Assembly (NCBI RefSeq): GCF_003448965.1
Contig: NZ_QRGC01000001.1
Coordinates: 248,001-312,000 of the forward strand
Source of the DNA: Oceanicella sp. SM1341
Lineage (GTDB): Bacteria; Pseudomonadota; Alphaproteobacteria; Rhodobacterales; Rhodobacteraceae
Direction: 5' to 3'
Length of the DNA stretch: 64,000 nt
The position numbers and the translations under genes were made by a program. The number at the start of each line of letters is the position of its first letter. The first letter of the stretch is position 1. This document shows, in pieces, positions 1 to 64,000 of this stretch. The notes under the pieces were generated by a model. The model was given only the letters and a program-made list of their open reading frames with translations, ran no database searches and was not told where the DNA came from.

Positions 1-190
1 CGACCTCGAGCCGGCCGGAATCACCGTGCACCACGGCATTCACCTGGGTCATGATCTCGCCGTCCATCGCGATCATCGCGCCGGCCCGCGGCGTGTTGGG
101 CACCGCGAGGGTGCACTGTATCACGCGGGTGTCGGCGGCGGAGACCATGGTGGGCAGCGCACAGAGCGCTGCAATCATCCAGCGGAGCAT
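1..190 (-). CDS. Partial exported protein of unknown function
   Basis: The 5' end of a leftward gene that runs off the left edge; 63 codons are visible. The ATG at 190 is preceded by AGGA at a reasonable distance. The first residues (MLRWMIAALCALPTMVSAAD) form a short signal peptide with a likely cut after VSA, so the mature protein is periplasmic or secreted. The visible mature part has no motif I recognise. It lies downstream of the START-domain gene on the same strand with a 45-bp gap, so the two may be co-transcribed. Confidence 0.6.
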   Translation of the reverse strand, partial: MLRWMIAALCALPTMVSAADTRVIQCTLAVPNTPRAGAMIAMDGEIMTQVNAVVHGDSGRLEV

Positions 191-235
191 TTTTGTTGTC
201 CTCTCCCGGTTTCCATCCCTGCCCGGAGCATGCGC

Positions 236-691
236 TCAGGCGGCGGGGCCGTAAAGGGTGGCGGCGCGGGCCTCGAAGGCGCGCACGATCCGCTGCATGG
301 CCTCGTTGAACACGACGCCGATCAGCGCCTGCAGGATCGAGGACTTGAATTCGAAATCCACGAAGAAGTTCACCTCGCAGCCGCCCTCGGGCAGGTCGGT
401 GAAGCTCCAGTGGTTGTTGAGGTAGCGGAACGGGCCGTCGAGGTATTCCACGTCGATGACCATGTCCTGCGGCCGCAGGGTCACCCGGCTGCCGAAGCGC
501 TCGCGGAACACCTTGAAGGAGATGACCAGGTCGGCGTCCACCACCTCCGCGTCGCCCTCCTGCCGCCGGGAGCGGATGCGTGCCCCTGCGCACCAGGGCA
601 GGAACTTCGGATAGGAGTCCACATCCGCGATCAGATCGTACATCTGCTGGGCGGTGTAGGGGAGCTTGCGTTTTTCGGCGTGCGTTGGCAT
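236..691 (-). CDS. COQ10/RatA-type START domain protein (type II toxin-antitoxin RatA family by name)
   Basis: A 151-residue polyketide-cyclase/START-fold protein. The N-terminus (MPTHAEKRKLPYTAQQMYDL) followed by IADVDSYPKFLPWC is the signature of the ubiquinone-binding COQ10 / RatA family, which binds ubiquinone or other hydrophobic ligands; in E. coli the homologue RatA was described as a toxin that blocks 70S assembly, while in alphaproteobacteria a quinone-chaperone role is more likely. The open frame extends upstream to 772, but that extension is basic and non-conserved, so the ATG at 691 is chosen. It is cytoplasmic, with no signal peptide. No antitoxin partner is seen. Confidence 0.85.
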   Translation of the reverse strand: MPTHAEKRKLPYTAQQMYDLIADVDSYPKFLPWCAGARIRSRRQEGDAEVVDADLVISFKVFRERFGSRVTLRPQDMVIDVEYLDGPFRYLNNHWSFTDLPEGGCEVNFFVDFEFKSSILQALIGVVFNEAMQRIVRAFEARAATLYGPAA

Positions 692-783
692 GGGCAGTCT
701 TATGAAGGAGGGCGTGCAGTGGCGCGACCGGCCGGATTGTCGCGGGCTACCGCGTATCGGCGCACAAAGCAACGGGAAGACCC

Positions 784-1344
784 ATGAAAAAGCCCGAAAA
801 TCGTCCCCCCTACGAGATCGACCCCCTGCTGTCGCAGAAGGCCATCGCCGCGCGGGTGGAGGCCATGGCCCGCGAGATCGAGGCGCATTTCGCCGACACG
901 GAGCGGCTGATCGTGGCCGGGCTGCTGCGCGGCAGCTTCATCTTCATGGCAGACCTCGTGCGCGAGCTGCGCCTGCCGGTGGAGGTGGATTTCCTCGAGG
1001 TCTCCTCCTACGGCGACGCGATGACCTCGAGCCGCAACGTGCGCATCCTGAAGGACCTGCGCTGCGACATCGCCGGCTGCGACGTGCTGCTGGTCGAGGA
1101 CATCATCGACACCGGCCACACCCTCACCCATGTCCGCGAGATGCTCAAGGCGCGCACGCCGCACCGGATGGAGCTGTGCACCCTGCTCGACAAGCCCTCG
1201 CGCCGCGAGGTGGAGATCTCGGCGCTGTTCACCGGCTTCACCATCCCCGACGCCTTCGTGGTGGGCTATGGCATCGACTACGCGCAGCGCAACCGAAACC
1301 TGCCTTACGTGGGCACGGTGCGGCTGCTGGAGGGCGAGGGCTGA
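784..1344 (+). CDS. hpt: Hypoxanthine phosphoribosyltransferase
   Basis: A purine-salvage enzyme of 186 residues that converts hypoxanthine or guanine plus PRPP to IMP or GMP in the cytoplasm. The type I PRTase signature [13 protein letters not shown] (PRPP loop with the acidic pair and TGHT) lies near residue 105. Upstream, [12 protein letters not shown] and the SSYGD segment match the flexible active-site loop of bacterial Hpt. Length and motif order are normal. The start at 784 follows GGGAAG. The gene converges on the hydrolase gene with only 6 bp between stop codons, so both 3' ends must overlap in transcription. Confidence 0.93.
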
Positions 1345-1350
1345 GCCCAT

Positions 1351-2076
1351 TCAGTCGCGCCCGGCGCGGATCACCGCGCGGGCCAGCGCCGCGGGGTCGG
1401 TGAAGCACAGCTCGTGGCTGCCGGGCACCTGCACCAGCCGGAACAGCCCCAGCCGCTCGGAGAGGCGCGGGTGCCAACCCAGGCTCTGCGGCAGGGCCGT
1501 GTCCTCGGTGCAGTTGATGTAGGATTTCGGCACCGGCAGGGCCGCGGGCGGCGCCGAGAGGCTGATCGCGTCGGTGAAGGTGGCGTAGGGATGCGGGTTG
1601 AGCATCTCGTAGGCGTCCCGCGCGAGATCGGCATCGGCATCGTTGATGAAGGCCTCGCGCCAGATCTCGTAAGGCAGCACCACCGAATTGTCCGGGCTCG
1701 CGGCAGCGAGCGTGTCGAACAGGGCCACGTAATGCGGCGGCACCATGTCGTTGAGGCTCTCGCCGGGCAGTGGGACGAAGGCGTTCCAGTAGACCAGCCG
1801 GCGCAACCGCGCCGCCGCCCTGTCCGCCACCCCGGTGATGATCATGCCGCCATAGGAATGGCCCATCAGCACCACGTCGCTGAGATCCTGCGCCTCGAGG
1901 AAGCGTACAACCGAGGCGATGGCTTCCTCCAGCCCGGTGCGGCGCGAATCCTCCGGCGCGTTGCCGGCGAGCGTGGGGCAGAAAACCGTGTGGCCCTCGG
2001 CGCGCATCGCCTCGGCGACAGGTTCGAACAGTGCGCCCGTGTGCCAGGCGCCGTGAACGAGGACATAGGTGCTCAT
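1351..2076 (-). CDS. Alpha/beta-fold hydrolase (EstC-like esterase)
   Basis: A 241-residue alpha/beta hydrolase. The N-terminal strand with the oxyanion HG dipeptide (YVLVHGAWHTG) is followed by the nucleophile elbow GHSYGG at about residue 97 and a C-terminal histidine in PGSHELCF. This pattern is typical of the small esterase / hydroxynitrile-lyase-like group often annotated EstC or salicylate-esterase-like. There is no signal peptide, so it is cytoplasmic. A GGGAGGGAG ribosome site precedes the ATG. The substrate cannot be told from sequence. It is separated from lipA by a 337-bp gap, so it is probably transcribed alone. Confidence 0.85.
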   Translation of the reverse strand: MSTYVLVHGAWHTGALFEPVAEAMRAEGHTVFCPTLAGNAPEDSRRTGLEEAIASVVRFLEAQDLSDVVLMGHSYGGMIITGVADRAAARLRRLVYWNAFVPLPGESLNDMVPPHYVALFDTLAAASPDNSVVLPYEIWREAFINDADADLARDAYEMLNPHPYATFTDAISLSAPPAALPVPKSYINCTEDTALPQSLGWHPRLSERLGLFRLVQVPGSHELCFTDPAALARAVIRAGRD

Positions 2077-2413
2077 GCGGTTTCTCCCTCCCGTACTGTT
2101 GTTGGAAGGAGCCTAGCGCGGCCCCTGCCCCGCGCGCGAGGAGAAACCTGCGCCGGCGAAGGCTGTAGCGCGATGCGAAGGGCGGCCAGCCGTAGGAGCG
2201 CACCCCGCCGCACGGTGGCCCCGGCCGGCGGCCTTGCGGCCGGCAGGGCGTCAGCGGGAAACCGGGCCTTTGCGGCAGCCGCTGCCGGCGCCTCGGTGGC
2301 GCGTCTCAGCGGGCCTCGGGGCCGTGCGGCCCCGGCATGCAGCCTCGCGGCCGACGGGCACGAAATGCAGCCCGGCGGCCGGGGCGCGGCGCGGGGCCGG
2401 CCGCGTAGGGACC
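2077..2413. other. Intergenic gap between hydrolase start and lipA end
   Basis: 337 bases without a convincing gene. It is extremely GC-rich and carries tight inverted repeats. The clearest is an 18-bp palindrome at 2317-2334 (CGGGGCCG, TG, CGGCCCCG), which may act as an end signal for leftward lipA transcription although no T-run follows it. The hydrolase promoter must lie here, but I cannot place it. Confidence 0.4.
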
Positions 2414-3388
2414 TCAGGCGGTCCGGGCGCCCTGTTCGGCCGCCAGTTTCGCCAGCCGCGCCGTGCGCATGCGGGCGAAATCGTCGCCGGCGTGGTAGGA
2501 GGAGCGGGTGAGCGGCGTGGCCGAGACCATCAGGAAGCCCTTGCCCCAGGCGGCCTTCTCGTAGCCGGCGAATTCCTCCGGCGTCACGAAGCGCTTCACC
2601 GCGTGGTGCTTGGGCGTGGGCTGCAGGTACTGGCCGATGGTGAGGAAATCGACCCCCGCGGCGCGCATGTCGTCCATCACCTGGATCACCTGCTGGCGCT
2701 CCTCGCCGAGGCCCACCATGATGCCGGACTTGGTGAACATCGACGGGTCGAGCTCCTTCACCCGCTGCAGCAGGCGCAGCGAGTGGAAGTAGCGCGCGCC
2801 GGGGCGCACCTCGGGGTAGAGGCCGGGCACGGTCTCGAGGTTGTGGTTGAACACGTCCGGCTTCGCGGCCACCACCGCCTCCAGCACCTCGGGCGAGCAT
2901 TTCAGGAAATCGGGGGTGAGGATCTCGATCGTGGTGTCGGGCGCGCGGTGGCGCACGGCGCGGATGGTCTGGGCGAAATGCTCCGCCCCGCCGTCCTCCA
3001 GGTCGTCGCGGTCCACCGAGGTGATGACCACGTGGTTCAGCCCCAGCTTCTCCACCGCATGGGCCACGCGGCCGGGCTCGAAGGCGTCGAGCGCCTGCGG
3101 GCGGCCGGTGGCGATGTTGCAGAAGGTGCAGCCGCGGGTGCAGATCTCGCCCATGATCATCATGGTGGCGTGGCCCTGGCTCCAGCATTCGCCCACGTTG
3201 GGGCAGCCGGCCTCCTCGCACACGGTCACCAGGCGGTTCTCGCGCATGATGTCCCGGGTCTTGCGATAGCCCTCCGAGGTGGGGGCCTTGACGCGGATCC
3301 AGTCCGGCTTCTTCGGCTGCGCATTGTCCGCGCGATGCGCCTTTTCGGGGTGGCGCTGGGCACGGTCGTGAAGGTTGCGGTCGCTCAT
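2414..3388 (-). CDS. lipA: Lipoyl synthase (radical SAM)
   Basis: 324 residues. It inserts two sulfurs into octanoyl chains on the E2 and H proteins of 2-oxoacid dehydrogenases and the glycine cleavage system. Both iron-sulfur sites are visible: the auxiliary cluster motif [12 protein letters not shown] and the radical SAM motif [10 protein letters not shown]. An in-frame ATG exists at 3406, but AAGGA lies 7 nt before the ATG at 3388, so that start ([10 protein letters not shown]) is preferred. It begins 31 bp downstream of the oxyR stop on the same strand, so it may be cotranscribed with the peroxide regulator; an iron-sulfur enzyme behind oxyR is notable. Confidence 0.96.
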
Positions 3389-3419
3389 GCTGGGATCCTT
3401 CGGCATTTCCTCGGCTCCG

Positions 3420-4397
3420 TTATACCCGCTTCGCGGCAGATTGTCCCGCCCCCGCGTCCGGGCTCATGGCAGCTATGCGTTCGAGGTCGGAGTTTTCAAG
3501 CGCTTCCGCCGCCGCCTCACGCAACGTATCGGCGAGTTCGGTAAACCAACCGTCATCAACAGAGAGCCGCCGCCGCACCAGCCCGATCGTGCGCCTGGGC
3601 TCCGGCGCGGCAAAGCGCATCACCGCGAGGTTCGGCGCCGCCGCGGTCTCGACCCAGAGCGAGAGCTCGGGCAGCAGGGTCATGCCGAAGCCGCTCTCCA
3701 CCAGCCGCGACAGCGTGGCGAGCGAGGCGGCCCGCAGGTCGGTGCGCAGGCTGCGGCGCGAGATCGAGCACACCTCCAGCGCCTGGTCGGTGAGGCAGTG
3801 GCCCTCGTCGAGCAGCAGGAGCTGCTCGGGGTCGATCTGCTCGGGCCGCACCGTCTCGGGGGAGAGCTCCTGCGCCCGCGCCTTCGAGGCGGCGAGCAGG
3901 AAGCGGTCCTCGAAGAGCGGCAGCTCGACGAGATCGTCCTCCCCCGCCGGCAGCGCCACCACGGCGGCGTCGAGCCTGCCCTCGCGCAGCTCGCCCAGCA
4001 GGTGATGCGTGGTGGCTTCGCGGATGCCGAGGTCGAGCCGCAGGTTCTTCGCGCGCAGCCGCGGCAGGGCCAGCGGCAGCAGGTAGGGCGCCACGGTGGG
4101 GATGAAGCCGAGGGCGAGCTGCCCCGCCAGGCCCTTGTCCCAGCGGGCGCGCTGCTCGATCTCGGCCACCTCGTCGAGGATGCGGCGGGCCCGGCGCGCC
4201 ACCTCGCGGCCCATCGGCGTCATGCGCACCTCGCGGGTGTGCCGCTCCACCAGCTTCGCGCCGAGGTTCGTCTCGAGGTCGCGAATCTGTACCGAGAGCG
4301 CGGGCTGCGAAACCGAGCAGGCCTCGGCCGCACGGCCGAAATGCCCCTCGTCTGCGAGGGACAGGAGGTAGCGCAATTGGCGGAGCGTGATATTCAT
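3420..4397 (-). CDS. oxyR: LysR-type hydrogen peroxide regulator OxyR
   Basis: 325 residues with an N-terminal LysR winged helix-turn-helix (about residues 1-60) and an effector domain. Two cysteines spaced exactly as the redox pair C199/C208 of E. coli OxyR are visible at about residues 201 and 210 in [12 protein letters not shown]. This pair forms a disulfide on contact with peroxide and switches the protein to an activator. The gene is divergent from katA. An OxyR-type operator overlaps its own start codon, pointing to autoregulation. lipA follows after 31 bp. Confidence 0.95.
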
Positions 4398-4432
4398 AGT
4401 ATTTTCCTATCAAACATACACAAAAATGCAAT
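4396..4432. promoter_or_regulatory. Predicted OxyR operator
   Basis: The sequence fits the OxyR consensus ATAG-N7-CTAT-N7-ATAG-N7-CTAT. Half-sites 1 and 2 are perfect (ATAG 4396-4399, CTAT 4407-4410), and half-sites 3 and 4 are degenerate (ACAC 4418-4421, CAAT 4429-4432) at the correct spacing. The first half-site overlaps the oxyR ATG, so bound OxyR should repress itself, while it lies upstream of and against the katA -35 box, where it could activate. Confidence 0.7.
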
Positions 4433-4445
4433 TTCCAATTATCAT
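4417..4445 (+). promoter_or_regulatory. Probable katA promoter
   Basis: TACACA (4417-4422), 17 bp, TATCAT (4440-4445): four of six and five of six matches to the sigma-70 consensus. The weak -35 and the adjacent OxyR half-sites fit an activator-dependent promoter. Transcription would start near 4452, about 50 bases before the katA ATG. Confidence 0.55.
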
Positions 4446-4499
4446 CAACCCGCCATATCCTCCTCCCTGTTCCAATCAACGACCCTCGGGAGGCACCCA

Positions 4500-6002
4500 A
4501 TGTCCAAGGCACCTCGTCTGACCACCACCGCCGGCGCGCCGGTTCCCGACAACCAGAACTCGGTCACGGCGGGGCCGCGCGGCCCGATCGTGATGCAGGA
4601 CTACCAGCTGCTCGAGAAGCTGGCGCACCAGAACCGCGAGCGCATCCCCGAGCGCACCGTCCACGCCAAGGGCTGGGGCGCCTTCGGCACGCTGCGCATC
4701 ACTGCGGACATCTCGCGCTACACCATCGCCAAGGCGCTGCAGCCCGGGGCGGAAACCCCGATGCTGGCGCGCTTCTCCACCGTGGCGGGCGAGCTTGGTG
4801 CTGCCGACGCCGAGCGTGACGTGCGCGGCTTCGCGCTGAAGTTCTACACCGAGGAGGGCAACTGGGACCTCGTGGGCAACAACACCCCGGTGTTCTTCGT
4901 GCGCGACCCGATGAAATTCCCCGACTTCATCCACACGCAGAAGCGCCACCCCAAGACCAACATGCGCTCGCCCACCGCGATGTGGGACTTCTGGTCGCTC
5001 TCGCCCGAGTCGCTCCACCAGGTGACCATCCTGATGTCGGACCGCGGCCTGCCGCAGACCCCGATGAACATGAACGGCTACGGCTCGCACACCTACTCGC
5101 TGTGGAATGACAAGGGCGAGCGCTTCTGGGTGAAGTTCCACTTCAAGACCAGGCAGGGCCACAAGCACTACACCAACGCCGAGGCCGAGCGGCTGATCGG
5201 CAAGACCCGCGAGAGCTACCAGGAGGCGCTCTTCGGCGGCATCGAGAAGGGCGTGTTCCCCAAGTGGGAGCTGCAGATCCAGGTGATGACCGAGGAGCAG
5301 GCCGAGCAGACGCCCTACAACCCGTTCGACCTCACCAAGGTCTGGCCGCATTCCGAGTTCCCGGTGATCACCGTGGGCGAGATGGAGCTGAACCGCAACG
5401 CGGAGAACTACTTCGCCGAGATCGAGCAGGCGGCCTTCAGCCCCTCCAACATCGTGCCCGGCATCGGCCATTCGCCGGACAAGATGCTCCAGGCCCGCGT
5501 GTTCTCCTATGCCGACGCGCACCGCTACCGGCTGGGCACGCATTACGAGCACCTGCCGGTGAACGCGGCGAAATGCCCGGTGCACCACTACCACAAGGAT
5601 GGCCAGATGAACTTCTTCGGCCAGCAGACCGGCAGCGCCGACGCCTATTACGAGCCGAATTCCTTCGGCGGCGCGGTGGAGGACAAGTCGGCCCAGGAGC
5701 CGCCGATGAAGCTCTCCGGCGCGGTGGACCGCTACAACCACCGCGAGGGCAACGATGACTTCAGCCAGCCGCGCGCGCTGTTCGAGCTCTTCGACGCGGG
5801 CCAGAAGCAGCGGCTGTTCTCCAACATCGCCGCCGCGATGGGCGGGGTCGATGCGAACATCATCGAGCGGCAGTGCCTGCTGTTCGACCAGGTGCACCCG
5901 GAGTATGGCGCGGGCGTGCGCGCCGCGGTGAAGGCAGCGGCCGAATACGAGGCCAACGCCGTGCCGGTGGACGAGAACACCCCCCAGCACGCCGCGGAAT
6001 AA
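4500..6002 (+). CDS. katA: Monofunctional haem catalase
   Basis: A 500-residue small-subunit (clade 3) catalase that dismutates hydrogen peroxide. The distal histidine is H55 in [12 protein letters not shown], the catalytic asparagine is N128 in [12 protein letters not shown], and the proximal haem tyrosine is Y337 in [14 protein letters not shown]. The spacings match bovine catalase H74, N147 and Y357. The open frame runs far upstream, but that part is antisense to oxyR. The ATG at 4500 has GGGAGG seven bases before it. There is no signal peptide. It is expected to be induced by OxyR and ends at a strong terminator. Confidence 0.97.
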
Positions 6003-6026
6003 GCCTCCGCGCAGTGCAGTGACCGA

Positions 6027-6056
6027 CGGCGCGTCCCCCCGGGGGCGCGCCGTTTT
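6027..6056 (+). terminator. Rho-independent terminator of katA
   Basis: CGGCGCG (6027-6033) pairs with CGCGCCG (6046-6052) around a C/G-rich inner part and is followed by TTTT. It lies 25 bases after the katA stop. Confidence 0.8.
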
Positions 6057-6124
6057 CGCATGGCCCGCGTTGACAGCGGGTCCCGCCGGCCGCACCGTGC
6101 CGGCCCCGACACGAGGAGGCCCCG

Positions 6125-6592
6125 ATGCACCCCCTGCCTGACGATGTGCTGGACGAGCTCGGCCGCGCCGTTCTCTGCTGGCTCGCCACCACCGATGCCT
6201 CCGGCCAGCCCTCGGTTTCGCCCAAGGAGATCTTCGCCCCCGGGCCCGCCGGCGACATCCTGATCGCCGACATCGCCTCGGCCGGCAGCGTGCGCGCCAT
6301 CCGCGCGCAGCCGAAGGTCTGCGTGAGCTTCATCGACATCTTCCGCCAGCGCGGCTTCAAGTGCATCGGCACGGCGGAGGTTCTGGGCCCGGAGGCAGAG
6401 GGTTTCGACGCCCTCGCGGCCCCGCTCATCGCCCGCGCCGGCCCGGGCTTTCCCGTCCGCCACGTCATCCGGGTGGCGGTGGCGCGCCACGCGCCGATCC
6501 TGGCACCGAGCTACCGGCTGTTCCCGGAGCGCAGCGAGGCGGAGAGGGTGCGGGCGGCGCAGGCCAGCTACGGCGTGCGCCCGGCGGACTGA
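6125..6592 (+). CDS. Pyridoxamine 5'-phosphate oxidase-like flavin-binding protein
   Basis: A 155-residue split-barrel protein of the PNPOx-like superfamily. The N-terminal stretch (CWLATTDASGQPSVSPKEIF) is the usual flavin-binding opening in which residues near a small-molecule-rich strand contact FMN. It lacks the C-terminal region of true PdxH, so it is better called a PNPOx-family oxidoreductase of unknown substrate. GGAGG precedes the ATG at 6125. It sits directly after the catalase terminator and converges on the DUF2237 gene with a 4-bp gap. Confidence 0.8.
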   Translation: MHPLPDDVLDELGRAVLCWLATTDASGQPSVSPKEIFAPGPAGDILIADIASAGSVRAIRAQPKVCVSFIDIFRQRGFKCIGTAEVLGPEAEGFDALAAPLIARAGPGFPVRHVIRVAVARHAPILAPSYRLFPERSEAERVRAAQASYGVRPAD

Positions 6593-6596
6593 GCCC

Positions 6597-6980
6597 TCAG
6601 GTGCGGGCCAGCGAACGCTCGCGCAGCAGGTCGAGCCCGACGATCTCCAGTGCCCGGCGGTGGGTGGCCTCGAGGTTCACCATCGGCGCCTGGCCGGCCT
6701 CGTAAGCCTCCAGGAAGCGCGCGGCGCAGAGGCACCAGCGGTCGCCCGGCTTCAGCCCGGCAAAGCCGAACTCGGGCCGTGGCGTGCTCAGGTCATTGCC
6801 TTGTGCCTTGGAAAAGCTCAGGAATTCCGCGGTCATCACCGCGCAGACCGTGTGGCTGCCCGCGTCGTCCGGCCCGGTGTCGCAGCAGCCGTTGCGGTAG
6901 AACCCGGTCACCGGGGCCGTGGAACAGGGGGCGAGCTCGGAGCCCAGCACGTTCACCGACGGGTAGATTTCCGTGACCAT
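6597..6980 (-). CDS. DUF2237 family protein
   Basis: 127 residues. The sequence NVLGSELAPCSTAPVTGFYR with GCCDTGPDDAGSHTVCAVMT and the later LKPGDRWCLCAARFLEA is the conserved pattern of DUF2237, a small family common in proteobacteria and cyanobacteria with no established function. The clustered cysteines (CC, C, CLC) could bind a metal. GGAGG eight bases before the ATG at 6980 fixes the start, although the frame stays open upstream to 7370. It has no signal peptide. Confidence 0.82.
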   Translation of the reverse strand: MVTEIYPSVNVLGSELAPCSTAPVTGFYRNGCCDTGPDDAGSHTVCAVMTAEFLSFSKAQGNDLSTPRPEFGFAGLKPGDRWCLCAARFLEAYEAGQAPMVNLEATHRRALEIVGLDLLRERSLART

Positions 6981-7076
6981 TCCGGCCCTCCTCGCGTGGT
7001 TTGCCCCTCCTCCATCGCCTCCCGGCCCCCCGCCTGTCAACGCCGGCGGGCGGCGCTGTCGGAAGTTGCGAGAGAG

Positions 7077-7104
7077 TTGCACGACAGCCATGGCATGATA
7101 CTGT
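7077..7104 (+). promoter_or_regulatory. Possible promoter of the DUF3237-marR unit
   Basis: TTGCAC (7077-7082), 16 bp, TACTGT (7099-7104). The -10 is weak, but it directly abuts the palindromic MarR-type operator at 7102-7118, as expected for a repressed promoter. Confidence 0.4.
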
Positions 7105-7118
7105 TTTGCAATATAACA
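7102..7118. promoter_or_regulatory. MarR-type operator, copy 1
   Basis: TGTTTTGCAATATAACA, an imperfect inverted repeat (TGTTTT-N5-ATAACA). The same architecture, with the same ATAACA half, appears at 10098-10114 in front of the feruloyl-CoA synthase gene. It lies 22 bp before the DUF3237 start, in a locally AT-rich patch within GC-rich DNA. Confidence 0.6.
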
Positions 7119-7140
7119 AAAGACCGCCCGGGAGGAGACG

Positions 7141-7623
7141 ATGACCATGACACACCCGACAGCCGACGGGCCCCCTGCCCTTGCGCATCTGTGCGACCTG
7201 CGCGTGCAGGTGGCCGTCCCCATCGAGGCGGGCGAGGACGCGCGCGGCCGCCACCGCATCATCCCCATCACCGGGGGCACGGTGAGCGGCGCGCGGCTCT
7301 CCGGCCGGGTGCTGAACCTCGGGGCGGACTGGCAATGCCTGGGCCCCGACCTCGCCGCCGTGCTCGACACCCGCTACGCCATCGAGACCGATGACGGCGC
7401 GCTGATCGACGTGCGCAACTTCGGCCATCGCCACGGGCCGCGCCCCGTCATGGAGGCGCTGATGCGCGGCGAGACCCCCGAGGCCTCGCTCATCTACTTC
7501 CGCACCAACCCGCGCTTCGAGACCCGCGACCCGCGCTACGACTGGCTGAACCGCACCATCTTCATCGGCACCGGCCTGCGCGAGCCCGATTGCGTGGTGC
7601 TGCGCTTCTGGGAGGTGCTGTGA
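7141..7623 (+). CDS. DUF3237 domain-containing protein
   Basis: 160 residues. The segments LRVQVAVPIEAGEDARGRHR, IIPITGGTVSG and GADWQ are the signature of DUF3237, a beta-barrel family of unknown function often found in aromatic-degradation and secondary-metabolism neighbourhoods. GGAGG lies 5 nt before the ATG at 7141. It is the first gene of a two-gene unit with a MarR regulator 3 bp downstream, and it shares an operator with the feruloyl-CoA synthase gene. A role in hydroxycinnamoyl-CoA processing is an inference from this context only. Confidence 0.85.
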   Translation: MTMTHPTADGPPALAHLCDLRVQVAVPIEAGEDARGRHRIIPITGGTVSGARLSGRVLNLGADWQCLGPDLAAVLDTRYAIETDDGALIDVRNFGHRHGPRPVMEALMRGETPEASLIYFRTNPRFETRDPRYDWLNRTIFIGTGLREPDCVVLRFWEVL

Positions 7624-7626
7624 GCC

Positions 7627-8073
7627 ATGGCTGACGAGGATCACCCGGACCTTTCCGTCCTCTCCTCGGCCATCGGCTATCACCTGCGCCGGGCGCAGCT
7701 CGCGGTGTTCCAGGATTTCACCGCCTGTTTCGCCGAGCTCGACCTGCGGCCGGCGGAATTCTCGGTGCTCACGGTGATCTCGCGCAATCCCGGCCTGAAA
7801 CAGGGCGAGGTGGCGGCCCTGCTCGACATCCAGCGCGCCAATTTCGTCGCCCTGATGGACCGGCTCGAGCGCCGCGGCCTCGCCGAGCGCCGCCGCTCGC
7901 CCACCGACCGGCGCTCCTACGGGCTCTGGCTCACCCGCTCGGGCGCGCAGGTGACCCAGCGGATGTTCGACCTCTGGCACGCCCACGAGGACCGCTGGGT
8001 GGAACGCCTCGGCGGCGCGGGCGAGCGCGACCGGCTGCTCGACCTGCTCAACCGCATCTCCACCCCGGAGTGA
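7627..8073 (+). CDS. MarR-family transcriptional regulator (CouR/FerR-like by context)
   Basis: 148 residues, all-helical with a central winged HTH (LRPAEFSVLTVISRNPGLKQ then GEVAALLDIQRANFVALMDR) and the MarR wing LAERRRSPTDRRSYGLWLT. MarR proteins bind as dimers to palindromes and are released by aromatic ligands. It is translated 3 bp after the DUF3237 stop and converges on the feruloyl-CoA synthase gene. Two copies of a 17-bp palindrome flank the locus. In other bacteria MarR proteins paired with hydroxycinnamoyl-CoA synthases respond to the CoA-thioester product; that ligand is inferred here. Confidence 0.9.
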   Translation: MADEDHPDLSVLSSAIGYHLRRAQLAVFQDFTACFAELDLRPAEFSVLTVISRNPGLKQGEVAALLDIQRANFVALMDRLERRGLAERRRSPTDRRSYGLWLTRSGAQVTQRMFDLWHAHEDRWVERLGGAGERDRLLDLLNRISTPE

Positions 8074-8142
8074 GCCCGGCCGCGGCGGAACTCCGCTCGC
8101 GCCCGGCCCCCCCGGTGGCAAGGCAGGCTTTCGCGCATGGCA

Positions 8143-8169
8143 GAACGGCGCCCGAACCGGGCGCCGTTC
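8143..8169. terminator. Bidirectional hairpin between marR and fcs
   Basis: GAACGGCGCCC (8143-8153) and GGGCGCCGTTC (8159-8169) form a perfect 11-bp stem with a 5-nt loop, midway between two convergent 3' ends. The T-runs are short, so its efficiency is uncertain. Confidence 0.55.
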
Positions 8170-8197
8170 CCCATGCCATTCCCGACCCTGCTGCCGC

Positions 8198-10063
8198 TCA
8201 GCCCCGCACGGGCGCGCGCGCGCAGAGCACGTGGACCGGGGCCGGCTCGGCGTAGAGGTCCTCCACCAGCTCCTTGCGGGCGGCGAGCACGGCGCGCTGG
8301 TTGATCGAGCCCTTGTCGGTCATCTCGTGGCGGTCGATGGAGGGCGGCTCGGCGGCCACGGTCACCCGGGAGACGAGGGTGGAGGAGCCGGTAGCGCGCT
8401 CGGCGAGCCGGCCGATGCCCTCGCGCACCGCCGCGACCAGCGCGGGATGGCGGGCGAGCTCGGCCTCCCCGGCCGCCTCCAGCCCCGGCGCCACCTTGCG
8501 CGCCGCGTCCACGTCGAGGAACAGGATCGCGCCGATATGCCCGCGGTCGAGCCCGGTCAGCACCGCGTCGCGCACGTAGGGCGCGAGGCCGTGGATGAGC
8601 TGGCTGCGCACGGCGGCGAAATTCACCCAGGTGCCGGTGGAGAGCTTGAAATCCTCCGTCACCCGGCCGTCGAAGAGAAAGCCCTTCGAGACATCGCCGG
8701 GGTCGACCATCTTCAGCGCGTCGCCGATGAGGTAGTAGCCCTCCTCGTCGAAGCTCTCGGCGGTCTTGTCGGGCTGGCGCCAGTAGCCCGGCGTGATGGA
8801 GGGGCCGCGCAGGCGCAGCTCGTGCTTCTCGCCGTTGGGCACCAGCTTGATGTCGAGCCCCGCGGCCGGCAGCCCCACCTCGCCCGGCCGGCCCACCGGC
8901 CAGGTGGTGGTGAAGGCGAAGGGCGCGGTCTCGGTGGAGCCGTAGCCGGTGACGATCATGATCTTCTCGCCGATCGTCTCCATCGCGTAGGCCTCGAGCT
9001 GGTCCCACACGTGCTGCGACAGGCTCGCACCCGCGTATTGCAGCAGCTTCACGCGCGAGAAGAAGGTCTCGCGCAGCGCCTTCGAGCGGCCCAGGTGCTC
9101 GCACAGCATCTCGTAGCCCTTGGGCACGTTGAAATAGATGGTCGGCGCCACCTCGGCGAGATTGCGCACCGTCTTGTCGATGCCCTTCGGCGTGGGCGCG
9201 CCGTCGTCGATGTAGAGCGTGCCGCCGTTGTAGAGCGCCATGCCGAAATTGTGGTTGCCGCCCGCAGTGTGGTTCCAGGGCAGCCAGTCGACCAGCACGG
9301 GCGGCTCATGGGCGATATAGGCCCAGGCCTCGGCCATCATCTGCTGGTTGCAGGCCAGCATGCGCTGGGTGTTGATCACCGCCTTGGGCATGCCGGTGGA
9401 GCCGGAGGTGAAGAGGAATTTCGCCACCGTGTCGGGGGTGACGGCAGCATGGCGGGCGTCGACCTCCGCGCCTGCGGGCAGTGCCTCGAGCGCCTCCACA
9501 TGCGTGCCGCCCAGCCCCGCGCTGTCGCCCGCGTGGAGCAGCGCCATGCCCGCCCCCACCGCGGCGAGCGCCGGGGCGAAGGGGCCGGTGTCCTGCACGA
9601 AGAGCGCGCCGGGGGTGATGAGCCCCAGCACGTGGCGCAGCTTGGCGTAATCGGTGGAGACAAGCGAATAGGCCGGCGAGACCGGGGCGTAGGGCACGCC
9701 GGCGATCATCGCGCCGAGCGCCAGCAGCCCGTGGTCGATGGAATTGCCCGAGAGGATGGCGAGCGGCCGCTCCGGCCCCAGGCCGAGGTCTATCAGCCCC
9801 TGAGCGATGTTGCGCGCCCGCGCCCGCGTCTCGGCGAAGGTGAGCTGCCGCCAGGCCCCGCCCTCGCCGCTGCGGTCGGCGAGGAAGAGCTGGTCCGGGC
9901 GCTCGACGGCCCACTGGTCCAGCCGGTCGGTGATGGCGCGGGGGTAAGGGCCAAGCGTGCGGCGCGAGCGCATGTGCAGAACGCCGCCGGGCGCCTCGCT
10001 CAGGCTCACGTCCATGTCGCCGAGCAGCACCGGGCGCAGCCCGGGCAGCGAGATGAGCGGCAT
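8198..10063 (-). CDS. fcs: Feruloyl-CoA (hydroxycinnamoyl-CoA) synthase
   Basis: 621 residues, ANL superfamily. It should activate ferulate, p-coumarate or caffeate with ATP and CoA, the first step of lignin-monomer catabolism. The AMP-binding P-loop is LFTSGSTGMPKAVINT, the adenine motif is GYGSTETAP, and YLIGDALKMVD with FDGRVTEDFKLSTGTWV is the C-terminal hinge. The N-terminal RRTLGPYPRAITDRLDQWA and YAPVSPAYSLVS are typical of the Fcs subgroup rather than general acyl-CoA ligases. No enoyl-CoA hydratase/lyase or vanillin dehydrogenase gene lies nearby. A perfect MarR-type palindrome sits 35 bp upstream. Confidence 0.85.
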   Translation of the reverse strand: MPLISLPGLRPVLLGDMDVSLSEAPGGVLHMRSRRTLGPYPRAITDRLDQWAVERPDQLFLADRSGEGGAWRQLTFAETRARARNIAQGLIDLGLGPERPLAILSGNSIDHGLLALGAMIAGVPYAPVSPAYSLVSTDYAKLRHVLGLITPGALFVQDTGPFAPALAAVGAGMALLHAGDSAGLGGTHVEALEALPAGAEVDARHAAVTPDTVAKFLFTSGSTGMPKAVINTQRMLACNQQMMAEAWAYIAHEPPVLVDWLPWNHTAGGNHNFGMALYNGGTLYIDDGAPTPKGIDKTVRNLAEVAPTIYFNVPKGYEMLCEHLGRSKALRETFFSRVKLLQYAGASLSQHVWDQLEAYAMETIGEKIMIVTGYGSTETAPFAFTTTWPVGRPGEVGLPAAGLDIKLVPNGEKHELRLRGPSITPGYWRQPDKTAESFDEEGYYLIGDALKMVDPGDVSKGFLFDGRVTEDFKLSTGTWVNFAAVRSQLIHGLAPYVRDAVLTGLDRGHIGAILFLDVDAARKVAPGLEAAGEAELARHPALVAAVREGIGRLAERATGSSTLVSRVTVAAEPPSIDRHEMTDKGSINQRAVLAARKELVEDLYAEPAPVHVLCARAPVRG

Positions 10064-10097
10064 CGTTTCCTCCCAAGGATTCTTGTTCTGGTATTTT

Positions 10098-10114
10098 TGT
10101 TATTGTGTATAACA
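10098..10114. promoter_or_regulatory. MarR-type operator, copy 2 (fcs promoter)
   Basis: TGTTAT-TGTGT-ATAACA, a perfect 6-bp inverted repeat with a 5-bp spacer. On the minus strand it covers TATACA, a likely -10 of fcs, with TTGATC upstream at a short spacing. It matches copy 1 at 7102-7118 in all but one base of the two half-sites. This suggests joint repression by the MarR protein encoded at 7627. Confidence 0.65.
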
Positions 10115-10217
10115 GTAATGGGAGTCGATCAAGCGATTTGCCGGGCCGCCGCGCAACAGGCTTGCCCCGCGCGGCCCTGGTCGCGCAGCATCCTTTCGCC
10201 CGGGGGAAGCCTGGGGT

Positions 10218-11117
10218 TCAGCCGGCGGCGGCAGTGGCGGGTTTGACCGGGATCACGTCGACCGCCTGCTTGGTCTGGTGGCCGCCGAAGGTGCGCAGCA
10301 CGCCGATCACCGGGGCGACATCGGCATAGTCGCGCCCGTGGCCCACGGTGATGTGGTCGGTGCCGGTGACCATGTCGTTGGTGGGGTCGAAGCCGATCCA
10401 GCCGGCGGCGTCGCCGCACCAGGCCCGCACCCAGGCGTGCATGGCGTCCGCCCCCTCGAGGCGCTCCTGCCCGGCCGGGGGCTCGGTGCGCAGGTAGCCG
10501 CTCACGTAGGCGGCGGGGATGCCGAGCGAGCGCAGGGCCGAGATCATCACATGGGTGAAGTCCTGGCACACGCCGCGCCTCTGGTCGAAGGCCTGGCGGG
10601 GCGTGGTGTCGACCTTCGTCGCCTCGGGGTCATAGGTGAAATCGTCATGGATGCGCGAGGTGAGGCGGCGCACGGTCTCGATCACGCTCTCGCCGGGCAC
10701 GAGGGTCTCGCGCGCATAGGCGGCGATGCTGCGGTCGAGCACGACGCGCGGCGAGGCGGCGAGGAAATGATGCGGCGAGTCCGGGCCCAGCGAGGTGAGG
10801 GCCGCGAGCTCGGCGCCGAGCTCGGCCGGCCCGCCCGAGAGGTCGTAGCCCTGCTCCACCGGCTCCACCTGCACCCGCGCCTGCATTCCGATCTCCAGCG
10901 CCTCGTGCGGCTCGCGGAAGGCGATGGACGAGTAGCAGTTGCCGTAGAAATCCGTGCCCTCCTCGCGCTCGGCCGGCTGCGGCGTGACGGTGACCGAGCC
11001 CGCCACCAGCCGCTGCAGCCCGGGGATGTTGAGCGGCAGCACCCGCACGATGTGCCGCCCGCCGGCCACCGGGGCCTCGTATTCGTAGCTGATGGTCAGG
11101 CGGAGGTCATAGAGCAT
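10218..11117 (-). CDS. Transglutaminase-like cysteine protein (short form)
   Basis: 299 residues. An N-terminal beta domain (Bact_transglu_N, MLYDLRLTISYEYEAPV) is followed by a transglutaminase core with the triad visible as C184 in RRGVCQDFTH, H227 in MHAWVRAW and D244 in GFDPTND. Bacterial members act as proteases or amide-bond enzymes; the substrate is unknown. The frame is open upstream, but the ATG at 11117, 4 bp after the preceding stop, is the homologous start. It is the last gene of a three-gene operon with an ATP-grasp/alpha-E protein and a large DUF2126 transglutaminase. There is no signal peptide, so it is cytoplasmic. Confidence 0.9.
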   Translation of the reverse strand: MLYDLRLTISYEYEAPVAGGRHIVRVLPLNIPGLQRLVAGSVTVTPQPAEREEGTDFYGNCYSSIAFREPHEALEIGMQARVQVEPVEQGYDLSGGPAELGAELAALTSLGPDSPHHFLAASPRVVLDRSIAAYARETLVPGESVIETVRRLTSRIHDDFTYDPEATKVDTTPRQAFDQRRGVCQDFTHVMISALRSLGIPAAYVSGYLRTEPPAGQERLEGADAMHAWVRAWCGDAAGWIGFDPTNDMVTGTDHITVGHGRDYADVAPVIGVLRTFGGHQTKQAVDVIPVKPATAAAG

Positions 11118-11121
11118 CGGG

Positions 11122-13479
11122 TCAGGCCATGTAGGTCGTGGAGAGCTGGTTGGAGAGCGACCAGATATCCTCGGCGAGCGTGTGCAGATACTCCTGCGTG
11201 AGGTCCTCGGGGGTCTGGACGGCGAGCCCGGCATGGGTGCGGGTGACCGCGCGCATCAGCGGTGACATCTGGCCATGCACGAGCGCGCTGGGCAGGAGCT
11301 CCACCTGCTCGCGGATCTCGTCGAGCTGGTAGAGGATGGAGCGCGGGTTCAGCCGGTCGAGGGCGAGGAGGTCGAGCACGGTGAGCGGCTGGGTGGCCAC
11401 CGAGTAGCGGCGGCGGTGGGTCATCACGCTGTCGGCGATCTCCACCACCATGTCCTGGGCGCCCTCGGGCGCGTCCTCCGCGGTCATGTGGGCGAGCAGC
11501 CGGGTCATGTGCAGGCTGCGCTCCAGCCCGCGGCCGATCACGAGGAAGCGCCAGCCGGTGAAGCGGTACATGTTCTCGTGCAGGAGGCCGGCGAAGCCCG
11601 CGAGCTTGCGCAGCAGCACCGTGGCGGCGCGGGTGGCATCGTCGCCCGGCTGCACCCGGGTGCGGAACTCGCGCAGCGTGCGGGTGAGGTCGTTGAGCGC
11701 CAGCCAGCCGTCGACCGAGAACCGGTCGCGGATGTGGCTGGCGGAGGTGAGCGCGCTTTCCACGTTGGCCAGCAGCCCGTCGGGGATGGCCTGGTCGACG
11801 TCGATGTCGATGCCGGCGAGGTATTCGCTGACATGGGCGAGCAGCGGCGCCTGCGGCTCGTCGAACTCGGCGAGGCGGGCGTGCCAGGCGCGCAGGATGC
11901 GCAGCGTGGCCTCGGCCCGCTCGATGTAGCGGCCGAGCCAGTAGAGATTGTCCGCCGCCCGGCTGGGCAGCGAGCCGGCCGAGAGCCTCGTGATGCCGGT
12001 CTGGTCGCGCGGCAGGAGGGTGGGTTTCTCCACCGGCCCGTCGCTCACCACCCAGACATCGGCCGCGTTGCCGCCGCGCTGCATGGCGATGGCGGTGGGG
12101 TCGGGGCTGGAGCCGATGCGCGCGAAGCCGCCGGGCATGATCTTCCAGCCCGAGGCGGTGCGGGCGGCGAACACGCGCAGGCTCATCGGCCGGGGCACGA
12201 GCTGGCCGTTCACGTAAGCGGGCGTGGTGGAGAGGGTGACCGCCTCCTGCCCCACCAGCTTCTCGCCCTCCTTCGCGATCCAGCTGCGCGCCGCGTCCTG
12301 CGCCTGCTCGCGCATGGTCGCGCCCAGCATGGTGGCGCGGGTGTCGTCGAAGGGGAGCCTCGTGGAGAGCGCCGGGCCGATCATCATCCGCTCGAGGTTC
12401 TGCATCACCAGCGCGCGCTCGGCCGGCTGGCCGCACCACCAGGTGGCGATGGAGGGCATCGCGAGGTCCTCGCCCATCAGCGCGCGGGAGAGGGCGGGCA
12501 TGAAGGCGAGCATCGCCCGCAGCTCCAGCACGCCCGAGCCGAGGGCGTTGATCATCGTGAGCCCGCCGTGGCGCAGCGCGCTCACGAGGCCGGGCGTGCC
12601 GATATGGCTGTTCTGGTTGAGCTCCAGCGGGTCGGCGAAATTCGAGTCGAGCCGGCGCCAGAGCACCTCCACCGGCTTCAGCCCGGCCACGGTGCGCACC
12701 ATGGCCCGGCCGTCGACCACCGTGAGGTCCTCGCCCTCCAGCAGCATGAAGCCGAGGTAGCGGGCGATGTAGGCGTGCTCGAAATAGGTCTCGTTGAGCG
12801 GCCCGGGCGAGAGGATGCCAACCCGCCCGTCCATGCTCTGGCGCAGGCCCTGCATGGTGTCGCGGAACTCGCCGAAGAAGCCGGCCAGCCGGTGGACGTG
12901 CATGTCGGCATAGGTGTCGGTGAAGGCGCGGGCGGTGGCCACGCGGTTTTCCAGCGCGAAACCGGCGCCGGAGGGGGCCTGGGTGCGGTCGCCCAGCACC
13001 CACCAGGCGCCGTCCGGGCCGCGGCCGATCTCGAAGCAGCAGAAATGCAGGAAATGCCCGCCCGCCGGCCGTACCCCCACGAGGGGCCGCAGGTATTCCG
13101 GCGAGGCGGCGATCAGCCCGGGCGGCAGGTGGCCGTCACGCACCAGGGTGCCGGGGCCGTAGATGTCGGCCACCACGCGCTCGAGCAGCTCGGCGCGCTG
13201 GGTGAGCCCGGCGACGATGCCCTGCCACTCCCGCTCCTCGATGAGCACGGGGATGTGCGACAGCGGCCAGTCGCGCTCGCGCGTCGCGGTGTCGCCGTAG
13301 ATGCGGTAGAACACGCCCGCATCGCGCAGGTACTGGTCGGCCCGGTCGAAACGCGCCTCGATCTCGGCACGGCTCTGCCCCTCCAGCGCTGCCACGAAGG
13401 CGCGCCAGACCGGGCGGATGCGGCCATCGACATCCACCATCTCGTCGGGCACGCCCGGCAATGGTCGGTACCCTGCCAT
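11122..13479 (-). CDS. Circularly permuted ATP-grasp + alpha-E fusion protein
   Basis: About 785 residues. The N-terminal half is a circularly permuted type 2 ATP-grasp domain (PLPGVPDEMVDVDGRIRPVW near the start; ILSPGPLNETYFEHAYIARY and GGLTMINALGSGVLE in the core). The C-terminal third, from about residue 500, is the all-helical alpha-E domain (SRAADNLYWLGRYIERAEAT). Such fusions are predicted to be peptide or amide ligases whose product is handled by the neighbouring transglutaminases. An upstream ATG at 13524 would add 15 residues; the start at 13479 matches where similarity to family members begins as I know them. It is central to a three-gene operon. Confidence 0.88.
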   Translation of the reverse strand: MAGYRPLPGVPDEMVDVDGRIRPVWRAFVAALEGQSRAEIEARFDRADQYLRDAGVFYRIYGDTATRERDWPLSHIPVLIEEREWQGIVAGLTQRAELLERVVADIYGPGTLVRDGHLPPGLIAASPEYLRPLVGVRPAGGHFLHFCCFEIGRGPDGAWWVLGDRTQAPSGAGFALENRVATARAFTDTYADMHVHRLAGFFGEFRDTMQGLRQSMDGRVGILSPGPLNETYFEHAYIARYLGFMLLEGEDLTVVDGRAMVRTVAGLKPVEVLWRRLDSNFADPLELNQNSHIGTPGLVSALRHGGLTMINALGSGVLELRAMLAFMPALSRALMGEDLAMPSIATWWCGQPAERALVMQNLERMMIGPALSTRLPFDDTRATMLGATMREQAQDAARSWIAKEGEKLVGQEAVTLSTTPAYVNGQLVPRPMSLRVFAARTASGWKIMPGGFARIGSSPDPTAIAMQRGGNAADVWVVSDGPVEKPTLLPRDQTGITRLSAGSLPSRAADNLYWLGRYIERAEATLRILRAWHARLAEFDEPQAPLLAHVSEYLAGIDIDVDQAIPDGLLANVESALTSASHIRDRFSVDGWLALNDLTRTLREFRTRVQPGDDATRAATVLLRKLAGFAGLLHENMYRFTGWRFLVIGRGLERSLHMTRLLAHMTAEDAPEGAQDMVVEIADSVMTHRRRYSVATQPLTVLDLLALDRLNPRSILYQLDEIREQVELLPSALVHGQMSPLMRAVTRTHAGLAVQTPEDLTQEYLHTLAEDIWSLSNQLSTTYMA

Positions 13480-13533
13480 GGCCGCCCCCCCGTCAGTCCT
13501 GTCCTTCTCCGGCGATCCCGTCATCTCTGCCCA

Positions 13534-16500
13534 CTACACGAACGCCGCCCGCCTGAGGTCGAGCGTATGCGGAAATTCCGCGTGCGGCACCTCCTCCGCG
13601 AAGCCGAACGCGCCGGGGCTGTGCCCCCTCGCCTCGAACCGCGCCAGACGCCGTGCCTCCGCTTCGTTCCCGTTTACCGGGAACGTGTCGTAGCTGCGGC
13701 CCCCGGGATGTGCAACGTGATACACGCAGCCGCCCACGGAGCGCCCCGACCAGCGATCGTAGAGGTCGAAGGTAAGCGGTGTGTTCACGGGCAGCACCGG
13801 ATGCAGGCCCGAGGGCGGCTGCCAGGCCTTGTAGCGCACGCCCGCCACCGAGACGCCCGGGCTCACCTCGCGCAGCGGCACCTTGCGGCCGTTGCACAGC
13901 ACCACGTGGCGCGCGGGGTTCAGCCCCTCGGCGCGCAGCTGCAGCCGCTCCACCGAGCTGTCGGTGTAGCGCACCGTGCCGCCGATGATCCCCTCCTCGC
14001 CCATCACGTGCCAGGGCTCCAGCGCCTGGCGCAGCTCGAGGGTGACACCCTCGTAGGCCACCTCGCCGCAGAAGGGGAAGCGGAACTCGGCCTGGGCCAC
14101 GAACCACTGCGGGTCGAGGTCGAAGCCATGCGCGCGCAGGTCGGCCAGCACGTCGAGGAAATCGGCCCAGACGTAATGCGGCAGCATGAACCGGTCATGC
14201 AGCGCCGTGCCCCAGCGGGTGAAGGAGCCCTGCACCGGGTTCTGCCAGAAGCGGGCGATGAGCGCGCGGATCAGCAGCTGCTGGGCGAGGCTCATGCGCG
14301 GGTGCGGCGGCATCTCGAAGCCGCGGAACTCCACCAGCCCCAGCCGGCCGGTGGGCCCGTCGGGGGAGAACAGCTTGTCGATGCAGATCTCGGCGCGGTG
14401 GGTGTTGCCGGTGACGTCGATCAGCAGGTTGCGGAACAGCCGGTCGGTGAGCCAGGGCAAGGGCGGCTCGCCCTGCCCCGGTGCGGGCACCTGGGCGAGG
14501 GCGATCTCGAGCTCGTAGAGCCCGTCATGCCGGGCCTCGTCGATGCGCGGCGCCTGGCTGGTGGGGCCGATGAACAGGCCGGAGAACAGGTAGGAGAGCG
14601 CCGGGTGCCGCTGCCAGTAGAGCACCATGGATTTCAGCAGGTCCGGCCGGCGCAGGAACGGGCTGTCGAGCAGCGTGGCGCCGCCCACCACCACGTGGTT
14701 GCCGCCGCCCGTGCCGCCGTGCTTGCCGTCGATCATGAACTTGTCGGCGCCGAGGCGCGACTGCCGGGCCTCCTCGTAGACCGCCTCGGTGGTGGCGACG
14801 CATTCCTCCCAGCTGCCCGCGGGGTGGATGTTCACCTCGATCACCCCGGGGTCGGGCGCGACGCGGATCACGTTGAGGCGCGGGTCATGCGGCGGCGCGT
14901 AGCCCTCGATATGCACCGGCAGGCCGAGGCGCTCGGCCGCGGCCTCGGCGGCGGCGACGAGGTCGAGGTAGTCCTCCACCCGGCTCACCGGGGGCATGAA
15001 CACGCAGAGGCGCCCGTCGCGCGGCTCCACCGTCAGGGCGGTGCGCACCACGCCGTCGACCTCGCTCATCACCTGCTCGGAGCGCCGCTCTCCCGGTGTG
15101 TCGGGGGTGAAGCGCGCCTCGGCCTGGCCGGTGGCGCCGCGGGGCGGGCGCGGGTCCGGCAGGGTCTCGGGGATCTCGGAGGGGTCGGCGGGGTTGATGT
15201 AGGGAAAGCGCGCCGGGGTGACGAAGGGCAGCGAGCCCAGCGGCAGCCGGTAGCCCGCCGCACTGTCACCGGGCACGAGGAACAGCCGGCCGCGGCGGAA
15301 GCGCCAGCGCTCGGACTGCCAGGAGGGCCCGCGGGCCCTCGCGTTCCAGCGCTGCACGGGCAGAGCGTAGCCGGTGGGCTCGGTGAGGCCGCGCTCGAAC
15401 ACCTTGGCGATGCGCATGCGCGCCTCGGGGTCCTTCAGCTCCGAGTTTGCGGGGTCGACGTTGTCGGGGAGGTTCGCCTCCTTCACCAGCCACTCGGCGG
15501 GGTCCTCGTAGGCGGCGGCGATGTTTTGCTCGGGCAGGTCCAGCTCGGCGGCGATCTCTCCCAGCAGCGCACGGGCCTGCTCGGGGCCGACGCCGGCATC
15601 GGCGCTTTCGCGGGCGATGAGATCGGGGTTGCGCCAGATCGGCTTGCCGTCACGCCGCCAGTAGAGCGAGAAGGTCCAGCGCGGCAGGGTCTCGCCGGGA
15701 TACCACTTGCCCTGGCCGTAATGCAGGAAGCCGCCCGGCGCGAAGCGCTTGCGCAGCCGGCGGATCAGCTCGTCCGCCCGGTCGCGCTTGGTGGGGCCCA
15801 CGGCGGCGGTGTTCCACTCGGCACTCTCGAAATCGTCGATGGAGACGAAGGTGGGCTCGCCCCCCATGGTGAGGCGCACGTCGCCGGCCTTCAGCGCCGC
15901 GTCCACCTTGTGCCCCAGCGCGTTCAGCGCCTCCCAGGCCTCCTCCGAATAGGGCTTCGTGATGCGCGGATGCTCGGAAACCCGCGAGACCTTCATGTCG
16001 AAGGCGAAATCCACCTCCGCGGGCTCGGCCATGCCGGAGATCGGTGCCGCGTTTCGGTAATGCGGCGTGGCGGCCAGCGGAATGTGGCTCTCGCCGGTCA
16101 GCAGGCCCGAGGTGGGGTCGAGCCCCACCCAGCCGGCCCCGGGCAGGAACACTTCCGCCCAGGCATGCAGGTCGGTGAAGTCATGGTCGGTGCCGGAGGG
16201 GCCGTCGAGCGCCTCCACGTCGGGCTTGAGCTGGATCAGGTAGCCCGAGACGAAACGCGCGGCAAAGCCGAGGTGGCGCAGGATCTGCACCAGCAGCCAG
16301 GACGTGTCGCGGCACGAGCCCTTGCGCAGCTGCAGCGTGTCGTCGGGGGTCTGCACCCCCGGCTCCATGCGGATGATGTAGCCGATGTGCTGGCTGAGCG
16401 CGAGGTTGATCGCCACCAGCATGTCGAGCGTGCCCTGACCCTTCTCCAGCGCCAGCCCCTCGACGTAGGCGCGCAGGCGCGGGCCGTCCTGGTCGACCCG

Positions 16501-16854
16501 GCTGTAGATCGAGAGATCCTCCACCAGCTCGGGCGGATACTCGAAGGGCCATTTCTGCGCCACGTCCTCGAGGAAGAAGTCGAACGGGTTGTACACCGTC
16601 ATGTCGGCGACGAGGTCGACCTCGATCTTCAGCTCGGTCACCGGCTCGGGGAAGACGAAACGCGCCTGGTAGTTTCCGTACGGGTCCTGCTGGAGGTTCA
16701 CGAAATGCTCCGCCGGAGAGACCTTGAGCGAATGGCTCAGCACGCCGGTCTTGGAATGCGGCGCCGGGCGCAGCCGGATCACCTGCGGGCCGAGGCGGAT
16801 CGGCCGGTCGTACTTGTAATGCGTGAGATGATAAATGCTGGCCTTGATAGACAT
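13534..16854 (-). CDS. Large transglutaminase-like protein with DUF2126
   Basis: 1106 residues. It has an N-terminal Bact_transglu_N region (about 1-90), a transglutaminase core with C181 (KGSCRDTSW), H230 (DLHAWAEVF) and D246 (GLDPTSG), then a very large DUF2126 region from about residue 300 to the end with [15 protein letters not shown] near its middle. DUF2126 resembles a glutamine-synthetase-like or amidoligase fold in published genome-context analyses. The ATG at 16854 follows AGGGGG; the open frame runs upstream to 16923. It is first in the operon, with 54 bp before the ATP-grasp gene start. Confidence 0.9.
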
Positions 16855-16983
16855 GGTCCCCCCTGAACTGGACCGGCAGAGGAAACCACAGTCTTCGCAA
16901 CCGCACCATCCTGTTTCTTGCACGATTCCACTCGGGTATTCCGCAACCGGGGCCGGCGCGCGCCCGCGGGGGCGCGGCCGGGA

Positions 16984-18588
16984 TCAGGGCATGTCGTCGT
17001 CCTCGGTGGTGTCTTCCTGCACCGGGCCGGAGCCGTCCTCCGGCCCCTCGGCCGGCACGTCCACCGGCGGGGCGGGCAGCGCGCCGGGATCGGTCGCGAA
17101 GGTGTCGTAGCCGAGGAAGCCGTTCACCCGCCAGATCGAGTAATCGAACTCCCGGTCGACATGGGTTGCGAACACCCCCTCGTCGATCCGCTCGGAGGAG
17201 GCGAAATGCCGGGCGATGCGCGCGCCGTCGCCGAGCGTGACCAGCAGCATCGGCCCGTTGCGCTCGCCCTCCGTGAGGCTCGCGACCATCTCGTAATGGT
17301 TGCTCACCATGCCCTCGGGGTTCCACACCCTGATGGCGCTGGGCGGCAGGGCGGCGAGGAAGGAGCATTCCGCCAGCCGGCGCCGGTCGTTCGAGAGCAG
17401 GGTCTCCACCCCGGTGTCCTCCATCGCGAGGATCACCCGCTCGCAGAAGGGCGGCCCGATGCGCACCTTCTTGTAGGGGTCGCCCGCGCGCGGCAGGCCG
17501 GTGCCCCACTGGCTGTAGACCGCACCCGCGCTCCACAGCAGCACGGTGGCCACGGCGCCGATGACGAGATGCGCCATCAGCCCGCGCCGCCAGCCCCGCC
17601 GGGTGAGGAAGCAGGCGGCGATGATCGAGCCCGCCACGTAGCAGGGCGCGGCCCAGTTCGCGTTGGCCCCGCCGTTGAGCGACTGCACGCACATGGCGAG
17701 GAACAGCGGCGCGGTGAGCCAGAACAGCAGCCGCTTGCGCCACTCGCCCCGCCATTCGCGCCACTGCGCCGCGGCCCAGAAGATGGCCACGAGGAAGATC
17801 GGCCCGATCACGCCGGCCTGCGCGCCGATGAACTCCGGCAGCCCGCCGAAGGAGATGCCCTGCCCGGTGTCCGCGTTCTCGCCCAGATGCGCGACGGAGG
17901 CGAAGCGGTGCACCCCGAGCCAGATCAGGTTCGGCGCCCAGACCAGCAGGAAGCAGCCCGCCGCCAGCAGCGGCCCGCGCCAGGTCCGCGCCCCCTCGCG
18001 GGAGAAGAGCGCATAGCCGATGGCCCCGCCAGCAAAGGCGATGGCGGTGTATTTCGCCAGCATGCCCGCGCCGAGCGACAGGCCGAGCACGGCCCACCAG
18101 GCCCACGGCTCCGGCGTCTTCTTCGTGCGCTTGAGGGTGAGGATGCGGGTGAGCGCGTAGAGCGCGCCGGCCCAGCCCAGCATCATCAGCGGGTCGGTGG
18201 TCATCAGCCCGGCCGAGACCGTGACCCCCGGCGCCGCGAGATAGCCCAGCCCGGCCCAGAAGCCGGTGCGCGCGTCGAACAGCCGCCGGCCGGAGGCGAA
18301 GATCAGCCAGGCGATCCAGGCATGCACCAGCGGCACGAAGAAGCGCAGGCCGAAGAGCGTGTCGCCGAACACCTCGGTGGAGAGGCGGATGGCCCAGGCC
18401 ACCAGCGGCGGCTTGGAGTAATAGCCGAAGGCGAGGGCCTCGCCATAGGTCCAGTACTGTGCCTCGTCGAAATGCGCCGGGATCACGCCGGAGGCGTTGA
18501 ACAGCTCGCGCAACAGCGTGATGGCGGCGATGGAGACCAGCAGCCACCCCAGCCAGACATTCTCGGCGATCTTGCGTTTCTTGGCCAT
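16984..18588 (-). CDS. GT39/ArnT-like membrane glycosyltransferase
   Basis: 534 residues of an inner-membrane glycosyltransferase of the PMT/ArnT type. The acidic loop after the first membrane helix (ASGVIPAHFDEAQYWTYGEA) carries the expected catalytic aspartate-glutamate and is followed by about ten hydrophobic helices. It should transfer a sugar from a polyprenyl-phosphate donor to a periplasmic acceptor such as lipid A or protein. The C-terminal 30 residues are an acidic, proline-rich tail (ending EDDDMP). It lies 129 bp downstream of the DUF2126 start on the same strand, and I see no linked donor-synthesis gene. Confidence 0.8.
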   Translation of the reverse strand: MAKKRKIAENVWLGWLLVSIAAITLLRELFNASGVIPAHFDEAQYWTYGEALAFGYYSKPPLVAWAIRLSTEVFGDTLFGLRFFVPLVHAWIAWLIFASGRRLFDARTGFWAGLGYLAAPGVTVSAGLMTTDPLMMLGWAGALYALTRILTLKRTKKTPEPWAWWAVLGLSLGAGMLAKYTAIAFAGGAIGYALFSREGARTWRGPLLAAGCFLLVWAPNLIWLGVHRFASVAHLGENADTGQGISFGGLPEFIGAQAGVIGPIFLVAIFWAAAQWREWRGEWRKRLLFWLTAPLFLAMCVQSLNGGANANWAAPCYVAGSIIAACFLTRRGWRRGLMAHLVIGAVATVLLWSAGAVYSQWGTGLPRAGDPYKKVRIGPPFCERVILAMEDTGVETLLSNDRRRLAECSFLAALPPSAIRVWNPEGMVSNHYEMVASLTEGERNGPMLLVTLGDGARIARHFASSERIDEGVFATHVDREFDYSIWRVNGFLGYDTFATDPGALPAPPVDVPAEGPEDGSGPVQEDTTEDDDMP

Positions 18589-18880
18589 GCGCAGGGTCTC
18601 CGGAAGTCAGGGCGGCGCGGGTCGGACGGCGGTCAGCCGGCGGGGGCGCCGCCGGCCCCCTGCTCCTTCCTCATTCGGGCGGAGAAATCAACCGGCTTCC
18701 GCCCCGATGTGATGCCGCGTGCGGGCCCGCCGCAGCGTCAGAGCGGCCGTGTCCCGGCGCGGCACGCGATGCGCGGGCGCCTTCCCGCGCCCCCGGGCGG
18801 CACACCGCGCGCCTTGCAGGCAGAGGCGGCGCCGCGAAAGCGCGCCGCGCGCCGGCGAAGGTCGGCCAGGGCCGCGCGGC

Positions 18881-19992
<1,112 letters not shown>

Positions 19993-19996
<4 letters not shown>

Positions 19997-20604
19997 TGCT
20001 CGTCTTTCTCCTTCAGCAGCCGGGCCACCGGGGCCAGGGTCGCGTCGCGGGCGGCGAGATGGGCGAGGATGCGGTCGGCGGCGGCCTGGTGGCCCTCGCC
20101 GCCCAGCGAATCCACCACGATATCCGCCTCGGCATAGATCGGGTCGCGCACCGCCATCAGCCGCGCGAGCGCGCCGCGCGGGTCGGCCCCGGCCAGCAGC
20201 GGCCGGCCCGGCTTGCCCTTGATGCGCTCGAACACCACGTCGAGCCCGGCGCGCAGCCAGAGCGACACCCCCTTCTCGCGGATCACCGCCCGGGTGGGCG
20301 CCTGGATGAAGGCCCCGCCCCCGGTGGCGAGGATGCGCGGGCTGCCGCTGAGCAGCCGGTCGACCACCCGGGTCTCGCCGGCGCGGAAATAGGGCTCGCC
20401 GAAGCGCTGGAAGATCTCCTGCACGCTCATGCCGGCCGCGGCCTCGATCTCGTGGTCCGAATCGGTGAAGGGCACGCCCAGCCGCTCGGCCAGCACCTGC
20501 CCCACGGAAGATTTGCCCGCGCCCATTATCCCCACCAGCACCAGCGTCCGGCGCAGGCCGGGCGCGACACCCGGAGGGGGGCTTGCGGGGGGCGTTGGGG
20601 TCAT
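19993..20604 (-). CDS. aroK: Shikimate kinase
   Basis: 203 residues. It phosphorylates shikimate at the 3-hydroxyl using ATP. The P-loop GIMGAGKSSVG lies near residue 25, followed by DSDHEIEAAAGMSVQEIF (shikimate-binding Asp) and TGGGAF. The frame is open to 20811, and another ATG lies at 20649 without a ribosome site. The start at 20604 gives a 20-residue proline-rich lead before the P-loop, which is normal in Rhodobacterales. It overlaps aroB by 4 bp and is divergent from the small membrane protein gene at 20801. Confidence 0.94.
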
Positions 20605-20800
20605 TGGCTTGGGCGCTCCGGCAGGTCCGACATTGATGCGGGGCAGCATAGGCAGTAATCTGAGCCGCAATGGTCCGTTGCAGCCCGCTTCCCCGCGAAA
20701 CAGGGAAGGGGGTGTAGCATCATGAAGGCCACAGGCAAAGCCCGTGCATCTCCGGGCCCGCCGCATGATATAAAGAGGCAGCGAAGAGGCACCGTGGGGC

Positions 20801-20938
20801 ATGGCACGCATCCTGAAATATCTTTTGTACCTGGTCGTGCTCGGCCTGGCGGCGCTTGCCGTCTACGCGCTGTTCGCCGACCTTCCGGCCCCGGTCGAGG
20901 AGATCACCATCGATGTTCCGCTGCCTGCTGACGGCTAG
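20801..20938 (+). CDS. Small conserved membrane protein (45 residues)
   Basis: A 45-residue protein: basic start (MARILKY), one hydrophobic helix of about 20 residues (LLYLVVLGLAALAVYALFAD), then an acidic periplasmic tail with LPAPVEEITIDVPLP. I recall similar single-span proteins with a DLPAPVEE-type tail at this position in Rhodobacterales; that needs a search. No function is known. Its last 26 bp overlap the start of the exported-protein gene at 20913, whose ribosome site lies inside it, so the two are probably translationally coupled. TATAAA at 20769-20774 could be a -10. Confidence 0.7.
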   Translation: MARILKYLLYLVVLGLAALAVYALFADLPAPVEEITIDVPLPADG

Positions 20939-22523
20939 CCTGGCGCTGCTGCCGGCCACGGGAGAGCTGCGCGCCGAGCCACGCAGTGCCATCCCCTGGC
21001 TGTCGGATTCGCTGCATGCCCGGCGCGAGAGCATTCCCCTTGTCGCCCCCGGCCCCGGCGCGCCCGTCACTCCCGAGGCGCCGGAAGGCGCCGCACTGGC
21101 CGGCTACGCCCCCGGGGCGCGGCCCGACGAGGGCATCACCGTGACCCCGCTCGAGCCGCCCTCGCAGGATGGCGCGGGCCTGCTCTCGAGCCGCAAGAGC
21201 GGCCTGCCGGCCGATCTCTGGGGCAGCACCTCGGTGCTGCGCGCCCGCGCGCTCATCGAGCAGGTGCGCGGCACCGGCGTGCCCGCGGCGCAGGAGCTGT
21301 TCCGCACCATCCTGCTCGCCACCACCGTGCCGCCGCGCGGCTCGGGGCCGGAGACGGTGCTGCTGCGCAGCCGCATCGACCGGCTGATGGAGATGGGCGC
21401 GCTGGAGGAGGCGCTCGAGCTCGTCACCCAGGCCAATGTCACCACGCCGGATTTCCTGCTGCGCCGCTTCGACATCTCGCTGCTCACCGGGCAGGAGGAG
21501 AAGGCCTGCCAGCTGCTGCTCGGCCGGCCGGACATCCAGCCCACGGCGGCGGCGCGCATCTTCTGTCTCGCCCGCTCCGACGCCTGGACCGATGCCGTCG
21601 TCTCCCTCGCCGTGGCGCGGCAGGCCGGCGACGTGAGCCCGGCGGAGAACGAGCTCTTCGCCCGCTTCCTCGACATGGAGGAAACCGGCCCGGGCGACCG
21701 GATCTCGGTGCCCGACCAGGTGACGCCGCTCAACTACCTGATGCTGGTCGCGATCGGCGCCGGCGGCAATGCCGTGGCCGAGACCGACCTGCCGGTGGCC
21801 TTCGCCACCCTCGACCTCGCGCCCACCGCGCCGCCGCGCGCGCGCATCCTCGCGGCGGAGAAGCTCGTCGCCTCGGGCGGCATCTCCTACCCGATCCTGT
21901 TCTACGCCTACCGCGCCGAGACCCCCGCCGCCTCCGGCGGGGTGTGGAGCCGCTCGGCCGCGGTGCAGGAGCTCGACGCCGCCATCGCCGCCGCCGACCC
22001 GGAGGCGCTGAACGAGGCGCTGCCGAAGGCCGACCGGCTGCTCACCGACATGGGGCTGCGCGTGGCCTTCGCGCGCGAATACGCGCCGCTGCTCGCCCGG
22101 CTCGCGCCCGGGCTCATCGCCGACCGGCTGCGGGTGTGCGAGCTGCTGCTGCTCGGCGGCGAGACCACCGCCGCGCGCCGCTGGATCCCGGCCTCCGCCC
22201 CGCTGCCGCTGCGCGCGGCCCTCGCCGTGGCCGACGGCGACGCGCCGCCCGACACGCCGGACCCCGGCTCGCTGGAGGCCGCGGTGCTGCGCGCCTTCGC
22301 CCCCGAGCCGCCGGAGCACCCCTCCTACGAACGCCTCGCCGCCGACCTCGAGGACGGCCGCACCGGCGAGGCGCTGCTGCAGGCGCTCACCACGCTCGAC
22401 GCCCGCCGCGGCCTCGACCCCTCCGACCTCACCGCCGCCCTGCGGGTGATCTACGAGGCCGGGCAGGACGATGCCGCCCGCGACATCGCGGTGGAGCTGC
22501 TGCTGATGAACGAGGGCGGCTGA
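20913..22523 (+). CDS. Exported alpha-helical protein of unknown function, xerD-linked
   Basis: 536 residues with a signal peptide (MFRCLLTASLALLPATGELRAEP). The mature part is rich in Ala, Leu, Glu and Arg, mostly helical, and looks repeat-like (TPR/SEL1-like in character), without a catalytic motif I can name. The start at 20913 is chosen because the signal peptide begins there and GAGGAG lies about 10 bases upstream, although the frame is open to 20856. Its TGA overlaps the xerD ATG by 1 bp, so it is cotranslated with the recombinase. A periplasmic scaffold role is possible but unproven. Confidence 0.75.
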   Translation: MFRCLLTASLALLPATGELRAEPRSAIPWLSDSLHARRESIPLVAPGPGAPVTPEAPEGAALAGYAPGARPDEGITVTPLEPPSQDGAGLLSSRKSGLPADLWGSTSVLRARALIEQVRGTGVPAAQELFRTILLATTVPPRGSGPETVLLRSRIDRLMEMGALEEALELVTQANVTTPDFLLRRFDISLLTGQEEKACQLLLGRPDIQPTAAARIFCLARSDAWTDAVVSLAVARQAGDVSPAENELFARFLDMEETGPGDRISVPDQVTPLNYLMLVAIGAGGNAVAETDLPVAFATLDLAPTAPPRARILAAEKLVASGGISYPILFYAYRAETPAASGGVWSRSAAVQELDAAIAAADPEALNEALPKADRLLTDMGLRVAFAREYAPLLARLAPGLIADRLRVCELLLLGGETTAARRWIPASAPLPLRAALAVADGDAPPDTPDPGSLEAAVLRAFAPEPPEHPSYERLAADLEDGRTGEALLQALTTLDARRGLDPSDLTAALRVIYEAGQDDAARDIAVELLLMNEGG

Positions 22524-23446
22524 TGGCCCATGCCTGGATGCCGGTGTTCCTGGAGGCGCTGGTGGCCGAGCGCGACGCCGCGCACAACACCCTCGCCGCC
22601 TATGCCCGCGACCTCGGCGACTATTTCGCCTTCCTCGCCGGCAGCGGCGGCGGGCCGGAGACCGCCGGCCGCGCCGATATCGAGGCCTATCTCACCGATC
22701 TCGAGGCCCGTGGCCTGGCCCGCGCCACCCGGGCGCGGCGGCTCTCCGCCATCCGCCAGCTCCACCGCTTCGCCTTCGCCGAGGGCTGGCGCGAGGATGA
22801 CCCCGCCGCCCTCATCCGCGGGCCGGGGCGCGAGCGCAAGCTGCCCGGCACGCTGAGCCAGGAGGAGGTGACCCGCCTGCTCGCCGCCGCGCGCGAGACC
22901 GGCCGCACCGAGGCCGACCGCTGCCGCAACGCCTGCCTGATGGAGCTGCTCTACGCCACCGGCCTGCGGGTGAGCGAGCTCGTGGGCCTGCCGGTCTCCG
23001 CCGCGCGCGGCGACCCGCGGATGATCCTGGTGCGCGGCAAGGGCGGCAAGGACCGCATGGTGCCGCTCTCGCCCGATGCCCGCACCGCGCTCACCGCCTG
23101 GCTTGCCCTGCGCGACGCCGCGGAGGCCGAGGCACAGCGCCGCGGCACCCGGCCCTCGGCCTTCCTCTTCCCCGGCTCTGGCGCGCGCGGGCACATCACG
23201 CGCGAGCGCTTCTTCCTGCTCATCAAGGAGATCTCGGTGCGCGCCGGCATCCCGCCCTCGCAGGTCTCGCCGCACACGCTGCGCCATGCCTTCGCCACCC
23301 ACCTGCTGGCCGGCGGCGCAGACCTGCGCGCCATCCAGATGCTGCTGGGCCATGCCGATCTCGCCACCACCGAGATCTACACCCATGTGCTCGACGAGGA
23401 CCTGCGCCGCCTGGTGCTCGACCATCACCCGCTCGCGCGGGGCTGA
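22523..23446 (+). CDS. xerD: Tyrosine recombinase XerD
   Basis: 307 residues. A SAM-like core-binding domain (about 1-95) is followed by the catalytic domain with the full RKHRHY set: R149 (ATGLRVSEL), K173 (RGKGGKDR), H251 and R254 (HTLRHAFATH), H277 (LLGHADL), Y286 (EIYTHV). With XerC it resolves chromosome dimers at dif. The length is typical of XerC/D, and it is not linked to any mobile element, so it is the housekeeping enzyme; D rather than C is the better guess from overall resemblance. The start overlaps the upstream stop (TGATG). Confidence 0.92.
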   Translation: MAHAWMPVFLEALVAERDAAHNTLAAYARDLGDYFAFLAGSGGGPETAGRADIEAYLTDLEARGLARATRARRLSAIRQLHRFAFAEGWREDDPAALIRGPGRERKLPGTLSQEEVTRLLAAARETGRTEADRCRNACLMELLYATGLRVSELVGLPVSAARGDPRMILVRGKGGKDRMVPLSPDARTALTAWLALRDAAEAEAQRRGTRPSAFLFPGSGARGHITRERFFLLIKEISVRAGIPPSQVSPHTLRHAFATHLLAGGADLRAIQMLLGHADLATTEIYTHVLDEDLRRLVLDHHPLARG

Positions 23447-23560
23447 GCCGCCCTGCGGCATCCGGGGCATCTTGCCCCGCGCCCGCCCCGCCCGCATAAC
23501 ACTTCCCCGGGGGCCTGCCATTCACCACCCCCGCCCCCCGTGCCGAGGAGAGCCGAGACG

Positions 23561-24868
23561 ATGGAGACCGTGACAGACAGCTTCAACTGGGACGCCACGC
23601 TGTGGTGGACCGCGGGAGCCATCCTCGCGCTGCTGCTGATGTCGGCCTTCTTCTCCGGCTCCGAGACCGCGCTCACCGCCGCCAGCCGGGCGAAACTCCA
23701 CTCCATGGCCGAGAAGGGCTCGCGCGGCGCCGCGCTGGCGCTCAAGCTCACCGAGGACAGCGAGCGGCTGATCGGCGCGGTGCTGCTGGGCAACAACCTG
23801 GTCAACATCCTCGCCACCTCGCTCGCCACCAGCCTGTTCACCGCGCTCTTCGGCGACTCGGGCGTGGCCTTCGCCACCCTGGTGATGACCCTGCTGGTGC
23901 TGATCTTCGCCGAGGTGATGCCCAAGACCTACGCCATCACCAACGCCGAGCCCGCGGCCACCCTGGTCTCGCCGCCGCTGTCGATCCTGGTGCGGGTGCT
24001 CTCGCCGGTGGTGACGGCGGTGCGCTGGTTCGTGCGCTCCATGCTCTGGCTCTTCGGCGTGCGCGCCGATGCCGATGCCCGCATCATGGCGCTGGAGGAG
24101 ATCAAGGGCGCCATCACCCTGCACCACCACGAGGGCACGGTGGAGAAGGACGACCGCGACCGCCTGCTCGGCGCGCTCGACCTCGCCAACCGCACGGTGG
24201 ACGAGGTGATGATGCACCGCTCCAACATCTACATGCTCGACGGCGACACCGAGCCGCTGGAGCTGATCGACGAGGTGCTCAAGGCGCCCTACACCCGCAT
24301 CCCGATCTGGCAGGGCGACACCGAGAACATCGTCGGCGTGGTGCACGCGAAGGACCTGCTGCGCGAGCTCAACCGCCTCGCCCGCCTCGCCCCCGCCGGC
24401 ATCGAGAGCCTCGCCCAGTTCGACGTGATGTCGGTGGTGATGGAACCCTGGTTCGTGCCCGAGACCACCACGCTCAACGACCAGATGCGCGAGTTCCTGC
24501 ACCGCCGCAGCCATTTCGCCCTGGTGGTCGACGAATACGGCGCCCTGCAGGGGCTCATCACCCTCGAGGACATCCTCGAGGAGATCGTGGGCGACATCAC
24601 CGACGAGCACGACGAGGAGGTGAACGGCGTCACCCCCGATGCCGACGGCGCCATCACCGTGGACGGTACCACCTCGATCCGCGACATCAACCGCGCGATG
24701 GACTGGCAGCTGCCCGACGAGGAGGCGAACACCGTGGCGGGCCTGGTGATCCACGAGGCGCAGTCGATCCCCACCGCGGGCCAGGTGTTCAGCTTCCACG
24801 GCTTCCGCTTCGAGGTGCTGGAGCGCCAGCGCAACCAGCTCAAGCGCGTGAAGGTGAAGCGGCTCTGA
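23561..24868 (+). CDS. CNNM/CorC-HlyC family transporter (DUF21 + CBS pair + CorC_HlyC)
   Basis: 435 residues. The N-terminal DUF21 domain has three or four membrane helices (FFSGSETALTAASRAKLHSM is the family signature, at about residues 30-50). Next come two CBS domains (MMHRSNIYML to VVHAKDLL, and VVMEPWFVP to VVDEYGALQGLITLEDILEE) and a C-terminal CorC_HlyC domain (DGTTSIRDINRAMDWQLPDE). Members export or sense magnesium or cobalt. The first in-frame ATG at 23540 is less likely than 23561, which starts the conserved N-terminus. It is 114 bp after xerD on the same strand. Confidence 0.92.
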   Translation: METVTDSFNWDATLWWTAGAILALLLMSAFFSGSETALTAASRAKLHSMAEKGSRGAALALKLTEDSERLIGAVLLGNNLVNILATSLATSLFTALFGDSGVAFATLVMTLLVLIFAEVMPKTYAITNAEPAATLVSPPLSILVRVLSPVVTAVRWFVRSMLWLFGVRADADARIMALEEIKGAITLHHHEGTVEKDDRDRLLGALDLANRTVDEVMMHRSNIYMLDGDTEPLELIDEVLKAPYTRIPIWQGDTENIVGVVHAKDLLRELNRLARLAPAGIESLAQFDVMSVVMEPWFVPETTTLNDQMREFLHRRSHFALVVDEYGALQGLITLEDILEEIVGDITDEHDEEVNGVTPDADGAITVDGTTSIRDINRAMDWQLPDEEANTVAGLVIHEAQSIPTAGQVFSFHGFRFEVLERQRNQLKRVKVKRL

Positions 24869-25099
24869 GCCCACCGCGCGAGACGCGAATCGCGCCCCGT
24901 CCTGCAACCGGAGCCCGGCCGTGCCCCCCGCGGCGCCCCGGCAGACCGCCCGTGCTCACGCGCGGGTGAGCCGAAGTGATCGGGGCACAAATGTCCCGGA
25001 AAACAGATAGATGGCCGCGAGGCGCACGGTGTTCCACATTTCGGCCGAGCGGCGCATTTCTGTTGCGCGTCATTTCTTTTCGGCAGGCTTGTATTCTGT

Positions 25100-25207
25100 T
25101 AACCTAACTATGCGATGAAAAGGGTGTTCGATTACTTGCATGGTGCGATGTCGTCGAACACCTTCCTCCCTGTCGAACTGGCCGCGCCTCGGGCGCGGCC
25201 TTTTTTT
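25100..25207 (+). ncRNA. Candidate small RNA 1
   Basis: GGTGTTCGA (25123-25131) pairs perfectly with TCGAACACC (25154-25162) around a 22-nt loop. A single-stranded CTTCCTCCC-type stretch (anti-Shine-Dalgarno-like, 25162-25170) follows, then a terminator. The 5' end is a guess because no good promoter is visible. The nearest upstream rightward gene ends 230 bp before, so this could also be a long 3' UTR. Confidence 0.4.
25180..25207 (+). terminator. Strong Rho-independent terminator
   Basis: GGCCGCGCC (25180-25188), a 3-nt loop, GGCGCGGCC (25192-25200), then seven T. This is a textbook intrinsic terminator for a rightward transcript, far from any rightward protein gene end. Confidence 0.85.
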
Positions 25208-25322
25208 GCATTCTGCAATCAGTACTGAACAGAAATGAAGCAGCCCGCGGCGTGCCCGTCGAGACCTCGCGGAGCAGCCGTGCTGTCTAGGCAGTTTATG
25301 TGACAATTTGTATTGCGGGCTG

Positions 25323-25351
25323 TTGACGGAGCCCGGGAATCTACGTAGCGT
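25323..25351 (+). promoter_or_regulatory. Possible sigma-70 promoter upstream of ialB
   Basis: TTGACG (25323-25328), 17 bp, TAGCGT (25346-25351). The -35 is good and the -10 weak. It would give a 5' leader of about 240 bases for the IalB gene, containing the hairpin at 25395-25420. Confidence 0.4.
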
Positions 25352-25390
25352 CGCCTTCGTAAATAGGTTCGGCCAGTCCGACAGGGAAAC

Positions 25391-25420
25391 AAAAAAGGGG
25401 TGCCCACGCAGGCACCCCTT
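25391..25420 (-). terminator. Hairpin with T-run on the minus strand
   Basis: AAGGGGTGCC and GGCACCCCTT form a 10-bp stem with a 6-nt loop (25395-25420). Read leftward it ends in a run of six T (25391-25396). Outer ACAGGG (25381-25386) and CCCTGT (25422-25427) are also complementary. No leftward gene ends here, so it may terminate an unannotated antisense or small RNA, or act as a leader hairpin of ialB. Confidence 0.55.
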
Positions 25421-25597
25421 ACCCTGTCCGGGCCCCGCGAAGACCCGCCGGAACAGCCCCGGCGCCTGCGCCGCCGGCCCCTTTCGCAGCCATTGACTTT
25501 GAGACCGGTATGCGACACGCATGGCCTCCAAATGGCATGGTGACGGCGCGCACGGTGTCGGACCTTATCGCTTGGACAGATGGAAAGCCGAGAACTG

Positions 25598-26269
25598 ATG
25601 ACATTCCGTACTCTCTCCCTGATGCTCGCCTCGGTCGCGATGCTGGGCCTCCCCGCGATGGCGCAGGACGCCACCCCGGAAGCCCCGGCCACCCCCGAGG
25701 CGCAGGCCCCCGCCGCCACGCCCGAGGCCACCCCGGAGCCGAGCGCGGAGGCCACCCCGGCGCCCGAGTCCGACGAGGCCCGGCAGAACGACCAGAACTT
25801 CCCCGTTGCCCAGTCCGAGGCCGAGGCCGAGCAGCCGCGCGAGGTTCTCAAGGAGAAGTTCGATGACTGGGAAGTGCGCTGCGCCGCCTCCGACGAGTCG
25901 CGCTGCTTCCTCTACCAGATCGTGAAGGACAGCGAGGGCCGCGGCATCGCCGAGTTCACCCTCATCCACCTGCCCGACGGCGGCCAGGCCGCGGCCGGCG
26001 CCACCATGGTGACCCCGCTGGGCGTGCTGCTCACCCGCGGCGTGAACCTCACCATCGATTCCGCCCAGCCGCTGGGCTACCCGTTCCTCTACTGCGCGCA
26101 GAGCGGCTGCTTCTCGCGCCTCGGCCTCACCGCCGCCACCGTGACCCGCATGAAGCGCGGCGCCTCCGCCAAGGTCACCATCTACGGCGTGAACGACCCC
26201 GAGTCCCCGGTCGAGGGCAACCTCTCGCTCAAGGGCTTCACCGCGGCGATGGCCTCCATCGGCGGCTGA
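25598..26269 (+). CDS. Invasion-associated locus B (IalB) family protein
   Basis: 223 residues. Signal peptide (MTFRTLSLMLASVAMLGLPAMAQ), then a low-complexity Ala/Pro/Glu/Thr linker to about residue 70, then the IalB domain (FDDWEVRCAASDESRCFLYQ, and YCAQSGCFSRLGL near the C-terminus) with four cysteines placed for two disulfides. Named from Bartonella, the family is widespread in free-living alphaproteobacteria as a periplasmic or outer-membrane-associated protein of uncertain role. An ATG at 25580 would add six residues. It ends at a 13-bp terminator stem. Confidence 0.88.
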   Translation: MTFRTLSLMLASVAMLGLPAMAQDATPEAPATPEAQAPAATPEATPEPSAEATPAPESDEARQNDQNFPVAQSEAEAEQPREVLKEKFDDWEVRCAASDESRCFLYQIVKDSEGRGIAEFTLIHLPDGGQAAAGATMVTPLGVLLTRGVNLTIDSAQPLGYPFLYCAQSGCFSRLGLTAATVTRMKRGASAKVTIYGVNDPESPVEGNLSLKGFTAAMASIGG

Positions 26270-26292
26270 ACGGCCCCGCCGGACGACATGCA

Positions 26293-26322
26293 AAGGCCCG
26301 GAGCGGAGACGCTCCGGGCCTT
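26293..26322. terminator. Bidirectional terminator between ialB and cynS
   Basis: AAGGCCCGGAGCG (26293-26305), loop GAGA, CGCTCCGGGCCTT (26310-26322): a 13-bp perfect stem between convergent genes. The tail CCTTCTGCTTTTGC (26319-26332) is repeated exactly at 26338-26351. Confidence 0.8.
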
Positions 26323-26351
26323 CTGCTTTTGCGGGCCCCTTCTGCTTTTGC
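26319..26351 (+). repeat. 14-bp direct repeat next to the terminator
   Basis: CCTTCTGCTTTTGC occurs at 26319-26332 and again at 26338-26351, each preceded by GGGCC or GGGCCC. It looks like a small local duplication of the terminator tail. Confidence 0.7.
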
Positions 26352-26379
26352 AGACGCTGCCCGGCGGGCCGGGGCGGGC

Positions 26380-26847
26380 TTACCAGGAATTGTAGCCTAG
26401 GTACTTGCCCGACATCTCGATCTTCACCCGGTCGCCCTTGGGGTTTTCCACCCGGGTCACGCTCATGTCGAAGTCGATGGCCGACATGATGCCGTCGCCG
26501 AACTTCTCGTGGATCAGCGCCTTGATGGTGGGACCGTAGACACCCACGATCTCGTAGAGCCGGTAGATGCAGGGGTCGGTGGGCACGGCCTGGGTCCAGA
26601 TCTTGGTCGGGCTCTCGGCCAGCACCGCCGCCGCCTCCTGCGGCAGGCCGAGCACGCGCACCATCAGCTCCGCCTTCTCGGCCGGAAAGGCGTTCATCCC
26701 CATCGCCGCCGAATGCGTCCAGACCGGCGACATGCCGATCTGCGCCGCGATCCCCTCCCAGGTGAGCCCGGCCTGCTTCTTGGCCGAGAGGATAAGCGCC
26801 GTCACGTCTTCCTTGGTCAGCTCGTCCGTCATCGTGATGTCCTTCAT
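26380..26847 (-). CDS. cynS: Cyanate hydratase (cyanase)
   Basis: 155 residues. It converts cyanate plus bicarbonate to ammonia and CO2 and forms a cytoplasmic decamer. With the start at 26847 the catalytic residues fall at the E. coli positions: R96 and E99 in IYRLYE and S122 in GIMSAIDF. An internal ATG at 26832 also has a good ribosome site (AAGGA, 7 nt), so the start is not certain. It is the last gene of a leftward operon after a nitrate/cyanate-type ABC transporter, with 25 bp to the ATPase stop. Ammonia from cyanate would serve as nitrogen source or cyanate would be detoxified. Confidence 0.95.
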   Translation of the reverse strand: MKDITMTDELTKEDVTALILSAKKQAGLTWEGIAAQIGMSPVWTHSAAMGMNAFPAEKAELMVRVLGLPQEAAAVLAESPTKIWTQAVPTDPCIYRLYEIVGVYGPTIKALIHEKFGDGIMSAIDFDMSVTRVENPKGDRVKIEMSGKYLGYNSW

Positions 26848-26872
26848 TGTCCTGCCCTTTGTTCGGGGTCTC

Positions 26873-27763
<891 letters not shown>

Positions 27764-27771
27764 GCTGCCCC

Positions 27772-28605
27772 CTATTCCGCGTAGGCCACGGCGCGCTGCA
27801 ACACGCCGAAGGCCGCGTCGAGCGCCATGCCCACCACCCCGATCATCAGGATGGAGAAGATGACGGAGGTGAGGTCGAGGTTGTTCCACTCGTTCCACAC
27901 GTAGTAGCCGATGCCGGTGCCGCCCACGAGCATCTCGGCCGCCACGATCACCAGCCAGGCGATGCCGATGGAGATGCGCATGCCGGTGACGATGGTGGGG
28001 GCCGCCGCCGGCAGGATCACCGTGAAGGCGGTGCGCAGCGGGCCCAGCTCATGCGTGCGGGCCACGTTCACCCAGTCCTGCCGCACGCCGGCCACGCCGA
28101 AGGCGGTGTTGATCAGCATCGGCCAGATCGAGCAGATGAAGATCACGAAGACCGCGCTCGCCTCGCTGTCCTGGATGATGAACAGCGCCAGCGGCATCCA
28201 GGCCAGCGGCGAGATCGGCCGCAGCACCTGGATGAACGGGTTCAGCGCCCGGTAGGCCACCGGCGACATGCCGATGAGAAACCCCAGCGGGATCGCCACC
28301 AGTGCGGCGAGCGCGTAGCCCGCCAGCACCCGGTAGATCGAGTAGCCGATCTGGATGCCGATGCCCTTGTCGTTCGGCCCCGCGTCGTAGAACGGGTTCG
28401 AGAGCTGCTCCCAGGCCTTCCCGAGCACCTGCGAGGGCGGCGGCACCCCGGCCTTGGGCGCGCCGCCGCCGGTGAGCTTCTCGTATTCGGTGAGCTCGGC
28501 CCCGCCGCCGCCGCCGGCGGCGATCGAGACCTCCCAGGCCAGCAGGCCCGCGATCAGCAGCAGCACCGAGAGCAGCGCCGCGCGCTGGTTGAGCGAGAGC
28601 CGCAT
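27772..28605 (-). CDS. Nitrate/cyanate-type ABC transporter permease (CynB/NrtB-like)
   Basis: 277 residues with about six membrane helices and the inner-membrane coupling motif (EAA loop) in VARTHELGPLRTAFTVILPA, typical of the BPD_transp_1 family. The N-terminal helix (AALLSVLLLIAGLLAWEVSI) is followed by a glycine run (AAGGGGGAELTEYEKL). The ATG at 28605 has AAGG six bases upstream; the frame is open further, but that part is arginine-rich shadow sequence. It lies between the substrate-binding protein gene (1 bp away) and the ATPase gene. Confidence 0.93.
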   Translation of the reverse strand: MRLSLNQRAALLSVLLLIAGLLAWEVSIAAGGGGGAELTEYEKLTGGGAPKAGVPPPSQVLGKAWEQLSNPFYDAGPNDKGIGIQIGYSIYRVLAGYALAALVAIPLGFLIGMSPVAYRALNPFIQVLRPISPLAWMPLALFIIQDSEASAVFVIFICSIWPMLINTAFGVAGVRQDWVNVARTHELGPLRTAFTVILPAAAPTIVTGMRISIGIAWLVIVAAEMLVGGTGIGYYVWNEWNNLDLTSVIFSILMIGVVGMALDAAFGVLQRAVAYAE

Positions 28606-28606
28606 C

Positions 28607-29977
28607 TCAGACCTTCCGGATCTCGAAGCTCTCGACATAGGCCTCCGGCGCCGAGGGGTCGAAGGTCTTGCCCATGATGGTGTGCGAGCGGTAGGTCTCC
28701 GCCGGCGCCTCGTAGCCGAGGTCCTCCATGATCTTGCGGCAATCGGCGGCGAGGTAGACCTGTTCGGCCACGCCCTTGTAGTCGACATCGCCCTCGATAT
28801 AGCCCCAGCGCTTCATCTGGGTGAGGATCCACACGCCCATGGAATGCCAGGGGAAGGGGTCGAAATCGATGCGGTCGGGCACGTCCTGCACCTCGCCGAG
28901 CCCGTCGGCGAAACGCCCGGTGAGCACCTGCTCGATCACCGGCACCGGCTGGTTGAGGTAGTTCGTCGGCGCGATCGCCTCGGAGATCTCCTTGCGGTTC
29001 GCGGGGTCCGACGCATACTGCGTGGCGTCCACGATCGACTTCAGCAGCGCGCCGTAGGTGTTGGGCAGCTCGGTGGCAAAGCTCAGCGGGGCGGCGAAGG
29101 CGCAGCAGGGGTGGCCCTCCCAGATCTCCTTGGTGAGCACGTGGATGAAGCCGATGTTCTCCCACACCGCGCGCTGGTTGAACGGGTCGGGCGAGAGGTA
29201 GCCGTCGAGGTTTCCGGCCCGCAGGTTCGCCACCATCTCCGGCGGCGGCACCACGCGGATCTGGATGTCCACGTCCGGGTCCAGCCCGTGCTCGGCCACG
29301 TAGTAGCGCAGCAGGAAATTGTGCATCGAGTATTCAAAGGGCACGCCGAAGGTGAAGCCCTTCCACTGTTTCGGGTCGCGCTTGTCGAGATGCTCGTTGG
29401 ACAGCACGATGGCCTGGCCGTTGATGTTCTCCACCGCCGGCATGATGTAGGGTTCGGCCACCGAGCCCGCGCCCAGCGTCATCGCCAGCGGCATCGGGGT
29501 GAGCATGTGGCTCGCGTCATACTCGCCGTTGAGCGACTTGTCGCGCGCCACCGCCCAGCCGGCGGTCTTGATCACCTGCGCGTTCAGCCCGTATTTCTCG
29601 TAGAAGCCCATGGGCTGGGCCATGATGATCGGCGTGGCACAGGTGATGGGCACGAAGCCGATGTTCAGGTCGGCCTTCTCGGGCGTGCCCAGCGTGTCGA
29701 GGATGGCGGCCTTCGCCTTCTCCAGCGGGAAGACCGAGGCCAGCGCCGCGGCCACCGTGCTGCCGCCCACCATGCCCATGAACGAGCGGCGCGAGACGTC
29801 CGAATGCCCGAACATCGAGCGCACCACCGCGCTCTCCACCGCCCGCTCGAGCATCGCCTCGCTGTTCGGGGCCACGGCCTCGGCCGCATCGGTGCGGCAG
29901 CCCTCGCAGCCGCAGGCGGCGCCGTGGCGCAGGTCGGTCTTGGCGGTGAACGGATTCCCCAGGCTCCTGATCGGCAT
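28607..29977 (-). CDS. NrtA/CmpA-family substrate-binding protein, Tat-exported (CynA-like)
   Basis: 456 residues. A long N-terminal lead of about 60 residues with a cysteine cluster (C22, C24, C27 in ACGCEGCRTD) precedes a twin-arginine signal (SRRSFMGMVGGSTVAAALAS). The binding domain starts at LNIGFVPITCATPIIMAQ, the usual opening of nitrate, bicarbonate and cyanate binders. Export by Tat suggests folding or cofactor loading in the cytoplasm. It is first in the cyanate operon. AAAGGA precedes the ATG. The 213-bp gap to the divergent regulator holds the likely operator. Confidence 0.9.
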   Translation of the reverse strand: MPIRSLGNPFTAKTDLRHGAACGCEGCRTDAAEAVAPNSEAMLERAVESAVVRSMFGHSDVSRRSFMGMVGGSTVAAALASVFPLEKAKAAILDTLGTPEKADLNIGFVPITCATPIIMAQPMGFYEKYGLNAQVIKTAGWAVARDKSLNGEYDASHMLTPMPLAMTLGAGSVAEPYIMPAVENINGQAIVLSNEHLDKRDPKQWKGFTFGVPFEYSMHNFLLRYYVAEHGLDPDVDIQIRVVPPPEMVANLRAGNLDGYLSPDPFNQRAVWENIGFIHVLTKEIWEGHPCCAFAAPLSFATELPNTYGALLKSIVDATQYASDPANRKEISEAIAPTNYLNQPVPVIEQVLTGRFADGLGEVQDVPDRIDFDPFPWHSMGVWILTQMKRWGYIEGDVDYKGVAEQVYLAADCRKIMEDLGYEAPAETYRSHTIMGKTFDPSAPEAYVESFEIRKV

Positions 29978-30134
29978 CGGATGTCCTTTCCCTGTTGTCT
30001 CGGTGTTGTTGCCTCCAAGCCTAGCGAGGCCCGCACCGGGGGTGCAAAGCCTTCCGCCTGTCAGGGAAAGCCACCTAAAGCTCTGTAATTGCGTACTTTC
30101 CCTGCCGTCGAGCCTTGCCAGAATTTACGCTATC

Positions 30135-30147
30135 TCGTAATTTACGA
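30135..30147. promoter_or_regulatory. Candidate operator of the cyanate locus
   Basis: TCGTAA-T-TTACGA, a perfect 13-bp palindrome. AATTTACG occurs inside it (30139-30146) and again 17 bp upstream (30122-30129), and a looser copy (TGTAATTGCGTA) lies near 30084. It sits between the divergent ABC operon and regulator gene, about 44 bp before the regulator start. Confidence 0.5.
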
Positions 30148-30190
30148 AATATCGTTGCGCGCCCGCCCGCTGCACCGCACACTTGCCCGC

Positions 30191-32068
30191 ATGAGCCTCT
30201 CCGCCGATTCCGTCCTTGCCCTGCACCCCCTGCCCGCGCTGCTGGTCGACCCCGCGGCAGACCGGGTGACGGCCGCGAACCGGCTGGCGGAGCGGCTGTT
30301 CGGCGGCCCGCTGGTGGGCGCCTCCTTCCTCGGGCGGCTGGAGGATGGCGCGGCCGATCTCATCGTGTTCGCCGACGCCGTGGCGCATTACGGCCGGCAC
30401 TGGACCCGCAGCCTCACCTACCGCCGGCTCGACGGCCGGCGCCTCTCCTGCGAGACCCGCGCCACGATGACAGACTGGCCCGACGGCCCGCGCCTGCTGA
30501 TCTCGCTCATCGACCTGGGCGAGATGGAGGCCCATGCCCAGGAGGCGGAGGCGGCCGACCTGCTGCGCTCCGGCCTGCTGGAGTGGAAGCGCGCCCAGGC
30601 CTTCTTCTCCGAGCTCGAGCGCCAGAACCAGCTCATCCTCAACGCCGCCGGCGAGGGCATCTACGGCATCAACGCCGATGGCAAGACCACCTTCGTGAAC
30701 CGCGCCGCACAGGAGATGCTGGGCTGGGCCGCGGAAGACCTGCTGGGCCGCGACACCCATGCCATCATCCACCACCACCACCTCGACGGTGCCCGCTACG
30801 ACCACCGCGACTGCCCGATCTACCATTCCTTCCGCCACGAGATGGTGGCCCGGGTGGAGGACGAGGTGTTCTGGCGCAAGGACGGCCGGCCGATACAGGT
30901 GGAATACGTCTCCACCCCGATCTACGACAACCAGGTGCTGGCCGGCGCCGTGGTGATCTTCCGCGACATCTCCGAGCGCAAGGAGAGCGAGCGCCGCCTG
31001 CGCGAGGCGCTGGCCGAGGTCGACGCCCTGCGCGACCGGCTGGAGCAGGAAAACGCCTACCTGCTGGAGGAGATCACCTCCGAGCGGGCGCATTACGACA
31101 TCGTCGGCGCCTCGCCCGCCGTGGCGCGCACGCTCGCACAGGTGGAGCTGGTGGCGCCCACGGACGCGAACGTGCTCATCACCGGCGAGAGCGGCTCGGG
31201 CAAGTCGCTCACCGCCACGGCGGTGCACAAGGCGAGCCTGCGCGCCCGGCGCCCGCTCATCCGGCTCACCTGCTCGGCACTGGGCCACGAGGATGTGGAG
31301 AGCGAGATCTTCGGCCACGCCCGCCGCGCCGCCCGGGGCCTGATGAGCGACAGGGCCGGCAAGATCGAGCTCGCCAGCGGCGGCACCCTGCTGCTCGAGG
31401 ACGTGGGCGAGCTGCCGCTCGAGGTGCAGGGCCGGCTGGTGACCGTGCTGCGCGACCAGGCGGTGGTGCGCCTGGGCGAGGAGCGGCCGCGCCGGGTCAA
31501 CCTGCGCATCATCGCCTCCTCCACCCGCGACCTCGCGGCCGAGGTGGCGGCGGGGCGCTTCCGCGAGGATCTCTACTTCTTCCTCAACGTCTTCCCCATC
31601 CCGCTCACGCCGCTGCGCGAGCGTATCGAGGACATCCCCCTGCTGGTGGCGCATTTCCTCGAGCTCGCCTGCCGGCGCTTCAACCGCCCCCGCCCGGTGC
31701 CCACGCAAGGCACCATCCGGATGCTGTCGGAGTATCACTGGCCGGGAAACCTCCGCGAGCTGCGCAACGTGATCGAGCGCGCGGTGATCGTCTCCACCGG
31801 GGGCAAGCTGCGGGTGGAGGCGATGGCCCTGCCCGGCCCCGCGCCCGCCCGCCCCGCCGCCGGCCCGCGCCCGCTCACCGAGGAGGAGATGCGCACGCTG
31901 GAGCGCGACAACCTGCTCGCCTGCCTGCGCGCCGCCGGCGGGCGCGTCTCCGGCCCGGGCGGTGCGGCGGAGATGATGGGCCTGCGCCCCACCACGCTCT
32001 ACTCCCGCCTGCGCCGTTTCGGCATCGGCCGGGCCGAACTCGCCCCCGAGGCGCGTCACGCGGGCTGA
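30191..32068 (+). CDS. PAS-PAS-AAA+-Fis regulator with degenerate sigma-54 motifs
   Basis: 625 residues: PAS-like region (1-115), second PAS (about 140-262, with HHHHLDGARYDHRDCPIY), coiled linker (263-300), AAA+ domain (303-535) and a C-terminal Fis-type HTH (about 580-612). Walker A is intact (GESGSGKS, 332-339). The GAFTGA loop that contacts sigma-54 is replaced by RAARGL (379-384). The Walker B acidic pair is inverted (LLLEDVG, E403-D404). The second arginine finger is Phe (FREDLYFFLNV, R458 kept, F464). It therefore probably does not act through sigma-54; Rhodobacter NtrC, which also lacks GAFTGA, works with sigma-70. It is divergent from the cyanate operon and likely controls it. Confidence 0.9.
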   Translation: MSLSADSVLALHPLPALLVDPAADRVTAANRLAERLFGGPLVGASFLGRLEDGAADLIVFADAVAHYGRHWTRSLTYRRLDGRRLSCETRATMTDWPDGPRLLISLIDLGEMEAHAQEAEAADLLRSGLLEWKRAQAFFSELERQNQLILNAAGEGIYGINADGKTTFVNRAAQEMLGWAAEDLLGRDTHAIIHHHHLDGARYDHRDCPIYHSFRHEMVARVEDEVFWRKDGRPIQVEYVSTPIYDNQVLAGAVVIFRDISERKESERRLREALAEVDALRDRLEQENAYLLEEITSERAHYDIVGASPAVARTLAQVELVAPTDANVLITGESGSGKSLTATAVHKASLRARRPLIRLTCSALGHEDVESEIFGHARRAARGLMSDRAGKIELASGGTLLLEDVGELPLEVQGRLVTVLRDQAVVRLGEERPRRVNLRIIASSTRDLAAEVAAGRFREDLYFFLNVFPIPLTPLRERIEDIPLLVAHFLELACRRFNRPRPVPTQGTIRMLSEYHWPGNLRELRNVIERAVIVSTGGKLRVEAMALPGPAPARPAAGPRPLTEEEMRTLERDNLLACLRAAGGRVSGPGGAAEMMGLRPTTLYSRLRRFGIGRAELAPEARHAG

Positions 32069-32392
32069 GGGCTGTCGCAGCAGGCCCCGGGCCTCGCGCG
32101 CGGGCTGCCCGCCCCGTCACCACCGCCCCGCGGCCCGCGCAGAGGAACCACGGCCGCGATCTCACCGGAGGAACAGGTGAAAGCCGATGCCCTGACGGCC
32201 ACGACGAGAGGCCTGCCCACCTGACCTGCCGGGCGAGACGGCCGGGTTCGGGGCGTGCGGCACCGGGCCGGTGCGGCCCGAGCGGCGCACGCCGGCGGAT
32301 GCCGCTGCGCGCACCATTCGAGGGCGGGCCAGCGACCACCGGCAGCCTGTGCCTGCGAGGCTTCCGAGCCGGGGCCGCGACCGGCCCGCCCC
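32069..32392. other. Intergenic gap between two convergent genes
   Basis: 324 bases with no convincing gene. A micro-frame at 32177-32224 (GTG start, GGAGG five bases upstream, 15 codons) is the only thing with a good ribosome site; I would not call it a gene. A tight palindrome AGGCCCCGGGCCT lies at 32082-32094. No T-run terminator is visible for either flanking gene. Confidence 0.4.
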
Positions 32393-32572
32393 TCAGGCGT
32401 CGAGGTTTTGCACCGCGGCGGCGATATATCCGCGCACGGCCCCGGCATCTCCCAGCGCTTCGGCCATCAGCAGCGCGAGCTTGGCGAGGAACACGGGTCG
32501 CTGCGCCTCGGTCATCGCGTCGAGCGTCTCGGCGAGGTCTTCGTAGACAGCTTCGAGATCGGCGGGGCTCAT
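32393..32572 (-). CDS. DUF2783 family small protein
   Basis: 59 residues, MSPADLEAVYEDLAETLDAM at the start, a helical bundle-like sequence ending in AVQNLDA. It matches the DUF2783 pattern of small acidic helical proteins encoded next to FAD-dependent aromatic hydroxylases. Its ATG overlaps the monooxygenase stop by 4 bp (ATGA), so production is coupled one to one. Function unknown; a subunit, chaperone or product-handling partner of the monooxygenase is the obvious guess. Confidence 0.75.
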   Translation of the reverse strand: MSPADLEAVYEDLAETLDAMTEAQRPVFLAKLALLMAEALGDAGAVRGYIAAAVQNLDA

Positions 32573-34188
32573 GCGGGCTCTCCCTGTCGCGCGCATCCGC
32601 TCAGCGCCAGGGCGGTGCGGATGTCCTCGGCCGTGGCGTCGTGGACGCGGGCGGCGATGTGCCCGTCGGGGCGGACGAGATATGCACTGCGTGGCCCCGC
32701 CCGGAGCAGCAGGGCGGCCCCGGAGCCGGGCGGGATCAGCACCGCCTCCACCTCCCCGGCCATCGCCTCCGCCAGCGCGGGCGCGCAGGTGACGAGGGTG
32801 AAGCCCGGGCCCAGCCGCTCCGAGAGGAAACCGCCCTCCAGCGCCGCGTCCGGCAGCACGGCGCCGGGCACCGGCCCGCCGTCGAAGCCGGGGTCGTCGG
32901 GCAGCACCACGGGGCTGTCGGCATAGGTGTAGGGGGTCATCTGCCGCGGGTTGGCCAGTTCGCCGGCAAAGGGGTGGCTCAGCGCGAGGTTCAGCGCCGC
33001 GTCGCGCATCAGCGCCCAGCCGGGGCCCGGCGGGGTCATGAAGCGCGCGGAGCGGGTGGCATTGGCGAAGACATCGAGCGTGGCGCCGCGGCGCTCGGGG
33101 CTGTAGCTGTCGAGCAGTGCGGCGCCCGCCCGGCCCTGCAGAACGCGCGCGAGCTTCCAGCCGATGTTCTGCGCGTCCGCCAGCCCGTTGTTGAGCCCGC
33201 GCACCCCGAAGATCGGCACGATATGCGCGCTGTCGCCGGCAAAGAACACCCGGCCGTCGCGGTAATCCTCCAGCGCGAGGGTGTTGGCGGAATAGACGCT
33301 CCACCACTCGAGCTCCCACGGGCCCTCGTGGCCCAGCTCGGCCAGCAGGGCCGCCACGGAGGCGCGCACCCTCTCCTCGCGCAGGGCCTCGGCCTCGCTC
33401 TCGCCCTCGGCGAGCTGGTAGTCGATGCGCCAGATGTCATCGGGCTGGCGGTGCACCAGCACGGTGCCGCCGCGCCGGCAGTCGGGGTCGAACAGCGCGC
33501 GGCGGATGGTGGGGTAATCGTGGCGCATCTGCACGTCGGCGATCACGTAGCGCCCCTCGAAGTTCTGCCCGGCGAGGCGCAGGCCGCGCAGAGAGCGCAC
33601 CGGGCTGCGGGCGCCGTCGGCGGCAATCACCCAGTCCGCCTCCATCGCGTAGCCTTCCTGCGTGTCCTCCACCGTGAGGCGCAGGCCGCCGGTGATGTCG
33701 GCGATCCCGGTCACCCGGCTGCACCAGCGCATCTCGATGAGCGGGCTGCGGGAGATCGCCTCCCAAAGGTACTGCTCGATGAACTGCTGCTGGATGTTGT
33801 ACATGGGACGGTACTTCTCGTCCGCGCTGTCGGGCATGGCGAACTCGAGCACCTGCCGGCCGCGGTAGAAGCTGCGCCCGGTGGTCCAGCCCAGGGCCTT
33901 GTCGAGGAAGGGCGCCACGGCGCCGACGCTCTCGAGAATGCGGAAGCTCTGCCGGGCCACGCAGATCGCCCGGCTGCCGTCGTTGAACGTATCCCGCGCC
34001 TCGAGCAGCACGGAGGCGATGCCGTGGCGCGCGAGCTCCAGCGCGGCGAGCATCCCCACCGGCCCGGCGCCGACGATGACGACAGGCGCCCGGCCCGTGA
34101 GCCCGGCACGGGCCGCGCCGGAGGGGGCCTCGAATGTCGGATAGGTGAAATAGAGCGAGTCTCTCTCGCCACGTCCCGCTGGCCGCAT
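32569..34188 (-). CDS. FAD-dependent aromatic monooxygenase (MhpA/PheA-like)
   Basis: 539 residues, class A flavoprotein hydroxylase. The dinucleotide fold VVIVGAGPVGMLAALELARH lies near residue 35, the DG motif is in VIAADGARSPVR, and the GD motif is in VFFAGDSAHIVPIFGVRGLN. Such enzymes hydroxylate phenolic rings with NAD(P)H and O2. GGAGG eight bases before the ATG at 34188 fixes the start; the frame is open to 34446. It is cotranslated with a DUF2783 partner and divergent from a LuxR-type regulator. The substrate is not evident. The C-terminal thioredoxin-like region of phenol hydroxylases appears to be present. Confidence 0.88.
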   Translation of the reverse strand: MRPAGRGERDSLYFTYPTFEAPSGAARAGLTGRAPVVIVGAGPVGMLAALELARHGIASVLLEARDTFNDGSRAICVARQSFRILESVGAVAPFLDKALGWTTGRSFYRGRQVLEFAMPDSADEKYRPMYNIQQQFIEQYLWEAISRSPLIEMRWCSRVTGIADITGGLRLTVEDTQEGYAMEADWVIAADGARSPVRSLRGLRLAGQNFEGRYVIADVQMRHDYPTIRRALFDPDCRRGGTVLVHRQPDDIWRIDYQLAEGESEAEALREERVRASVAALLAELGHEGPWELEWWSVYSANTLALEDYRDGRVFFAGDSAHIVPIFGVRGLNNGLADAQNIGWKLARVLQGRAGAALLDSYSPERRGATLDVFANATRSARFMTPPGPGWALMRDAALNLALSHPFAGELANPRQMTPYTYADSPVVLPDDPGFDGGPVPGAVLPDAALEGGFLSERLGPGFTLVTCAPALAEAMAGEVEAVLIPPGSGAALLLRAGPRSAYLVRPDGHIAARVHDATAEDIRTALALSGCARQGEPA

Positions 34189-34288
34189 CGGGCCGTCCTC
34201 CCTGCCATTGATCCTTGCCCGGGTTATAGGCCGCGGGGTGCTGCGCGGTCTGTCCTCCTTTCGGGGGGACATGCTATGAGCTTGCGGC

Positions 34289-34978
34289 ATGAGCCTTCCC
34301 GCCCGCGACATCGACCTCTGCCTGCAGGCCCTCGGCACCGAGGGGTTCGCGCTCGCCTTCTCGGCGCTCGCGGAGCGGCTGGAGATGGACCAGGTGATGG
34401 TGTTTGCCACAGATGGCGCGCGGGCAAGCTGCCTGCTCTCGCGCAACTTCGGCCGGGCGGGCCTGGGCGGGCGGCTCGCGGCGCGCTACCTCGACGGCTG
34501 GTTCCGCGAGGACCCGCTCCTGCCCGAGCTGCTCGCCACCCCGCCGGGCACGGTGGCGCTGCGGCGCATGGCGGATGTCGCGGGGCGCATGGGGGCGGAG
34601 TATCGCCGGCTGTTCTTCGAGGCGCCGGGCCTGCAGGACAAGCTCACCCTGCTCGCCGCCGGCCGGCACCTGCGCCTGTTCGTGAACCTCTACCGCCAGC
34701 GCCCCGGCCCCTGCGACCCGGAGACGGCCTGCCTCGCCGGCCGCCTCGCGCTGATGCATTTCGACCGGGTGACCGACTATGCCGTGCCGCCGCCGCTGGC
34801 GGCCCTGAGCGCGCGCGAGCGCGAGGTCTGTCTCGGCATCCTGTCGGGGAAGAAGGCGGAGGCGATCGCGGGGGCGCTCGATGTCGCCCCCTCCACCGTG
34901 GTGACCTACCGGAGGCGGGCCTACGAGAAGCTGGGCATCACCTCGCGCGCCGGGCTCTTCGCCATCTGCGCGAAGTGA
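34289..34978 (+). CDS. LuxR-type HTH transcriptional regulator
   Basis: 229 residues with a C-terminal LuxR HTH (LSAREREVCLGILSGKKAEA to TYRRRAYEKLGITSRAGL). The N-terminal 150 residues do not show a clear acyl-homoserine-lactone pocket, although YLDGWFREDPLLPEL is reminiscent of that fold. It is divergent from the FAD monooxygenase with 100 bp between starts, so it probably controls that operon. No luxI homologue is present. It converges on the ketosynthase gene with a 19-bp gap. Confidence 0.85.
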   Translation: MSLPARDIDLCLQALGTEGFALAFSALAERLEMDQVMVFATDGARASCLLSRNFGRAGLGGRLAARYLDGWFREDPLLPELLATPPGTVALRRMADVAGRMGAEYRRLFFEAPGLQDKLTLLAAGRHLRLFVNLYRQRPGPCDPETACLAGRLALMHFDRVTDYAVPPPLAALSAREREVCLGILSGKKAEAIAGALDVAPSTVVTYRRRAYEKLGITSRAGLFAICAK

Positions 34979-34997
34979 CCCCCGGCGCGGCCGCGCC

Positions 34998-36206
34998 TCA
35001 GGCCGCGCGCAGCGCGAGGACGGCGTTCAGCCCGCCGAAGGCGAAGGCGTTGGAGAGCACCGCGGTCACCTTCGCGTCCCGCGCGGTGTTGGGCACCACG
35101 TCGAGGTCGCATTCCGGGTCCGGCTCCTCATAGGAGATCGTGGGGGCGATCACCCCGTCGCGCAGCGCCATGATGGCGGCCAGCAGCTCCACGGCCCCCG
35201 TGCCGCCGATGAGATGGCCGTGCATCGACTTGGTCGACGAGATCATCAGGCTGTCGGCATGCGCGCCGAAGACCTGGCGCACGGCGGCGCATTCGGTCTT
35301 GTCGTTCGCGGTGGTGCCGGTGCCATGGGCGTTGATGTAGCCCACGTCCTCGGGGTTCATCTGCGCGTCGCGCAGCGCGCCCTCGATGGCGCGGGCCGCG
35401 CCGTCCTGGCTGGGCATCACGATGTCGGAGGCGTCCGAGGTCATCGCGAAGCCGGAGATCTCGGCGAGGATCGTGGCCCCCCGGGCGATGGCCCGCTCGC
35501 GCTCCTCGAGCACGAACATCGCGGCGCCCTCGCCCTGCACCATGCCGTTGCGGGTGCGCGAGAAGGGTCGGCAGCCGTCCTTCGACATCACGCGCAGGCC
35601 TTCCCAGGCCTTGATGCCGCCGAAGACCAGCATGGACTCGGAGCCGCCGGTGAGCATCACGTCGGTGGTGCCGGAGCGGATCATGTGGAAGGCCTGCCCG
35701 ATGGCGTGGTTGGACGAGGAACAGGCCGTCGCCACGCAATAGGACGGGCCCTTGAGCCCGTATTTCATCGAGACATGGCTGGCCGCCGAATTGTTCATCA
35801 GCCGCGGCACGATGAACGGGTGCACCCGGTTCTTCCCCTCCTCGTAGACGAGGCGGTAGTTTTCATCCTGGGTGTGCAGCCCGCCGCCGGAGGTGCCCAC
35901 GATCACGCCGGCACGCACCGAGAGTTCCTCGGAGATCTCGAGCCCGGCCTGCTCCATCGCCTCGCGGGCGGAGAGCAGCGCATATTGCGTGAACGGGTCG
36001 TAGAGCGCGATTTCCGAGCGGGAGAAATGCTCCTCGGCGGAGTAGCCGCGGATCTGCCCGCCGATGCGGATCGACAGGCGCTCCACGTCGCGGAACGCGA
36101 GATCGACGATGCCGCACCTGCCCTCGGCCAGCGCGGCGAAGGTCTCGGAAGCAGACCGGCCAAGGGCGTTGACGGACCCCGCCCCGGTAATGACCACCCG
36201 GCGCAT
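34998..36206 (-). CDS. Beta-ketoacyl-ACP synthase (FabF-like)
   Basis: 402 residues, thiolase fold. The catalytic triad is C162 (VATACSSSNHA), H294 (NAHGTGT) and H331 (STKSMHGHLIGGTGAVE), so it is an active condensing enzyme. It starts 8 bp after a dedicated acyl carrier protein gene and is the last gene of an lpxD-ACP-ketosynthase unit, so it probably makes or elongates acyl chains for lipid A or another envelope lipid rather than general fatty acid synthesis. Confidence 0.9.
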   Translation of the reverse strand: MRRVVITGAGSVNALGRSASETFAALAEGRCGIVDLAFRDVERLSIRIGGQIRGYSAEEHFSRSEIALYDPFTQYALLSAREAMEQAGLEISEELSVRAGVIVGTSGGGLHTQDENYRLVYEEGKNRVHPFIVPRLMNNSAASHVSMKYGLKGPSYCVATACSSSNHAIGQAFHMIRSGTTDVMLTGGSESMLVFGGIKAWEGLRVMSKDGCRPFSRTRNGMVQGEGAAMFVLEERERAIARGATILAEISGFAMTSDASDIVMPSQDGAARAIEGALRDAQMNPEDVGYINAHGTGTTANDKTECAAVRQVFGAHADSLMISSTKSMHGHLIGGTGAVELLAAIMALRDGVIAPTISYEEPDPECDLDVVPNTARDAKVTAVLSNAFAFGGLNAVLALRAA

Positions 36207-36214
36207 GCTCCCGG

Positions 36215-36481
36215 TCAGCCCTGCTTTTCCGCGATCAGGCCCTTCACGGCATCGGAGATCGCCTGCACGTTCGAGATGTCGAACTCGGAGGCCGCCGGGT
36301 CATTCGCGTTGAAGGGGATCGAGATGTCGAAGGCTTCCTCGATGGCGAAGACCGTCTCGACCAGGCCAAGCGAGTCGATGCCGAGGTCCTCGAGGGTGGA
36401 CTCGGGGGTCACCTCGCTCGGGTCGAGGACCGCCTGTTCGGCAATGATACCGATGATTTTCTGCGTGACGTCGTCAGACAT
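36215..36481 (-). CDS. Acyl carrier protein, specialised
   Basis: 88 residues. The phosphopantetheine site is S37 in LGIDSLGLVE. It differs from housekeeping AcpP (usual GADSLDTVE) and, with its PFNANDPAASEFDISNVQAI tail, resembles specialised carriers that serve long-chain or lipid A acylation. The ATG at 36481 follows AAGGAG; an upstream ATG at 36505 is less likely. It is placed between lpxD (28 bp upstream) and a ketosynthase (8 bp downstream). Confidence 0.9.
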   Translation of the reverse strand: MSDDVTQKIIGIIAEQAVLDPSEVTPESTLEDLGIDSLGLVETVFAIEEAFDISIPFNANDPAASEFDISNVQAISDAVKGLIAEKQG

Positions 36482-36509
36482 CGACCTCTCCTTCGCGTTC
36501 GCCACTGCT

Positions 36510-37601
36510 CTAACGGGTCGGTTCGGATTTGGAAACCCGTTTCTGCATCTCGCGCATCATCCGGAACAGCTCCGGCAGCTTGCGCTGCAGCACCATTGCC
36601 TGGATGCCTACGTCCCGCGGCATGGCGGGGATGCCCATCATCACCTGGTTGGGCGCGATGCTGCTGGGCACCAGCGAGCCCCCGGCCACGATCACGTCCG
36701 AGCCGATGGTGACATGGTCGGCCACGCCCACCCCGCCGCCGAGCACCACGCGGTCGCCGATGCGGCAGCTTCCGGCGATGCCGACATTGCCGCAGATCAT
36801 GCAGCCCTTGCCGATGACCACGTTGTGGCCGATCTGCACGAGATTGTCGATCTTCGTGCCGTCGCCCACGGTCGTATCGGCCACCGTGCCGCGGTCGATG
36901 CAGGCGCCCGCGCCCACTTCCACGTCGTCGCCCAGGCGCACCGCGCCGATGGACTGGATGCGGGTGTAGATGTCGGTGCGGCCGCGCCCGGTGATGCGGC
37001 CGGTGGTCTTGGCCTCCTCCACGGCGCCGCGCTCGGGGGTTACGAAGGAGAAGCCGTCGCCGCCGATCACCGCGTTGGGCTGCGCGATGAAGCCCGCGCC
37101 GATCTGCACCCCGCGCATGATGCGCACGCCGGACTGGATGAGCGCGCCCTCGCCGATGCTCACGTTCTCGGCGATGGAGACATGCGAGAAGATGCGCGCG
37201 CCCGGCCCGATGCGCACCCCGGGGCCGATGGTGACGAAGGCGCCGATGGCCGCCCCTTCGCCGATCTCGGCCTCGGGGTGGATGTCGGTCATCGGGTGGA
37301 TGCCGGGGGCGAGCACGAGGTCGGTGTCGAAGGCGCGGGTCACGCCGGCCATCACGTAGCGCGAGCGCGGCGCGAAGAGCGCGGCGGCAAAGCCCATTCC
37401 CTGCCAGTCGGCGCCGGGCCAGAGCAGCGCCGCCCGGGCCGGGCTGCGCCGCGCCGCCTCCTCGTAGGACGGCTCCATCGCCAGCGCGAGGTCGCCCTCG
37501 GCCGCATCGCCGGGCGCGGCCGGGCGGGCCACGGTGAGGGAGAGATCCCCCACGGCCTCCGCACCGAGCGCGGCGGCCAGATCGGCAATGCTCATCGACA
37601 T
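36510..37601 (-). CDS. lpxD: UDP-3-O-(3-hydroxyacyl)glucosamine N-acyltransferase
   Basis: 363 residues. N-terminal uridine-binding domain (about 1-95) then a left-handed beta-helix of hexapeptide repeats, with the catalytic histidine H259 in LVQIGHNVVIG, and a C-terminal helix (LPELFRMMREMQKRV). It adds the N-linked hydroxyacyl chain in lipid A synthesis. It is not in the usual bamA-lpxD-fabZ-lpxA order; instead it leads a unit with its own ACP and ketosynthase. Confidence 0.95.
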   Translation of the reverse strand: MSMSIADLAAALGAEAVGDLSLTVARPAAPGDAAEGDLALAMEPSYEEAARRSPARAALLWPGADWQGMGFAAALFAPRSRYVMAGVTRAFDTDLVLAPGIHPMTDIHPEAEIGEGAAIGAFVTIGPGVRIGPGARIFSHVSIAENVSIGEGALIQSGVRIMRGVQIGAGFIAQPNAVIGGDGFSFVTPERGAVEEAKTTGRITGRGRTDIYTRIQSIGAVRLGDDVEVGAGACIDRGTVADTTVGDGTKIDNLVQIGHNVVIGKGCMICGNVGIAGSCRIGDRVVLGGGVGVADHVTIGSDVIVAGGSLVPSSIAPNQVMMGIPAMPRDVGIQAMVLQRKLPELFRMMREMQKRVSKSEPTR

Positions 37602-37639
37602 GTCACACCCTCCAGAAAACGTTCCCGCACGATATAGCG

Positions 37640-37675
37640 AAGCCCGGCCCCGGGTGAAAGACCGGGACCGGGCTT
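37640..37675 (-). terminator. Large hairpin downstream of the L,D-transpeptidase gene
   Basis: AAGCCCGGCCCCGG (37640-37653) pairs with CCGGGACCGGGCTT (37662-37675), 14 bp with one wobble or mismatch and an 8-nt loop. It is between the L,D-transpeptidase 3' end and lpxD start. The T-run is poor. Confidence 0.55.
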
Positions 37676-37721
37676 CGTTGCATTCAGGCTCCGGGACGGG
37701 CCGTCCCGCGCCGCGCAGGCG

Positions 37722-39542
37722 TCAGTCGAGCGTGTCGACCCCGGCCGAGGCGAGGGCGGCGATGGTGCGTGCGTCGCGGCCGTAGATGTCGTTGCGGAAC
37801 TGCATCTCGCCCTGCCGGTCGATCCAGACCGTGCGGTAGGTGAGGTACATGCGCACCGGCCGGTCGAGGTTCACCCGGCGCTCGCGCCCCGTGTCGAGCC
37901 AGCCATCGAAGCTGGCCTTGGGGTCCGAAACCTGGCCCTCGAGCAGCTTGTAGGCGAGGTCGAAGGGCTTCTGCACGCGCACGCAGCCATGGCTGAAGGC
38001 ACGCGCGTCGCGCTCGAACAGCCGCTTGGACGGGGTGTCATGCAGGTAGATGGCGTATTTGTTGGGGAACATGAACTTCACGCGGCCCAGCGAATTCGCG
38101 TCGCCCGGCTCCTGCTTCACGCGGAAGGGGAAGTAGCCGCGCGAGAACATCGAGTAGTCCGAGGTCACGCCGTCGGGCACCGGGTCGGCGCCGGTGGGCA
38201 CCAGGCGCATGCCGTTGCGCTGCAGGTAGGAGGGGTCTTCCTTCAGCTTGGGCAGGATCTCCTTGGTGGCGATGCTGTTGGGCACGTGCCAGGTGGGGTT
38301 CACCACGATGTGGTCCATCATCTCGATGAACTCGGGCGTGCGGTGCTTGGGGGTCTGGCCCACCACCACGCGGCTGGCGAGCAGCACCTGGTTGTTCTCC
38401 ACGAACTCCATGGTGAAGTCGGCCTGGTTCACGAAGATGTGCCGCTCGTTCATGTCGCGGTGCAGCCAGCGGATGCGCTCGAGGTTCACCAGGATGCGGT
38501 TGTAGCGGTCGGCCGCCGAGGTGTTGATGGTGCGCAGGGTCTGCGGGCCCACCACGCCGTCGTCGATCAGCCCGTTGCGGAGCTGGAAGCGCTTCACCGC
38601 CACCTCGAGCTCGGGGTCGAAGAACGACCGGTCGACCCCGGTCGACCCGGCAGGCGCATCGGCGGCGCCGGGGCGGCTCTGCTGCGGCCCGGTGGTGGCG
38701 GCGGCGTCGGTGATCTTCTCCATGATGGTGGTGGCGGGCACCGCGAGGCCCACGTCACCGAGCGCCTGCAGCCGGTCACGCAGGGCGGCCACCCGCGGCG
38801 AACGGTCGCCGGGGCGCAGGGTCGGGCCCTCGGGCACCGTGCCGCCCAGCACCGCCTCGGAGGCGAGCCGGCGGTAGCGGGCCAGTTCCTCCACCAGCCG
38901 CGCGTACTCGGGCAGGTCGGGGGCGAGGAAGTCGAGGCTGTCGGGCGCGGTGCCCTCGGCGTGCAGGCTGGCGAGCAGCTGCGCCGGCACCGGGCGGACC
39001 GGCTGGAAATGGATCTCGTCATCCACCCGCTCGGGGTTCAGCAGGCCCGAGGAGATGATGCGCCCGAAGGAGAGATAGGCCTTCATGAAGCGGGCCTCGG
39101 CCTCCGGACCGCCGGTGGCGAGTGCCGCGCGCAGTGCCGCGGGGTCGAGCAGGTTTTCCGGCAGCCCCTGGGCCGGCGCGTTCTGCAGCGAGGCGAGCAG
39201 CGCCTCGGCCCAGCCCTCGTCCGCCCCGGTCCAGAACGGCGCGTTGTCGCGCGCCGCGTAGAAGACGGCGACCGCGGGATCGGTCACGCCGGCGCGGCGG
39301 AGCGCCTGGCCGAGCGGCGAATTGTCGATCGCCGGCGCGGCACCGGCCGAGCGCACGGCCTCGCCCGCCGGCTGCGGCCGGTCGGTCGCGCGCGAGGTGT
39401 CCACCAGCGGCGTGGACTGCGCAGCGCGCGGCTGGTCGGCGTAGACGTCCGGATCCGTGGTCTGGGCAACAGCGGCCTGAAACGGAATCAAGGAGGCGGT
39501 TCCGAGCAGGAATGCGCCAAGGAAGGTGCGGTTCAACAACAT
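37722..39542 (-). CDS. L,D-transpeptidase, YcbB/LdtD type
   Basis: 606 residues. Signal peptide (MLLNRTFLGAFLLGTASLIP and on to AVAQ), a low-complexity linker, a scaffold domain, a peptidoglycan-binding domain (about 300-350, VAVKRFQLRNGLIDDGVVGP) and a C-terminal YkuD domain. The active site is YLHDTPSKRLFERDARAFSH followed by GCVRV, with S517 and catalytic C520. It makes 3-3 crosslinks in peptidoglycan in the periplasm. It is divergent from a DUF882 (YcbK-like) gene; the pair also sits together in E. coli as ycbB-ycbK. Confidence 0.93.
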   Translation of the reverse strand: MLLNRTFLGAFLLGTASLIPFQAAVAQTTDPDVYADQPRAAQSTPLVDTSRATDRPQPAGEAVRSAGAAPAIDNSPLGQALRRAGVTDPAVAVFYAARDNAPFWTGADEGWAEALLASLQNAPAQGLPENLLDPAALRAALATGGPEAEARFMKAYLSFGRIISSGLLNPERVDDEIHFQPVRPVPAQLLASLHAEGTAPDSLDFLAPDLPEYARLVEELARYRRLASEAVLGGTVPEGPTLRPGDRSPRVAALRDRLQALGDVGLAVPATTIMEKITDAAATTGPQQSRPGAADAPAGSTGVDRSFFDPELEVAVKRFQLRNGLIDDGVVGPQTLRTINTSAADRYNRILVNLERIRWLHRDMNERHIFVNQADFTMEFVENNQVLLASRVVVGQTPKHRTPEFIEMMDHIVVNPTWHVPNSIATKEILPKLKEDPSYLQRNGMRLVPTGADPVPDGVTSDYSMFSRGYFPFRVKQEPGDANSLGRVKFMFPNKYAIYLHDTPSKRLFERDARAFSHGCVRVQKPFDLAYKLLEGQVSDPKASFDGWLDTGRERRVNLDRPVRMYLTYRTVWIDRQGEMQFRNDIYGRDARTIAALASAGVDTLD

Positions 39543-39730
39543 CGTTGCCCCTTTGCAACAAGTATCCGGTAGCTTTGAATCTTATGTCTCCGCCGCCGTG
39601 GTTTCGACCGGGATCCGCCGGGATCGGCAAGATTCTGCGCAACCGTGTCAATTCGAACGCATATCGGCGGATTATTGCCGACACACACCTGAATCAACGC
39701 TCCAGCTACCAGATCGTTCCCTCAACCGGC

Positions 39731-39746
39731 TGTGACGTTTGTCACC
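39731..39746. promoter_or_regulatory. CRP/FNR-like site
   Basis: TGTGA-N6-TCACC, nine of ten positions of the CRP consensus TGTGA-N6-TCACA; equally GTGAC-N4-GTCAC as a perfect palindrome. It lies 126 bp before the DUF882 start and 189 bp before the transpeptidase start. Confidence 0.45.
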
Positions 39747-39798
39747 CTAGCATGATTTAGCGAGGTAAATCTGCCACTTGGCAGCACAAAACGGAATG

Positions 39799-39814
39799 TG
39801 AGATAGTCATCTCA
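39799..39814. promoter_or_regulatory. Inverted repeat TGAGAT-N4-ATCTCA
   Basis: A perfect 6-bp inverted repeat with a 4-bp spacer, 57 bp before the DUF882 start. It is suitable as a dimeric operator; the cognate regulator is unknown. Confidence 0.4.
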
Positions 39815-39871
39815 GGGATAGGGGCAACATCGAACTATCCGCACAAAGCGGAAGTCGGAACGAGGCAGATA

Positions 39872-40450
39872 GTGAAACCAGGACAAGATTCCCGTGGGTC
39901 CGTGACCCGCCGCTCGGTGCTCGGCGCATTCGCAGGCATAGCAACTCTTGCTGCAGCACCCGTCTACGCAAAGGCACCCGGCCTCATTCGCCAGGCCGGT
40001 GACATCCGCAAGATCCGCATGTACAGCCAGCGGACCGGCGAGAAGATCGACACCATCTACTGGGTCGACGGGGAATACATTCCCGAGGTTCTCAACGAAA
40101 TCAGCTTCTTCATGCGCGACTGGCGCCAGAACGAGCTCATCGCCTACGATCCGCGCAACGTGGACGTGATGGCCGCGGCCCAGCACAAGCTGGACACCAC
40201 CGAGCCCTACCTGATGATTTCCGGCTACCGCAGCCAGAAGACCAACGACATGCTGCGCTCGCGCTCCCGCGGCGTCGCGTCGAACTCCTACCACATCAAG
40301 GGCATGGCCGCCGACCTGCGCCTCAGCTCGCGCAGCGTGGCACAGATGTACAACGCCGCGCATTCCTGCAACGCGGGCGGTGTCGGCAAATACACCCGGT
40401 CGAACTTCGTCCACATGGACTGCGGACCGGTGCGCACCTGGGGCCGCTGA
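39872..40450 (+). CDS. DUF882 / M15-like murein peptidase (YcbK family), Tat-exported
   Basis: 192 residues from a GTG start with GAGG six bases upstream. A twin-arginine signal is evident (TRRSVLGAFAGIATLAAAPV). The mature domain is Peptidase_M15_2: zinc ligands are likely in SYHIKGMAADLRL (H and D) and NFVHMDCG (H). It probably cleaves peptide bonds in peptidoglycan and works alongside the divergent L,D-transpeptidase. A strong terminator follows 23 bases after the stop. Confidence 0.9.
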   Translation: MKPGQDSRGSVTRRSVLGAFAGIATLAAAPVYAKAPGLIRQAGDIRKIRMYSQRTGEKIDTIYWVDGEYIPEVLNEISFFMRDWRQNELIAYDPRNVDVMAAAQHKLDTTEPYLMISGYRSQKTNDMLRSRSRGVASNSYHIKGMAADLRLSSRSVAQMYNAAHSCNAGGVGKYTRSNFVHMDCGPVRTWGR

Positions 40451-40473
40451 TCGGCGTCTCCACGGTCGTGAAC

Positions 40474-40501
40474 AGCCCCGCCCTCCGAGGCGGGGCTTTT
40501 T
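40474..40501 (+). terminator. Rho-independent terminator of the DUF882 gene
   Basis: AGCCCCGCC (40474-40482), 6-nt loop, GGCGGGGCT (40489-40497), T-run to 40501. Confidence 0.85.
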
Positions 40502-40545
40502 CGTCTTCGGGCCCTGCCCCGGCTCCCCTCCACGCGCAGACATGC

Positions 40546-40574
40546 AAAACCCCGCCGGCACGCGACCGGCGGGG
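40546..40574 (-). terminator. Rho-independent terminator of proA
   Basis: CCCCGCCGG (40550-40558), 7-nt loop, CCGGCGGGG (40566-40574). Read leftward it ends in TTTTGC. It faces the DUF882 terminator. Confidence 0.8.
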
Positions 40575-40606
40575 CTGTTTCGCTGCCCTCGGGTGGCGCG
40601 CGACGC

Positions 40607-41860
40607 TCAGGCGCGCACGGCGCCGTTTCCCGTCACGAGATACTTGAACGAGGTGAGCTGCTCCGCCCCCACCGGGCCGCGGGCATGCAGCTTGCCGGTG
40701 GCGATGCCGATCTCCGCGCCCATGCCGAACTCGCCGCCATCGGCGAACTGGGTGGAGGCGTTGCGCATCAGGATGGCACTGTCGAGCCGGGCGAAGAAGC
40801 GCTCGGCCGTCGCGTCATCGGCGGTGATGATGCTCTCTGTGTGCTGCGAGCCGTAGCGGCGGATATGGGCGATGGCCTCGTCCACGCCGTCGACGAGCTT
40901 CGCCGCGATGATCATGTCGAGATACTCGCGGCCCCAGTCCTCCTCCGTCGCCGGCACCGAGCCGGGCAGGCCCTCGCCCGCGCGCACTTCCACCCCGGCC
41001 TGCATCAGGTCGTCGATGAAGGGCGCGCCATGGGCCTCGAAGAAGCCGCGGTCGATGAGCAGGCACTCGGCGGCGCCGCAGATGCCGGTGCGCCGGGTCT
41101 TCGCGTTCAGGATCACCTTGCGCGCCATCTCCGGGTCGGCCGCGCGGTCGACATAGATGTGCACGATGCCCTCGAGATGGGCGAAGACCGGCACGCGCGC
41201 CTCGCGCTGCACGAGCCCCACGAGTCCGGCGCCGCCGCGCGGCACGATCACGTCGAGGTAGCCGGTCATGGTGAGCATCTCGCTCACCGCCGCACGGTCG
41301 CGCGTGGGCACGCGCTGGATGGCGGCCTCGGGGAGGCCCGCGGCGCGCAGGCCCTCGGCGAGGCAGTCATGGATGGCACCGGAGGAATGGAAGCTCTCCG
41401 AGCCGCCGCGCAGGATCACCGCATTGCCGGCCTTCAGGCACAGCGCGCCGGCATCGGCGGTCACGTTCGGGCGGCTTTCGTAGATCACCCCGATCACGCC
41501 CAGCGGCGTGCGCACGCGGCGGATGTCGAGGCCGGTGGGCATGCTCCACTCGGCCATCACCTGGCCCACCGGGTCGTCCTGCGCCGCGACCGCGCGCAGG
41601 CCCTCGGCCATGGCGGCGATGCGGGCGGGGGTGAGCTCGAGCCGGTCGAGCATGGCGGGCGAGAGGCCCTTCGCCCGGCCGAACTCCATGTCCTGCGCAT
41701 TGGCGGCGAGGATCTCCGCCTCGCGCGCGGTGATCGCGTCTGCCGCGGCCAACAGCGCGTCGCGCTTCGCATCGGCTGGCGCGAAGGCAAGCTCCGCGGC
41801 GGCGGCGCGCGCCGCCTCGCCCAGCCCCTGCATCATGCCCTTGATGTCGACCGCGTCCAT
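40607..41860 (-). CDS. proA: Gamma-glutamyl phosphate reductase
   Basis: 417 residues, aldehyde-dehydrogenase fold. It reduces glutamyl-5-phosphate with NADPH, the second step of proline synthesis. Visible signatures are [20 protein letters not shown] and the catalytic cysteine region [14 protein letters not shown]. Length is normal. It follows proB with a 15-bp gap and closes the rplU-rpmA-GNAT-obgE-proB-proA series. Confidence 0.96.
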
Positions 41861-41875
41861 GCTGCCGTCCTCCTG

Positions 41876-44596
<2,721 letters not shown>

Positions 44597-44693
44597 GGGT
44601 TTCTCTTCCCCCTGTGGCCCCGCGATCTTGCGCCGGTTCGGGCCGGTTCCGGACGTTCCGCTCCGGGTGGCGGGCAGGACCCCGCGAAACGCA

Positions 44694-44728
44694 GGGAGGG
44701 GACCGGCGGTCTCGCCGATCCCCTCCCG
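44694..44728 (-). terminator. Possible terminator or attenuator after rpmA
   Basis: GGGAGGGGA (44694-44702) pairs with TCCCCTCCC (44720-44728), with GGC/GCC pairing inside. It is 30 bp after the rpmA stop. The T-run is weak, so partial read-through into the GNAT-obgE-proBA genes is likely. Confidence 0.45.
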
Positions 44729-44757
44729 GATCTCACGTATCCTGCGAGGCGTCGACC

Positions 44758-45027
44758 TTATTCAGCGGCCTCGGCTGCCGGGATCACGGAAATGAAGGTG
44801 CGGCCCTTGAAGCCCTTGCGGAACTGCACGGAGCCCTCTTCGGTGGCGAAGATGGTGTGATCCTTGCCCATGCCCACGCCGGAGCCCGGGTACCACTTGG
44901 TGCCGCGCTGGCGCACGAGGATGTTGCCGGGGATCACGGCTTCGCCGCCGTACTTCTTCACGCCGAGGCGGCGGCCAGCGGAGTCGCGACCGTTGCGGGA
45001 GCTACCGCCTGCTTTCTTATGTGCCAT
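44758..45027 (-). CDS. rpmA: 50S ribosomal protein L27
   Basis: 89 residues. [20 protein letters not shown] is the standard L27 N-terminus, whose flexible tail reaches the peptidyl transferase centre. There is no cleavable N-terminal extension of the Firmicute type. It starts 18 bp after rplU. Confidence 0.98.
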
Positions 45028-45045
45028 CTCTCAGGTCTCCTCTGC

Positions 45046-45366
45046 TCAGGCGCCGGTGGCGATTTCGGTGACGCGAACCATCGTCAGGTGCTGACGGTGG
45101 CCCTTCTTGCGCGCGGAGCTGTGCTTCCGGCGGCGCTTCTTGAAGCTGATCACCTTGGGGCCGCGGGTCTGCTCGACCACTTCGGCCTTCACGGCCGCAC
45201 CGGCGATGAAGGGCGCGCCGACGGTCACGCCGTCATCGGCGCCGACCATGAGAACTTCCGTGAATTCGATGGTGTCACCGGCTTCGCCAGCCAGCTTTTC
45301 CACCGTGAAAACGTCGTCGGCAGCAACCTTGTACTGCTTGCCGCCCGTCTTGATGACCGCGAACAT
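45046..45366 (-). CDS. rplU: 50S ribosomal protein L21
   Basis: 106 residues. [20 protein letters not shown] and [18 protein letters not shown] are diagnostic. First gene of the rplU-rpmA operon, with a promoter near 45501-45531 and a structured leader of about 130 nt. Confidence 0.98.
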
Positions 45367-45443
45367 CGCGTGTTCCTCATCTCTGCCGCGTCCTTCGGCT
45401 CCGGCTCACACCGGCATTCGGGCTTTCGCCGCCTGGAACTGCG

Positions 45444-45492
45444 CGCCCCTCCCGGGGCGATTCACCATAAAGCCGCCCCGGAGACTCCGGGG
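45444..45492 (-). promoter_or_regulatory. Structured leader of rplU
   Basis: Two stable hairpins lie in the 5' leader: TCCGGGG/CCCCGGA (45476-45492, 7 bp, 3-nt loop) and CGCCCC/GGGGCG (45444-45459, 6 bp, 4-nt loop). An L21-dependent autoregulatory leader exists in other bacteria; whether this is one cannot be told by eye. Confidence 0.35.
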
Positions 45493-45500
45493 TGGAGGTG

Positions 45501-45531
45501 GGTATCTCGTTGATCGGGCGCCGCTTGTCAA
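45501..45531 (-). promoter_or_regulatory. Promoter of rplU-rpmA
   Basis: On the minus strand, a perfect TTGACA (45531-45526) and GATACC (45506-45501) with a 19-bp spacer. The wide spacing and weak -10 are tolerated in GC-rich alphaproteobacteria. Start near 45494. Confidence 0.6.
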
Positions 45532-45564
45532 GCCTTGCGTGGCCGCGGGCGCCCTTCCGCCCCC

Positions 45565-47154
45565 TCAATCGGCCAGAATGAGCTCCGCGGCCTTCTCCGC
45601 GATCATCAGCGTGGGGGAATTGGTGTTCCCCGAGGTGATGCGCGGCATGACGGAGGCATCGGCGATGCGCAGGCCCGCGAGCCCGCGAAAGCGCAGCGCG
45701 GGGTCGACCACCGAGCCCTCGTCGGCTCCCATACGGCAGGTGCCGGCGGGATGGAAGATGGTGGTGCCGATGTCGCCGGCCGCGCGCACCAGTTCCTCCT
45801 CGCTCTCGAAGGACGGCCCGGGCTTGAACTCCTCCGGCCGGTAGGGCTTCAGCGCCGGCTGGGCCACGATGCGCCGGGTGAGGCGGATGGCATCCGCCGC
45901 CACGTGGCGGTCCGTCTCGGCAGAGAGGTAGTTGGGCGCGATGGCGGGCTTGGCGCGGTAATCGGCCGAGCGCACGTGCACCGAGCCGCGGCTGTCGGGG
46001 TTGAGGTTGCACACGCTCGCGGTGAAGGCGGGAAACGGGTGCACGCCCTCGCCGAACTTCTCCAGGCTCAGGGGCTGCACGTGGTACTGGAGGTTGGGTG
46101 TCTCGCGGGTCTCGTCGGAGCGGGTGAAGACGCCGAGCTGGCTCGGCGCCATCGCCATCGGCCCCGCGCGGCGCAGCAGGTATTCGAGCCCGATCGCGGC
46201 CTTGCCGGTCATCCGGCTGGCCTTCTCGTTGAGCGTGGGGATGCCGTGCACCTTGTAGGCGCAGCGCAGCTGCAGGTGGTCCTGCAGGTTCTCGCCCACG
46301 CCCTCGTGCTCGCGCACCACCGGGATTCCGGCCTCGCGCAGCACCTCGCCGCGGCCGATGCCCGAGAGCTCGAGGATCTGGGGCGAGCCGATGGCGCCCG
46401 CGCAGAGCACCACCTCGCGCTTCGCGCGGATCTGCACCGGCGCGCCGTCACGAGCGTATTCCACCCCGGTCACCCGGCCCTCCTCCACGAGCAGGCGCAT
46501 CACCTGCGCCTCGGTGCGCACCTCGAGGTTCGGCCGGCCCTTCGCCGGGCGCAGGAAGGCCTTGGAGGTGTTCCAGCGCACGCCCGCGCGCTGGTTGACC
46601 TGGAAATAGCCCGAGCCCTCGTTGGTGCCGCGGTTGAAATCCTCGGTGCGGGGGATGCCGGCCTGCTCGGCCGCCTCCTGGAAGATGTCGAGGATCTTCC
46701 AGCGCACCCGGGCCATCTCGACCCGCCATTCGCCCCCTGCCCCGTGCATCTCGTCGGCGCCCATGAAATGGTCCTCGGACTTGCGGAACAGCGGCAGCAC
46801 GTCGTCCCAGCCCCAGCCGGTGCAGCCCATCTGGGCCCAGGTGTCATAGTCGCGCGCCTGGCCGCGCATGTAGATCATGCCGTTGATCGAGGAGCAGCCG
46901 CCCAGCACCTTGCCGCGCGGGTAGCCGAGCTTGCGGCCGTTCAGGCCGGGCTCCGCCTCGGTCTCGAAGCACCAGTCGGTGCGCGGGTTGCCGATGCAGT
47001 AGAGGTAGCCGATGGGAATGTGGATCCATGGATAGGTGTCGCGCGTGCCGGCCTCGAGCAGCGCCACGGTGGTGCCCGGCTGCGCGGAGAGACGGTTGGC
47101 CAGGGCGCAGCCGGCTGTGCCGGCGCCCACGATGATGTAGTCGAAACTGTCCAT
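45565..47154 (-). CDS. GMC-family FAD oxidoreductase (choline/alcohol dehydrogenase type)
   Basis: 529 residues. FAD fold YIIVGAGTAGCALANRLSA at the N-terminus, GMC signature 1 GKVLGGCSSINGMIYMRG, signature 2 GAIGSPQILELSGIG, and the C-terminal HPAGTCRMG with an active-site histidine and the DASVMPRITSGNTNSPT segment. It oxidises an alcohol to an aldehyde; choline is only one possibility. It follows livM by 56 bp, with a 9-bp hairpin (47177-47199) between, in the same direction as a complete HAAT transporter, suggesting it acts on the imported compound. Confidence 0.9.
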   Translation of the reverse strand: MDSFDYIIVGAGTAGCALANRLSAQPGTTVALLEAGTRDTYPWIHIPIGYLYCIGNPRTDWCFETEAEPGLNGRKLGYPRGKVLGGCSSINGMIYMRGQARDYDTWAQMGCTGWGWDDVLPLFRKSEDHFMGADEMHGAGGEWRVEMARVRWKILDIFQEAAEQAGIPRTEDFNRGTNEGSGYFQVNQRAGVRWNTSKAFLRPAKGRPNLEVRTEAQVMRLLVEEGRVTGVEYARDGAPVQIRAKREVVLCAGAIGSPQILELSGIGRGEVLREAGIPVVREHEGVGENLQDHLQLRCAYKVHGIPTLNEKASRMTGKAAIGLEYLLRRAGPMAMAPSQLGVFTRSDETRETPNLQYHVQPLSLEKFGEGVHPFPAFTASVCNLNPDSRGSVHVRSADYRAKPAIAPNYLSAETDRHVAADAIRLTRRIVAQPALKPYRPEEFKPGPSFESEEELVRAAGDIGTTIFHPAGTCRMGADEGSVVDPALRFRGLAGLRIADASVMPRITSGNTNSPTLMIAEKAAELILAD

Positions 47155-47176
47155 GTCGGATCCCGTGAGGATGGTC

Positions 47177-47199
47177 GGCGGCGGGCCTCTCCCGCCGCC
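47177..47199 (-). other. Intercistronic hairpin livM-GMC
   Basis: GGCGGCGGG (47177-47185), 5-nt loop, CCCGCCGCC (47191-47199), no T-run. It is probably an RNA-stability element or weak attenuator between the transporter and the oxidoreductase genes. Confidence 0.5.
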
Positions 47200-47210
47200 G
47201 GTGCGCGGTC

Positions 47211-48224
47211 TCAGTGGCGGTGGGTGATCCCCAGCGCCCGGCCGATGCGTGAGGCGTAGATCTCGCCCACGATGCCGCGGCGGAACACCAGCACGCAGAC
47301 CATGAAGATCGCCCCGGTGAGGATGTTCACCGGCACGTCGGAGGTGGCGAGGTAGTTCTGCAGGCTCACCACCAGCCCGCCGCCGATGATCGGGCCCAGC
47401 AGGGTGCCGATGCCGCCGAGCAGGGTCATCAGGATCACCTCGCCCGACATCTGCCAGGCGACATCGGTGAGGGTGGCGAACTGGAACACCAGCGCCTTGA
47501 GCGAGCCGGCGAGCCCCGCCAGCGCCGCCGACATCACGAAGGCGGCGAGCTTGTAGCGCTGCACCGAGTAGCCCAGCGAGATGGCGCGGGCCTCGTTCTC
47601 GCGGATCGACTTGAGGATGTTGCCGAAGGGCGAGTTGACGATGCGCCAGCCGCAGAACACGCCCACCACGAACATCACCAGCACGAAGTAGTACATGTTG
47701 AGCGAGTTCTCGAGGCTGATGAACCCCAGCAGGTGGCCGCGCGGCACGCCCTGGATGCCGTCCTCGCCATGGGTGAAGGGCGCCTGCAGGCAGAAGAAGA
47801 AGAACATCTGCGACAGCGCGAGGGTGATCATGGCGAAGTAGATGCCCTGGCGGCGGATGGCGACCGCCCCCATGATCAGCCCCAGCACCGCGGCCCCGAC
47901 GACGCCCACGAGCACGCCCAGTTCCGGCGGCAGCCCCCACACCTTCACCGAATGCGCGGTGAAATAGGCCGCCCCGCCGAAGAAGGCCGCATGGCCGAAG
48001 GAGAGCAGACCGGTGTAGCCCAGCAGCAGGTTGAAGGCCGAGGCGAAGAGCGCGAAGCACAGGAGCTTCATCAGGAACACCGGGTAGAGCAGGAAGGGCG
48101 CGATGCACAGCAGCCCCACCCCCGCCACGATCACCGCGAGCTGCGCGGGCGCCACCGCGCCGCCGGCGCGCGGCACCCGGGCGGGCTTTGCCGCCGGGCG
48201 GGAGAGATCGGAGAGATCGGTCAT
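47211..48224 (-). CDS. HAAT ABC transporter permease LivM
   Basis: 337 residues, about ten membrane helices, with the family motif LGYTGLLSFGHAAFFGGAAY and the coupling region IRENEARAISLGYSVQRYKL. The N-terminal 25 residues are proline/alanine-rich and cytoplasmic. It pairs with the LivH-type permease whose stop is 1 bp upstream. Confidence 0.94.
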   Translation of the reverse strand: MTDLSDLSRPAAKPARVPRAGGAVAPAQLAVIVAGVGLLCIAPFLLYPVFLMKLLCFALFASAFNLLLGYTGLLSFGHAAFFGGAAYFTAHSVKVWGLPPELGVLVGVVGAAVLGLIMGAVAIRRQGIYFAMITLALSQMFFFFCLQAPFTHGEDGIQGVPRGHLLGFISLENSLNMYYFVLVMFVVGVFCGWRIVNSPFGNILKSIRENEARAISLGYSVQRYKLAAFVMSAALAGLAGSLKALVFQFATLTDVAWQMSGEVILMTLLGGIGTLLGPIIGGGLVVSLQNYLATSDVPVNILTGAIFMVCVLVFRRGIVGEIYASRIGRALGITHRH

Positions 48225-48225
48225 C

Positions 48226-49113
48226 TCATGCCTCCTTGCCGAAGAGGCCCGCGGGCCGGATGAGCAGCACGATGGCCATGATCACGAAGATCACGATGTT
48301 CGAGGCCTCGGGGTAGAACACCTTGGTGAGCCCCTCCATCAGCCCCAGCAGGTAGCCGGTGACGATGGCGCCCATGATCGAGCCCATGCCCCCCACCACC
48401 ACCACGGCGAAGACCACGATGATGAGGTTTGACCCCATCAGCGGGCTCACCTGGTAGATCGGGGCTGCGAGCACGCCGGCGAAGCCCGCGAGCCCGGCGC
48501 CGATCGCATAGGTGAGCGTGAGCAGCAGCGGCACGTTCACGCCGAAGGCCTGCACCAGCTTCGGGTTTTCCGTGGCCGCGCGCAGGTAGGCGCCGAGCTT
48601 GGTCTTCTCGATCAGCGCCCAGACCGCGATGCACACGATGAAGGAGATCACCACCACCCAGCCGCGGTAGTTGGGCAGGTACATGAACCCGAGGTTGTTG
48701 CCACCCGAGAGGGCCGCGGGCGTGGCATAGGGCTGGCCGGAGGCGCCGAAGAAGTAGCGGAAGGTGCCCTCGATCAGCAGCGCCAGCCCGAAGGTGAACA
48801 GCAGCCCGTAGAGATGGTCGAGGTCGTAGAGCCGGCGCAGCGCGAAGCGCTCCACCACCGCGCCCGAGAGCCCGACCACCAGCGGCACCAGGATGAGCGC
48901 CGGCCAGTAGCCGATGCCGAGATGCTGGAGCATCAGGTAGCCCACGAAGGCGCCCAGCATGTATTGCGCGCCATGGGCGAAGTTGATCACCCTGAGCAGG
49001 CCGAAGATGATCGCCAGCCCGAGCGAGAGGATGGCGTAGAACGAGCCGTTGATGAGCCCGATCAGCAGCTGGCCGAGCAGCGCCTGCACCGGGATGCCGA
49101 ATATCATGATCAT
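48226..49113 (-). CDS. HAAT ABC transporter permease LivH
   Basis: 295 residues with about eight membrane helices. LGLAIIFGLLRVINFAHGAQ is the LivH signature, and AATENPKLVQAFGVNVPLLL is the ATPase-coupling loop. It starts 4 bp after the livF stop. Confidence 0.94.
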   Translation of the reverse strand: MIMIFGIPVQALLGQLLIGLINGSFYAILSLGLAIIFGLLRVINFAHGAQYMLGAFVGYLMLQHLGIGYWPALILVPLVVGLSGAVVERFALRRLYDLDHLYGLLFTFGLALLIEGTFRYFFGASGQPYATPAALSGGNNLGFMYLPNYRGWVVVISFIVCIAVWALIEKTKLGAYLRAATENPKLVQAFGVNVPLLLTLTYAIGAGLAGFAGVLAAPIYQVSPLMGSNLIIVVFAVVVVGGMGSIMGAIVTGYLLGLMEGLTKVFYPEASNIVIFVIMAIVLLIRPAGLFGKEA

Positions 49114-49117
49114 GTCG

Positions 49118-49858
49118 TCACACCCCCAACACGTCGTGCAGCATGTCCATCTGCGCGGGCAGCTCTGCCACGGGGAACCCGTGGGTGATCTGCCCGTGCT
49201 CCATCACGTAGAACCGGTCCGCGAGCTTGCTCGCGAAGCGGAAGTTCTGTTCCACCAGCAGGATGGTCATGCCCCGCGCGCGCAGGGTGGAGAGCACCTC
49301 GCCGATGCGCTGGATGATCACCGGGGCGAGGCCCTCGGTCGGCTCGTCGAGCAGCATGATCGAGGTGCCGGTGCGCAGGATGCGGGCCATGGCGAGCATC
49401 TGCTGCTCGCCGCCGGAAAGCTTGGTGCCGGGCGAGTTGCGCCGCTCCTTAAGGTTGGGGAAGAGCTGGAAGATCTCGTCGACCGGCATCCCCCCCTCGG
49501 CCACAACGGGGGGCAGGTAGAGGTTCTCCTCCACCGAGAGCGAGGCGAAGATGCCGCGCTCCTCCGGAACGAAGCCGATGCCGCGCCGCGCCGTGTGGTG
49601 CAGCGGCACGGTCATCATGTCCTCGCCGCGGAAGGTGATGGTGCCGGTGCGCTTGCGCAGGAGCCCCACGATGGAGCGCAGCGTGGTGCTTTTCCCCACG
49701 CCGTTGCGGCCCAGCAGGGTCACGGTCTCGCCGGCGCGCACCTCCATGTTCACCCCGTGCAGCACGTGGCTCTCGCCATACCAGGCGTGGAGGTCGCGGA
49801 TCTGCAGCAGGGGCGCGCCGGTGGCGGCGGCGGGGCGGTCGAGTGTGGTGTCAGTCAT
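49118..49858 (-). CDS. HAAT ABC transporter ATPase LivF
   Basis: 246 residues. Walker A GRNGVGKST, signature LSGGEQQMLAMAR, Walker B SIMLLDEPTEGLAP. Overlaps the livG 3' end by 8 bp. The shorter form and VLHGVNMEVRAGETVTLLGR are typical of LivF rather than LivG. Confidence 0.94.
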   Translation of the reverse strand: MTDTTLDRPAAATGAPLLQIRDLHAWYGESHVLHGVNMEVRAGETVTLLGRNGVGKSTTLRSIVGLLRKRTGTITFRGEDMMTVPLHHTARRGIGFVPEERGIFASLSVEENLYLPPVVAEGGMPVDEIFQLFPNLKERRNSPGTKLSGGEQQMLAMARILRTGTSIMLLDEPTEGLAPVIIQRIGEVLSTLRARGMTILLVEQNFRFASKLADRFYVMEHGQITHGFPVAELPAQMDMLHDVLGV

Positions 49859-50636
49859 GCTCGGTCCCCATGTAGGCCTCGCGCACCTGCGGGTTGCGGC
49901 TCACGGTGGCATAGTCGCCGGCGGCGAGGATCTCGCCGCGCTGGAGCACGGTCACCTCGTCGCACAGGTCGGCGACGACGGAGAGGTTGTGCTCGACCAT
50001 CAGCACCGCGCGGCTGCGGGCCACCTCGCGGATCAGGTCGGCGATCACCGCGACATCCTCCTGCCCCATGCCGGCCATCGGCTCGTCGAGCAGCAGCACC
50101 TTGGGCTCGAGCGCCAGGGTGGTGGCGATCTCGAGCACGCGCTTGCGCCCGTAGGAGAGGTCGGCCGCCACGGTGGCGAGGTCGGCGCCGAGACCGACGC
50201 TCTCCAGCAGTTCCGCCGCCTTCGCGTTCAGCGCGTTGAGCGAGGTGAGCGGCCGCCAGAACTGCGTCGCCAGCCCCTGGGGCCGCTGCAGCGCCACGCG
50301 CACGTTGTCGAGCACGGTGAGATGCGGGAACACCGCTGAAATCTGGAACGACCGCACCAGCCCCATGCGGGCCACGCGGGCGGGGTCGGTCCTGGTGATG
50401 TCCTCGCCCAGCAGCGTGACCGTGCCGCTCGTGGGCTGGAGGAACTTGGTGAGCAGGTTGAACACCGTGGTCTTGCCGGCGCCGTTGGGCCCGATCAGCG
50501 CATGGATATGCGCGTGGCGCACGTCGAGATCGACGTTGTTGACCGCGGTGAAGCCGCCGAAATCGCGGCGCAGGGCGCGGGCCGAGAGCACGACCTCAGG
50601 CTCGGTCCGGGGAGGGGTGGCGGGGGCGACGGACAC
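49851..50636 (-). CDS. HAAT ABC transporter ATPase LivG
   Basis: 261 residues from a GTG at 50636 with GAGG six bases upstream; the frame is open to 50798, but that part is non-conserved. Walker A GPNGAGKTT, Walker B VLLLDEPMAGM. The signature motif is degenerate: LSYGRKRVLEIAT replaces LSGGQ, as commonly seen in LivG proteins of aromatic- or urea-type HAAT systems. Overlaps livF by 8 bp. Confidence 0.92.
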   Translation of the reverse strand: MSVAPATPPRTEPEVVLSARALRRDFGGFTAVNNVDLDVRHAHIHALIGPNGAGKTTVFNLLTKFLQPTSGTVTLLGEDITRTDPARVARMGLVRSFQISAVFPHLTVLDNVRVALQRPQGLATQFWRPLTSLNALNAKAAELLESVGLGADLATVAADLSYGRKRVLEIATTLALEPKVLLLDEPMAGMGQEDVAVIADLIREVARSRAVLMVEHNLSVVADLCDEVTVLQRGEILAAGDYATVSRNPQVREAYMGTEHD

Positions 50637-50674
50637 GTGTTGCCTCGTCCTTTCATCCGGGAAGGGGAAGGGAA

Positions 50675-50703
50675 GCGGCGGGGCGCGCGAAGGCCCCCGC
50701 CGC
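50675..50703 (-). other. Hairpin after the substrate-binding protein gene
   Basis: GCGGCGGGG (50675-50683), 11-nt loop, CCCCGCCGC (50695-50703), 7 bp after the stop of the binding-protein gene. Such hairpins commonly protect the binding-protein mRNA and reduce downstream permease expression. Confidence 0.6.
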
Positions 50704-50710
50704 GCCGGGC

Positions 50711-51922
50711 TCACTGGACGAGCGGGCAGCCGCTGTCGGCGGGAGCGATGAAGGCCTCGTCGCCGGGGATGGTCGCGAGGACGTTGTAATAGTCCCACGG
50801 CTCCTGGCTGTCGGAGGGCGACTTCACCTCCATGAGGTACATGTCGTAGATCATCCGGCCGTTGGCGCCCACCTTGCCGCCCTTGGCGAAGATGTCGTCC
50901 ACCGGCATCTCGTGGAGCTTGGCGGCCACCGGCTCGGTCTCGTCGGTGCCGGCTTCCTGCACCGCCTTGAGATACTGCATCACCGCCGAATAGGTGCCGG
51001 CATGGATCATGTTGGGCATCTTGCCGGTGCGGTCATAGAAGCGCTTCGACCATTCGCGGCTCTCGTCGGTGCGGTCCCAGTAGAAGCCCTCGGTGAGCGT
51101 GAGGCCCTGGGCCGCCTCGAGGCCGAGCCCGTGCACCTCCGCCAGCGTGAACAGCAGTGCGGCGAGGCGCTGGCCGCCCTGCACGATGCCGAACTCGGAG
51201 GCCTGCTTGATGGCGTTCGCCGTGTCGAGCCCGGCATTGGCGAGGCCGATGACCTTGGCGCCGGAGGCCTGGGCCTGCAGCAGGAAGGAGGAATAGTCGT
51301 TCGTGGCCAGCGGGTGGCGCACGGAGCCGAGGATCTCGCCGCCCTTCTCCTTCACGAAGGTCGAGGTCTGCTCCTCCAGCGAGTAGCCGAAGGCGTAGTC
51401 GGCGGTGAGGAAGAACCAGGTGTCGCCGCCCTGCTCCACCAGCGCGCCGCCGGTGCCCACGGCGAGCGCGTGAGTGTCATAGGCCCAGTGGAAGCCGACG
51501 GGCGAGCACTGCTCGCCGGTGAGCGTGGTGGTCGCCGCACCGGTGGTGATGGTGATCTTGTCCTTCTCCGCGGAGAGGCCCTGCACCGCGAGCGCCACCG
51601 AGGAGGTGGTGAGCTCCATGATCGCGTCGACCTGGTCGACGTCATACCACTGCCGGGCGATGTTGGAGGCGACATCCGCCTTGTTCTGGTGATCGGCGGT
51701 GACGACCTCGATCTGCTTGTCGAGCACCCTGCCGCCGAAATCCTCCACGGCCATCTTCGCCGCCTCGAAGGACGAGAGACCGCCGAAATCGGCATAGACG
51801 CCGGACTGGTCGTTCAGGATGCCGATCTTCACGACATCGTCCGAGACCTGTGCCTGCGCCACACCCGCAAGCGCGGTGGTGACGGCCAGCACGGCAGTTG
51901 CGCCTACTAGTCGCTTGGTCAT
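50711..51922 (-). CDS. HAAT-type ABC transporter substrate-binding protein
   Basis: 403 residues. Signal peptide MTKRLVGATAVLAVTTALAG to VAQA, then KIGILNDQSGVYADFGG, the standard start of the leucine/aromatic/amide binding fold. The binding-site segments (SSVALAVQGL, ATTTLTGEQCSPVGFHWAYD) do not look like true LivJ/K, so a non-amino-acid ligand is likely. It is the first gene of a six-gene leftward unit and is divergent from a LysR regulator. Confidence 0.92.
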   Translation of the reverse strand: MTKRLVGATAVLAVTTALAGVAQAQVSDDVVKIGILNDQSGVYADFGGLSSFEAAKMAVEDFGGRVLDKQIEVVTADHQNKADVASNIARQWYDVDQVDAIMELTTSSVALAVQGLSAEKDKITITTGAATTTLTGEQCSPVGFHWAYDTHALAVGTGGALVEQGGDTWFFLTADYAFGYSLEEQTSTFVKEKGGEILGSVRHPLATNDYSSFLLQAQASGAKVIGLANAGLDTANAIKQASEFGIVQGGQRLAALLFTLAEVHGLGLEAAQGLTLTEGFYWDRTDESREWSKRFYDRTGKMPNMIHAGTYSAVMQYLKAVQEAGTDETEPVAAKLHEMPVDDIFAKGGKVGANGRMIYDMYLMEVKSPSDSQEPWDYYNVLATIPGDEAFIAPADSGCPLVQ

Positions 51923-52093
51923 GCGTTTTCCTCCCAGAATGCATGGTTATGTCCTGCCTGCCCCGGGCCGATCATTCACGCGGCGCCGTGGGCGGGTCAT
52001 GCTTGTTCTTGGGTCCCCGGGCGCTTCCTCGCGCCGCCCGGACCGTATCTCGTTGAAATTCAACCTAGCACTCGCGGGTTCGTCCGAAAAACA

Positions 52094-52128
52094 TATAATG
52101 GCGAACAGAAAGTGTTCATTAATGAACA
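52094..52128 (+). promoter_or_regulatory. LysR gene promoter element and palindromic operator
   Basis: A perfect -10 TATAAT (52094-52099) is followed by GAACA (52103-52107) and a 16-bp perfect palindrome TGTTCATTAATGAACA (52113-52128), which ends 15 bp before the LysR gene ATG. The three GAACA/TGTTC half-sites suggest a LysR or similar dimer site acting as autorepressor. No good -35 is seen. Confidence 0.6.
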
Positions 52129-52143
52129 GAGAAGGGAGGCACC

Positions 52144-53049
52144 ATGGCGCGGCTGCCCTGGGAGGATCTGCAGTTCTTCATCGCCGTTGCGCGCTCGGGG
52201 CAGCTCTCGGCGGCGGCGCGGCGGCTGCGCTCCAGCCATGCCACGGTCTCGCGGCACATCGACAGGCTGGAGCAGCGGCTGGGCACGCGGCTGTTCGAGC
52301 GCAACCCGCGCGGCTACGTGCTCACCGCCCAGGGCGAGCGGCTGGCCGAGCGCGTCACCCGGATGGAGCGCGAGGCCGAGGAGATGCAGTCCGACCTGCT
52401 GCCCGGCTCCTCCGCCCTCACCGGCGTGGTGCGGCTGAGCACGCTGGAGGGGTTCGGCAACTTCTTCCTCGCCTCCCGCCTGCCCGCCTTCGGCAACCGC
52501 CACCCCAACCTCTCGGTCGAGGTGGTGACCATCCAGCAGATCCTGTCGCTCTCGCGCCGCGAGGCGGATGTGGCCGTGGCGCTCTCGCCGCAGAAGGCGC
52601 CGCACTACGTCTCCGAGCCGATGGGCGACTACCGGCTCTTCGTCTACGGCGCGCGGGACTACCTCGACCGCCACCCGCCCATCGCCGATGCGGCCGACCT
52701 GCGCGCCCACCGCTTCTGCGGCTACATCGAGGACATGGTGTTCACGCCGGGGCTGAACTACCTCAACGAGATCCTGCCGGGGCTGCGCGCGCAGTACCAG
52801 AATTCCTCCATCCAGGCGCAGCTGAGCTACACGCTCTCCGGGCTCGGGCTCTGCGTGCTGCCGCATTACATCGCCGCCCCCTACCCCGAGCTGGTGCCGG
52901 TGCTGCCCGGCGGCCTCTACCTCACGCGCTCCTACTGGCTCATCCGCCATTCCGAGACGGTGCTGAACCACCGTGTCGGCAGCCTCACGGACTTCCTGCT
53001 GGAGGAGACGGCCCGCGCCCGGGCCTGGTTCATGGCCGACCACCTGTGA
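52144..53049 (+). CDS. LysR-family transcriptional regulator
   Basis: 301 residues. The N-terminal HTH (LPWEDLQFFIAVARSGQLSA to SHATVSRHIDRLEQRLGTRL) and a LysR substrate-binding domain are present. It is divergent from the HAAT transporter/GMC operon with 221 bp between starts, so it most likely controls that operon in response to the transported compound. GGGAGG precedes the ATG. It ends at a bidirectional hairpin shared with nhaA. Confidence 0.92.
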   Translation: MARLPWEDLQFFIAVARSGQLSAAARRLRSSHATVSRHIDRLEQRLGTRLFERNPRGYVLTAQGERLAERVTRMEREAEEMQSDLLPGSSALTGVVRLSTLEGFGNFFLASRLPAFGNRHPNLSVEVVTIQQILSLSRREADVAVALSPQKAPHYVSEPMGDYRLFVYGARDYLDRHPPIADAADLRAHRFCGYIEDMVFTPGLNYLNEILPGLRAQYQNSSIQAQLSYTLSGLGLCVLPHYIAAPYPELVPVLPGGLYLTRSYWLIRHSETVLNHRVGSLTDFLLEETARARAWFMADHL

Positions 53050-53055
53050 AGCGAA

Positions 53056-53087
53056 AAGGGCCGGCCCCCTCGCGGCGGCCGGCCCTT
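53056..53087. terminator. Bidirectional terminator between LysR and nhaA genes
   Basis: AAGGGCCGGCC (53056-53066), 10-nt loop, GGCCGGCCCTT (53077-53087), 11-bp perfect stem between convergent genes. Confidence 0.75.
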
Positions 53088-53108
53088 CCCTTCAGCTTTC
53101 GGCGGGGC

Positions 53109-54299
53109 TCAGCCCGCGTCGGCTTCGCCGTACTCGAGCGGCTTGGGTGCCGGGGTCATGCTCAGCACCAGCGCCCCCACCAGGCCCGAGGTGAGCGAGC
53201 CCGCGATCACGCCCAGCCGCACGAAGTTCTCCACCGCCGGGTCGCTGTAGGCGAGGCTGCCGATGAAGAGCGACATGGTGAAGCCGATACCCGCCAGCAT
53301 CGAGGCCGCGTAGAGCTTGGTCCAGGTGATGGACTGCGGCTTCACCGCGAGGCCGAGCTTGGTGGCCACGAAGGCGGTGCCGAACACCCCCACCTGCTTG
53401 CCGATGAACAGCCCCAGCGCGATGCCCAGCGGCACGGGCTGCAGCAGGTCGGAGATCTGCAGCTCACCCAGCGCCACGCCGGCATTGGCGAAGGCGAACA
53501 GCGGCATGATGAAGAACGAGCTCCACGGGTGCAGGCCGTGCTCGTAATCCTCGGCCAGCGAGCGGCCCTCGTCGTCCGGCTCGAGCGGGATGGTGAAGCC
53601 CAGGGCCACGCCCGCCAGCGTCGCATGCACGCCCGATTTCAGCACGGCGACCCAGAGCACGATGCCCAGCAGAACGTAGAAGGCGCCCTTCTTCACTCCC
53701 ATGAGGTTCATCGCCGTCAGCGCCGCGAGCACCGCGAAGGACACCACCAGCGCCGCCACCGACAGCTTGGCCGTGTAGAACAGCGCGATGATCACGATGG
53801 CGCCGAGGTCGTCGACCACCGCGAGCGCGAGCAGAAAGGTCTTGAGCGCCGGCGGCACCCGGTTTCCGAACAGCGACAGCACGCCGATGGCAAAGGCGAT
53901 GTCGGTGGCCGCCGGAATCGCCCAGCCCGAGATCTGCGCCGAGTTCACCCCGACGATGGCCGCGAACACCAGCGCCGGCGCCGCCATGCCGCCCACGGCC
54001 GAGTAGACCGGCAGCGCCGCCCGCCCCCAGGTGCTGAGCGCGCCGCGCTTCACCTCGCGCTTGATCTCCAGTGCCACGACAAGGAAGAAGACGGCCATCA
54101 GACCATCGTTGATCCAAAGCAGGAGGGGCTTCGAAATCTCTGCGGAGCCCACGCCAACTGTGGTCTGCGCTCCAAGGAGAAGGTCGTAATACGGTGCGGT
54201 GAACCCTATGTTCTTCGCAAGGACACCCAGTACAGCCGCCGCGGCCAGAACCAGTCCCCCCGCCAGTTCGGCCGGAACTCCGAAAACCCTGGATGCCAT
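53109..54299 (-). CDS. nhaA: Na+/H+ antiporter NhaA
   Basis: 396 residues, twelve predicted membrane helices. The ion-binding residues fall at the E. coli positions: D133 in AATDIAFAIG and D163-D164 in VVDDLGAIV. It exports sodium in exchange for protons, consistent with a marine or saline habitat. It has its own promoter region, facing the DUF502 gene. Confidence 0.96.
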   Translation of the reverse strand: MASRVFGVPAELAGGLVLAAAAVLGVLAKNIGFTAPYYDLLLGAQTTVGVGSAEISKPLLLWINDGLMAVFFLVVALEIKREVKRGALSTWGRAALPVYSAVGGMAAPALVFAAIVGVNSAQISGWAIPAATDIAFAIGVLSLFGNRVPPALKTFLLALAVVDDLGAIVIIALFYTAKLSVAALVVSFAVLAALTAMNLMGVKKGAFYVLLGIVLWVAVLKSGVHATLAGVALGFTIPLEPDDEGRSLAEDYEHGLHPWSSFFIMPLFAFANAGVALGELQISDLLQPVPLGIALGLFIGKQVGVFGTAFVATKLGLAVKPQSITWTKLYAASMLAGIGFTMSLFIGSLAYSDPAVENFVRLGVIAGSLTSGLVGALVLSMTPAPKPLEYGEADAG

Positions 54300-54462
54300 T
54301 TCTTCTCCTTCATGAATCTGGACAAACCTGTTGCCGATCTAAGGAAAAGATTTTGTAAACCAAGCGCGACCAGATGTCGCCGGACCCGTTGCAGCGGGCG
54401 CAGGACCGGCTTAACTAGAACGCAGACAGGGTTTTCACGCGCGGGCGCGACAAAGGAGCACT

Positions 54463-55179
54463 ATGGCAAGGAAGCGGTCGCGGGCACGACACACGGAGCG
54501 CAAACCCGGGTTTTTCGCCCGCGTGCGCGGCAACTTCCTCACCGGCCTCGTGATCGTGGCCCCGGTGGTTCTCACCATCTACCTGATCTGGACCGTGGTC
54601 ACGTTCATCGACGACCAGGTGGTGCCCTGGGTGCCGGCGCGCTACAACCCCTCCACCTATCTCGACGTGAACATCCCCGGCTTCGGCGTGGTGATCTTCG
54701 TGCTGTTCACCGCCATCGTGGGCACCTTCACGAAGAACCTCTTCGGCCGGCAGATCGTGCGCCTGGGCGAGAGCCTGGTCGACCGGATGCCCATCGTGCG
54801 CTCGGTCTACAACGCGCTGAAGCAGATCGTGGAGACGATCTTCAGCCAGTCGGAGCAGAGCTTCAAGCAGGCCTGCCTCATCGAGTACCCGCGCAAGGGC
54901 GTGTGGTCGGTCGCCTTCATCTCGACCGAGACCCGCGGCGAGATCCCGGTGCGGGTGAACGAGCCGGAGATGCTCTCGGTGTTCCTGCCCACCACGCCAA
55001 ACCCCACCTCGGGCTTCCTGCTCTTCGTGCCGCGGCGCGACGTGGTGCTGCTCGACATGGACATCGAGGCGGCGGCGAAGCTGATCATCTCCGCCGGGCT
55101 GGTGATGCCGCCGAGCGCCGCCGAGATCGCCGCCGGCCGCCGGCCCGCCGGCGCGCGGGCCCCGGTAACCGCGGGCTGA
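54463..55179 (+). CDS. DUF502 membrane protein
   Basis: 238 residues with two membrane helices (GNFLTGLVIVAPVVLTIYLI and IPGFGVVIFVLFTAIVGTFT) and a soluble C-terminal domain (FISTETRGEIPVRVNEPEML, VFLPTTPNPTSGFLLFVPRR). This is the full DUF502 pattern; the family is widespread and of unknown function. GGAG precedes the ATG by 5 nt. Confidence 0.9.
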   Translation: MARKRSRARHTERKPGFFARVRGNFLTGLVIVAPVVLTIYLIWTVVTFIDDQVVPWVPARYNPSTYLDVNIPGFGVVIFVLFTAIVGTFTKNLFGRQIVRLGESLVDRMPIVRSVYNALKQIVETIFSQSEQSFKQACLIEYPRKGVWSVAFISTETRGEIPVRVNEPEMLSVFLPTTPNPTSGFLLFVPRRDVVLLDMDIEAAAKLIISAGLVMPPSAAEIAAGRRPAGARAPVTAG

Positions 55180-55295
55180 GAACGGCGCGCCGGGGGTTGC
55201 CCGGCGCCGACCCCGGGCGCTAAGGGGGCTGTTCCCGCAAAGAGAGACCCCCCGATGCCCGGACACCGCTTTCCCCCCCGCCCGCAGGGCCGGGC

Positions 55296-55919
55296 ATGAC
55301 CACCGCCCTGCTCCTCGCCGCTGCCCTGCGCGGCTTTCTCACCGGCGGCTCGCTGATCCTCGCCATCGGCGCGCAGAACGCCTTCGTGCTGCGCCAGGGG
55401 CTGATGCGCGCGCATGTCTTCGCGGTGTGCCTCGCCTGCGCGCTGTCGGATGCGCTGCTGATCGCGGGCGGGGTGGCGGGCTTCGGCGCCGTGGTCTCCG
55501 CCGTGCCGCTGCTGCCGCTGGTGATGCGCTGGGCGGGGGCGGCTTTCCTCATCGTCTACGGGGCGCTGCGCTTTCGCGCCGCCCTGCATCCGCAGGTGCT
55601 GGAGGCGGGCGGCGGCGTGCCGGCGGCCCTGGGCCCCACGCTTGCCACCTGCCTCACCCTCACCTGGGCGAACCCGCATGTCTATCTCGACACGTTCGGG
55701 CTGATCGGCGCCGTCTCCACCGCCTATCACGGCGCGTGGCCGAAGACGGCCTTCGGCGCGGGCGCGGTGGCGGCCTCCTTCGCCTTCTTCTTCGCGCTGG
55801 GCTACGGCGCGCGGCTGCTCGCGCCGCTGATGCGCCGGCCGGCGAGCTGGCGCGTGCTCGACATCCTCATCGGCATCGTGATGTGGGCGATCGCGGCCCA
55901 GCTGCTGCTGGGCCACTGA
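55296..55919 (+). CDS. LysE/ArgO-type amino acid exporter
   Basis: 207 residues, six membrane helices. ILAIGAQNAFVLRQGLMRAH is the LysE/ArgO signature, and TLTWANPHVYLDTFGLIGAV the second repeat. It exports basic amino acids (arginine or lysine). The ATG overlaps the stop of a possible 14-codon leader frame (55255-55299). It converges on the peptide-binding protein gene with a 10-bp gap. Confidence 0.93.
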   Translation: MTTALLLAAALRGFLTGGSLILAIGAQNAFVLRQGLMRAHVFAVCLACALSDALLIAGGVAGFGAVVSAVPLLPLVMRWAGAAFLIVYGALRFRAALHPQVLEAGGGVPAALGPTLATCLTLTWANPHVYLDTFGLIGAVSTAYHGAWPKTAFGAGAVAASFAFFFALGYGARLLAPLMRRPASWRVLDILIGIVMWAIAAQLLLGH

Positions 55920-55929
55920 GCGCCCCGCA

Positions 55930-57717
55930 TCAGGGCGCGCGCCACCAGACCTCGGGCAGGAAGCCCGGCCAGTCGCCGTAGAGCGGCGTGGTGTCCGGGT
56001 AGTGCAGCGTCGCCTCATGGGCGATCCAGCTCTCCGGCGTGTACCAGAACGGAATGACATAGCGCCCCTTGGTCAGCACCCGGTCGAGCGCGCGGGTGGC
56101 GGAGGTGAACGCCTCCATGCTGCGCGCCGAGAGCATCTGCGGGATGAGCGCGTCCACCGCCGGGCTTGCGAGCCCCATGTAGTTGCGCGTGCCCTCCTGG
56201 GTGCGGCCGGCCGAGCCCCAGTAGAACTCCTGCTCGTTGCCGGGGCTGAGCGACAGCGCCCAGGTGTTCACCATCATGTCGTAGTCATAGGAGGTGCGGC
56301 GGGCGTTGTACTGGGCGTCATCGGTGAAGATGGCCCGCGCCTCGATGCCCAGCGACTTCAGCGCGTCGACGAAGATGCCGGCCACCGCCTCGTCGTCCGC
56401 GCCGCGCAGCATGATGTCGATGCGCATCGGCTGGCCGGAGGTGTCGGCCAGCACGCCGTTCGCGCCCACGCTCCAGCCCGCCTCCTCCAGCAGCTTGCGC
56501 GCCTCGCGCAGGGCACGGCGGTTGCGGCCCTGTGCATCGCCGTTCTGCGGCTCCTCAGCCTCGAAGATGTCCTCGGGCAGCTCCTCGGCAAAGGGCTCGA
56601 GCAGCGCGCGCTCGCCCTCGCCGGCGGGGCCCTCGATACCCAGCGGCGAGTTGCCGAAATAGCTCGGGATGCGCCGGTAGGCCCCGCCGAGCAGCCGCGC
56701 GTTGATCCAGTCGAAGTTGAAGGCGAGGGTCAGCGCCTCGCGCACGCGGATGTCGGCGAACATCGGCCGGCGGGTGTTGAACACGAAGCCGTGCATGCCC
56801 GTGGGCCGGCCGTTGGGGATGGTGGAGAGCACCACCCGGCCGTCGCGCACCGCGGGGAAATCGTATTCCGTCTGCCAGCGCACCGCGTCGCCCTCGCGCT
56901 GGGCCGAGAGCAGCCCGCCGCGGAACGCCTCGAACAGCGCGTTGGAATCGCGGAAGAAATCGTAGCGGATCTCGTCGAGATTGTTGCGCCCGCGGTTGAA
57001 GCCGATGCCGTCGCCCCAGTAGTCGCGGTTGCGGCGGAAGGTGAGGGAGCGGCCCGGCTTCGCATCCGCCACCACGTAGGGGCCGGAGCCCACGGGGATG
57101 CGCATCGAGCTCTGGGCGAAGTCATGCCCCTCCCAGTCCGCCTTCTCCAGGATGGGCCGCAGCCCGAGGATGAGCGGCAGCTCGCGGTCCTCCTCCGAGA
57201 AGGTGAAGCGGATCGAGCGCGGCCCGGTCTGCTCCATCTTCGCCACCTTCGCCCAGGAGGAGGCAAAGCCCGGCAGGCCCTTCTCGGCCAGCACCTGCAT
57301 GGAGAACATCACGTCCTCCACCGTCACCGGGTTTCCGTCGGAAAACCGGGCCTCGGGGCGCAGGGTGAACTCCACCCAGGAGCGGGCGTCATCGGTCTCC
57401 ACCGATTCGGCGAGCAGGCCGTAGAGGGTGAAGGGCTCGTCGATGCTGCGGCCCATGAGCGATTCGAACACATGGCTGCGCATGCCCCAGGGCGCGTTGC
57501 CCTTCAGGATCCACGGGTTGAGACTATCGAAGCCGCCGAGCTCGCCCATCACGATGCGCCCGCCCTGCGGCGCGTCGGGATTCGCGTAGGGCAGATGGTC
57601 GAATCCCTCCGGCAGCGCCGGCTCTCCGTACATGGATATAGCGTGCCGCGGCGCGCCGACCGCTACAGATGCGTCCAGCAACAGGATTGTGGCCAGGAGG
57701 GATCGGACAATCGTCAA
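55930..57717 (-). CDS. Extracellular solute-binding protein family 5 (YejA-like)
   Basis: 595 residues. Signal peptide MTIVRSLLATILLLDASVAV to GAP, then HAISMYGEPALPEGFDHLPY, the characteristic start of YejA-type oligopeptide/microcin-C-type binding proteins. No permease or ATPase gene is adjacent, so it is an orphan here. Full length, no break. Its promoter shares the gap with the candidate small RNA at 57824. Confidence 0.92.
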   Translation of the reverse strand: MTIVRSLLATILLLDASVAVGAPRHAISMYGEPALPEGFDHLPYANPDAPQGGRIVMGELGGFDSLNPWILKGNAPWGMRSHVFESLMGRSIDEPFTLYGLLAESVETDDARSWVEFTLRPEARFSDGNPVTVEDVMFSMQVLAEKGLPGFASSWAKVAKMEQTGPRSIRFTFSEEDRELPLILGLRPILEKADWEGHDFAQSSMRIPVGSGPYVVADAKPGRSLTFRRNRDYWGDGIGFNRGRNNLDEIRYDFFRDSNALFEAFRGGLLSAQREGDAVRWQTEYDFPAVRDGRVVLSTIPNGRPTGMHGFVFNTRRPMFADIRVREALTLAFNFDWINARLLGGAYRRIPSYFGNSPLGIEGPAGEGERALLEPFAEELPEDIFEAEEPQNGDAQGRNRRALREARKLLEEAGWSVGANGVLADTSGQPMRIDIMLRGADDEAVAGIFVDALKSLGIEARAIFTDDAQYNARRTSYDYDMMVNTWALSLSPGNEQEFYWGSAGRTQEGTRNYMGLASPAVDALIPQMLSARSMEAFTSATRALDRVLTKGRYVIPFWYTPESWIAHEATLHYPDTTPLYGDWPGFLPEVWWRAP

Positions 57718-57788
57718 TGGTCTGCTCCAGTCGTTTGCGGGAGTTTCATTGCAAGTTTAGGCACTTGGCAACCGCCGTTAATTTTCGC

Positions 57789-57817
57789 TTGGCGCTCGGG
57801 GCCGCATTGCGTATGAT
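57789..57817 (+). promoter_or_regulatory. Sigma-70 promoter of candidate small RNA 2
   Basis: TTGGCG (57789-57794), 17 bp, TATGAT (57812-57817). Good match and ideal spacing, with start expected near 57824. Confidence 0.7.
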
Positions 57818-57823
57818 CTCCCC

Positions 57824-57899
57824 ACTGCTCGATAGGTTTCTTGCCTGTATGAAACCTGCCTCAACACTCAACGCCCTCCTCGTGAGGGCGTTTTTTTTT
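57824..57899 (+). ncRNA. Candidate small RNA 2
   Basis: About 76 nt. It has its own promoter (57789-57817), a 5' hairpin AGGTTTC/GAAACCT (57834-57840, 57851-57857, 10-nt loop), a short unpaired linker (57858-57869), and a terminator hairpin with nine T. It is in a gap with no rightward protein gene, between two leftward genes. The architecture is that of a trans-acting, possibly Hfq-dependent, small RNA. I do not recognise the family. Confidence 0.7.
57870..57899 (+). terminator. Strong Rho-independent terminator of candidate small RNA 2
   Basis: AACGCCCTC (57870-57878), 5-nt loop, GAGGGCGTT (57884-57892), then T-run to 57899 (nine T in total). It works only rightward. Confidence 0.9.
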
Positions 57900-57945
57900 G
57901 GGCGGGTCGCGGGCCGCGCGCGGGCCGCCCGGCCGGGGCGCCTGC

Positions 57946-58575
57946 CTATTGCGGATCTAGGGTGGTGACCCAGAGCACCTCGGCGTCCTCGGCCGAGATC
58001 GACACGAGGTTGTGGCCCATGGAGGCGTCGTAATAGGCGCTGTCGCCGGGGCCCATCTCCACCGCCTCGTAATACTCGCAGAAGAAGCGGATGCGGCCCG
58101 AGACCACGAAGAGGAATTCCTCGCCGTCATGGCGCACCCAGCCGTCGAACTCCTCAAAGGCGCGGGCGCGGATGGTGGCGAGATAGGGCAGCATCTTCTT
58201 GGCCGCGATCTCGGGCGCGAGCATGCGGTGCTCGTAGGTGGGCGTCGGGTGCGGCTTGCCCTGCCCCGCGGGCGTGAGGGCTCGGCGCGCCAGCACCCGG
58301 TCGGAGCGCGAGGGGGTGAAGAGCTGCGGCACCGAGATGCCGAGGCCGCGCGCCAGCTTCTGCACCGCATCGAACGTGGGAGACATCTGCTCGTTCTCGA
58401 TCTTCGAGAGCGTGGAGCGCGCCAGCCCGGCCTGCTTCGCCGCCTGCTCCAGCGTCCAGTTGCGCTCGCGGCGCAGCTCGCGCACACGCTCGCCCAGCCG
58501 CAGTTCCTCGACCGCGGCCTGCGGCTGGCCTGCGCGCGCCAGTTGCAAGAGACTGTTTTCCCGGGGGTCGGCCAT
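57946..58575 (-). CDS. XRE-family regulator with C-terminal cupin
   Basis: 209 residues. An XRE/Cro HTH (LGERVRELRRERNWTLEQAA to GLARSTLSKIENEQMSPTFD, about 27-80) and a cupin_2 domain (HDGEEFLFVVSGRIRFFCEY to MGPGDSAYYDASMGHNLVSI, about 145-200). Such proteins sense small metabolites, often linked to amino acid or polyamine metabolism. AAGGAGGA precedes the ATG. Target genes are unknown; it is divergent from the FrnE gene with 102 bp between starts. Confidence 0.9.
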   Translation of the reverse strand: MADPRENSLLQLARAGQPQAAVEELRLGERVRELRRERNWTLEQAAKQAGLARSTLSKIENEQMSPTFDAVQKLARGLGISVPQLFTPSRSDRVLARRALTPAGQGKPHPTPTYEHRMLAPEIAAKKMLPYLATIRARAFEEFDGWVRHDGEEFLFVVSGRIRFFCEYYEAVEMGPGDSAYYDASMGHNLVSISAEDAEVLWVTTLDPQ

Positions 58576-58677
58576 CGCCCTCCTCCTTAGATCCCCCTTC
58601 CTCTATGCGATCGGGCCGGGAATGGCGAGACGGAATGTGAATTCCAAAGCGCGGCACGCCTTGCTAGGCTCGCGCCC

Positions 58678-59352
58678 ATGATCACACTCGACATCATCTC
58701 CGACCCGATCTGCCCCTGGTGCTACCTGGGCAAGGCGAAACTCGACCGGGCGCTGGACGCGGCCCCCGACCATCCGTTCGACATCCGCTGGCGGCCCTTC
58801 CGGCTCAACCCCGACATGCCGCGCGAGGGCGCGGACCGGCGCGCCTTCATGGCGGCGAAGTTCGGCGCCGCCGAGTTCGAGGCGATGAACGCCCGCCTGA
58901 GCGAGGCCGGCGCCGAGGTGGGCGTGCAGTTCGAGTTCGACCGCATCACCCGCACGCCCGACACCACCGACTGTCACCGCCTGATCCGCTGGGCCAGCGT
59001 GACCGGCAACCAGACCATGGTGGCCGACGAGCTGTTCCGCCGCTACTTCCGCGAGGGCCAGGACATCTCCGAGCTGCCGGTTCTGGTGGAGGTGGCCGAG
59101 CAGGCCGGGCTCGACGGCGAGGCCATCCTGCGCCTGCTCACCGGCGACGCGGAGCGCGAGGAGATCGAGAAGGAGGACGCCATGGCCCGCGAGATGGGCG
59201 TGACCGGCGTGCCCACCTTCCTCATCGGCGGCAAGTATGTGCTCCAGGGCGCACAGGAGAGCGAGACCTGGGCGCAGGTGATTGAACAGCTCCGCTCCAT
59301 GCCCATATCCGGCGAGGACGCGGACGAGGAAGAGGATACGGAGGCGCGATGA
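58678..59352 (+). CDS. DsbA-family oxidoreductase, FrnE-like
   Basis: 224 residues. Thioredoxin fold with the redox motif C12-P-W-C15 (ICPWCYLGK) at the N-terminus and the cis-proline loop GVTGVPTFLIGGKYVLQGAQ. No signal peptide, so it is cytoplasmic, as for FrnE, linked to oxidative-stress tolerance in other bacteria. Acidic C-terminal tail (GEDADEEEDTEAR). Its stop overlaps the next ATG by 4 bp. Confidence 0.9.
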   Translation: MITLDIISDPICPWCYLGKAKLDRALDAAPDHPFDIRWRPFRLNPDMPREGADRRAFMAAKFGAAEFEAMNARLSEAGAEVGVQFEFDRITRTPDTTDCHRLIRWASVTGNQTMVADELFRRYFREGQDISELPVLVEVAEQAGLDGEAILRLLTGDAEREEIEKEDAMAREMGVTGVPTFLIGGKYVLQGAQESETWAQVIEQLRSMPISGEDADEEEDTEAR

Positions 59353-59846
59353 ACGGATTTCTCGAGGTCCTGCAGCGGGTCGGCGCGACGCCCGCTTCCT
59401 GGGCGATCATCGTGATCGCGCTGATCTGGGCCTCGTGCTCGCTCGTCAAGCTGCTGATCTGCCCGATCGCCAACTGCCGCATGCCGGTGGGCGAGATCGC
59501 GCCGGAGGAGGCGGAGCGCCAGGTGAACCAGCGGGTGCGCCACCCGCTGAGCTTTCTCGTGCTGATGCTGCTGGGCATCGGCCTGGCGGTGGCGGGGCTC
59601 TTCGGCCTCGCCTCGGACCTGCACCGCGGCACCATCGCTTTCTTCATGCTCGCGGTCGGCCTGTTCCTCGTGCTCACCCTGCCCATGCGCCAGCGCATCC
59701 GCGACGGCGAGCTGAGGGTGATGGCCGCCCGCGACATGGAGGGCCGCCAGCTCATGTCATCGAACCTGCGCCACGAGCATCGCATGCTGCTGTGCTACGA
59801 GTTCGGCGCGCTCTCGCTGCTTACCCTCACGGTGCTGCTCTTCTGA
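59349..59846 (+). CDS. Membrane protein of unknown function coupled to frnE-like gene
   Basis: 165 residues with about four hydrophobic helices (WAIIVIALIWASCSLVKLLI; PLSFLVLMLLGIGLAVAGLF; TIAFFMLAVGLFLVLTLPM; ALSLLTLTVLLF). Cysteines occur only near the first helix (C30, C38, C43) and one near the end. No family recognised. Starts inside the FrnE stop (ATGA), suggesting a functional link, perhaps as a redox substrate of the DsbA-like protein; that is inference. Confidence 0.7.
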   Translation: MNGFLEVLQRVGATPASWAIIVIALIWASCSLVKLLICPIANCRMPVGEIAPEEAERQVNQRVRHPLSFLVLMLLGIGLAVAGLFGLASDLHRGTIAFFMLAVGLFLVLTLPMRQRIRDGELRVMAARDMEGRQLMSSNLRHEHRMLLCYEFGALSLLTLTVLLF

Positions 59847-59873
59847 GAGCGACCGGCCCGGCAACAGGCATGG

Positions 59874-59895
59874 CGGCCCCTTCGCGGGGCCGTTT
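59874..59895 (+). terminator. Weak hairpin terminator between the membrane protein gene and mfd
   Basis: CGGCCCC (59874-59880), 5-nt loop, GGGGCCG (59886-59892), TTT. It lies between convergent 3' ends. Confidence 0.5.
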
Positions 59896-59913
59896 CCATT
59901 CGGGGCCGGGCCC

Positions 59914-62900
59914 TCAGGCCTGTTTCGCCAGCGCCGCGAGGTCGCGCGCGATGCCGTAGGCGCCCTTCACCCGCTGGCCCGCGGTCTCCCAGCCCCGCTG
60001 GATCACCACCTTGTTGTCGCGGATCTTCGCCTGGCCCTTCTGGTCGTTCAGGAAGGCCACGAGCCCCGCCGGATTGGCGAACTTGTCGTTGCGGAAGGTG
60101 AGCACCGCGCCCTTCGGCCCGGTGTCGAGCCGGGCGATGCCGGCGCGGCGGCACATGGTCTTGATGCGCACCACCCGCAGCAGCACCTCCACCTCCTTGG
60201 GCAGGGCGCCGAACCGGTCGATCAGCTCGGCGGCGAAGCCCTCCAGCTCCACCTTGGTCTCCAGCCCGGAGAGGCGGCGGTAGAGGCCGAGGCGCACGTC
60301 GAGGTCGGGGACATACTCCTCCGGGATCAGCACCGGCACACCGAGGTTGATCTGCGGCGACCACTGCTCGTCGAGTTCGGCCAGCCCCTCGCCCTCGCCG
60401 GAGCGCAGGCGGGTGATCGCCTCCTCCAGCATCTCCTGGTAAAGCTCGTAGCCCACCTCGCGCACCTGGCCGGACTGTTCCTCGCCCAGCAGGTTGCCCG
60501 CGCCGCGGATGTCGAGGTCATGCGAGGCGAGGTTGAAGCCCGCCCCGAGACTGTCAAGCGAGCCGAGCACCTTCAGGCGCTTCTCGGCCGCGGGCGTGAG
60601 CTTCTTGCGCGGCTCGGTGGTGAAATAGGCATAGGCGCGCAGCTTCGAGCGGCCCACGCGGCCGCGGATCTGGTAGAGCTGGGCGAGGCCGAACATGTCG
60701 GCCCGGCCGACGACGAGCGTGTTCGCCGTGGGGATGTCGAGGCCCGATTCCACGATGGTGGTGGCCAGCAGCACGTCGTACTTGCCGTCGTAGAAGGCGT
60801 TCATCCGGTCATCGAGCTCGCCCGGCGCCATCTGGCCATGCGCCACGACGAAACTCAGCTCCGGCAGCTGCTCCTTGAGGAACGCCTCCGTCTCCTCGAG
60901 GTCGGAGATGCGCGGCACCACGAAGAAGGACTGCCCGCCGCGGTAATGCTCGCGCAGCAGCGCCTCGCGCACCACCACGGGGTCGAACGGGCTCACGTAG
61001 GTGCGGATCGCGAGGCGGTCGACCGGGGGCGAGGCGATGAGCGACAGCTCGCGCACGCCCGAGAGCGACATCTGGAGGGTGCGGGGGATCGGCGTCGCGG
61101 TCATGGTGAGCACGTGGATGTCGGAGCGCAGCTGCTTCAGCCGCTCCTTGTGCGCCACGCCGAAATGCTGCTCCTCGTCCACCACCAGCAGGCCGAGATT
61201 GGCAAAGCGCACCTGCTTGGAGAGCAGCGCATGCGTGCCCACCACGATCTCCACTTCGCCGCGGGCAAGGCCGTCACGCGTCTCCTGCGCCTCTTTCGCC
61301 GAGACGAAGCGCGAGAGCTGGCGCACCTTCACCGGCATGCCGCGGAAGCGCTCGGCAAAGCCCTTGTAGTGCTGGCGGGCGAGCAGCGTGGTGGGCGCCA
61401 CCACCGCCACCTGCACGCCCGACATCGCCGCCACGAAGGCCGCGCGCAGGGCAACCTCGGTCTTGCCGAAGCCCACGTCGCCGCACACCAGCCGGTCCAT
61501 CGGCCGGCCGGAGGCCATGTCCTCGAGCACGTCGGCGATGGCGGAGAGCTGGTCCTCGGTCTCCTGGTAGGGGAAGCGGGCGCAGAACTCCTCCCAGAGG
61601 CCGCCATCGGGCGGGGTGAGGATCTCGCCCTTGCGCAGCATCCGCTCTGCGGCGATGCGGATAAGCTTGTCCGCCATCTCGCGGATGCGCTCCTTGAGCT
61701 TCGCCTTCTTCGCCTGCCATGCGCCGCCGCCCAGCCGGTCGAGCAGCCCTTCCTCGTGGCCGTAGCGGGTGAGCAGCTCGATGTTCTCCACCGGCAGGTA
61801 GAGCTTGTCGGCATTGGCGTATTCGAGGGCAAGGCACTCGTGCGGGGCGCCCATCGCCTCGATGGTCTGCAGGCCCATGTAGCGGCCCACGCCGTGGTCG
61901 ACATGCACCACGAGGTCGCCCGGCGAGATGGAGCCCACCTCGGTGAGGAAATTCTCCGCCTTGCGCCTGCGCTTGGGCGCCCGGATCAGCCGGTCCCCCA
62001 GCACGTCCTGCTCGGAGATCACCGTGGCGCCGTCGATCTCGAACCCGTGCTCGAGCCCCCAGATGATGAGGTAGAGCCCCTTGGGGTCGGTCATCTCGGC
62101 CCAGCGGCTCACCGGGGTGGCGCCCTCCAGCCCGCTGTCGGCCATCAGGTGGCCCAGCCGCTCGCGCGCGCCCTCGGAGTAGGAGGCGATCACCACCTGC
62201 CCCTCGCGGCGCTTCGCGCGCACATGGTCGGCCAGCGCGCCGAAGAGCGAGACCTCCTGCGCCTGGCGCTCGGGCGCGAAGTTGCGCCCGATGCGGCCGC
62301 CCGCGTCGATCACCCCCGGGCCGGTGGGCTGGGGCAGCTCGGAGAAGGGCCGGCGCGCTCTGCCTTCCAGCCCCGCCTCCCAGGCCGCCTCGTCGAGGTA
62401 GAGCAGATCGGGCGCCACCGGCTTGTAGACCGTGCCGGAGATCTGCTTGCCCTTCAGCGCGGCGGCGCGGGCCTCGTAATGGTCCTCCACCGCCTCGCGG
62501 CGGCTGGCCAGGGCGGCGTCGATCTGGTCGTCGAAGCTCACCGGCGCGCCGGGCAGGTAGTCGAACAGCGTGTCGAGCCGCTCGTGGAAGAAGGGCAGCC
62601 AGTGCTCGAAACCCTGGTGCTTGCGCCCGGCGCTGATCGCCTCGTAGAGCGGGTCGTCGAGGCCGGCGGCGCCGAAGGTCTCGCGGTAGCGGGTGCGGAA
62701 GCGGGTGATGGCTTCCTCGTCGAGGATCACCTCGGAGACCGGCGCGAGCTCGACCGAGCTCACCTTCTCGATGGTGCGCTGGGTCTCGGCGTCGAAGCGG
62801 CGCGCGCCGTCGAGCACGTCGCCGAAGAGGTCGAGCCGCACGGGCGAGGCAGCCCCCGGCGGGAAGATGTCGACGATGCCGCCGCGGATGGCGAAATCAC

Positions 62901-63369
62901 CGGGCTCCATCACCGTGGAGGCGCGGTTGAACCCCATGCGGCCCAGGTAGGCGGTGAGCGCCTCGAGGTCGATCTGCCGACCCACGGTGGCGGTGAAGCT
63001 CGCGCCCGCGATGGTGTCGCGCGCGGGCACGCGCTGGGTGGCGGCGTTGAGCGTGGTGAGCAGCACCGCGGGGCGGTCGAACCCGGCGGCGAGGGTGGCG
63101 AGGGTTGCCATGCGGGTCGCCGCGATCTCGGCGTTGGGCGAGATGCGGTCATACGGCAGGCAGTCCCAGGCCGGGAAGCGCAGCACCGGCAGGCCGGGGT
63201 CGAAGATGGCGAGCGCCTCGGCCATGGCGGCCACGCGGGCATCGTCGCGCGCCACATGGATGACCGGGCCCTTCGCCCGGGCCACGAGGTCGCAGAGCAG
63301 CTTCGCGTCGAAGCCCTGCGGCGCGCCGCCGACGAGCGTGCGGACGGGAGGGAGCGGTGTCATCTTCAT
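59914..63369 (-). CDS. mfd: Transcription-repair coupling factor
   Basis: 1151 residues, full length. UvrB-like N-terminal region, RNA-polymerase-interaction (CarD-like) domain near residues 485-550 (ISPGDLVVHVDHGVGRYMGL), helicase domain with Walker A GDVGFGKTEVALRA and DEEQ box VVDEEQHFG, SAT motif TMTATPIPRT, and TRCF C-terminal domain. It removes stalled RNA polymerase and recruits UvrA. A second ATG lies at 63363. It has its own promoter region, 136 bp from the next gene. Confidence 0.97.
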   Translation of the reverse strand: MKMTPLPPVRTLVGGAPQGFDAKLLCDLVARAKGPVIHVARDDARVAAMAEALAIFDPGLPVLRFPAWDCLPYDRISPNAEIAATRMATLATLAAGFDRPAVLLTTLNAATQRVPARDTIAGASFTATVGRQIDLEALTAYLGRMGFNRASTVMEPGDFAIRGGIVDIFPPGAASPVRLDLFGDVLDGARRFDAETQRTIEKVSSVELAPVSEVILDEEAITRFRTRYRETFGAAGLDDPLYEAISAGRKHQGFEHWLPFFHERLDTLFDYLPGAPVSFDDQIDAALASRREAVEDHYEARAAALKGKQISGTVYKPVAPDLLYLDEAAWEAGLEGRARRPFSELPQPTGPGVIDAGGRIGRNFAPERQAQEVSLFGALADHVRAKRREGQVVIASYSEGARERLGHLMADSGLEGATPVSRWAEMTDPKGLYLIIWGLEHGFEIDGATVISEQDVLGDRLIRAPKRRRKAENFLTEVGSISPGDLVVHVDHGVGRYMGLQTIEAMGAPHECLALEYANADKLYLPVENIELLTRYGHEEGLLDRLGGGAWQAKKAKLKERIREMADKLIRIAAERMLRKGEILTPPDGGLWEEFCARFPYQETEDQLSAIADVLEDMASGRPMDRLVCGDVGFGKTEVALRAAFVAAMSGVQVAVVAPTTLLARQHYKGFAERFRGMPVKVRQLSRFVSAKEAQETRDGLARGEVEIVVGTHALLSKQVRFANLGLLVVDEEQHFGVAHKERLKQLRSDIHVLTMTATPIPRTLQMSLSGVRELSLIASPPVDRLAIRTYVSPFDPVVVREALLREHYRGGQSFFVVPRISDLEETEAFLKEQLPELSFVVAHGQMAPGELDDRMNAFYDGKYDVLLATTIVESGLDIPTANTLVVGRADMFGLAQLYQIRGRVGRSKLRAYAYFTTEPRKKLTPAAEKRLKVLGSLDSLGAGFNLASHDLDIRGAGNLLGEEQSGQVREVGYELYQEMLEEAITRLRSGEGEGLAELDEQWSPQINLGVPVLIPEEYVPDLDVRLGLYRRLSGLETKVELEGFAAELIDRFGALPKEVEVLLRVVRIKTMCRRAGIARLDTGPKGAVLTFRNDKFANPAGLVAFLNDQKGQAKIRDNKVVIQRGWETAGQRVKGAYGIARDLAALAKQA

Positions 63370-63505
63370 CTCAGACCATCCGGGATCTCTGGCCGGGCAT
63401 CCGGGGCTTCACGGGGGCTGCGGGGCGGGCGCGGGCCGGGGCCGCAGCGTACGGCAGCCTGTCTGCCATACTGGCCCCGGGCGCCGGAGACAAGCCGCGA
63501 GGCCC

Positions 63506-64000
63506 CTACCAGCGCCTGAGGCCGAAGAGGAAGGCCGCCCCGAAGAGCGCCGCCGCGGTGATCGAGAGCAGTGCCACGAGCTGATTGAAGAAGCGCCGCC
63601 GCGCCAGCCGCTTGCGCAGCGCCTCGCCCTGCAGCCCGCCCGCGGCGATGTGCACCGCGAGCCGCGCGTTCAGCGCCCGCACCACGAGGAGCGGCAGCGC
63701 GAGAAAGCTCGCCCCCTGCGCCGCCTCCACCCCGCCGTAGAACCCCAGCGTCACCAGCGCCGACACCGCGAAGGCCGCCACCGCCAGCACATAGGCCCCC
63801 GAGGAGGCGAGCGAGGCCGCCTCCCGCGCCGCGTGGATGGCCGCGAGGCTGTCGACCTGCCGGGCCGCCTCCCCGCCCCGGTGCTCGGCCCGGATCAGCA
63901 GATCGTAGGGCACGCCCACCGTCCAGTGGCAGGTCACGCTCCAGGCCAGCACGGTGATCACCCAGTACCACAGGCTGTCGAATGTGCCGGTGCTGATCAG
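63506..64000 (-). CDS. Partial membrane protein (Rhodobacterales, often named SufBCD-complex component)
   Basis: At least 165 codons; the 5' end lies beyond the right edge. An internal GTG at 63961 could be read as a start, but the frame continues in good protein sequence (GTFDSLWYWVITVLAWSVTC) to the window edge. Three or four hydrophobic helices and a basic C-terminus (FLFGLRRW). It resembles a Rhodobacterales membrane protein often annotated as a component of SufBCD complex; that name is doubtful and no suf gene is in view. Confidence 0.6.
   Translation of the reverse strand: MISTGTFDSLWYWVITVLAWSVTCHWTVGVPYDLLIRAEHRGGEAARQVDSLAAIHAAREAASLASSGAYVLAVAAFAVSALVTLGFYGGVEAAQGASFLALPLLVVRALNARLAVHIAAGGLQGEALRKRLARRRFFNQLVALLSITAAALFGAAFLFGLRRW

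Follow-up and report, generated by a model that had tools for sequence, protein, structure and literature searches.

A Rhodobacteraceae lineage of the cyanate-operon regulator CynF that appears to have left the sigma-54 system

A change of sigma factor is usually thought hard for a regulator, as promoters of the sigma-54 type depend on activators that are driven by ATP. TyrR, VpsR and FleQ (the last in its sigma-70 mode), members or relatives of the AAA+ family considered here, work on sigma-70 promoters. So does VspR, likewise of this family or a relative (PMC10274813). An earlier note on the DNA studied here stated that Rhodobacter capsulatus NtrC lacks GAFTGA and activates sigma-70 RNA polymerase; it is so reviewed in PMC10274813, with the addition that ATP binding is needed and hydrolysis is not. 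For cyanate utilization, CynF of Pseudomonas pseudoalcaligenes, described as sigma-54 dependent, is essential for cynABDS expression (PMC6627978). Neither a sigma-54-type CynF nor an activator without GAFTGA is thus new. Regarding catalysis, work on PspF makes the case that the R-finger proper is R162, with R168 instead supplying the second arginine of an essential RxDxxxR motif; under R168A/K/H substitution, an ATPase activity of 39.5 per min drops to 0.1-0.4 and Km rises to >3 mM, while E43A and N64Q lower the activity ~25-fold (PMC3419264).

The locus described here lies in a window, i.e., the whole stretch of DNA that was analysed, of 64,000 nucleotides from Oceanicella sp. SM1341 (Rhodobacteraceae), which carries the following operon:

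28607..29977, minus strand: cynA, substrate-binding protein (NMT1-like) of an ABC transporter
27772..28605, minus strand: cynB, permease, above the NCBIfam nitrate-permease cut-off
26873..27763, minus strand: cynD, ATP-binding subunit, above the NCBIfam ntrCD cut-off
26380..26847, minus strand: cynS, cyanase

A regulator gene is divergent from cynA-cynB-cynD-cynS in the window, and almost all loci compared have cynF and cynA in divergent orientation. The window protein displays full-length homology to, and groups with, CynFs of other Pseudomonadota, and operator boxes of the form ACG-N6-CGT are common to the window locus and other CynF loci; judged from its sequence, the window regulator is CynF of the ABC-type cyanate operon cynABDS. 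The earlier supposition that LysR-type CynR would normally control such an operon is not supported, as a divergent Fis-type cynF-cynABDS arrangement was already known (PMC6627978). CynF-like regulators with ~40-43% identity are also found on many Acinetobacter plasmids (plasmid records H5-H21).

The gene and its altered parts are as follows:

30191..32068, plus strand: cynF, PAS-PAS-AAA+-Fis regulator of 625 aa, without the sigma-54 contact loop and hydrolysis residues
30236..30514, plus strand: N-terminal PAS-like domain (structure-based prediction only), residues 16-108
30626..30970, plus strand: PAS domain, residues 146-260 (Pfam), better conserved in the ingroup (defined below) than any other part (mean pairwise identity 0.84)
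31100..31600, plus strand: AAA+ core, residues 304-470 (Pfam)
31184..31207, plus strand: Walker A GESGSGKS, residues 332-339, with K338 and S339 within
31325..31342, plus strand: Loop 1, RAARGL at the GAFTGA position, residues 379-384
31397..31402, plus strand: Walker B pair E403-D404 (LLLEDVG) at the D-E position
31562..31564, plus strand: R458, equivalent of PspF R162 by alignment (PMC3419264)
31580..31582, plus strand: F464, equivalent of PspF R168 by alignment (PMC3419264)
31889..32020, plus strand: Fis-type helix-turn-helix, residues 567-610 (Pfam)

Translation and alignment bear out the residues that had been read for the loop, the Walker B pair, position 464, Walker A and R458. The accompanying claim that the second arginine finger is Phe holds for the residue itself (FREDLYFFLN), but F464 aligns with PspF R168, whereas the R-finger proper is argued to be R162, the equivalent of which is kept. 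The RxDxxxR motif and the Walker B D-E of functional bEBPs are incomplete in CynF, and additional losses place S339 at the Walker-A Glu43, T360 at the Glu-switch Asn64 and T445 at the sensor-I Asn positions. As in the R. capsulatus NtrC type, GAFTGA is absent and Walker A is kept. Pfam matches a Sigma54_activat domain (2e-49), the AAA lid and, weakly (23.2 bits, cut-off 22), the Fis helix-turn-helix that had been called as kept. As for the two PAS sensors proposed at the outset, Pfam finds only that at 146-260; residues 16-108 are without a Pfam match, but adopt a PAS-like strand/helix order in an AlphaFold model (pLDDT ~93).

CynF was found in 29 of 395 genomes of the window's family, and a genome scan yielded 80 retained loci (the best at 52-70% identity), with changed residues in 77 of these. 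A single damaged gene is ruled out by the ~100 orthologues with the same losses. For residue counts, the ingroup comprised 90 distinct R168-lacking CynFs, from Rhodobacteraceae where the origin is known, and the outgroup 41 other CynFs. The R168 equivalent is kept in 0/90 ingroup and 41/41 outgroup proteins by alignment, a position that itself defines the two groups, although the ingroup is also a single clade; since it is missing from 90 distinct proteins of one clade and present throughout the outgroup, the pattern is not due to chance. The same contrast holds for Walker-A Glu43 (0/90 vs 41/41). Losses are less complete at the Glu-switch Asn64 (kept in 12/90 vs 41/41, and so lost in 78), at Walker-B Glu108 (30/90 vs 41/41) and at loop Thr86 (6/90 vs 38/41, and so lost in 84), while the Walker-A Lys (K338) and the R162 equivalent (R458) are invariant in both the ingroup (90/90) and the outgroup. 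The survey of the loop and Phe-finger positions that had been suggested thus points to change across the clade at both. The earlier doubt as to whether ATP is hydrolysed is likewise strengthened: because R168 substitutions cripple the PspF ATPase, and R168 and Glu43 are lost in all 90 ingroup CynFs, useful hydrolysis is unlikely by analogy with PspF, with slow hydrolysis still conceivable because the R162 equivalent is kept.

On a tree of 129 proteins (89 ingroup), built by a quick search with SH-aLRT supports only, R168 loss maps as one change with a branch support of 100, in agreement with the proposal that these regulators left the sigma-54 system as a lineage. The state in which R168 is lost and GAFTGA kept requires four changes, and that in which R168 is lost and the loop changed requires five. 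Homologues with intact GAFTGA and arginine fingers were looked for as potential counterevidence; GAFTGA is kept in only 6 of the 89 ingroup proteins (L142, L053, L055, L065, L074 and L087), and all six lack R168. So the sequences suggest that R168 was lost first and that the GAFTGA loop degenerated later, several times; regain of GAFTGA in place of repeated loop decay is formally possible.

Selection on ingroup CynF is purifying, with dN/dS of 0.02-0.28 overall in close ingroup pairs. PAS identity is higher in the ingroup than in the outgroup (0.84 vs 0.66), while AAA+ identity is lower than in the wider outgroup (0.63 vs 0.78), such that the ATPase core has lost some constraint and the sensor has not. 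One might take the many missing conserved catalytic residues, the lowered AAA+ identity and the peak in dN/dS within the window's own genus (0.28 overall, 0.21 in AAA+) as signs that cynF is decaying and functionless. This is scarcely credible, however: the frame is open in ~100 species, synteny and operator are conserved, dN/dS stays far under 1 and PAS identity is high. Lost together are the hydrolysis residues (R168, Glu43 and mostly Asn64) and, as detailed next, the sigma-54 promoter of cynA; kept under purifying selection are the ATP-pocket Lys, PAS sensor, helix-turn-helix, operator repeats and operon order.

The intergenic regions between cynF and cynA (27 outgroup, 88 ingroup) were given a weighted -24/-12 scan (maximum score 15.4), which detected a strong sigma-54 site before cynA in 26/27 outgroup regions (scores of at least 13.4) and in 0/88 ingroup regions (scores of at most 12.4 of 15.4), with none on the reverse strand of the intergenic regions. 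Upstream of cynA in the window, the best score is 11.2 of 15.4 (shuffle p ~0.28). A -24/-12 promoter at this position, named beforehand as evidence that would speak for retained sigma-54 control, is therefore lacking before cynA in the window and in all 88 ingroup loci scanned. The Fisher p of 6e-25 for this promoter contrast ignores shared ancestry, as there is essentially one evolutionary event plus L135 (see below).

The sigma factor itself is also often missing. With PF04963, 29 of the 42 ingroup genomes that carry cynF gave no rpoN match, and 19 of these 29 are at least 95% complete; PF04552 agrees on this absence, except that a few of the 29 score weakly at its borderline, a signal that PF04963 does not confirm. 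All 23 outgroup genomes tested have rpoN. Where rpoN is absent from a genome, CynF there cannot act through sigma-54, and three such rpoN-undetected genomes carry a GAFTGA-retaining CynF (L053, L065 and L087). CynF could in principle still be a sigma-54 activator, with its unusual loop and catalytic residues working well enough, for rpoN is present in some ingroup genomes, including the window's, and six ingroup CynFs keep GAFTGA. Set against the rpoN-less genomes, the 88 loci without a -24/-12 site and the crippling of PspF by R168 and Glu43 changes, this is very improbable, and sigma-54 independence of CynF is strongly supported.

In the window's genome, rpoN sits in its usual housekeeping location, an lptC-lptA-lptB-rpoN-hpf cluster (L174, 4746-9034). 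NtrC of this genome keeps GAFTGA, D-E and the second Arg (L175, 9920-11371 and 6227-7639, both minus strand, NtrC/NtrX; contig C1, just outside the window). An account in which rpoN loss drove the change is thus too simple: CynF of this genome ranks with the most changed, although rpoN is retained and NtrC still bears GAFTGA. It seems more likely that the CynF change preceded rpoN loss. Separately, the NtrX encoded in the same L175 region has its GAFTGA loop deleted, and three more activator-family proteins on other contigs of this genome (L006, L007 and L008/L009) have GAFTGA missing or deleted with the second Arg kept. Outside of the Rhodobacteraceae clade, L135 (genome G634, an assembly flagged as 10% contaminated) has GAYPGA, an intact R168, no -24/-12 site before cynA and rpoN present; this is possibly a second, loop-first departure from sigma-54.

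Candidate cis elements between cynF and cynA in the window are the following:

30144..30155: CynF box 1, ACGATATTTCGT on the minus strand, candidate operator
30127..30138: CynF box 2, ACGAGATAGCGT on the minus strand, 17 bp from box 1, candidate operator
30044..30058, minus strand: possible sigma-54 promoter relic, GG-N11-GC at the ancestral distance, one base too long for sigma-54
30018..30047, minus strand: tentative sigma-70-like cynA promoter TTGCAC-N18-TAGGCT, weak, read directly from the sequence and absent from the consensus scan

The ACG-N6-CGT boxes occur in both groups, usually as three in the outgroup and as two spaced 17 bp apart in the ingroup (82 such pairs in 88 ingroup loci). 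They lie ~35-64 bp before the cynF start codon, from which position CynF probably represses its own gene. CynF may instead have turned into a repressor outright, bound at the two boxes and blocking both cynA and its own gene until a PAS signal arrives; loss of the parts that remodel RNA polymerase is compatible with simple DNA binding, and boxes so close to cynF could occlude its promoter. However, the operator ends ~140 bp (median) upstream of the cynA start codon, and the conserved promoter-proximal block of the ingroup is far downstream of the boxes, towards cynA, a layout resembling an upstream activator site; moreover, the orthologue in Pseudomonas acts as an activator and is indispensable (PMC6627978). 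A purely repressive role is thus unlikely, and by analogy, operator position together with the orthologue favours an activator, a reading of CynF that we hold to be likely.

Distances from operator to -24 element in the outgroup cluster at 57-59, 68-71, 82 and 93 bp, a spacing suggestive of helical phasing. The ingroup carries a GGC...TT element, most often 67-71 bp from the operator, with the GC of the -12 box mostly gone; this element looks like a sigma-54 promoter relic, with an overlapping palindrome, GCCYAAATTTTRGGC, as an alternative cause of its conservation. With respect to a replacement promoter, CTTNNN-N17-19-YANNNT is present near cynA in 35/88 ingroup loci, which are phylogenetically related (shuffles: mean 10.7, maximum 19), and in 1/27 outgroup loci. 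This is a weak pattern, and a consensus sigma-70 promoter scan of the window gave no match.

In many ingroup promoters (e.g., L033 and L034), a palindrome resembling GCCYAAATTTTRGGC keeps a near-fixed spacing of ~57-63 bp to the operator; in the window and its nearest relatives it is indistinct. The same 15-mer is also found upstream of the nifR3-ntrB operon (L170, near 1501) and of a polyamine-type ABC operon (L168, near 1501), and it is perhaps the NtrC site of these bacteria. Exact-pattern genome searches for it returned too few sites to define a regulon. CynF might then be mainly a DNA-bound helper of NtrC, which would itself activate at a sigma-70 promoter; the near-fixed spacing, the shared 15-mer at those two operons and the nitrogen control expected for a cyanate operon all fit, but the palindrome's indistinctness in the window and nearest relatives and its few genomic matches leave this improbable.

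Taken together, the sequences argue that CynF of this clade is probably a sigma-54-independent, non-hydrolysing regulator that activates cynABDS via housekeeping-type RNA polymerase, perhaps with NtrC. Its ancestor would have been a canonical sigma-54 activator, with sigma-54 use ending at the base of the Rhodobacteraceae clade. The PAS domains would sense a cyanate or nitrogen signal, and a CynF oligomer would occupy the two boxes 17 bp apart beside its own gene, possibly binding ATP without useful hydrolysis. Bound in this way, it could activate cynA by contacting either RNA polymerase of the housekeeping (RpoD-type) form or another activator sited between the operator and the promoter, for which NtrC is the probable candidate; repression of cynF itself is a probable accompaniment. 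More tentatively, and with somewhat less than even confidence, we propose a specific history, in which R168 was lost once while GAFTGA and a housekeeping rpoN were in place, the promoter was converted in situ to a housekeeping type at the same distance from an unaltered operator, and the AAA+ domain was retained as a scaffold that no longer hydrolyses ATP, may sense it, and brings about activation through contact.

A search covering part of the literature gave no paper on CynF of Rhodobacteraceae. As far as that search shows, an independent departure from sigma-54 with co-loss in cis and in trans, along with an order of events, is new. Such a lineage would amount to an ordered natural record of a regulator changing its sigma factor, with surviving intermediates, i.e., GAFTGA-bearing CynFs without R168, possible -24 relics and L135, in which the loop is altered, R168 intact and a sigma-54 site missing. 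CynF of this clade, mostly marine bacteria, keeps its sensor, DNA sites and target genes, and control must run another way; cyanate use in marine Rhodobacteraceae would thus be wired differently from the Pseudomonas model. Many "sigma 54-interacting" annotations (e.g., on a Loktanella plasmid) are probably misnamed in mechanism.

Among the closest described systems is cynFABDS of P. pseudoalcaligenes CECT5344, which has the same divergent Fis-type regulator, needed for expression, and the same ABC-transporter/cyanase operon (PMC6627978). There, CynF is described as dependent on sigma-54, and a sigma-54 promoter precedes cynA, whereas the Rhodobacteraceae form is without that promoter, the loop and the catalytic residues; outgroup CynFs of other Pseudomonadota stood in for the P. 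pseudoalcaligenes protein, which was compared by description. NtrC of R. capsulatus and Caulobacter shares with CynF a place among GAFTGA-less members of the AAA+ activator family, sigma-70 promoters and the same bacterial class (PMC10274813). These NtrCs, however, belong to two-component systems as response regulators, and a deletion removed their loop, whereas CynF is a PAS-sensor protein changed mostly by substitutions, with R168 and Glu43 lost first; the NtrC of the window's own genome, unlike published R. capsulatus NtrC, keeps GAFTGA. TyrR, VpsR/VspR and FleQ differ from CynF in having other sensor domains and ligands and unrelated targets, and belong to separate lineages. With PspF and NtrC1, CynF has in common the AAA+ fold, Walker A Lys, R162 equivalent and sensor-II Arg, while the GAFTGA loop, Walker B D-E, Asn64, Glu43 and R168 that these activators carry have been lost from CynF.
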